DNA of 22,687 bases, from IMG/VR virus record IMGVR_UViG_3300047678_000321, positions 1 through 22,687 of that record. One strand, written 5' to 3'. This DNA is from a virus. The first letter of the stretch is position 1, and each line of letters begins with the position of its first letter. Under the pieces are notes generated by a model that was not told the origin of the DNA, did no database searches, and saw only the letters and a list, made by a program, of their open reading frames with translations. The translations under genes and the position numbers were made by a program. This document shows positions 1 to 22,687 of this stretch, one piece after another.

Positions 1-404
1 ATCTGCAGCCACTCTTCGCAAGGATTGTTGCGGCTGAACCATTTCTTAATCTCGTCGAGCCCCTGAGAAAGAAACTCTTCGGCAGAGATCAGTTCAGAAA
101 CTGACTGTTCCGGCGGAACAACTGGCAGGGCAGGAAGCCCAAACATGTGTTGACGGTCATAATCAGGGATCGTCTCAATGTCGAAATACAGAACTGATCC
201 GCCTCTGGTCGCTGAATCAGCAAAAACTTCATCCGTTTCTCTCTGTTTGTGCTTGTGTTCCGAGACCTGATCGAGATTTAGGTTCTCGATCACTCGCGCC
301 GGAATTTCCACTTCCGGCCGAAGAGTGGTGGCGATTCCACCAAGATCGAAATCCATGTCAAAAGCATCAACTTCATCCGTGGGTGTTTGGGTTTTCGTGT
401 TCAT
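1..404 (-). CDS. DnaQ/PolB-like 3'-5' exonuclease, N-terminal part (runs off left edge)
   Basis: I read this frame directly on the minus strand; it starts at the ATG at 404-402 and stays open to position 1, giving 134 codons. After an acidic N-terminus rich in Asp and Glu comes the stretch VLYFDIETIPDYDR (about residues 64-77). FDIET is the Exo I motif (D-x-E) of the DEDD exonuclease superfamily, in the style of the predicted PolB-related 3'-5' exonucleases of phages and bacteria. Asp and Glu of this motif bind the catalytic metal in the family. The other Exo motifs lie beyond the window, so activity cannot be judged. The likely role is proofreading or processing DNA ends in phage replication. 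It is the last visible gene of a short leftward unit with the HTH and zinc-knuckle genes. The exonuclease call is fairly safe; the subfamily is not. Confidence 0.72.
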   Translation of the reverse strand, partial: MNTKTQTPTDEVDAFDMDFDLGGIATTLRPEVEIPARVIENLNLDQVSEHKHKQRETDEVFADSATRGGSVLYFDIETIPDYDRQHMFGLPALPVVPPEQSVSELISAEEFLSQGLDEIKKWFSRNNPCEEWLQ

Positions 405-441
405 AAAAGCCAGTCTTTCGTTATCAACAGTCATCAAAAAA

Positions 442-608
442 TCAGATTAAACTGATGTCAGTTCTTACCGATTGCTGATCAATCCATTCCTGAACATCCT
501 TGCGAGCGTACCTAACCAAACTTCCAATGACCGCGGGCTCATCTGAAGCCACTCGGCCACCTGCTCAGCTGTTAGTAGCTGTTCTTCCTTTTTTGCGTCC
601 TTGGTCAT
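442..608 (-). pseudogene. Excisionase/MerR-type helix-turn-helix protein, frameshifted
   Basis: The ATG at 608-606 begins MTKDAKKEEQLLTAEQVAEW, a classic start of an excisionase-type winged HTH domain (LLTAEQVAEWLQMS). The other half of the same domain, VIGSLVRYARKDVQEWIDQQ, is found just downstream in another minus-strand frame ending at the TGA at 444-442. Families of this type read '...GR.VRY...DVE.W', so the two pieces clearly belong together. The join needs a frame change, and about 9-15 residues that normally lie between the helix pair and the wing are missing. This suggests an out-of-frame deletion of roughly 30-45 bp, or an error in the sequence. The frame as it stands ends in an unrelated tail (to 465). 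The start overlaps the zinc-knuckle gene by 44 bases, so the two were probably co-translated. An intact version would be a small DNA-binding regulator or excisionase. Confidence 0.6.
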
Positions 609-846
609 TTGATTTAGCCTCACTTTCTTTTGTCCGATCCGCGAGCGCCAAAGAAAATTTGCCACGGCGAAATTTCGCATTCATCAAACCAAGTTTCACA
701 AGATCCTCTTCCGTCGTTTCGCCAGCAGAGATTGCTCGTTTTGCTGCCAGTCGGCAGGAACTGCAAAGACCTCTCCGGGTTCCGAGGTTTTCACAATTTG
801 GTGTTAAGCATTCCTTTGTCCTGGTTGAATTATTCTCCCGTTTCAT
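565..846 (-). CDS. Small zinc-knuckle protein of phage type
   Basis: This 93-residue protein has a four-cysteine site, CLTPNCENLGTRRGLCSSC (about residues 13-31). It is followed by a helix and the phrase GETTEEDLVKLGL, a layout I recognise from small uncharacterised phage and planctomycete proteins (C-x4-C ... RGLC-x2-C ... GETT..EL...GL). The C-terminal third is basic and Lys/Arg-rich, which suggests nucleic-acid binding. A good ribosome binding site (AGGAG) lies 8 bases before the ATG. Two promoter candidates sit 30-100 bases upstream, and the HTH gene overlaps its 3' end. Function is unknown; a DNA-binding accessory role is an inference. Confidence 0.7.
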   Translation of the reverse strand: MKRENNSTRTKECLTPNCENLGTRRGLCSSCRLAAKRAISAGETTEEDLVKLGLMNAKFRRGKFSLALADRTKESEAKSNDQGRKKGRTATNS

Positions 847-878
847 CTTGTCGGCTCCTGTCGTTCATTGCGTTTCAA

Positions 879-907
879 AAAGTATCCTGACGTGCCACGC
901 ATGTCAA
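879..907 (-). promoter_or_regulatory. Sigma70-type promoter candidate (proximal) for the zinc-knuckle unit
   Basis: On the minus strand a perfect -35 box TTGACA (907-902) is followed after 17 bases by TACTTT (884-879), a weak -10 box. It lies about 33 bases upstream of the start at 846. The -35 box lies within the 17-bp ACATG motif at 899-915, so a protein bound there would block it. Confidence 0.4.
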
Positions 908-915
908 CTGCATGT
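899..915 (-). promoter_or_regulatory. 17-bp ACATG direct-repeat operator candidate (copy D)
   Basis: On the minus strand this reads ACATGCAGTTGACATGC: two ACATG units 11 bp apart, one helical turn. It matches the copies at 9426-9442 and 17300-17316 in at least 13 of 17 positions. It overlaps the -35 box of the proximal promoter and abuts the -10 box of the distal one, as a repressor operator would. Confidence 0.45.
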
Positions 916-944
916 AGCATAGAAATTACAAAATATTTCGTCAA
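916..944 (-). promoter_or_regulatory. Sigma70-type promoter candidate (distal) for the zinc-knuckle unit
   Basis: On the minus strand TTGACG (944-939) and TATGCT (921-916) are separated by 17 bases of very AT-rich spacer. This is a good consensus fit, upstream of and in tandem with the proximal promoter. Confidence 0.45.
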
Positions 945-970
945 TAGATACAAGTTGTTTCAGAGAAATA

Positions 971-985
971 ATTTGCGTTGCAAAT
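971..985. promoter_or_regulatory. Perfect inverted repeat ATTTGC-GTT-GCAAAT
   Basis: Two 6-bp arms with a 3-base spacer. The TGC-NTT-GCA core is shared with the palindrome at 5576-5594. It lies between the divergent promoters and is a candidate operator. Confidence 0.4.
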
Positions 986-989
986 GTTT

Positions 990-1007
990 CATTTTGAAAT
1001 CAAAATG
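990..1007. promoter_or_regulatory. Inverted repeat CATTTTGA-AA-TCAAAATG
   Basis: Two perfect 8-bp arms around a 2-base centre, only 4 bases after the previous palindrome. Two adjacent dyads between divergent promoters suit repressor binding. No regulator can be assigned from sequence. Confidence 0.4.
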
Positions 1008-1052
1008 TTGCAGAATGTTCCATCTGATTAAGAGTCAGTGGTTTTGCCGATT

Positions 1053-1081
1053 TTGCCAATGTTATTGCAATTTCCTAAATT
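1053..1081 (+). promoter_or_regulatory. Promoter candidate for the rightward unit at 1151
   Basis: TTGCCA (1053-1058) and TAAATT (1076-1081) are 17 bases apart, about 70 bases before the chosen start at 1151. Each box matches consensus moderately. The direct repeat TTTTGCC occurs at 1042 and 1052. Confidence 0.35.
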
Positions 1082-1150
1082 CTGTGCTACTCATGTGCTA
1101 CTCGAAAACCGTCCAGCGCCACTCAAATGCTCAGGAACGGAGTGTTTCGA

Positions 1151-2443
1151 ATGTCCGCAGTTGCTGGCTCTTTCGCCTCATCAATTTCCTCAAAAATATC
1201 TCAATCAGATTCTCCACCTTCAACAATGGCAGATCGGGAATCTGAGATCAAGGACGCCATCAGGACCATGATTGCCGCTCGCAATCGCTGGTCGAAAGGC
1301 AATGACAACTTCTTCCCGGATTGGCTCGAGGATGCTATTTCCGCCAGTCTCAACGTGGCGCTGAATGGCGATGTACCGGTAAACTGCATTCAGCTGTACA
1401 CTTCCTGCGTCCGGCTGGCCGATGCATGGGGCGCCATTGTGATGGAAGGGGAAGGGATTGATTCGAGCGGTATCCCAGGGAAAGCCTTCTGGGCGCTGAT
1501 GGAAGCCGTCGAGTCACAGTTGAAAAAGTCGGAATCTGTCTCTGTTCGCCGTCTCCGACCTGTCGCTGAATTGCTCGAAGAATACAAAGGCGACAACCGA
1601 CGGCATTCGTACATTGCACGCGATTACGGCTGGCTGGATCGTTCTGATGATGATCCTGTGTGGCGTGGCCCATTTTTCAAGGATGGGGCTGTTGATACGT
1701 TTGCGATCGAACAGGAAGCCAAGAAACCGGGATCCGTTGTTCCTCCTAACTGGCATCCGGAAGATGAACACGACAAGCAAAAGAAGCAGATCGTTGCCGA
1801 CTCCGGTTCAGCGCTGGCTCGAATTCGAAATCATCTAAAGTCACAGGGGAAACTTGTTGGCGAGTCAACTCAGGATCCGGCCTCGGTCGAAGAACTCCTG
1901 AAGCAAGGCCAGTTTGTGGCTGTCATCGCGCGAACCAAAGGAATTACGGAAGAAGAAGTTCGAAAGATCGCAAAGCAGATCGGTGTGCGAGCGATGACAA
2001 AAGAGGAGTATTACCAACTGGCTCAACTCGAGAACGAAAGCCAAGACGACAAGATTTACCGGGAATCGATGATCGGTCCCGATTCGAAGCGGGTTCAGGC
2101 TTACGATGATTCACTGAGCGATTTCGAATCTGGAACGTCGCACAATTCGCCAAAAGTTTCGGCGATTCAGGAGTCGGCGCCGGGCTCACCCTCCTCGGCC
2201 GAAACCTCTGATCTCCCCGAGATCAGCGATTCGGAAGCGAATGATGGCACCGTGGAAGATCTGGATTCACTTCTGGCTAAACTCTTCCAGTCTTCTCCAG
2301 ATATCGACACTCCGAAGGCAATGCAGGCCTTGAAAACTGCTGGCATTGTTGCCACAGGTCAGGCGGTGGGCCGGAAACTCTCGGCATTGCGATCAAGGTT
2401 TATGGGATCAGTATCACCAACTGAATCTGAATCTGAATCCTGA
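1151..2443 (+). CDS. Phage protein of unknown function with an HTH-like segment
   Basis: I chose the ATG at 1151 (MSAVAGSFAS...) because AGGAACGGAG lies 7 bases before it. The frame opens earlier, at 1127, without such a site. The product is 430 residues. The N-terminal half looks globular (Trp-rich, WLEDAISASLNVALNGDVP, then LYTSCVRLADAWGAIV). Around residues 255-285 comes FVAVIARTKGITEEEVRKIA, which has the look of a helix-turn-helix. The C-terminal 100 residues are acidic and Ser/Glu-rich and end in SESES, so they are probably disordered. I do not recognise the family. The HTH-like part, the size and the phage context would allow a DNA-packaging or replication accessory role, but this is a guess. 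It is followed after 21 bases by the gene at 2465 and is probably co-transcribed with it. Confidence 0.6.
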   Translation: MSAVAGSFASSISSKISQSDSPPSTMADRESEIKDAIRTMIAARNRWSKGNDNFFPDWLEDAISASLNVALNGDVPVNCIQLYTSCVRLADAWGAIVMEGEGIDSSGIPGKAFWALMEAVESQLKKSESVSVRRLRPVAELLEEYKGDNRRHSYIARDYGWLDRSDDDPVWRGPFFKDGAVDTFAIEQEAKKPGSVVPPNWHPEDEHDKQKKQIVADSGSALARIRNHLKSQGKLVGESTQDPASVEELLKQGQFVAVIARTKGITEEEVRKIAKQIGVRAMTKEEYYQLAQLENESQDDKIYRESMIGPDSKRVQAYDDSLSDFESGTSHNSPKVSAIQESAPGSPSSAETSDLPEISDSEANDGTVEDLDSLLAKLFQSSPDIDTPKAMQALKTAGIVATGQAVGRKLSALRSRFMGSVSPTESESES

Positions 2444-2464
2444 GTTCGTTAATCAACTTGAACG

Positions 2465-3037
2465 ATGGCAGCAAGAAAGCCAACAGCAAAAAAAACCAGA
2501 AAGCCGCCGGGGAAGAAACCAAAACCTCCGGCGGCTTCTGTTGAATGCACTCCGGACGTTGACAAACTGATGGACGAGGAGATTGGCGCTGTTGCGTTCT
2601 CAGCTCAGGCCAAGGAGCTGGAATCTGAAGTTGAAAAGATGATTGGTGACCTGATTACCTTCACTTCGGATTCCACTGAATCACACTCGATCGGATCTCC
2701 TGGCTGGTATGACATCGTCAAAAAGCAATTGCCTGTGAAGATGGCCTTTGCGTCTTCGCTTGCAATGATGGCGTTTACAAAGTCAATGCGGCCGAAGATT
2801 GAATTGACTCTGGACAGCAATGGAAAGATCAAGACAAAGAAAATCACTCAGAGTTCCGGGAATCCGGCCTTCCTTGGAATTATCACCAATTGCATTGGGA
2901 TGGAGCTCGAATTTGCGGAAAAGATGAAACCGCCATCTGCGGCCGCTGTTAATGTGCCGCCTGGTGGGGATGTGAAGAAGCATCTGATAATGGATTTTAT
3001 CAAGAAGCAGTATTTGGCGATGAAGGGGGCCGACTGA
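2465..3037 (+). CDS. Unknown phage protein with a basic, disordered N-terminus
   Basis: This 190-residue protein begins with a 24-residue Lys/Pro stretch (KKTRKPPGKKPKPP) that would bind nucleic acid or another acidic partner. A mostly helical, Met-rich middle follows (VKMAFASSLAMMAFTKSMRP), then a C-terminal helix IMDFIKKQYLAMKG. No catalytic motif or metal site is visible. It is the second gene of the short rightward unit, 21 bases after the previous stop, with only a weak ribosome binding site. The gene call is supported by the long open frame and consistent codon use; function is unknown. Confidence 0.6.
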   Translation: MAARKPTAKKTRKPPGKKPKPPAASVECTPDVDKLMDEEIGAVAFSAQAKELESEVEKMIGDLITFTSDSTESHSIGSPGWYDIVKKQLPVKMAFASSLAMMAFTKSMRPKIELTLDSNGKIKTKKITQSSGNPAFLGIITNCIGMELEFAEKMKPPSAAAVNVPPGGDVKKHLIMDFIKKQYLAMKGAD

Positions 3038-3235
3038 TCCAAAGCGTTGTGCGGACGAATCCGCGATGTTTCAAAATGCCGGTCTCTCCCGACTGTCACG
3101 CAAGTTTGTCCGAATTTCCCCTCGCATCTGCGTTAGCGAACAGGTCATCCTGATGCCCGGACTGGCAGGGCAACGCCTCTCATGGCCGCGACGTTGCAAC
3201 GTGTGGCGGCTTTCGCCGCTGGCCCGCGCGACTCG
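3038..3235. other. Gap between convergent units, no convincing gene
   Basis: The rightward unit ends at 3037 and the leftward cluster ends at 3236. The gap holds a perfect 12-bp palindrome (ACGTTGCAACGT, 3191-3202) and a GC-rich hairpin with a GAAA loop on the minus strand just beside it. It has no U-run, so a standard terminator is not obvious. A 25-codon open frame on the minus strand near 3070-3147 is too short to call. Confidence 0.4.
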
Positions 3236-3376
3236 TTACGCCGGAATCAAATCGACGTAGTATTCTTTTCCGATTAACTGGCTCTGCCACTGATCGATCT
3301 CCAAAAAAAAGTCGCCAGCCCGGATTGGACCAGCCAAAGCCGGTGACCCTTGCGGGGCCACCGGACTGGCGAGCAT
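3236..3376 (-). CDS. Small unknown protein, 46 residues
   Basis: The ATG at 3376-3374 lies 3 bases after the TAG (3382-3380) of the upstream frame, the spacing expected for translational coupling. The product reads like a folded domain: ALAGPIRAGDFFLEIDQW and then LIGKEYYVDLIPA, alternating hydrophobic residues as in a small beta-rich protein. It is the last gene of the leftward cluster. No motif was recognised. Confidence 0.5.
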   Translation of the reverse strand: MLASPVAPQGSPALAGPIRAGDFFLEIDQWQSQLIGKEYYVDLIPA

Positions 3377-3379
3377 GGA

Positions 3380-3611
3380 CTATTTGCACAGTGAGCATTT
3401 GTAAATAAAGTTCTCAATCCTCTTGTCGAGTGAGTTGCCCTTGCTGTAGTCGGACTGGCGCTCTTCGACGATTTTTCGCTCCAAGCACATGGCATTAGCC
3501 ACCGCAATTCGCTCTGCAATTCCTTTGTCAATGGCGATGGACTTTGCCGCCTCAATTGCGACCGTTTTAAGGATACAGATTGACGCTGACTACTTCCGCG
3601 CATTGCTCCAT
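3380..3611 (-). pseudogene. Small unknown protein split by a +1 frame change (or programmed frameshift)
   Basis: The ATG at 3611-3609 has AAGGA 8 bases upstream and starts inside the end of the gene at 3590-3760. It encodes only MEQCAEVVSVNLYP before a TAA (3569-3567). If the ribosome skips one base at CCU-U, the frame continues as KTVAIEAAKSIAIDKGIAER and on to the TAG at 3382-3380, ending KCSLCK. That second part is clearly protein-like (helical, charged, with a final C-x2-C) but has no normal start codon of its own near its beginning. A one-base insertion, a sequencing error at the AAAA run, or a programmed +1 shift at CCU-UAA would all fit. The first two are the simpler explanations. Confidence 0.5.
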
Positions 3612-3760
3612 GCGCGGAATTCCTTCGTTCTGCGAATCGCAAATTCTAGCGCGCCGAAACTCTCCGGATGCTGCCTGCAGAATTCCTCTGTGTCAGGCAG
3701 AACCCTCATACTGATCGTTATCTTTCGCCCCTTTGGGGCTGGTCGTCCGACTTTCTTCAC
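3590..3760 (-). CDS. Short Trp/Lys-rich protein, RHH-like (56 residues)
   Basis: The frame starts at a GTG (3760-3758) and begins KKVGRPAPKGRKITISMRV. A basic tail leading into a short beta strand is typical of ribbon-helix-helix DNA-binding proteins. The rest, EEFCRQHPESFGALEFAIRR and TKEFRAWSNARK, resembles the 41-residue protein at 5617-5742 (EF...IRK...F.RW..AK). This supports both as real genes and shows that the TAG at 3590 is the genuine end. The frame stays open beyond this stop to 3380, which is explained by the overlapping gene. The ribosome binding site is weak, and a terminator-like structure ends 11 bases before the start. A DNA-binding role is an inference. Confidence 0.5.
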   Translation of the reverse strand: MKKVGRPAPKGRKITISMRVLPDTEEFCRQHPESFGALEFAIRRTKEFRAWSNARK

Positions 3761-3770
3761 GACTATCTTT

Positions 3771-3840
3771 CAAAAAAATAAGGGCGGTCATGACTTATGT
3801 CTACCACTCTGCCAGCCGACCGTCTCCAGTCGGCTCGCCC
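3771..3840 (-). terminator. Branched terminator-like RNA structure
   Basis: On the minus strand GGGCG (3840-3836) pairs with CGCCC (3786-3782). They enclose a perfect 7-bp hairpin AGCCGAC/GTCGGCT, and UUAUUUUUUU follows at once. The closing helix plus U-run resembles an intrinsic terminator or an attenuator between the gene ending at 3844 and the one starting at 3760. Confidence 0.4.
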
Positions 3841-3843
3841 TGA

Positions 3844-4212
3844 TTATTCCAATGGCCAGCGGACGCCAGCCGTATCTACACATTTCGGCCACTGCAGCCG
3901 CAGACACGGATGCAATGATTTTATCGGCTGAATGTCGAGCAGCACAACCTCGACCATCCATACAAGAGACCTGTCATGAGGATCAATCTCACCGATCACT
4001 GAGGCCAACCCGTCACTGCCGCGCGGTGGCCCAACAGCGATCACGCCAGCTACAGCCCGCGTAATGTGATCACGGATATCGGAGTCCATCACAGATCGAG
4101 CCCACTCCAGCCAGTCCGGAGGGTCAACCTCCGGAGCTGGAATCGCGATCTGCAGCGGCGTGTGTCGGATCAGCAGTGCCTTGGTCTGCCTGCTGCTCAG
4201 ATGGTAATGCAT
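3844..4212 (-). CDS. Unknown protein, 122 residues
   Basis: The ATG at 4212-4210 follows the upstream stop (TAA, 4217-4215) by 2 bases, and GGAAAG in the end of the upstream gene serves as ribosome binding site. The frame is open further upstream (to 4338), but that part is a shadow of the upstream gene. The protein starts MHYHLSSRQTKALLIRHTPL and contains DPPDWLEWARSVMDSDIRDH. The C-terminal half is hydrophobic and beta-like (VWMVEVVLLDIQPI). The N-terminal phrase 'QTKALLIRHTPLQIAI' could be a small beta domain. No family recognised. Confidence 0.55.
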   Translation of the reverse strand: MHYHLSSRQTKALLIRHTPLQIAIPAPEVDPPDWLEWARSVMDSDIRDHITRAVAGVIAVGPPRGSDGLASVIGEIDPHDRSLVWMVEVVLLDIQPIKSLHPCLRLQWPKCVDTAGVRWPLE

Positions 4213-4214
4213 TA

Positions 4215-4787
4215 TTACTTTCCTTTGATCCGATTCATCGTCCAGTGGCCAGCGCCGCTGGACATCGTGATTTGCCAGCGCCGCTTGCAGCCGTTGCGGC
4301 ATGATCTGTGGCCTGGGGCGTAGCCGTCCTCGTGCCACTGGATCCAGTCACCGCAGTGCGGGCATGGCACGCATTGTGGCCAGTCGTACACGTCAGTCGT
4401 GATCGTGTTGAGATCGGTAGACAGGTGTAATCGGGTCACTCGATCGAGAGGCAGACCACACGTAAGGCGATCCGCGTACTGAGCCGCGAGCGGATCCCAA
4501 TGTTCGTACTGGCTCTGCCACCAGTCAGTGATCAGAGACCACGTGGGCAGAGTATCAATCGACTCCCACTGCCTGATGCAAGGCTCGTCCCGCCAGACGT
4601 CGCCGACACTTTTGGGCGGCAAGTACCGCCCGAATAACATCGAGTCGACCGCCGTGATCTGCCACCGCTGTTTGTCGTCGGGGTCCGACGACTTGCCGTC
4701 GTTCGGATCGATCAGCTGTAAGATCGATCCGCGACCGATCAGGGAGTTGTAGTGACCGTCGAGGTCACGATGAAAAAATGGAAACAC
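4215..4787 (-). CDS. Unknown protein with C-terminal zinc ribbon
   Basis: The start is a GTG (4787-4785) preceded by AGGAGA 8 bases away. The same leader string, AGGAGATTTTCAAA, precedes the gene at 7808. The 190-residue product begins MFPFFHRDLDGHYNSLIGRG and has a Trp-rich middle. At residues about 143-170 it has CVPCPHCGDW ... HRSCRNGCKRRW, two paired cysteine knuckles that look like a zinc ribbon. Such ribbons often bind nucleic acid or hold a small domain together. The last residues run straight into the next gene. The exact function is unknown. Confidence 0.6.
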   Translation of the reverse strand: MFPFFHRDLDGHYNSLIGRGSILQLIDPNDGKSSDPDDKQRWQITAVDSMLFGRYLPPKSVGDVWRDEPCIRQWESIDTLPTWSLITDWWQSQYEHWDPLAAQYADRLTCGLPLDRVTRLHLSTDLNTITTDVYDWPQCVPCPHCGDWIQWHEDGYAPGHRSCRNGCKRRWQITMSSGAGHWTMNRIKGK

Positions 4788-4796
4788 TTTGAAAAT

Positions 4797-4862
4797 CTCC
4801 TATGGGCCGCTGTCATCGACAGCGGAGAGAAACACTGGCAGGTCGCGGGGAACGCCCCCGCG
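4797..4862 (-). promoter_or_regulatory. Leader with two perfect hairpins and the ribosome binding site of the zinc-ribbon gene
   Basis: Going toward the GTG at 4787 on the minus strand there is a 7-bp hairpin CGCGGGG/CCCCGCG (4862-4844), an 8-bp hairpin CCGCTGTC/GACAGCGG (4825-4807) and then AGGAG (4801-4797). Neither hairpin is followed by a U-run, so these are leader structures rather than terminators. Confidence 0.45.
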
Positions 4863-4877
4863 TCAAGTCAATCACTC

Positions 4878-5465
4878 TCAGTAGTCATACACGTCGTGAT
4901 GACACGAGGCGCACATCGTGCCACGACGGCTGCACTCAGCACATCCCTTGGTCAGCCACTCGCCGTCGCGGAGGTAAGTATCCTCGTCCGGCTTGCCGCC
5001 AGCATCCGCCTCATTCTTTTGACGCTCAATGAATCGGCGGATTCCGCCAACAGTCTGATGCTCGGTGCGTCCAGTCCGATAATTCTCACGGCCCTCGTAC
5101 CGCTTGACAATCTTGCAGTCAGCGATGGCGGCCCAAAACTCGATAGAGCAGTCCAATACAGTCAGGTGCAGCTTGCCAGTCCGCTCGCTGTATCCGACCA
5201 CATAGTACGTGCGACCCTTGTACTCAGCCTTGCCCGTGCAGGGCTTGGCGGCAAGCTGTTCTGGAGTCGGCTTAACGTAGCCGGTGGCCGTCGTCTGAGC
5301 GGCCACGGTGCTGACGATCGCTGACAGCTGTGCCTCTTTCGCTTTGCCGATCCACCACTGCTTACGGTCTGCGTCCCAATGACAGCCGATCGACTTGAGC
5401 CGATCCTTGATGCTATAGGTGTTACCAACAACATACAACCGTGATCCGACAACTTGAATGGACAT
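4878..5465 (-). CDS. Protein with N-terminal 'GNTY..D.IKS.G..WD' domain and C-terminal cysteine knuckles
   Basis: The N-terminus VVGNTYSIKDRLKSIGCHWD (residues 12-31), followed by ADRKQWWI, matches in layout the small protein at 7939-8130. Domains of this kind (Y.IKD.IK.LGG.WD...K.W) are found in DUF5710-like proteins and in many planctomycete small proteins; the molecular function is not known to me. A middle beta-rich part includes YKGRTYYVVGYSERTGKLHL. The end has CAECSRRGTMCASCHHD, a C-x2-C ... C-x2-C pair able to bind zinc. The ATG at 5465 has AAAGGA about 11 bases upstream and a perfect hairpin (5485-5503) before that. Length is 195 residues. Confidence 0.65.
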   Translation of the reverse strand: MSIQVVGSRLYVVGNTYSIKDRLKSIGCHWDADRKQWWIGKAKEAQLSAIVSTVAAQTTATGYVKPTPEQLAAKPCTGKAEYKGRTYYVVGYSERTGKLHLTVLDCSIEFWAAIADCKIVKRYEGRENYRTGRTEHQTVGGIRRFIERQKNEADAGGKPDEDTYLRDGEWLTKGCAECSRRGTMCASCHHDVYDY

Positions 5466-5484
5466 GATTCTTTTTTCCTTTGGG

Positions 5485-5503
5485 CCTCAGTCAGCGACTG
5501 AGG
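5485..5503 (-). promoter_or_regulatory. Leader hairpin CCTCAGTC-GCT-GACTGAGG
   Basis: A perfect 8-bp stem with a 3-base loop lies just before the ribosome binding site of the gene starting at 5465. It parallels hairpins at the same place before several neighbours. Confidence 0.4.
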
Positions 5504-5575
5504 AAACTTAGTAGGTCCGAGTCACACTCGCGACTCGTCATGCGTGGCAGTATTGCACGTATCGACTAGCATTGC

Positions 5576-5594
5576 AATTGTGCATTGCACAATT
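5576..5594. promoter_or_regulatory. Perfect inverted repeat AATTGTGC-ATT-GCACAATT
   Basis: Two 8-bp arms with a 3-base spacer lie in the AT-rich gap upstream of the 5465 gene, beside further ATTGCA words at 5542 and 5571. The TGC-NTT-GCA core matches the palindrome at 971-985, so one regulator might bind both. Confidence 0.4.
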
Positions 5595-5616
5595 CAGAAA
5601 GATTTCTGAAAATAAA

Positions 5617-5742
5617 TCAAGACAGCTCACGTTTTGCCTTCATCCACCTTTTAAATGCGGCGCTCTTTCGAATCGTTTTATCAATGTGGTCGCTTCGGTT
5701 GCGTCCGAAAGTCTCAAGGAATTCGGACACGTCCGCAGTCAT
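5617..5742 (-). CDS. Short Trp/Lys-rich protein (41 residues), relative of the 3590-3760 product
   Basis: The ATG at 5742 overlaps a 5-codon open frame (ATGA style). The product begins MTADVSEFLETFGRNRSDHI and goes on to TIRKSAAFKRWMKAKRELS. The order EF ... IR-[RK]-[TS] ... F-[KR]-x-W ... A-[KR] is shared with the protein at 3590-3760, including the ending soon after the Trp. I infer a family of tiny, basic, mostly helical proteins, possibly DNA-binding. There is no clear ribosome binding site directly before the ATG, so the start may depend on translation of the short upstream frame. Confidence 0.5.
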   Translation of the reverse strand: MTADVSEFLETFGRNRSDHIDKTIRKSAAFKRWMKAKRELS

Positions 5743-5761
5743 CCGCCACGTTTCATTATCT

Positions 5762-6046
5762 TTACCTCGAAATCTTTACCTCAAAATCCATATCCATCGC
5801 ACTTCCTGTCATGCTCGCGTGTTTCTGCTGGAGCAGATATTTCACACGATTCGTTTTGACGTTATCTCGCTTGAAACCGCCAACCATCACTACCGCAGGC
5901 GGTGACATATCTCCGGAAAACACCATCGCCGTCAAGATCGCTTCCGCCACAGTGTTATCTACCGTGGTGCCTATCGCATTAGGAAATTCTTCGCAGAAAA
6001 AACCGCGATCAGTTTCGTGTGTCAGTGTCAGTGTCAGAGTGCTCAT
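5762..6046 (-). CDS. Unknown protein, 94 residues
   Basis: I chose the ATG at 6046 (MSTLTLTLTHETDRGFFCEE) because AAAGG lies 10 bases upstream; the frame is open to 6088 without support. The product has a beta-like start, then NTVAEAILTAMVFSGDMSPP and a hydrophobic core VVMVGGF, and ends in DMDFEVKISR. It looks like a compact alpha/beta protein. No motif was recognised. Neighbours on both sides are short genes of the same cluster, 13-19 bases away. Confidence 0.55.
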   Translation of the reverse strand: MSTLTLTLTHETDRGFFCEEFPNAIGTTVDNTVAEAILTAMVFSGDMSPPAVVMVGGFKRDNVKTNRVKYLLQQKHASMTGSAMDMDFEVKISR

Positions 6047-6059
6047 ACTGATTCGCCTT

Positions 6060-6161
6060 TCATGATTCCTGGAAAGTCCGGGCCTCACTGTGAGGCCCGG
6101 AAAACAGAGGCCCTACATCGACCTCGCCGCTGAACAATGGCATTCTGCCGAAAGCATCCAT
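6060..6161 (-). CDS. Very small protein, 33 residues
   Basis: The ATG at 6161-6159 has an ideal ribosome binding site (AAGGAG, 6 bases upstream) and the frame ends in TGA at 6062-6060, 13 bases before the next start. The product begins MDAFGRMPLFSGEVDVGPLF. Its 3' part contains a perfect 10-bp hairpin (6078-6100, CCGGGCCTCA/TGAGGCCCGG), so the same bases may act as a leader structure for the next gene. The alternative is that this is only an untranslated leader. Confidence 0.4.
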   Translation of the reverse strand: MDAFGRMPLFSGEVDVGPLFSGPHSEARTFQES

Positions 6162-6188
6162 TCATCACTCCTTGCGTGCGGGATGGGG

Positions 6189-7148
6189 TTAATAATCCTC
6201 AGCCTCTTCCCGTGTAATATAAAAGTGGATTCCGCCAGCACACTCCTGCCAGCGGTCTTCGCACCAGCTATCGCATGTGACACGCTCGCCAACGCGGTAA
6301 ATTGTCCTATTGTCGTGCTCCGAAATACCGTACTCTGCGCCGAAAATCTCGACCACAACAACGAACTCAGCCCGGCACTTCCGGCCTGTTGCACTACTGC
6401 GTTTTGCTTCGTCCGGGATCAATAATTTCACAATCACGCCTTCAAGGCATTTTTTCCAGCCGGTAAATGCACCAGTTGACGGGCATGTCATCAATCGTGC
6501 AGCATCAACCGGCCCCAGGTTGGCACCACTCAGGTTGGCACCACTCAGGCTGGCACCACTCAGGTTGGCGCCACTCAGGTTGGCACCACTCAGGTCGGAA
6601 CCACTCAGGTCGGAACCACTCAGGTTGGCACCACTCAGGTCGGCACCACTCAGGTTGGCACTCCTCAGGTCGGCACCACTCAGGTCGGCACCACTCAGGT
6701 TGGCACTCCTCAGGTAGGCAACACTCAGGTCGGCACCACTCAGGTTGGCACCACTCAGGTTGGCACTACTCAGGTCGGCACCACTCAGGTTGGCACCACT
6801 CAGGTTGGCACTACTCAGGTCGGCACCATACAGGTCGGCGCCACTCAGGTAGGCACTCCTCAGGTCGGCACCACTCAGGTCGGCACCACTCAGGTTGGCA
6901 CCACTCAGGTTGGCACTACTCAGGTCGGCACCATACAGGTTGGCACCATACAGGTTGGCACCATACAGGTTGGCACCACTCAGGTTGGCATCACTCAGGT
7001 TGGCACCACTCAGGTTGGCACTACTCAGGTCGGCACCATACAGGTCGGCGCCACTCAGGTAGGCACTCCTCAGGTCGGCACCACTCAGCGAATTCGCATC
7101 CACCTTGTGGAGGACGGCTTTTGTGTAACGGTTTAGAATCTCAATCAC
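6189..7148 (-). CDS. Pentapeptide-repeat protein with DUF5758-like C-terminal domain
   Basis: About 38 consecutive A(D/N)LxX pentapeptides ([15 protein letters not shown], ...) form a right-handed four-sided beta helix in this family. After the helix comes a domain from about residue 222: [20 protein letters not shown], then [25 protein letters not shown] and [14 protein letters not shown]. This is the tail seen on phage and Bacillus pentapeptide proteins (DUF5758). No enzymatic residues are evident. I place the start at the GTG at 7148, seven bases after GGGGAG; the frame opens at a TTG at 7166. The role is unknown; some relatives mimic DNA or bind gyrase, which this sequence does not prove. 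The DNA repeats are listed separately. Confidence 0.85.
6511..7088. repeat. 15-bp tandem repeat tract encoding the pentapeptides
   Basis: The plus strand repeats units like CCACTCAGGTTGGCA with few changes (ccactcaggtCggca, ccaTAcaggt..., ctCctcaggt...). A larger block of 14 units (210 bp) appears twice, once ending near 7088 and once near 6878. The DNA is more uniform than the protein requires, which suggests recent slippage or unequal recombination. Confidence 0.85.
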
Positions 7149-7175
7149 TTCATGACTCCCCTCCAAAAACCCTAC

Positions 7176-7192
7176 GACGGCGAAATGCCGTC
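7176..7192 (-). promoter_or_regulatory. Leader hairpin GACGGC-ATTTC-GCCGTC
   Basis: A perfect 6-bp stem just before the GGAGGGGAG ribosome binding site of the pentapeptide gene. It is the same arrangement as at other genes in the cluster. Confidence 0.4.
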
Positions 7193-7239
7193 AGAAAATG
7201 GATAGTTGAACGCGCCGCGTTTTAACGGCAGCGTTCGTC

Positions 7240-7473
7240 CTACTCTTTGCGGCGTTTCTTGCGCGGCTTCCACCGTGCTTTGTTCGCCGCCAATGCTGTC
7301 TCGCGTGACGCATCGGGGTTGCCCGATTGCATCACTGGAGCATCGACGCCAAGCATCGACGCTAACGCTTGCCTTGCGGCTTCGCTCTTTGTTTGGCCGG
7401 TGCTTTCGCACCATGCTGCAAACGGCTCGGAAAGGTCCCCGAGCCGGAATGAAACTCTGTCGCTATCGCTCAT
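7240..7473 (-). CDS. Ribbon-helix-helix-like DNA-binding protein
   Basis: The 77-residue product starts MSDSDRVSFRLGDLSEPFAA and continues TGQTKSEAARQALASMLGVD. This is the strand (VSFRL), helix 1, turn, helix 2 (SEAARQALASML) pattern of RHH (CopG/Arc-like) regulators, with the typical 'R-x2-L...TG.TKSEA.R.A' wording. The C-terminus is very basic (KARWKPRKKRRKE). The start codon overlaps the stop of the upstream gene (ATGA), so the two are co-translated. It probably regulates its own operon or another phage promoter; the palindromes at 971 and 5576 are candidate targets, but that is speculation. Confidence 0.65.
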   Translation of the reverse strand: MSDSDRVSFRLGDLSEPFAAWCESTGQTKSEAARQALASMLGVDAPVMQSGNPDASRETALAANKARWKPRKKRRKE

Positions 7474-7808
7474 TCGTCGATTGCTTCCTCAGCGGAATCC
7501 TCAGCCTTTCCCAATGACTGCTCCAGGTACTCGATACCGATTCCGCAATCCTTTGCGCGAGTCCTCGCGTCTCCAATCGCTTCGCGGATCGAGTCACCAC
7601 GTCCAATAGCTTCGCGTCGTCCGTGTTCCTGGTCGTAGCCTTGGTATGATCCCCACGACTCCACGACATGCACGCGGAATTTATCTCCCTTGCGACTGAC
7701 GACCACATCGCAATCGAGATACTGATGGCCTGGGACGTGTCCATAGGCCTTGCCTGATGATTCGCTGGCTAGCTCGTCGTGTGACTTGGGGCAGTATGCT
7801 GTACGCAT
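7470..7808 (-). CDS. Unknown protein, 112 residues, translated downstream of the hammerhead ribozyme
   Basis: I chose the ATG at 7808-7806, which follows AGGAGATTTTCAA. The frame remains open to 8333, but that part is Ser/Ala/Pro/Arg-rich shadow of other sequence. The product starts MRTAYCPKSHDELASESSGK. It then has YLDCDVVVSRKGDKFRVHVV, a beta-rich core, and ends in a helical acidic part (SIREAIGDARTRAKDCGIGI). It looks like a small alpha+beta protein. It overlaps the RHH-like gene by 4 bases. No family recognised. Confidence 0.6.
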   Translation of the reverse strand: MRTAYCPKSHDELASESSGKAYGHVPGHQYLDCDVVVSRKGDKFRVHVVESWGSYQGYDQEHGRREAIGRGDSIREAIGDARTRAKDCGIGIEYLEQSLGKAEDSAEEAIDE

Positions 7809-7882
7809 TTGAAAATCTCCTGCTCGCGATAGGTCGAGCGCACCTGACGGCATAGATTGGCTGCCGTCTGCCGATTGGGAAA

Positions 7883-7940
7883 AGCCCATACCGGCTTTCG
7901 CCGGTTTCGCCGCTGATGGCCTGCGGCTCATCAGTGGGCT
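7883..7940 (-). ncRNA. Hammerhead ribozyme, type I topology, GUA cleavage site
   Basis: The minus strand reads, from 7940 to 7883: stem I AGCCCA; core CUGAUGA; stem II GCCGC, loop AGGCCAUCA, GCGGC; core GAAA; stem III CCGGC, loop GAAA, GCCGG; then UA; and stem I UGGGCU. All core bases of the hammerhead family are present. The A of GAAA pairs with the U of UA, and every stem pairs perfectly. Stem I is open, which is type I. Cleavage would fall between 7889 (A17) and 7888. Stem I begins inside the UAG stop codon (7941-7939) of the gene at 7939-8130. The site lies about 75 bases before the 7808 start, so cleavage would separate the two coding parts of the message. The fold is seen directly; activity is inferred. 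Confidence 0.88.
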
Positions 7941-8130
7941 AGGCTTTCTCGACTGTGACGCCCTTGAGGCCACCGCAGAGGCTATAGACGCTGGATCGCT
8001 GACGCATTGAGAGAGCGGGGACAATCCACACCTTGCGGTTTGCGTCCCACTTGCCGCCAAGAGATTTGATTGCGTCGCGGATTGGGTAGGTGTTGCCGGA
8101 CCAAACGGTGGTTGATTTGCAAATCGACAT
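7939..8130 (-). CDS. Small 'GNTY..D.IKS.GG.WD' domain protein
   Basis: The 63-residue product begins MSICKSTTVWSGNTYPIRDA and continues IKSLGGKWDANRKVWIVPAL. It is almost entirely the domain found at the N-terminus of the 4878-5465 protein (about half of the aligned residues identical by eye in GNTY.I.D.IKS.G..WDA.RK.W). DUF5710-like proteins have this layout; function is unknown. It is the first gene of the leftward cluster, with a perfect 7-bp hairpin (8167-8189) and a promoter candidate upstream. Its stop codon is part of the hammerhead ribozyme. Confidence 0.65.
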   Translation of the reverse strand: MSICKSTTVWSGNTYPIRDAIKSLGGKWDANRKVWIVPALSMRQRSSVYSLCGGLKGVTVEKA

Positions 8131-8166
8131 TTTTGTAACCCTGTTGACCTGATGGCTGGTCTTGCC

Positions 8167-8189
8167 ATCGCGATAGATCGGGTCGCGAT
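8167..8189 (-). promoter_or_regulatory. Leader hairpin ATCGCGA/TCGCGAT
   Basis: A perfect 7-bp stem with a 9-base loop lies about 35 bases before the start at 8130 in the presumed 5' leader of the leftward cluster. Confidence 0.4.
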
Positions 8190-8220
8190 TCCCGTGTCAC
8201 AATCTCGTTGCGACTGTGGT

Positions 8221-8249
8221 AGTATTCCAAATTGTCGAACGGATTGCAA
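8221..8249 (-). promoter_or_regulatory. Promoter candidate for the leftward cluster
   Basis: On the minus strand TTGCAA (8249-8244) and AATACT (8226-8221) have a 17-base spacer, about 90 bases upstream of the 8130 start. Each box matches 4 of 6 consensus bases. No better candidate was seen in the AT-rich stretch up to 8400. Confidence 0.35.
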
Positions 8250-8455
8250 GTGGTGCATCACAAAAATTCCAAAATAGTTTCGAGAAGACGAACAAAGTAT
8301 TGCAATGGAGCGGCGAATTACGTGTTTTTGCATTGGAAAATCTTTTTGAATTCACAAGCGTAATTCATAAAATTTGGAAAGATTTTTCCAGATTCCGAAA
8401 AACCAATGAAAACGCAGTAAAAACAGCCGCTGCTCTTTTCAAAAAAAACCAGAGT

Positions 8456-8635
8456 CCGCTTCCGAAACCGATCAGCCACAAACTCCGCTGGGGTCGGTTC
8501 CAGTCCGATTTAGCCATCGCAGCCATAGTCCCGCAGCCCGTAGTACGGCGGCGATGTGACGCAGAAATGCACGCTCCCGGCCTCGAGGGTCGGTAGGATG
8601 CTCCGGCAGTCCCCCAGATGGATTTTTGACACCAT
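8456..8635 (-). pseudogene. DNA methyltransferase remnant, nonsense-interrupted
   Basis: From the ATG at 8635-8633 the minus strand encodes MVSKIHLGDCRSILPTLEAG followed by VHFCVTSPPYYGLRDYGCDG. The TSPPYYGLRDYG phrase is motif IV (S/D-P-P-Y) of N4-cytosine/N6-adenine methyltransferases, where it holds the target base. Full-length relatives continue 'GQIGLEPT..E.V'. Here the next codon is TAA (8512-8510), then the same frame goes on IGLEPTPAEFVAD before similarity fades. So a CAA-to-TAA change, or an error, stops the protein after 41 residues, and the remaining roughly 200 residues of a normal enzyme are absent. It is therefore a broken fragment, perhaps left by an earlier deletion in this accessory region. 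Confidence 0.75.
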
Positions 8636-8840
8636 CTTGGCTGAAGTATGTTACATAAATGAGACGACTTTTTAAAAACTTTCGACCCCATACCTCGGCC
8701 ACACATCCACCACAGAGACTTCTTCCCAGAAATGAAAACACTTATCATCCGTCCACTACATCACTTCTCACACTTTCCTATTCAACCAAATCAAATCCCC
8801 TGTTCCATACTTACCCAAACATCCAAACATGTAAGGCAGA

Positions 8841-9175
8841 CACAGATGCCACCCATCATCTGTGCGAGATCTGTGATCGATCTGTGCAGCCATAAATCCT
8901 TTAATACAATACACTTACATATTATTAACACAGATACACAGATTATTATTGAATAATCTTCTGGGACAGATTTTTGCGGTTTTTGGTGTTTATTTGGGTG
9001 AAATGGGATGAGGGGGTCGAGATGCGGATTTTGCAATCTCAAACAGAGCCCCAAAAACAGTAGCTGAGCACAATAGGAACTTCATCTGTGCAGAGGCCAA
9101 AAAAAAGTTTTTAGTCGAGTGATAGAAACGGTTTAGCGCCGTACAGATGATCTGTGCGAGATCTGTGCATCTGTG
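8841..9175. repeat. ATCTGTG / CACAGAT repeat cluster
   Basis: The 18-mer ATCTGTGCGAGATCTGTG occurs twice, at 8858-8875 and 9150-9167. Further ATCTGTG or CACAGAT words lie at 8841, 8880, 8929, 8937, 9083 and 9169. Both orientations are present, and the second 18-mer is followed at once by another unit (9169-9175). Confidence 0.65.
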
Positions 9176-9226
9176 TTTTGAAAATTTGGTATGTTGGTTG
9201 CAAGTGGATTTTGTGGTTTTGGCACA

Positions 9227-9247
9227 TTGCGCACGGTCGGTGCGCAA
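9227..9247. promoter_or_regulatory. Perfect inverted repeat TTGCGCAC-GGTCG-GTGCGCAA
   Basis: Two 8-bp arms with a 5-base spacer lie just before the first rightward open frame of the late region. There is no U-run on either strand, so an operator is more likely than a terminator. Confidence 0.4.
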
Positions 9248-9259
9248 AACTGACCTGAG

Positions 9260-9448
9260 ATGACCAACGCGGGCGGCTTCCTCTTCGGCCGAAGATTGAT
9301 CCCTGTTTCTCTTGGGTTTTATGCCTGCTTCTGCTTCCTCTGCTGCAGCTCTGGTAGTCTCGCTGGACTCCTACTGTCTGCCGACCAGTCTTTTTATCCG
9401 CAAGAAACTTTCCGCCATTTACGTGACATGCATGTCACATGCACTTGA
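9260..9448 (+). CDS. Possible small membrane protein, 62 residues
   Basis: The product begins MTNAGGFLFGRRLIPVSLGF and has one hydrophobic, Cys-rich stretch (about residues 13-40) that could span the membrane. It comes just before the DUF1353 gene, where a phage could carry a holin-like protein, but nothing else supports this. No good ribosome binding site is seen and the 3' end overlaps the operator-like site at 9423-9442, so it may be a chance frame. Confidence 0.22.
   Translation: MTNAGGFLFGRRLIPVSLGFYACFCFLCCSSGSLAGLLLSADQSFYPQETFRHLRDMHVTCT
9423..9442 (+). promoter_or_regulatory. ACATG operator candidate (copy A) with perfect 16-bp palindrome
   Basis: GTGACATGCATGTCAC (9423-9438) is a perfect palindrome, and ACATGCATGTCACATGC (9426-9442) is the 17-bp motif shared with 899-915 and 17300-17316. 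A TTGACA box follows at 9445-9450, without a clear -10 box. Confidence 0.5.
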
Positions 9449-9498
9449 CAACAACAATTCACGGAAGCCACGATGCCTGGCGAGTGGTTTTGGATTGG

Positions 9499-9528
9499 CC
9501 GCCGGTCGAGTGGCCGGCGGTTTTTTTT
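9499..9528 (+). terminator. Intrinsic terminator
   Basis: A perfect 7-bp stem CCGCCGG/CCGGCGG (extendable by wobble pairs) is followed at once by eight T residues. It lies between the operator-like site and the DUF1353 gene. It also shows that the longer frame from 9439 is not the true gene start. Confidence 0.8.
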
Positions 9529-9540
9529 CAAGGACTGACG

Positions 9541-9903
9541 ATGCTCGTCGAGATGCTCGAAGACAACCGAATGAGGCTTCTTGAGGATGTAATCTTTTCG
9601 ATCGATTCTGTTTGCGGTGTCACGATCCGGATTGATGTGCCGAAAGGCTATGCGTTCGATGGCGCTTCGATCCCGCGAATGTTCTGGACACTTGTTGGGC
9701 AGCCAACGGACGGATTGTCTCTTCGGGCAGCCTGCATTCACGACTGGATGTGCGATCAGGCTGAAACGTATGCGATGAGGCGACTCGGAGACACATTGTT
9801 CCTGCATGTGATGGAAGACTCTGGCGTTTCGAAGTTGAGAAGACTGATCCTGTATCTCGCTGTCAGGTTTTATGGCCGGTGCATTTGGAAGGCGAAGCGA
9901 TGA
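9541..9903 (+). CDS. DUF1353 family phage protein
   Basis: I chose the ATG at 9541, preceded by AAGGA at 9529-9533. A frame from 9439 would have to be read through a terminator. The product (120 residues) contains VPKGYAFDGASIPRMFWTLV (about residues 31-50), then a helix with AACIHDWMCD. This is the DUF1353 pattern ('Y.tD.aSvPr.fw......A.viHDyly'), with the conserved Asp, Ser, Pro and His-Asp present. DUF1353 genes are common in phage and prophage late regions; their biochemical role is unsettled, with suggestions near lysis or tail functions. It overlaps the nuclease gene by 4 bases (ATGA). Confidence 0.8.
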   Translation: MLVEMLEDNRMRLLEDVIFSIDSVCGVTIRIDVPKGYAFDGASIPRMFWTLVGQPTDGLSLRAACIHDWMCDQAETYAMRRLGDTLFLHVMEDSGVSKLRRLILYLAVRFYGRCIWKAKR

Positions 9904-10460
9904 TCAATTTGCTGGCTCCATGGAATGTCAAGAAGACGTTCCTGCTCGTTGTGTCTGCATCTGCAACGACTTTGCTTGGGATCTTCTTCGCGTTATCCGT
10001 GGCAGGTGGTGGCCTGGCCTCTGGCGGCCAGCTGGCTCCGAGACTGAGCCCGGTTGCGAATCCGGCCTTCAGTGATTCAATCCAATGCCCTCAGCTCGGG
10101 CTCACTCTTGATGGTCATGTCATTCGAGTGATCGACGGTGATACGATCGTTGTCAGGTCATTCGTCGAATATCACGTTCGCCTGCTGGATTGCTGGGCGC
10201 CGGAGTCGCGGACAAGGGATCTCGAAGAAAAGGGCCGCGGACTGAAAGCAAAGGCCAGGATGATTGAATTGGCCGATGGCAAGTCCGTCCGTGTGAATCT
10301 GCCTCACTCTTCGGCCGACCTGACCGAATTGATGACGATGGGCCGCGTTCTTGGCAGGGTTTGGCTGATCCAGGATGGAGCGCCGGAGGATTTGGATTTG
10401 TCATCTAGGATGGTCGTAGAGGGATTTGCGACGAAGACGAAGACGAAAGGCGGTGAGTGA
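9900..10460 (+). CDS. Membrane-anchored staphylococcal-nuclease-like (thermonuclease) protein
   Basis: The start is the ATG at 9900, overlapping the previous stop, with GGAAGG upstream. Residues about 12-36 form a hydrophobic segment (LLVVSASATTLLGIFFAL) that would be a signal anchor, placing the enzyme outside the cytoplasmic membrane. The SNase domain follows. VIRVIDGDTIVV holds the calcium-binding Asp residues (VIDGDT, 77-82). VRLLDCWAPE has the Arg (94) and Glu (102) expected to act on the phosphate. MTMGRVLGRVWL holds the second Arg region (149). Members cut DNA and RNA. The usual Lys/Tyr pocket is less clear, so activity is likely but unproven. A role in host DNA breakdown or entry is an inference. 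Confidence 0.8.
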   Translation: MINLLAPWNVKKTFLLVVSASATTLLGIFFALSVAGGGLASGGQLAPRLSPVANPAFSDSIQCPQLGLTLDGHVIRVIDGDTIVVRSFVEYHVRLLDCWAPESRTRDLEEKGRGLKAKARMIELADGKSVRVNLPHSSADLTELMTMGRVLGRVWLIQDGAPEDLDLSSRMVVEGFATKTKTKGGE

Positions 10461-11575
10461 TGCGACGATTGATTTTCCTTCTTATGTTTGCTGGATGCTG
10501 TGGATCTGAATGCCGATCTGAGTCGGTCATGATCTGTACTTCGACAGTTCATCGTGATGGCCGGGTGTCTCAAGCGTTTGGAACTGGCGTTTGCGTCGCA
10601 TCAACGCAGGGTGGAACCCTGATTCTCACGTGTCGGCACAATGTTCAGGAAAACCCATTGGGTGTCTGGGTGTATCACAAACACGACTGGCATCGATGCG
10701 GGCGGGCGATTCTGCACAATTCTGAAGACTTGGCCGTGGTGGAAACCACCATACGGTTTGCCACAACTCCGTTGGCCGACGATTTGCCGATCGGATCTCA
10801 AGTGACGATCGAAGGGGCCGGGCCAGCAGCCAACGAGACTGATGAGCCTGTTTCATTTAGCGGGAGGATATTGAGCGATGACGAAATCTCTGGTGATCAT
10901 GGAAAGCATGTTGTTTTGGGCGACAGTGGTGGTCCTGTTCTGGTTCGTGATGCAGATGGCAGTATGGTTGTTGTCGGAATTGTTGATGCCGTGGAAGCTG
11001 AACGAGGACCAACAAGACGAACAGAATTTGCAGGGGCGCGAACTCGATTCATTTCTTGCCGAAGAATTGTCGCGTGGATCAACACTCAGTACGGCCGATG
11101 TCCACCCGGTGGATGCCCGATTCAGATTAGACCAAGAGTTATTCAACCAATGATCGGCATTGGAATTCCGACTGGGCCGCCGCAAATCATCGGTGAAGCT
11201 GTTCCAGTTCGTCCGCGGCCAATTGTTGTTCCGGATCCAGTTTACACGCCTGTTCCTCAGATGGGTCCGTCTGGGCCACAGGGTCCGCCTGGACAACGAG
11301 GGCCGACCGGAGAGCGTGGGCCAGCTGGGGCCGGTGTCACGCAAGTGCAAGTTGAATCTGTGGTTAATGCCTGGCTTGACTCGAACATTGATCAGTTGCG
11401 GCAGCCGCCAGTTGATCTGACTTCCGTTGAATCTCGGCTGAAAGTGCTTGAGGAACGCAAATTCAGAATCATTTTGAGCAGTAATGGCAAAGTTGTTGAT
11501 GACGAAACCTATGAGCCAGGTGAGCCAGTTGTTCTGGACCTGAAACGGCTGCGGAGTGTTTCCGATGCCAAGTGA
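10460..11575 (+). CDS. Trypsin-like serine protease with collagen-like region, probable lipoprotein or secreted
   Basis: The start is ATG at 10460, overlapping the nuclease stop (TGATG). A hydrophobic N-terminus MRRLIFLLMFAGCCG carries a lipobox-like FAGC. The protease domain has the catalytic triad in order: His60 (LTCRHNV), Asp90 (SEDLAVVE) and Ser156 (GDSGGPV). After the domain, about residues 269-292, are eight Gly-X-Y triplets (GPSGPQGPPGQRGPTGERGP), a collagen-like trimer stalk. A C-terminal part follows with a possible coiled coil (SVESRLKVLEERKF). Collagen-like repeats are frequent in phage fibres and some host surface proteins. An exported or virion-attached protease that acts on host surface protein is plausible. 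The combination in one phage protein is unusual. Confidence 0.82.
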   Translation: MRRLIFLLMFAGCCGSECRSESVMICTSTVHRDGRVSQAFGTGVCVASTQGGTLILTCRHNVQENPLGVWVYHKHDWHRCGRAILHNSEDLAVVETTIRFATTPLADDLPIGSQVTIEGAGPAANETDEPVSFSGRILSDDEISGDHGKHVVLGDSGGPVLVRDADGSMVVVGIVDAVEAERGPTRRTEFAGARTRFISCRRIVAWINTQYGRCPPGGCPIQIRPRVIQPMIGIGIPTGPPQIIGEAVPVRPRPIVVPDPVYTPVPQMGPSGPQGPPGQRGPTGERGPAGAGVTQVQVESVVNAWLDSNIDQLRQPPVDLTSVESRLKVLEERKFRIILSSNGKVVDDETYEPGEPVVLDLKRLRSVSDAK

Positions 11576-11948
11576 AGAATCACTTGATGAGTCTTCAGAG
11601 AGTTCCTCAGAAGACTCATCAACTGAGGAATCAGTGACGTCGCCAGTTCCGGGGAATGGTGTCGTTGAAATTATTCTCCCCGCTGAACCTGAAGAAGAAG
11701 GACAGAAGAAAATGCCTCTCGACATTCCAGAGGGAGTTGGTCAGATCATGATGACGGAATCTGCCGCCGGCATTTCCGCCTCGAACGCCAACATCCGAAA
11801 CGGCAACAACGTGGTTATGCTGGCCCTGCAGGGGACCATCCAGCAGAACTTCAAGGATCTTGACGTGGTTGCAGGTAAGACTGCGGCCGGAATTTTGGCC
11901 ACCAACGTCGGCGGCCCGAGCAACAAGGCCGGAGTATCGAACGGCTGA
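11565..11948 (+). CDS. Unknown late protein with acidic Ser/Glu-rich N-terminus
   Basis: The ATG at 11565 lies 9 bases after CGGAG and overlaps the end of the protease gene. The N-terminal 25 residues are almost only Ser, Glu and Asp (ESLDESSESSSEDSSTEE), surely disordered. The C-terminal half has a repeated phrase, ESAAGISASNANIRNGN and KTAAGILATNVGG, around a helical MLALQGTIQQNFKDLDVV. It looks like a small helical bundle that forms oligomers. No family was recognised. It lies between the protease and a set of small genes before terminase. Confidence 0.6.
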   Translation: MPSEESLDESSESSSEDSSTEESVTSPVPGNGVVEIILPAEPEEEGQKKMPLDIPEGVGQIMMTESAAGISASNANIRNGNNVVMLALQGTIQQNFKDLDVVAGKTAAGILATNVGGPSNKAGVSNG

Positions 11949-11960
11949 TGGATGGATCTG

Positions 11961-12197
11961 ATGTCGCTTGAAGATTCATTGCGAAGGATGATCGAAAGTA
12001 ATCGCGCGGATCGGGTCAGGCATGACAACCTGATGGCTCGATCCGTTGCGATCATTTCAGGAGGCGCAACCGATGGCGACAGTTTTGAGCGAATCATCAG
12101 AGAAAGTGTTGGAGAACGCGAAGAACTCAGCGTTGAGACGGTGGAAACTGGAAACTCTGACGGGGATACTAGGGTTCAAGTCGTTGAGGAATCATGA
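11961..12197 (+). CDS. Unknown small helical protein
   Basis: The frame begins at 11952 (MDLMSLEDSLRR...); I prefer the second ATG at 11961, but spacing to the previous stop favours either. The product is helical and charged (DSLRRMIESNRADRVRHDNL), with an acidic C-terminus. Its 3' 125 bases overlap the next gene in another frame. A third frame, 12194-12361 (55 residues, starting MSDDSKRIWKRKNLQ), starts with an ATGA overlap and is a further candidate that I do not list separately. Confidence 0.5.
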   Translation: MSLEDSLRRMIESNRADRVRHDNLMARSVAIISGGATDGDSFERIIRESVGEREELSVETVETGNSDGDTRVQVVEES

Positions 12198-12573
12198 GCG
12201 ACGACAGCAAAAGAATTTGGAAGCGGAAGAATCTGCAGTCAGGTCAAAGCTGTGGGGATCCAGTGAAATGCCGGCAAATGGATCAGCTTCTGAGAGTGAT
12301 GAAGACATGGGAGATCGATTCATTTTGGGTGATAATAACATCCATCCGACTCCAATTGTGATTCCGCCACAGCCACAGTCTTCCGGTCTTGGTAAGGTTT
12401 TAGCTGGGGCAGCTCTTGGCGCTTCATTGCTGGGGATTCCTGGGGCCGGGGTTGCCGGATATCTCCTGAGTCAGTCATTGAAAAACCCGCCAGTGTCCCA
12501 GGCACAGCCAACGGAAGACAAGTCTTTGGATCTCGGCCTTCTCCGGATTGATGACCTGAAGCCAAAAGAGTAG
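12073..12573 (+). CDS. Membrane protein with Gly/Ala-rich segment (start uncertain)
   Basis: The ATG at 12073 has an ideal ribosome binding site (AGGAGG, 9 bases upstream) but makes a 125-base overlap with the previous gene. Later starts at 12268 (MPANGSAS) or 12307 (MGDRFILGDNNIHPTPIVIP) avoid it. All versions contain LGKVLAGAALGASLLGIPGA followed by GVAGYLLSQSL, a glycine-rich hydrophobic stretch of about 28 residues that could insert in a membrane. A short acidic tail ends LLRIDDLKPKE. Small glycine-rich membrane proteins near terminase might be holin- or pilot-like; this is a guess. Confidence 0.5.
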   Translation: MATVLSESSEKVLENAKNSALRRWKLETLTGILGFKSLRNHERRQQKNLEAEESAVRSKLWGSSEMPANGSASESDEDMGDRFILGDNNIHPTPIVIPPQPQSSGLGKVLAGAALGASLLGIPGAGVAGYLLSQSLKNPPVSQAQPTEDKSLDLGLLRIDDLKPKE

Positions 12574-12589
12574 TGGAAGCAGGTGGAAT

Positions 12590-12769
12590 ATGGGTCATGC
12601 AAATTCAAGTTCCCACGCAACCGGCGTCGTCGTCAGTCAAGTTTGGGTTCCATCTGACCGGAATTACAAGACTGAAGTTCGGCTGGATGGCACTGGAAAT
12701 ATTGCAGAAGTCCGATATCCCCACAAAATGGCCATGGGCCGTGCCGTGAAGTTGAACGGCCAATGGTGA
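12590..12769 (+). CDS. Small unknown protein, 59 residues
   Basis: The ATG at 12590 lies a few bases after AGGTGGA. The product MGHANSSSHATGVVVSQVWV continues into an alternating polar/hydrophobic stretch (NYKTEVRLDGTGNIAEVRYP) and ends in VKLNGQW. It is probably a small all-beta fold. It lies directly before terminase, 7 bases from its start, and probably belongs to the same transcript. No family recognised. Confidence 0.55.
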   Translation: MGHANSSSHATGVVVSQVWVPSDRNYKTEVRLDGTGNIAEVRYPHKMAMGRAVKLNGQW

Positions 12770-12776
12770 TTTTCAA

Positions 12777-14588
12777 ATGATTGCTTCTGCACCACTTGGC
12801 TCGCGTGGCTCAATCGATGATCTCAGTGATGATGAAATCGATTGGTTCTTGAGCTCCGATCCTGATTCGTGGGATACGAATACCCTCGTCGACATCGCCA
12901 CCAGTCTTTCCGGCCGGCCTCTGCCTGCCAGATTCAGCTGGAAGCCTCGGCCGGACCAGCCTGAGAGATTCGACCAGCAAACTGGTTTCATCAACTGCAA
13001 ATCCAATGGAGTTATTTGGCTCCTCGGCGGGAATGGAGCCGGGACCACAGAAACCGCCATGGCCAAGGTGGCGGATTTCGTGCTAAGCACTCCCGCTCCC
13101 CGGCCGGACACGCCGTTTTGGGTCATCGGTGGTTCTTATGAACAATCGATGGAAACATGCTGGAAGGAGAAGCTCTACGGTCACGGCCACATTCTGGATG
13201 ACGATGTGGACTGGGAACGTGTGCAGTGGTATCGACCGAAGATGCAGCTGCCGTTTCGTGTTCCACTGGTAAAGCAGCCTTGCCAGACTGACCCCACAAA
13301 ATGGGCTCAGATGCCGAATGTTCCGTACAATCCTGATGGGAATTGGTGTCTGGAATTCAAAAGTTGGAGACAGGGCGCCGATCAGATGATGGCTCGCTCA
13401 ATCGGCGGGTTTGCATTCGTCGAGCAGTTCCCCTGGGGCGTTTTCACAGAAGTGCTTCGCGGGTGCCGTGAATACAATCTACCGGGCTCGATGCTGGTGG
13501 AATATACGCCTGTGAATCCGGACCTTTCCGGCGACATCGAGGAAATGATTACCAACGGGAAGAAGCCGTCGGACACGTCTGGATCACGGATGGGAATGAA
13601 GTATCTCCCGGACAATTGGCAGGTCTTTCACGCCAATACGGAATGTGCGCTCGAGGCTGGCCACGTTTCGAAGGAATGGTTTGAACAGTATTTCGGAATG
13701 ATCCCGGCGGAATCCCTCGGGATGCGTCTAAAAGGCCTGTTTGCCGCGTTTGAGGGTGTGATTTACAAGACATTCGATCCGGCCATTCATGTGGTCGGTG
13801 ATGAAATGTATGGCTGGATCCTGAGCGGAAACTGCCAGCATAGGCGAGCAATTGACTGGGGGGCCGGTCCTCAGAATGCTTTTGTTTGCTTGTGGGGCGC
13901 TAGGAATCGGATCAATCAATGGTTCGTTTATGATGAGCTCTATTCGACCGATCAGACGAAAACGACTGTGGATCATTTGGTAGACATCACTAAGCGCCAT
14001 CCATGGCCGAATCAGCCGTGGTACGGAACGACTTACGCGGATCCCAGTTCGCCTGGAAATATCCGCCTCGCGCAGCAGTTGGCGAAGTATGGGCCGCCCG
14101 ATGAAGATATTCCATGTTTGAACATGTCGATGGCTCGCAATTCAGTGATTGAAGGAATCGAGCATGTTCAGTGGCTCCTGAAGCGATCGATTCCGGAATG
14201 GAACGAGTTTGCTGAATCGATGATTCTTCGTCCGCGGCTGTTCATTCACTATTCGTGCGTGAATCTGATCAGGGAAATCAAGAAGTATCGGTGGGTCCGC
14301 GGATCCGGGGCTGATGGCCACACTGACAATCCGTTGAATCCCAGGGCAGAGCCTTTGAAGTTTGATGATCACTGCATGGATGCGCTCCGGTATCTCACGT
14401 TCTCGGACGATTCCAATTTGGGATTGACGATCGACGGTATGAGAACACAATCAAAGGCAGCTATGGCCGTGGCGAAATCTACGTCTGGAAGTTGGCGTGA
14501 CATTGTGTCCGGGAACGGGGAAGCCAGTGTTGGGGAAAGGTATGAACGTGGGAATGGAAGGAAGAAAATTGGTGCCAGCAATGCTTAA
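12777..14588 (+). CDS. terL: Phage terminase, large subunit
   Basis: This 603-residue protein has the order of a large terminase. The ATPase P-loop region is at residues 81-91 (WLLGGNGAGTTE). The Walker B-like stretch with catalytic Glu is at 212-217 (FAFVEQ), followed by the coupling motif VEYTPVNP (about 241-248). The RNase-H-like nuclease has Asp360 (RAIDWGAG), Asp422 (YADPSSPG) and Asp530/531/535 (FDDHCMDALRYL). It packages DNA into the prohead and cuts concatemers. The P-loop lysine (GKT/GKS in relatives) is replaced by Thr, and the Walker B Asp before Glu by Val, so the ATPase is unusual or damaged. All three nuclease acidic sites are intact. It follows a small gene by 7 bases; the start string GATTTTCAAATG is shared with 7808. 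Confidence 0.88.
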   Translation: MIASAPLGSRGSIDDLSDDEIDWFLSSDPDSWDTNTLVDIATSLSGRPLPARFSWKPRPDQPERFDQQTGFINCKSNGVIWLLGGNGAGTTETAMAKVADFVLSTPAPRPDTPFWVIGGSYEQSMETCWKEKLYGHGHILDDDVDWERVQWYRPKMQLPFRVPLVKQPCQTDPTKWAQMPNVPYNPDGNWCLEFKSWRQGADQMMARSIGGFAFVEQFPWGVFTEVLRGCREYNLPGSMLVEYTPVNPDLSGDIEEMITNGKKPSDTSGSRMGMKYLPDNWQVFHANTECALEAGHVSKEWFEQYFGMIPAESLGMRLKGLFAAFEGVIYKTFDPAIHVVGDEMYGWILSGNCQHRRAIDWGAGPQNAFVCLWGARNRINQWFVYDELYSTDQTKTTVDHLVDITKRHPWPNQPWYGTTYADPSSPGNIRLAQQLAKYGPPDEDIPCLNMSMARNSVIEGIEHVQWLLKRSIPEWNEFAESMILRPRLFIHYSCVNLIREIKKYRWVRGSGADGHTDNPLNPRAEPLKFDDHCMDALRYLTFSDDSNLGLTIDGMRTQSKAAMAVAKSTSGSWRDIVSGNGEASVGERYERGNGRKKIGASNA

Positions 14589-14961
14589 TCGGTTCGATGG
14601 AATTCCAGTTTGTGTTTCATCCAGTTTGATTGGACCTGACTGTGCTGTATGGATGGACGGAAAGATTCAAGTTAGCCAGGAACTGTTTGACCGGATGGCG
14701 GATTGCGAATCACAGGAAGAACTGAAGGCCCTGTTGGACGGTTTGAAAGTTCTGAATTTTGGTGATGGATTTATGAAAGAACCTCTATTTGTCGGGATCG
14801 ATTGGGGGAAGGATGAGTCAGAACGGACCAGCGCCATCAGGATCATTCCAGATTATTCGGAATTCTTGCGACCATTGCTGACGAGACAACTCACTTTGTC
14901 AGGATCAAACATGCTCGGGCTGCGGGGCTCCGATTCAGTTTCAGCTGATTCGGATTCATGA
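14581..14961 (+). CDS. Unknown small phage protein after terminase
   Basis: The ATG at 14581 overlaps the terminase stop by 8 bases; earlier in-frame starts (14497, 14542, 14554) lie inside terminase. The product begins MLNRFDGIPVCVSSSLIGPD, followed by CAVWMDGKIQVSQELFDRMA, a beta-then-helix start that I associate with small uncharacterised proteins placed after terminase. The C-terminal 45 residues overlap another frame at 14813-15082 and may be less reliable. The end is Ser/Asp-rich (GSDSVSADSDS). Function is unknown. Confidence 0.5.
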   Translation: MLNRFDGIPVCVSSSLIGPDCAVWMDGKIQVSQELFDRMADCESQEELKALLDGLKVLNFGDGFMKEPLFVGIDWGKDESERTSAIRIIPDYSEFLRPLLTRQLTLSGSNMLGLRGSDSVSADSDS

Positions 14962-15082
14962 AGCCAGAACAAAAAAGGGTCATTCGTTTGAGTTGTTGAT
15001 GCAAGCCTCTTCCGAGTCTCATCAAGAATCCTCGGAAGCTGAAGAAAACCATGCGGAAAATGATTTTGACGAATATCGTTAG
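14813..15082 (+). pseudogene. Zinc-ribbon protein interrupted by an in-frame TGA
   Basis: The ATG at 14813 follows GGGGGAAGG. It encodes MSQNGPAPSGSFQIIRNSCD-HC and then TGA (14879-14881). The same frame continues RDNSLCQDQTCSGCGAPIQF and on to the TAG at 15080, ending in an acidic tail (ESSEAEENHAENDFDEYR). CDHC...CSGCGAPI is a typical four-cysteine zinc ribbon whose first knuckle is normally followed by Gly (GGA), one base from TGA. No start codon lies between the TGA and the second knuckle, so the second half depends on readthrough or is lost. It shares about 150 bases with the end of the gene before it. It is a broken gene, a recoded UGA, or a sequence error. Confidence 0.5.
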
Positions 15083-15190
15083 CTGCTTTGGCGTCGGTCC
15101 GAAATCACACACATTTCGATTGCATTGGGTTCCAAGACAGGGATGGACTGTTACCTATGGTTCCTGCAATCACTCAGAACGGAAACAAAA

Positions 15191-16417
15191 ATGAGCACAG
15201 GAAGTCTTCGCAACAATCGTCTGTTCCCGAATTCTTCCCGTACGGCTCGGGCTCAGGAGTCTGCTGAACGGGCTTCCCGAATCCTGCAGCAGATGCAGCG
15301 GGAACTGCAATATCCGACCGGTCAGTCTACTCAGCAGATTCAATCTCAGGCCAGACAATTGGCCTCGGCGCTGAAGGGCACTGGTGGGCTCCTTCCTGTC
15401 GAACGCCAGCTGGTTCGAATGGCCGAATCTGTTGAGCGGTTGGCGCGTGATCAGCAGAATTCCTTCGTTTCCCAGATCCTAGGATCCATGGGTAATGCCG
15501 GAAGTCTGATTCAGTCATGGTTGCGGGGACGTGAAGGGCAGCAGTCATTCGCGCCACTGAAGGAGCAGATTCAGGGGGCCGTGAACCTGCTGAGTCAATT
15601 CGCTCCCAGTCTTTCAGTTGATCCAGTCACTCCGGAACAGGCCGGAGGGCGATATACCGGCGATTGGTTCGATGGAGCGGCGGTACCGGATCTTCCACCG
15701 ATTCAACCGAGACTGCCACCCGCGCCAGCTCCTTCCTCTCCGGCCGGAAATCCGGGATCAGGTGGCGGCAATCGCCTGCCTCCATCACATCCACCCTCGC
15801 CCGATTACATGCTTGGCCCTCATCGGAACGTGCGAATACTTGGGGATGGCCGGTGGGAAATCCGCGGTCCCGGATATCACCGCATTTTGTCGCCAGACGA
15901 TCCGGTTTTGACTGGTCATCTGATCCGTGTTCAGTCCAGCAATGTTTACGCGATCGGCTATGAGTTCAATTTTGAAAATCCGGTGAAGGGGAAGTTGATC
16001 GTTCGGTATAAGCAAAAGGATCGTCGTGGCGGACCGGGAAATGTTGGTGGACCGACATATGAATACAAAGCCGTTCATCCGGATTGGTTTCCAGAACTGG
16101 CAGCTGCTGGATCGAAGGGGCGGTGGGTCTGGGATCATTTGCGAATCCGCGGGACAGTCGCCGGCCATCAGTACGAATACAATCTGACTCGAGCTGCGCA
16201 GGGATATTTGCCAAGAAGAGCAGTCGTTCATGGCGGTGTTCAGCGGTTCGTTCGAAGGCAAAGAACGGCCCTTCACGAAGATGGGCGGCGTGAAATCATC
16301 AGAAGTCCATTGCTTAATCAGGTGATTGGCCGGTATGCTCCAACTGCCCACCGGCCGAATGTCGGCAACATGGACAGAGGTAGGATTGAACGAGGGTTCC
16401 CGAATCGCGGCAGATAA
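15191..16417 (+). CDS. KTSC-domain protein, probable virion component
   Basis: I chose the ATG at 15191 (MSTGSLRNNRLFPNSSRT); the frame opens at 15125 without support. The 408-residue protein has a helical, Gln-rich N-terminal part (about 1-140, QQIQSQARQLASALKG) that may form a coiled coil. A Pro-rich linker (165-205, PPIQPRLPPAPAPSSPAG) and a KTSC-like domain (about 245-335) follow: VQSSNVYAIGYEFNFENPV, then LIVRYK, YEYKAVHPDWFPELAAAGSK and YEYNL. KTSC domains are small units common in phage proteins, of unclear function. The very basic C-terminus (RRQRTALHEDGRREIIR) may touch DNA. It sits where a portal would be expected, but does not look like a portal. Confidence 0.65.
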   Translation: MSTGSLRNNRLFPNSSRTARAQESAERASRILQQMQRELQYPTGQSTQQIQSQARQLASALKGTGGLLPVERQLVRMAESVERLARDQQNSFVSQILGSMGNAGSLIQSWLRGREGQQSFAPLKEQIQGAVNLLSQFAPSLSVDPVTPEQAGGRYTGDWFDGAAVPDLPPIQPRLPPAPAPSSPAGNPGSGGGNRLPPSHPPSPDYMLGPHRNVRILGDGRWEIRGPGYHRILSPDDPVLTGHLIRVQSSNVYAIGYEFNFENPVKGKLIVRYKQKDRRGGPGNVGGPTYEYKAVHPDWFPELAAAGSKGRWVWDHLRIRGTVAGHQYEYNLTRAAQGYLPRRAVVHGGVQRFVRRQRTALHEDGRREIIRSPLLNQVIGRYAPTAHRPNVGNMDRGRIERGFPNRGR

Positions 16418-16422
16418 CTGGC

Positions 16423-16707
16423 ATGTCTGGCGGTCAACAGTACAGCGAAAATAACACTGGCTACGTCTGCAAATGCGCAGTTTGCCTGAATGAATGTCCG
16501 CCTTTGATGCCGGACAACTGCACGCTGATCCCGGTTTGCTGGAACTGTTGGAAACAGATCAGTCCAACAAACAAACTCACGGTTGTCAGTTTCTTTCGCA
16601 ATTCGAATGCGATGCAAAGCCTTGCCAATTCAGTTCATACGTATATGAGCCATCAGAGCATTGTGGGTGGTGGGTTTCCTGGTAATCGGAGCGCGAGTGG
16701 GAATTGA
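16423..16707 (+). CDS. Small cysteine-rich (zinc-binding) protein
   Basis: The 94-residue product starts MSGGQQYSENNTGYVCKCAV. It has two pairs of cysteines, CKCAVC and CWNC (about residues 16-41), spaced as in a small zinc finger. A helical and Gly/Ser-rich tail follows. It begins 5 bases after the KTSC gene. The ribosome binding site is weak. The role is unknown; several proteins of this phage carry similar knuckles. Confidence 0.55.
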   Translation: MSGGQQYSENNTGYVCKCAVCLNECPPLMPDNCTLIPVCWNCWKQISPTNKLTVVSFFRNSNAMQSLANSVHTYMSHQSIVGGGFPGNRSASGN

Positions 16708-16734
16708 TCTGCATTTTTGGCTTAGGATTCTGCC

Positions 16735-16920
16735 GTGAAGTCGTTCCTGAAAATCACTGCCGCAGTCTTCTGCGGAATAATGCTTGCCGTCTGGTTGGTC
16801 ATGTTTTTTCTTACCAATTCGATCAATAAGGCTTATCGGAATTCGAAAGCGGCCGAAGAACAAGCATTTCAGGCAGAGGGCCAGCGGGCTGACCTGTGGG
16901 TGAAAGATCCGGAAAACTAA
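16735..16920 (+). CDS. Small membrane protein, 61 residues, GTG start
   Basis: A GTG at 16735 lies 8 bases after AGGA. Residues 5-30 (LKITAAVFCGIMLAVWLVMF) form one clear membrane helix, followed by a charged, helical tail (AAEEQAFQAEGQRADLWV). The next gene starts at its stop codon (TAATG). Size and a single helix with a charged tail resemble phage membrane proteins such as holins or spanin-like proteins, but no family signature supports this. Confidence 0.55.
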   Translation: MKSFLKITAAVFCGIMLAVWLVMFFLTNSINKAYRNSKAAEEQAFQAEGQRADLWVKDPEN

Positions 16921-17288
16921 TGAGCGCTGGCCATCCACATAATCAGGCTTCTCCCCAATTCGACTGGCAGCGATTCACTCAGCGATCGACTGCGACTATC
17001 GCCAGGAGCGAAAAGAAGCGATTCACCGGCCAGATTGAATGCCGAGTTTGTTACCGGAACGCGAAAGCTCGTCGTGGGACTGTCCGTGTTCTCACATGTG
17101 CCGTTCTGAACCGGGATCCGGTGTCTGATCGCGCGAAACTTCTCCTTCCGGCCGAAATGATTCGCGAAATGGAAGTGGATCTTCCAAATGATGGTCTTCC
17201 GAACGAGGATTCAGAAATTTCTGTGACTTATCACTTTTTTTGCGGTGCTGTTGTTGACACTCGGACGGAGTTGATTCAACATCTGTGA
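16920..17288 (+). CDS. Unknown protein, 122 residues
   Basis: The ATG at 16920 overlaps the previous stop (TAATG). The product has a basic N-terminal third (FTQRSTATIARSEKKRFTGQ), one C-x2-C pair (CRVC), a beta-like middle (GTVRVLTCAVLNRDPV) and then LLPAEMIREMEVDLPNDGL. It looks like a compact alpha/beta protein; with only one cysteine pair a metal site is doubtful. It is the last gene before the operator-like site and terminator at 17297-17417. Confidence 0.5.
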   Translation: MSAGHPHNQASPQFDWQRFTQRSTATIARSEKKRFTGQIECRVCYRNAKARRGTVRVLTCAVLNRDPVSDRAKLLLPAEMIREMEVDLPNDGLPNEDSEISVTYHFFCGAVVDTRTELIQHL

Positions 17289-17296
17289 ACTTGGAT

Positions 17297-17316
17297 GTCA
17301 CATGCAGGTCACATGG
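17297..17316 (+). promoter_or_regulatory. ACATG operator candidate (copy B)
   Basis: GTCACATG occurs at 17297-17304 and again at 17308-17315, 11 bp apart. The 17-mer ACATGCAGGTCACATGG (17300-17316) matches copy A in 15 of 17 positions. A TTGACA box occurs downstream at 17361, and a terminator begins at 17381. Confidence 0.5.
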
Positions 17317-17380
17317 TTGGATCGTGAACCCGCAGGTGCTCTGAAAAACATGATTCAGATTTGACATGACGGTCAGCAAA

Positions 17381-17417
17381 AGCCCCGTCGAGGTAAGAAG
17401 CCTCGGCGGGGTTTTTT
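17381..17417 (+). terminator. Intrinsic terminator
   Basis: CCCCGTCGAGG pairs with CCTCGGCGGGG (one G-T wobble) around a 7-base loop, followed by six T residues. It lies 23 bases before the protease/scaffold gene, so it ends the upstream unit or attenuates the next. Confidence 0.82.
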
Positions 17418-17439
17418 CGTTTGTGGATCAAACATCTCA

Positions 17440-19005
17440 ATGCTCGAACCTATCGAAAACGAGACTCAACCTCAATTTGCCATCCGGTTTCATGAATCGA
17501 TGGCGGATGAGATTCCCGATACCGTAAAGCGGAATCGGGCGTGTTTCGATGCATGGGAAAAATCAGGAGGCGAAGACCCCACAATCAGAGAACTTGTCGA
17601 GTCTCGATTTTCAGCAGATCAATACAGGCGGCTTCATGACGTGGCGATGTTCCACGAACATGAAGTTCCTGAGCAGGATATCGACGGGAAGAAGATCCCG
17701 GCCCAAAAGTATGGGCGCGAAGAATTGGCCGAAATGGTTGAAGGGATGAACGAAAGAATTCTCGATCACGACGAATTCTCTCCGATCACCCGCGGGCATA
17801 CCAGCCAGAAGCCAGGCAGCAAAGAGGGTGATCGGCAGATGCCGGAAGTTCTCGGTTTTGCCGGCCCTTACAAACTGGGAATGATTGGCCGGAAGAATCC
17901 CCGATGGGCGATCTTCGGCGAAGAATATCACATGGCGGACGCTGTTCCTGAGCTCAAAAAGCGGGTCGGGCGGTCCCCTGAAGTTTGGCGTTATGCTCGG
18001 ATGCGGGATCGGTTTTTCTATCCGATTGCCACATTGGGCGAAGAGATGCCGCGGTTGAATTTACCTCCGGCTCATTATTCCCGACGATCCGCGGACGAAT
18101 CGCCGGTTTTCGTCGAGTGTTATCAGGCCACCTTCCCTGGCGGCGCGAATGCATTCGTTCCTTTGTTCAATGCGTCATCAGATGGACGGAAGCCAATGGC
18201 TAATCAATATTCTGCGGGTGCTCAGGGATCTGGCAGCGGAACTCCTCTCATAGGGATGACGCTTGAAGAGTTGATGGAAGCATGGCTGGAAACCCAGCCG
18301 ATGCAGTTCGTTTTTGGTTTGATGCGTCAATCTGGTCAGTCCGGTCAGCCGAATCCAGCGATTCCGAATCAGATTCCTCCGGATCCAAATGCAGTTGCGG
18401 TTCCTCCGGCTGGCGGAGCTCCTGCTACTGGTGGAGATCCATCCGCGCCGACGGCCACTCCTTCTTCGGCCGGAAATCCAGCAGCGGCTTCTCCGCAATC
18501 TCCTGGAGTTCCTCCAATGAATGACCAGAAAAACAAAGACAACTATTCCCGTGTGACTTTTGAAGCTCTGCAGGAACAGTTGGTGCTTTCACGGAACACA
18601 ATTTTAGAACTGAACCAAAAGTTGCAGGAAGCCAATTCCCGCATTTCTGAGATCAACGCCGAAAAGACTCGTCTTGATCGGTACAGCCGACTGGAAAAAC
18701 TGAAGGCCGATTACCTGTTAAATCCTGAAAAGGAACTTGAGCGGACGGCCAGTTATTCCCCTGAGCAGTTTGATGCTCACTGTCAGATCATCACTGACAG
18801 TTATCAGCGATCACTGACAAACATGCCGGATCTGGCCTCATTGTCTGATTGGGTTCCACATGTTCCCGGCGGCGGTCCGTCCAAAACTGCTGGTTCTCTT
18901 AATGAGTCTGATGTCAAGCAGATTGAAAAATACTGCATTGCTAACGACTGCAGTTACAACGAGGGCAAAGAGATTTACCTTCGTGAAAGAACTCTTTCGT
19001 CCTGA
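17440..19005 (+). CDS. Head-maturation protease/scaffold-like protein
   Basis: The 521-residue protein begins MLEPIENETQ. Its N-terminal half contains FSPITRGHTSQKPGSKEGDR, then LGFAGPYKLGMIGRKNPRWA, and GRSPEVWRYARM. A 'P...RGHT/GH...G' stretch followed by 'RSPE' is typical of Mu-I-like and related prohead protease proteins, where His and a nearby Ser or Asp act in cutting. A Pro/Ala-rich linker (about 310-365) separates it from a long coiled coil (ALQEQLVLSRNTILELNQKL ... EKLKADYLL), which matches a scaffolding domain. Such a fusion would guide capsid assembly and be cut away. It is placed right before the decoration and capsid genes, as expected. The catalytic residues cannot be fixed without alignment. 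Confidence 0.65.
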   Translation: MLEPIENETQPQFAIRFHESMADEIPDTVKRNRACFDAWEKSGGEDPTIRELVESRFSADQYRRLHDVAMFHEHEVPEQDIDGKKIPAQKYGREELAEMVEGMNERILDHDEFSPITRGHTSQKPGSKEGDRQMPEVLGFAGPYKLGMIGRKNPRWAIFGEEYHMADAVPELKKRVGRSPEVWRYARMRDRFFYPIATLGEEMPRLNLPPAHYSRRSADESPVFVECYQATFPGGANAFVPLFNASSDGRKPMANQYSAGAQGSGSGTPLIGMTLEELMEAWLETQPMQFVFGLMRQSGQSGQPNPAIPNQIPPDPNAVAVPPAGGAPATGGDPSAPTATPSSAGNPAAASPQSPGVPPMNDQKNKDNYSRVTFEALQEQLVLSRNTILELNQKLQEANSRISEINAEKTRLDRYSRLEKLKADYLLNPEKELERTASYSPEQFDAHCQIITDSYQRSLTNMPDLASLSDWVPHVPGGGPSKTAGSLNESDVKQIEKYCIANDCSYNEGKEIYLRERTLSS

Positions 19006-19040
19006 TTTGAGTTCACCTGAAACCATTTGACAAAAAATTG

Positions 19041-19066
19041 TTCGGCTGACTGAAGCCGGTTTTTTC
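19041..19066 (+). terminator. Weak intrinsic terminator
   Basis: CGGCT/AGCCG forms a 5-bp stem with a 6-base loop, followed by GTTTTTTC, 36 bases after the scaffold-like gene. Confidence 0.55.
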
Positions 19067-19097
19067 TAGTGTTTCTCGCCGATCTGGAGAATGATCA

Positions 19098-19499
19098 ATG
19101 AAGACTTTTGCTTGTGGTGGGACAATTGAACCAGCACGGTTTGTAAAGCGCAGTACGGCTGCCGACTTCACTGTGTTGCAGGCTGATGCTAACTCATTCC
19201 CATGTGGGATTTCTCAGGCATGGGCTCAGGACGCTCCAATTCCCGGCGCTGCAACGGCGGCCGGTAAGTCTGGCGACCAGATCCAGGTTCACCAGCCAGG
19301 CATGTCTGGTGAAGGCCAGGATTCAACAGTGTGGCTCGTGTGTGGAGCCTCTGTTACCCGTGGATCTCTCCTGATGCCGGATGCTGACGGGAAGGGGATT
19401 ACTTGCACGACTGGCAAGTATTACGGTGCACTCGCTGATGAGTCTGGGGCATCCGGTGAAAAAATCCGTGTTACTCCAATTTCTGGCATTCTGGCCTGA
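19098..19499 (+). CDS. Capsid decoration-like protein (DUF2190-like)
   Basis: The ATG at 19098 follows GGAGAATGATCA. The 133-residue product has SGDQIQVHQPG, then VWLVCGASVTRGSLLMPDAD and KYYGALADESGASGEKIRVT. This is the beta-rich pattern of small phage proteins coded next to the major capsid gene (DUF2190 or decoration type: '...V.AG..V..G.LL..d..G...........iG.Al.sa..ge.v.V'). It likely binds the outside of the shell and stabilises it. The position between the scaffold-like and capsid genes agrees. Two cysteines near the N-terminus are not part of a clear metal site. Confidence 0.7.
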   Translation: MKTFACGGTIEPARFVKRSTAADFTVLQADANSFPCGISQAWAQDAPIPGAATAAGKSGDQIQVHQPGMSGEGQDSTVWLVCGASVTRGSLLMPDADGKGITCTTGKYYGALADESGASGEKIRVTPISGILA

Positions 19500-19526
19500 T
19501 CTGTGATCTGAAAACTTGGGTTCGTT

Positions 19527-19557
19527 TTGTCACATGCATATGGCTGGCATGTGACAA
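19527..19557. promoter_or_regulatory. Perfect 11-bp inverted repeat before the capsid gene (site C)
   Basis: TTGTCACATGC (19527-19537) and GCATGTGACAA (19547-19557) pair exactly around 9 bases. The TCACATGC core is the same as in copies A and B of the ACATG motif, but arranged as a dyad. No U-run follows, so this is more likely an operator or an RNA hairpin in the capsid leader than a terminator. Confidence 0.55.
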
Positions 19558-19608
19558 GCCCTGAAATCAAATGGATTGTGTGATCTGGAATAAAAAGGAA
19601 ATTCAGCC

Positions 19609-20652
19609 ATGACTATGGTTCTGCCTGGTGGCAATAACACGTTTGTCCCAACGTTTGAACAAAAGCGTTCGTTGATTGTCGATTTCGCACGCAAGCCAAG
19701 TTCGTTTGCGGTCAATCGATACACTCAGGTTGTGCCTGATGCTCCCAGTGTCGGATATTACCTGAATCTGGATATTGCGGCTGCTGGCCGGATCTCAGCC
19801 GCAGGGCTTGAAATGGATTGGCCGGACGGTGCGCCACGTCCGTCTGGTGTTACTGGAACTGCAGAACACGAGTTCCTCCCGTTCCTGACCCGCCGGAAAT
19901 CTTTCCCGTTTACACTTGGTCAAAAGGGTGTTGAGCAGGCCAGCTGGGACAATGTTGAACGTCATTCCCGCATTCAGCAGCAATTGGCGATGACTCACCG
20001 GTCTGCAAAGGCTGTGGCTGCGGCGACTGATATAAACGCCTACGCGACGGCTCACAAGATTGATGTGACTTCGATTTCTGGCGACTCCACTCGGTGGGGC
20101 GCTTCAACTGTGGCTCGCAGCACTATCCGAAAGTCGATCAATGCTGCAGTGAAGCAGATTTTCAAGAGCACTCTGGGTGCTGTGAAGAAAAAAGATCTGC
20201 AATTGGTTATCGGTCCTGATGCCGCATCGCAGATTTCAGAATGCCAAGAAGTGGTTGACTTCATTGCAAAGAGCCCGTTTGCTCTGGCCTCACTCAAGGG
20301 TGAAGCGATGAACGAAAACCCAAATGTCGATTATGACCTTCCAAAGTACCTCTTTGGCTTGGAATTGGTCATTGAAGACGCGGTTCGCGTTACCAGCAAA
20401 CCTGGGGCAACTTTGGCTTCATCGTTCATTCTTGGCGGCGACACTCCGTTCATCACGGCTCGTCCTGGCGGAATTGAAGGGAAATACGGGGCTCCGTCGT
20501 TCTCGACGATCACCTGTTTTGCTCACGAAGAAATGTCGGTTGAAGCCGAAACTGACAGCTGGAACCGGCTGGTCAAGGGTGCAGTCACCGAGGATTTTGT
20601 TTACATCGTGACGGCCTCATCGACGGGGGTTTTGTTCAGCAACGCAATCTGA
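19609..20652 (+). CDS. Major capsid protein
   Basis: The ATG at 19609 follows AAGGAAA by 7 bases. The 347-residue protein begins MTMVLPGGNNTFVPTFEQKR and contains VNRYTQVVPDAPSVGYYLNL. Helix-rich parts (ARSTIRKSINAAVKQIFKST) and a late beta part (LGLELVIEDAV in general layout, FITARPGG) follow. It ends VTEDFVYIVTASSTGVLFSN. The length, the alternation of a long central helix with beta strands, the 'AY..' and 'LG..ViED' phrases and the place after scaffold and decoration genes identify an HK97-fold coat protein. Hundreds of copies would form the head. A close family cannot be named from reading. Confidence 0.75.
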   Translation: MTMVLPGGNNTFVPTFEQKRSLIVDFARKPSSFAVNRYTQVVPDAPSVGYYLNLDIAAAGRISAAGLEMDWPDGAPRPSGVTGTAEHEFLPFLTRRKSFPFTLGQKGVEQASWDNVERHSRIQQQLAMTHRSAKAVAAATDINAYATAHKIDVTSISGDSTRWGASTVARSTIRKSINAAVKQIFKSTLGAVKKKDLQLVIGPDAASQISECQEVVDFIAKSPFALASLKGEAMNENPNVDYDLPKYLFGLELVIEDAVRVTSKPGATLASSFILGGDTPFITARPGGIEGKYGAPSFSTITCFAHEEMSVEAETDSWNRLVKGAVTEDFVYIVTASSTGVLFSNAI

Positions 20653-20719
20653 TTTTCTGGCTCTGCCATCTATCTGGCTGGCCTTAGTTTTTGTCTGGTT
20701 TTCTTCTGGTGGTGTACTA

Positions 20720-21130
20720 ATGGCAAAGCAAGCGGTGAAACCTGTCGTGGCTCTTGAGAAACCTGCGGATCCAGTTGTTCCCGAGACTGTTCCGGTTGTC
20801 TCTCCGGCAGCGGAAACTGAAACTGAAGCGGAAGCGGTGCAGGAAGAATCTCCGGAAGCGGATGAGACCGAGGAAACTGAGGCAACTACGGCGGCTGAAT
20901 CTGATAAGCCAGCAGATTCCGTTGACGCAAGTGCCTCTTCCTCTCCGGCCGAAGAGGTTGAGGAAGTTGTTGAAACTGTTGTTGAGTCTGCAACTGAACC
21001 TGAAGTAGTTCAGACCAATGTTCCAGGCGGTGGATTCTCTTCGAATTTCGTTGAGCCTTCGCGGGAAAAGACGATGGTTGAGCGGATTGCAGAATTGGAA
21101 TCCAGAGTCGCAGCACTCGAAGGAAACTGA
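20720..21130 (+). CDS. Acidic low-complexity protein with C-terminal coiled coil
   Basis: The 136-residue product is dominated by Pro, Val, Glu and Thr (ETETEAEAVQEESPEADETE) and ends in VERIAELESRVAALEG, a short leucine-zipper-like coiled coil. It is surely disordered apart from that end. Similar short proteins after the capsid gene in other phages are head-associated, but here the role is open. A strong terminator follows 23 bases after its stop. Confidence 0.55.
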   Translation: MAKQAVKPVVALEKPADPVVPETVPVVSPAAETETEAEAVQEESPEADETEETEATTAAESDKPADSVDASASSSPAEEVEEVVETVVESATEPEVVQTNVPGGGFSSNFVEPSREKTMVERIAELESRVAALEGN

Positions 21131-21153
21131 TCCTTCTACTGTTGAGATCGAAG

Positions 21154-21181
21154 GCCCGTCCTTTGTGGGCGGGCTTTTTTT
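21154..21181 (+). terminator. Intrinsic terminator
   Basis: GCCCGTCC pairs with GGGCGGGC (one G-T wobble) around TTTGT, followed by TTTTTTT. It separates the capsid unit from the connector/tail unit. Confidence 0.85.
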
Positions 21182-21225
21182 ATATCCAGGCAGCGGCAGA
21201 CAGAAACAACGAAACAGGCTGATTC

Positions 21226-21738
21226 ATGGCGGCAATTCTGATTAACGGAAACGATCTGATTGCGAGAAAAGACGCGCGAACTATCGCCGATCTTTGCTCG
21301 GACTCAGGTTCACCCGTTTCTGAATCGGCCGTTCCGAATCACCCGAAAGTCTTGGTTGCGATCGAGGATGCTGAGGGCGAAGTCATTGGGAATCTGCAGG
21401 CGTTCGGCCGGTACACGGCGGAATCTCTGTCTCTTCTCACGGGTTCGGCTAAATCGTTTTTGAAGCGGATCATTGCAGAAATTGCGATGATCAATCTGAT
21501 TGTTCGCCGGCCTGATTTGTCGGTGGAAGATCTGGAGCGACACGAAAAAATCAGAAGTCAGTGGCTGGAGCGGCTTCAGCAGGGAAATCTGATCCTTGCA
21601 ACTGAGGACACTGATGATTCAGCGTCCCGCGTCTCTGTGGACGGCGCAACGCTCGTTGAACTCATAAATCTGAACATGATGCGGGATCGATCCCGCTACT
21701 TTCCAATCCGCGGCTTGCCCAATGGGAGATATCACTAA
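21226..21738 (+). CDS. Head-tail connector protein, DUF1320-like
   Basis: The 170-residue product starts MAAILINGNDLIARKDARTI, then ADLCSDSGSPVS, then VAIEDAEGEVIGNLQAFGRY. A helical bundle follows (KSFLKRIIAEIAMINLIVRR PDLSVEDLERHEK). This follows the DUF1320 (Mu gp36-like) and gp6-like connector layout: short N-terminal helices, 'A..DA.geId.yl..RY', then helices with 'IA.~~L..RR'. Connectors of this kind form rings under the portal. It directly follows the capsid unit and overlaps the next gene by one base (TAATG). Confidence 0.65.
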   Translation: MAAILINGNDLIARKDARTIADLCSDSGSPVSESAVPNHPKVLVAIEDAEGEVIGNLQAFGRYTAESLSLLTGSAKSFLKRIIAEIAMINLIVRRPDLSVEDLERHEKIRSQWLERLQQGNLILATEDTDDSASRVSVDGATLVELINLNMMRDRSRYFPIRGLPNGRYH

Positions 21739-22304
21739 TGGCCAGTTCAGTCAAAATCAACGTTCCTGGTGCTGTACAGGTCAAGGTGTCCGGGATCTCT
21801 GGTGTCTCCGGATTGGTCAATCTTGGTTACACGGCCGATGGTGCGGAAGTCACAACGCGAGAATTCGCTATTGAAGTGAAATCCGACCGATACGGCGGTG
21901 AGAGCGGCCCTGCCATCAATAAACAGATCTTAGGGCTCGAAGCGACGATTCGCCTGACGTTGGTCGAATTCAACGTAGAGTATCTTCGCCTGCTCGAGAC
22001 TCGCATGCCGGGAAATGCTGGGATTGTCGCAGCTCCTGGAAAGATCATTACTCCGGGAACGCTCGGATTCGAAAATGGTAATCTGATTCGATGTCTGCTT
22101 TATGGTGTCTTGGACCAGGCGGCCGTGGCGGCGTCTGTTGCTGTGGCAGAACTGCTGACGCCTCTGAATTACCCATTCTGCTCTGTGGAAGATGTGGTTT
22201 CATACAACGTTGGAACGCGGCACGCTCGAGCAAACCTGACGTTCAAGGCGTACCAGGGTTTGGTTAGCTCGGATGTGGTTCTCTACAACCGAGTGATTGT
22301 CTGA
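21738..22304 (+). CDS. Tail-tube-like structural protein
   Basis: The ATG at 21738 overlaps the connector's stop. The 188-residue product is beta-rich: VKINVPGAVQVKVSGISGVS, then LGYTADGAEVTTREFAIEVK, then SDRYGGESGPAINKQILGLE followed by ATIRLTLVEFNVEYLRLLE. The 'Y.D.(Y)GG.. P.....G....I...L.e.d...L..L' order is typical of phage tail tube or head-tail adaptor proteins with a beta-sandwich ring fold. It follows the connector gene, where a completion or tube protein is expected. Exact assignment (tube versus stopper) is open. Confidence 0.6.
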   Translation: MASSVKINVPGAVQVKVSGISGVSGLVNLGYTADGAEVTTREFAIEVKSDRYGGESGPAINKQILGLEATIRLTLVEFNVEYLRLLETRMPGNAGIVAAPGKIITPGTLGFENGNLIRCLLYGVLDQAAVAASVAVAELLTPLNYPFCSVEDVVSYNVGTRHARANLTFKAYQGLVSSDVVLYNRVIV

Positions 22305-22333
22305 TTTTCAACAAAAGACTGGCTGGCTGAATC

Positions 22334-22687
22334 ATGTGGGAAAAACTCAAAAATTTGTTCTTCGCTCGCGCTTTGAACCGTCACCGGCTGCTCTTCCAGT
22401 TTTGGGACGGCAGCCGATTTGTTTCTGCGGATCCGTTCGTTTTGCTTCGCAAGATGCTGAACACGGATAAATTCGATCTGGAAGCAGATCTGAAAATGCT
22501 GGAACTTCCAGATCCGTCTGTGGTGGCAAAGAAGATTGGACATCTGGCCGAAGGGGTCCAGGAAATCTTTGAAGTCCCGGCCTTTGACAAGGGCGGACTG
22601 TCAGAATTGGAGTGTGTGAACCTGCTGTTTGTCTTCACTGAGTTTCTGGCAACTGTAAAAAAAAATGGCGTATCGAATCTGATTACG
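22334..22687 (+). CDS. Possible tail assembly chaperone, N-terminal part (runs off right edge)
   Basis: The frame opens at the ATG at 22334 and stays open to the end (118 codons). The product begins MWEKLKNLFFARALNRHRLL and is mostly helical with many Leu and Phe (NLLFVFTEFLATVKKNG). Directly after a tube-like gene, tailed phages usually have a small helical tail chaperone, often with a programmed frameshift near its end. Position and helical content fit, but there is no motif to prove it. The run of nine A residues at 22656-22664 is a possible slippery place for a frameshift. Confidence 0.45.
   Translation, partial: MWEKLKNLFFARALNRHRLLFQFWDGSRFVSADPFVLLRKMLNTDKFDLEADLKMLELPDPSVVAKKIGHLAEGVQEIFEVPAFDKGGLSELECVNLLFVFTEFLATVKKNGVSNLIT

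Follow-up and report, generated by a model that had tools for sequence, protein, structure and literature searches.

We found that the minus strand of positions 7883 to 7940 of the window, the whole 22,687-nucleotide stretch of viral DNA analysed here, is by its sequence a genuine type I hammerhead ribozyme at a phage gene border. The element probably splits a polycistronic message into parts with their own ends and decay. It resembles a large class of viral hammerheads and is one more of the many phage hammerheads of known type, to which a class-level result is added, namely the bias of this class towards borders in the order stop codon, ribozyme, start codon.

Motif architecture and detection

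Read from 7940 to 7883, the minus strand spells AGCCCA CUGAUGA GCCGC AGGCCAUCA GCGGC GAA A CCGGC GAAA GCCGG U A / UGGGCU. The core elements CUGAUGA, GAAA and UA occur in consensus order, and the three helices around them (6, 5 and 5+1 bp) consist of Watson-Crick pairs throughout (Table 1). The ends of the motif open in stem I and loops close stems II and III, as in the type I permutation. Direct reading reproduced base for base the complete minus-strand hammerhead of the original prediction, including the stems of 6, 5 and 5 bp with the A-U closing pair, the GAAA tetraloop of stem III, and the A and G that stem I shares with the UAG stop codon of the upstream gene. This stop codon lies 4 nt from the core. 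Cleavage between 7889 and 7888, as had been proposed, is also what the layout and the hammerhead consensus would predict. The identity of the motif and its place between two genes of the ribozyme's own strand were supported by direct reading, the covariance model described below and the gene map.

Table 1. Features of the hammerhead element and its flanks, in window coordinates.
Feature	Position	Strand	Details and basis
Type I hammerhead ribozyme motif, whole	7883..7940	minus	Direct reading and R1 covariance model match
Stem I, 6 bp	7940-7935 with 7888-7883	minus	AGCCCA with UGGGCU; direct reading
Conserved core CUGAUGA	7928..7934	minus	Direct reading
Stem II, 5 bp	7909..7927	minus	GCCGC 7927-7923 with GCGGC 7913-7909; 9-nt loop AGGCCAUCA
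Conserved GAAA	7905..7908	minus	Last A pairs with U7890
Stem III, 5 bp plus A-U pair	7891..7904	minus	CCGGC 7904-7900 with GCCGG 7895-7891; GAAA tetraloop
Predicted cleavage site	7888..7889	minus	After A7889 (GUA triplet); direct reading and hammerhead consensus
UAG stop codon of upstream gene	7939..7941	minus	A and G double as bases 1 and 2 of stem I
GCCU 5' of stem I	7941..7944	minus	Complementary to AGGC of loop II; possible 4-bp tertiary contact
Upstream gene, 63 aa	7939..8130	minus	Weak DUF5710-like match; homologues in L002 and L003; Pfam
Downstream gene, 112 aa	7470..7808	minus	No known family; start 80 nt past the cut; AGGAG ribosome-binding site
80-nt leader of downstream message	7809..7888	minus	Second hairpin GCUCG/CGAGC and AGGAGAUUUUCAAA

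We searched the window against Rfam and obtained no match at the gathering cut-offs. The original prediction had held that the lack of a covariance-model hit above threshold would speak against the motif; literally, nothing scored above threshold, but the absence of the motif that this would imply is contradicted by our own model. A relaxed Rfam search gave only RF00008 (Hammerhead_3), with 19.5 bits where 48.5 are required; the match was wrongly permuted and paired the wrong flanks. This family has the same catalytic core as the window element but is type III, open at stem III. For other ribozymes, the relaxed search of the window returned weak, chance-like matches only. Because the sole Rfam match was below threshold and wrongly permuted, a type I covariance model (R1) was built from 53 type I hammerheads from IMG/VR and one bacterial contig, with the window left out. 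R1 matched the window at 7884-7939 with 44.6 bits (E = 2.3e-10), in the middle of the range of about 25 to 63 bits in which most true phage hammerheads scored, and this was the only convincing match across the 22.7 kb. The R1 score shows that the motif is present and that Rfam missed it because of its thresholds and because stem I is open. The gathering score is a database threshold and not a biochemical requirement, and phage hammerheads that are real can fall below it. When the core was planted in 200,000 Markov sequences, 8 had stems of at least 4/4/4 bp and none had stems of 6/5/5 bp.

Phage hammerheads at gene borders

A pattern scan of IMG/VR viral contigs for the core only, with no stems required, gave at least 120 loci (L006-L125). 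All three stems were carried by 103 of the 121 distinct pattern matches among those listed. In an alignment of the class (A1), 220 cells had both partners of a pair changed, indicating diverse stems; the percentage of paired cells results from selection and hence is not evidence. The gene context was analysed in 98 non-redundant, dissimilar motifs from 72 loci (among the matches listed), with the surrounding reading frames called mechanically.

Among these listed matches, the stop codon of an upstream frame lay 0 to 8 nt 5' of the core in 43 of 98 motifs, against 2.0 expected at random positions, a generous null because any intergenic element lies near a stop codon. The excess persisted with a minimum frame length of 100 aa (24 versus 0.94 expected, among the matches listed). 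The spacing from stop codon to core peaked at 4 and 5 nt, so that the 4 nt of the window element is the joint commonest value among the matches listed, and in 9 of the 98 the UGA of the core itself served as the upstream stop codon (0.22 expected). On the other side of the ribozyme, 94 of the 98 listed motifs had a start codon within 150 nt past the cut, and 69 had a start with a Shine-Dalgarno sequence, at a median of 35 nt. All hammerheads lay on one strand in each of the 28 multi-copy loci among the matches listed, and 72 of 100 listed loci, many of them short, had a single hammerhead. Phage contigs (e.g., L014, L022 and L048) carried arrays of as many as six consecutive type I hammerheads, all of one orientation and mostly at gene borders. 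Searches of the hammerhead-rich contigs L014 and L022 against sequenced phages found no similar DNA, and thus no annotated context was available for them.

The recurrence of the stop, ribozyme, cut and start spacing in dozens of dissimilar loci suggests the hypothesis that these are border-processing elements whose core is covered by the terminating ribosome. The phasing may, on the other hand, merely reflect compact gene borders. No description of the stop-codon phasing of hammerheads was found in the openly accessible journal literature searched.

Structural comparison with the IMG/VR hammerheads (L006-L125) showed that the window element shares their permutation, core, stem lengths, stop spacing and downstream start. 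Loop II, however, is mostly 3 to 8 nt long in these hammerheads, as opposed to 9 nt with complementarity to the core in the window, and their lowest-energy state is mostly the hammerhead, whereas the window element has a competing hairpin. The phage and prophage hammerheads of Perreault et al. 2011 (PMC3088659) likewise lie at same-strand phage gene borders with an intact consensus core, and their suggested role, the division of long phage transcripts into messages of gene length, is the one proposed here. Two or three of them often flank a gene together, whereas the window has a single copy in 22.7 kb. The phrase "stop codon" is absent from that paper, whereas the shared stop codon is the main feature of the window element. 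The HDV-like theta ribozymes of gut phages (PMC10879173) are also self-cleaving, belong to Caudoviricetes and have a role in RNA processing; however, they have another fold and are placed at the 3' end of tRNAs, and no tRNA was found in the window. The element is not exceptional, since hammerheads at phage gene borders are known (PMC3088659), are abundant in viral contigs and start in a stop codon as their commonest layout.

Competing fold and function

The window element could form a competing structure. In loop II, CAUCA and the next G are the reverse complement of CUGAUG in the core, and the preceding GGC pairs with GCC. The lowest-energy fold accordingly differs from the hammerhead: in it, CUGAUG is captured by CAUCAG, stem II is lost, and the site forms two GC-rich hairpins. 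In a nested-structure energy model, the alternative hairpin lay 2.7 to 7.6 kcal/mol below the hammerhead fold, depending on the flanks. This energy gap ranked between first and fourth worst among 141 to 143 hammerheads, and only 0.6% of random 9-nt loops II were as unfavourable. In growing-chain folds, the inactive hairpin prevailed as soon as it was complete. The 6-nt match to the core in loop II was absent from all other hammerheads of the set, and as a recurring design a core-complementary loop II was rejected, as 27 viral pattern matches contained no hammerhead. The competing hairpin would tie up the catalytic core, and therefore efficient cleavage cannot be assumed; the modelled folds make the activity of the window element doubtful. 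The competing off-state that its sequence predicts makes the element a useful case.

Tertiary contacts of loop II with the stem I region, which serve fast hammerhead cleavage, were also compared. Among the matches listed, 34 of 126 motifs had a loop II able to pair with the sequence immediately 3' of stem I, where permutation predicted 11, in agreement with the pseudoknot of Perreault et al. (PMC3088659), which is of Watson-Crick type in many of their hammerheads. Although this pseudoknot is usual in the class, the 3' flank of the window element has no complement to loop II. The GCCU/AGGC contact on the 5' side is weak, because the class shows no significant excess of 5' complementarity (13 observed versus 9.8 expected among the matches listed), and it was rejected as a class feature.

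For the hammerheads of prophages, message processing between genes had been suggested by Perreault et al. 2011 (PMC3088659). Cleavage in vitro is published for tandem hammerheads from bacteria and prophages and, for those of Agrobacterium, cleavage upon transcription in E. coli as well (PMC3088659). The role of bacterial and phage hammerheads is an open question (PMC3088659, PMC6155905). For the window element, we infer transcription across the site, cleavage and an effect on expression. In the leftward (minus-strand) transcript, self-cleavage would occur after A7889. It would leave an upstream piece with the 63-aa gene followed, just past its stop codon, by the GC-rich ribozyme hairpins and a 2',3'-cyclic phosphate end. 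The downstream piece would begin with a 5'-OH at 7888, and its 80-nt leader would offer the 112-aa gene a good ribosome-binding site. The polycistronic phage message would thereby be split into parts that each have their own end structure and decay rate. The message processing suggested in the original prediction is favoured by the comparison with other phage hammerheads, but the competing hairpin and the lack of the motif in relatives weaken it.

The main rival of message processing is that the hammerhead is decaying: an active ancestor would have drifted in loop II, and the element would now act mainly as a plain stabilising intergenic hairpin, as at the other borders. The greater stability of the competing hairpin, the rarity of equally bad random loops (0.6%), the missing 3' pseudoknot, and the simple hairpins at other cluster borders and at the homologous border of L002 are all consistent with decay. 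However, all conserved core bases and stem pairs are intact, unlike what drift would leave, and neither kinetics nor tertiary contacts enter static energy models. We consider decay unlikely.

Considerably less probable is a bistable hammerhead gated by translation. The assumed footprint of a terminating ribosome begins at the stop codon and spans about 12 nt. A ribosome paused at the UAG would then cover the core to about UAG+12 and block the inactive hairpin while stems II and III form; on its departure, stem I would close and the RNA would cut, and cleavage would report translation of the upstream gene. Masking 12 nt from the UAG indeed left an RNA that folded into exactly stems II and III, and stop codons 0 to 8 nt 5' of the core in 43 of the 98 class members among the matches listed also fit this model. 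However, the CAUCAG-type loop occurs in no other set member and in 27 viral pattern matches without a hammerhead, retention of both folds was seen in no related sequence, and the stop phasing may stem from compact gene borders alone. It is equally improbable that phage hammerheads in general are stop-phased for control by the terminating ribosome, the window element being an extreme, bistable example whose core is held locked by loop II until a ribosome at the UAG frees it. If this were true, the element would be a self-cutting switch sensing translation termination. Finally, a chance look-alike, in which two ordinary hairpins happen to spell a hammerhead, would fit the lack of an Rfam gathering match and the two GC-rich hairpins of the lowest-energy fold, but it is very hard to reconcile with the absence of comparable stems in 200,000 core-planted simulated sequences, the R1 E-value of 2.3e-10 and the match to the stop, ribozyme and start layout of the class.

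Relatives and neighbouring genes

The window encodes a terminase and a major head protein. The product of the 63-aa upstream gene matched Pfam DUF5710 with 24.5 bits, under the cut-off of 26.5, and its homologues in L002 and L003 showed 83 to 86% identity and ended at the same place. At the homologous gene border, no hammerhead was found in L002, which has a simple hairpin, or in L003, which has no hairpin. Three phages with 73 to 78% identical terminase (L126-L128) had no hammerhead in the parts examined; an R1 match of 19.7 bits in L127 was attributed to chance, as it lies inside an open reading frame and has no GAAA. Conservation of the hammerhead with its neighbouring genes was therefore rejected, as the relatives of both the 63-aa gene (L002-L004) and the terminase (L126-L128) lack it. 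A search for near-identical copies with GCCNAGCCCACTGATGAG gave one match, which was unrelated and coding, and the pattern GCCCACTGATGAG...GTATGGGC gave no near-identical copies. BLAST found nothing in phages and weak short matches only in plasmids. For the 112-aa downstream gene, no relative was found among the viral contigs searched.

The start of the downstream gene is preceded by AGGAGAUUUUCAAA, and this leader is also present at 4788-4801. Over 14 nt, 4788-4801 and 7808-7821 (minus strand) read exactly the same, AGGAGATTTTCAAA, each directly 5' of a different start codon. The simple hairpins that had been noticed at the remaining borders of the cluster were confirmed for the other minus-strand borders in the window.

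Further features of the window lie outside the hammerhead. At 6189-7166 on the minus strand, a long pentapeptide-repeat protein with a C-terminal DUF5758 domain is encoded, here in a phage. At 8510-8635 (minus strand), a frame with IHLGDCRSILPTLEAGSVHFCVTSPPYYGLRDYGCDG resembles, by its motif, the start of a DNA methyltransferase. An in-frame TAA interrupts it; past this stop the frame continues with IGLEPTPAEFVAD, and the similarity is then lost. This frame had no Pfam match and is probably a remnant. Between the leftward and rightward gene clusters, at 8841-9176, lies a cluster of ATCTGTG/CACAGAT repeats, with seven forward copies at 8858-9169 and three reverse copies at 8841-8937, where about 1.4 of each are expected in the whole window. 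In the related phages L126-L128 the repeats also cluster, 5' of the terminase gene, and they look like iterons or control-region operator sites.
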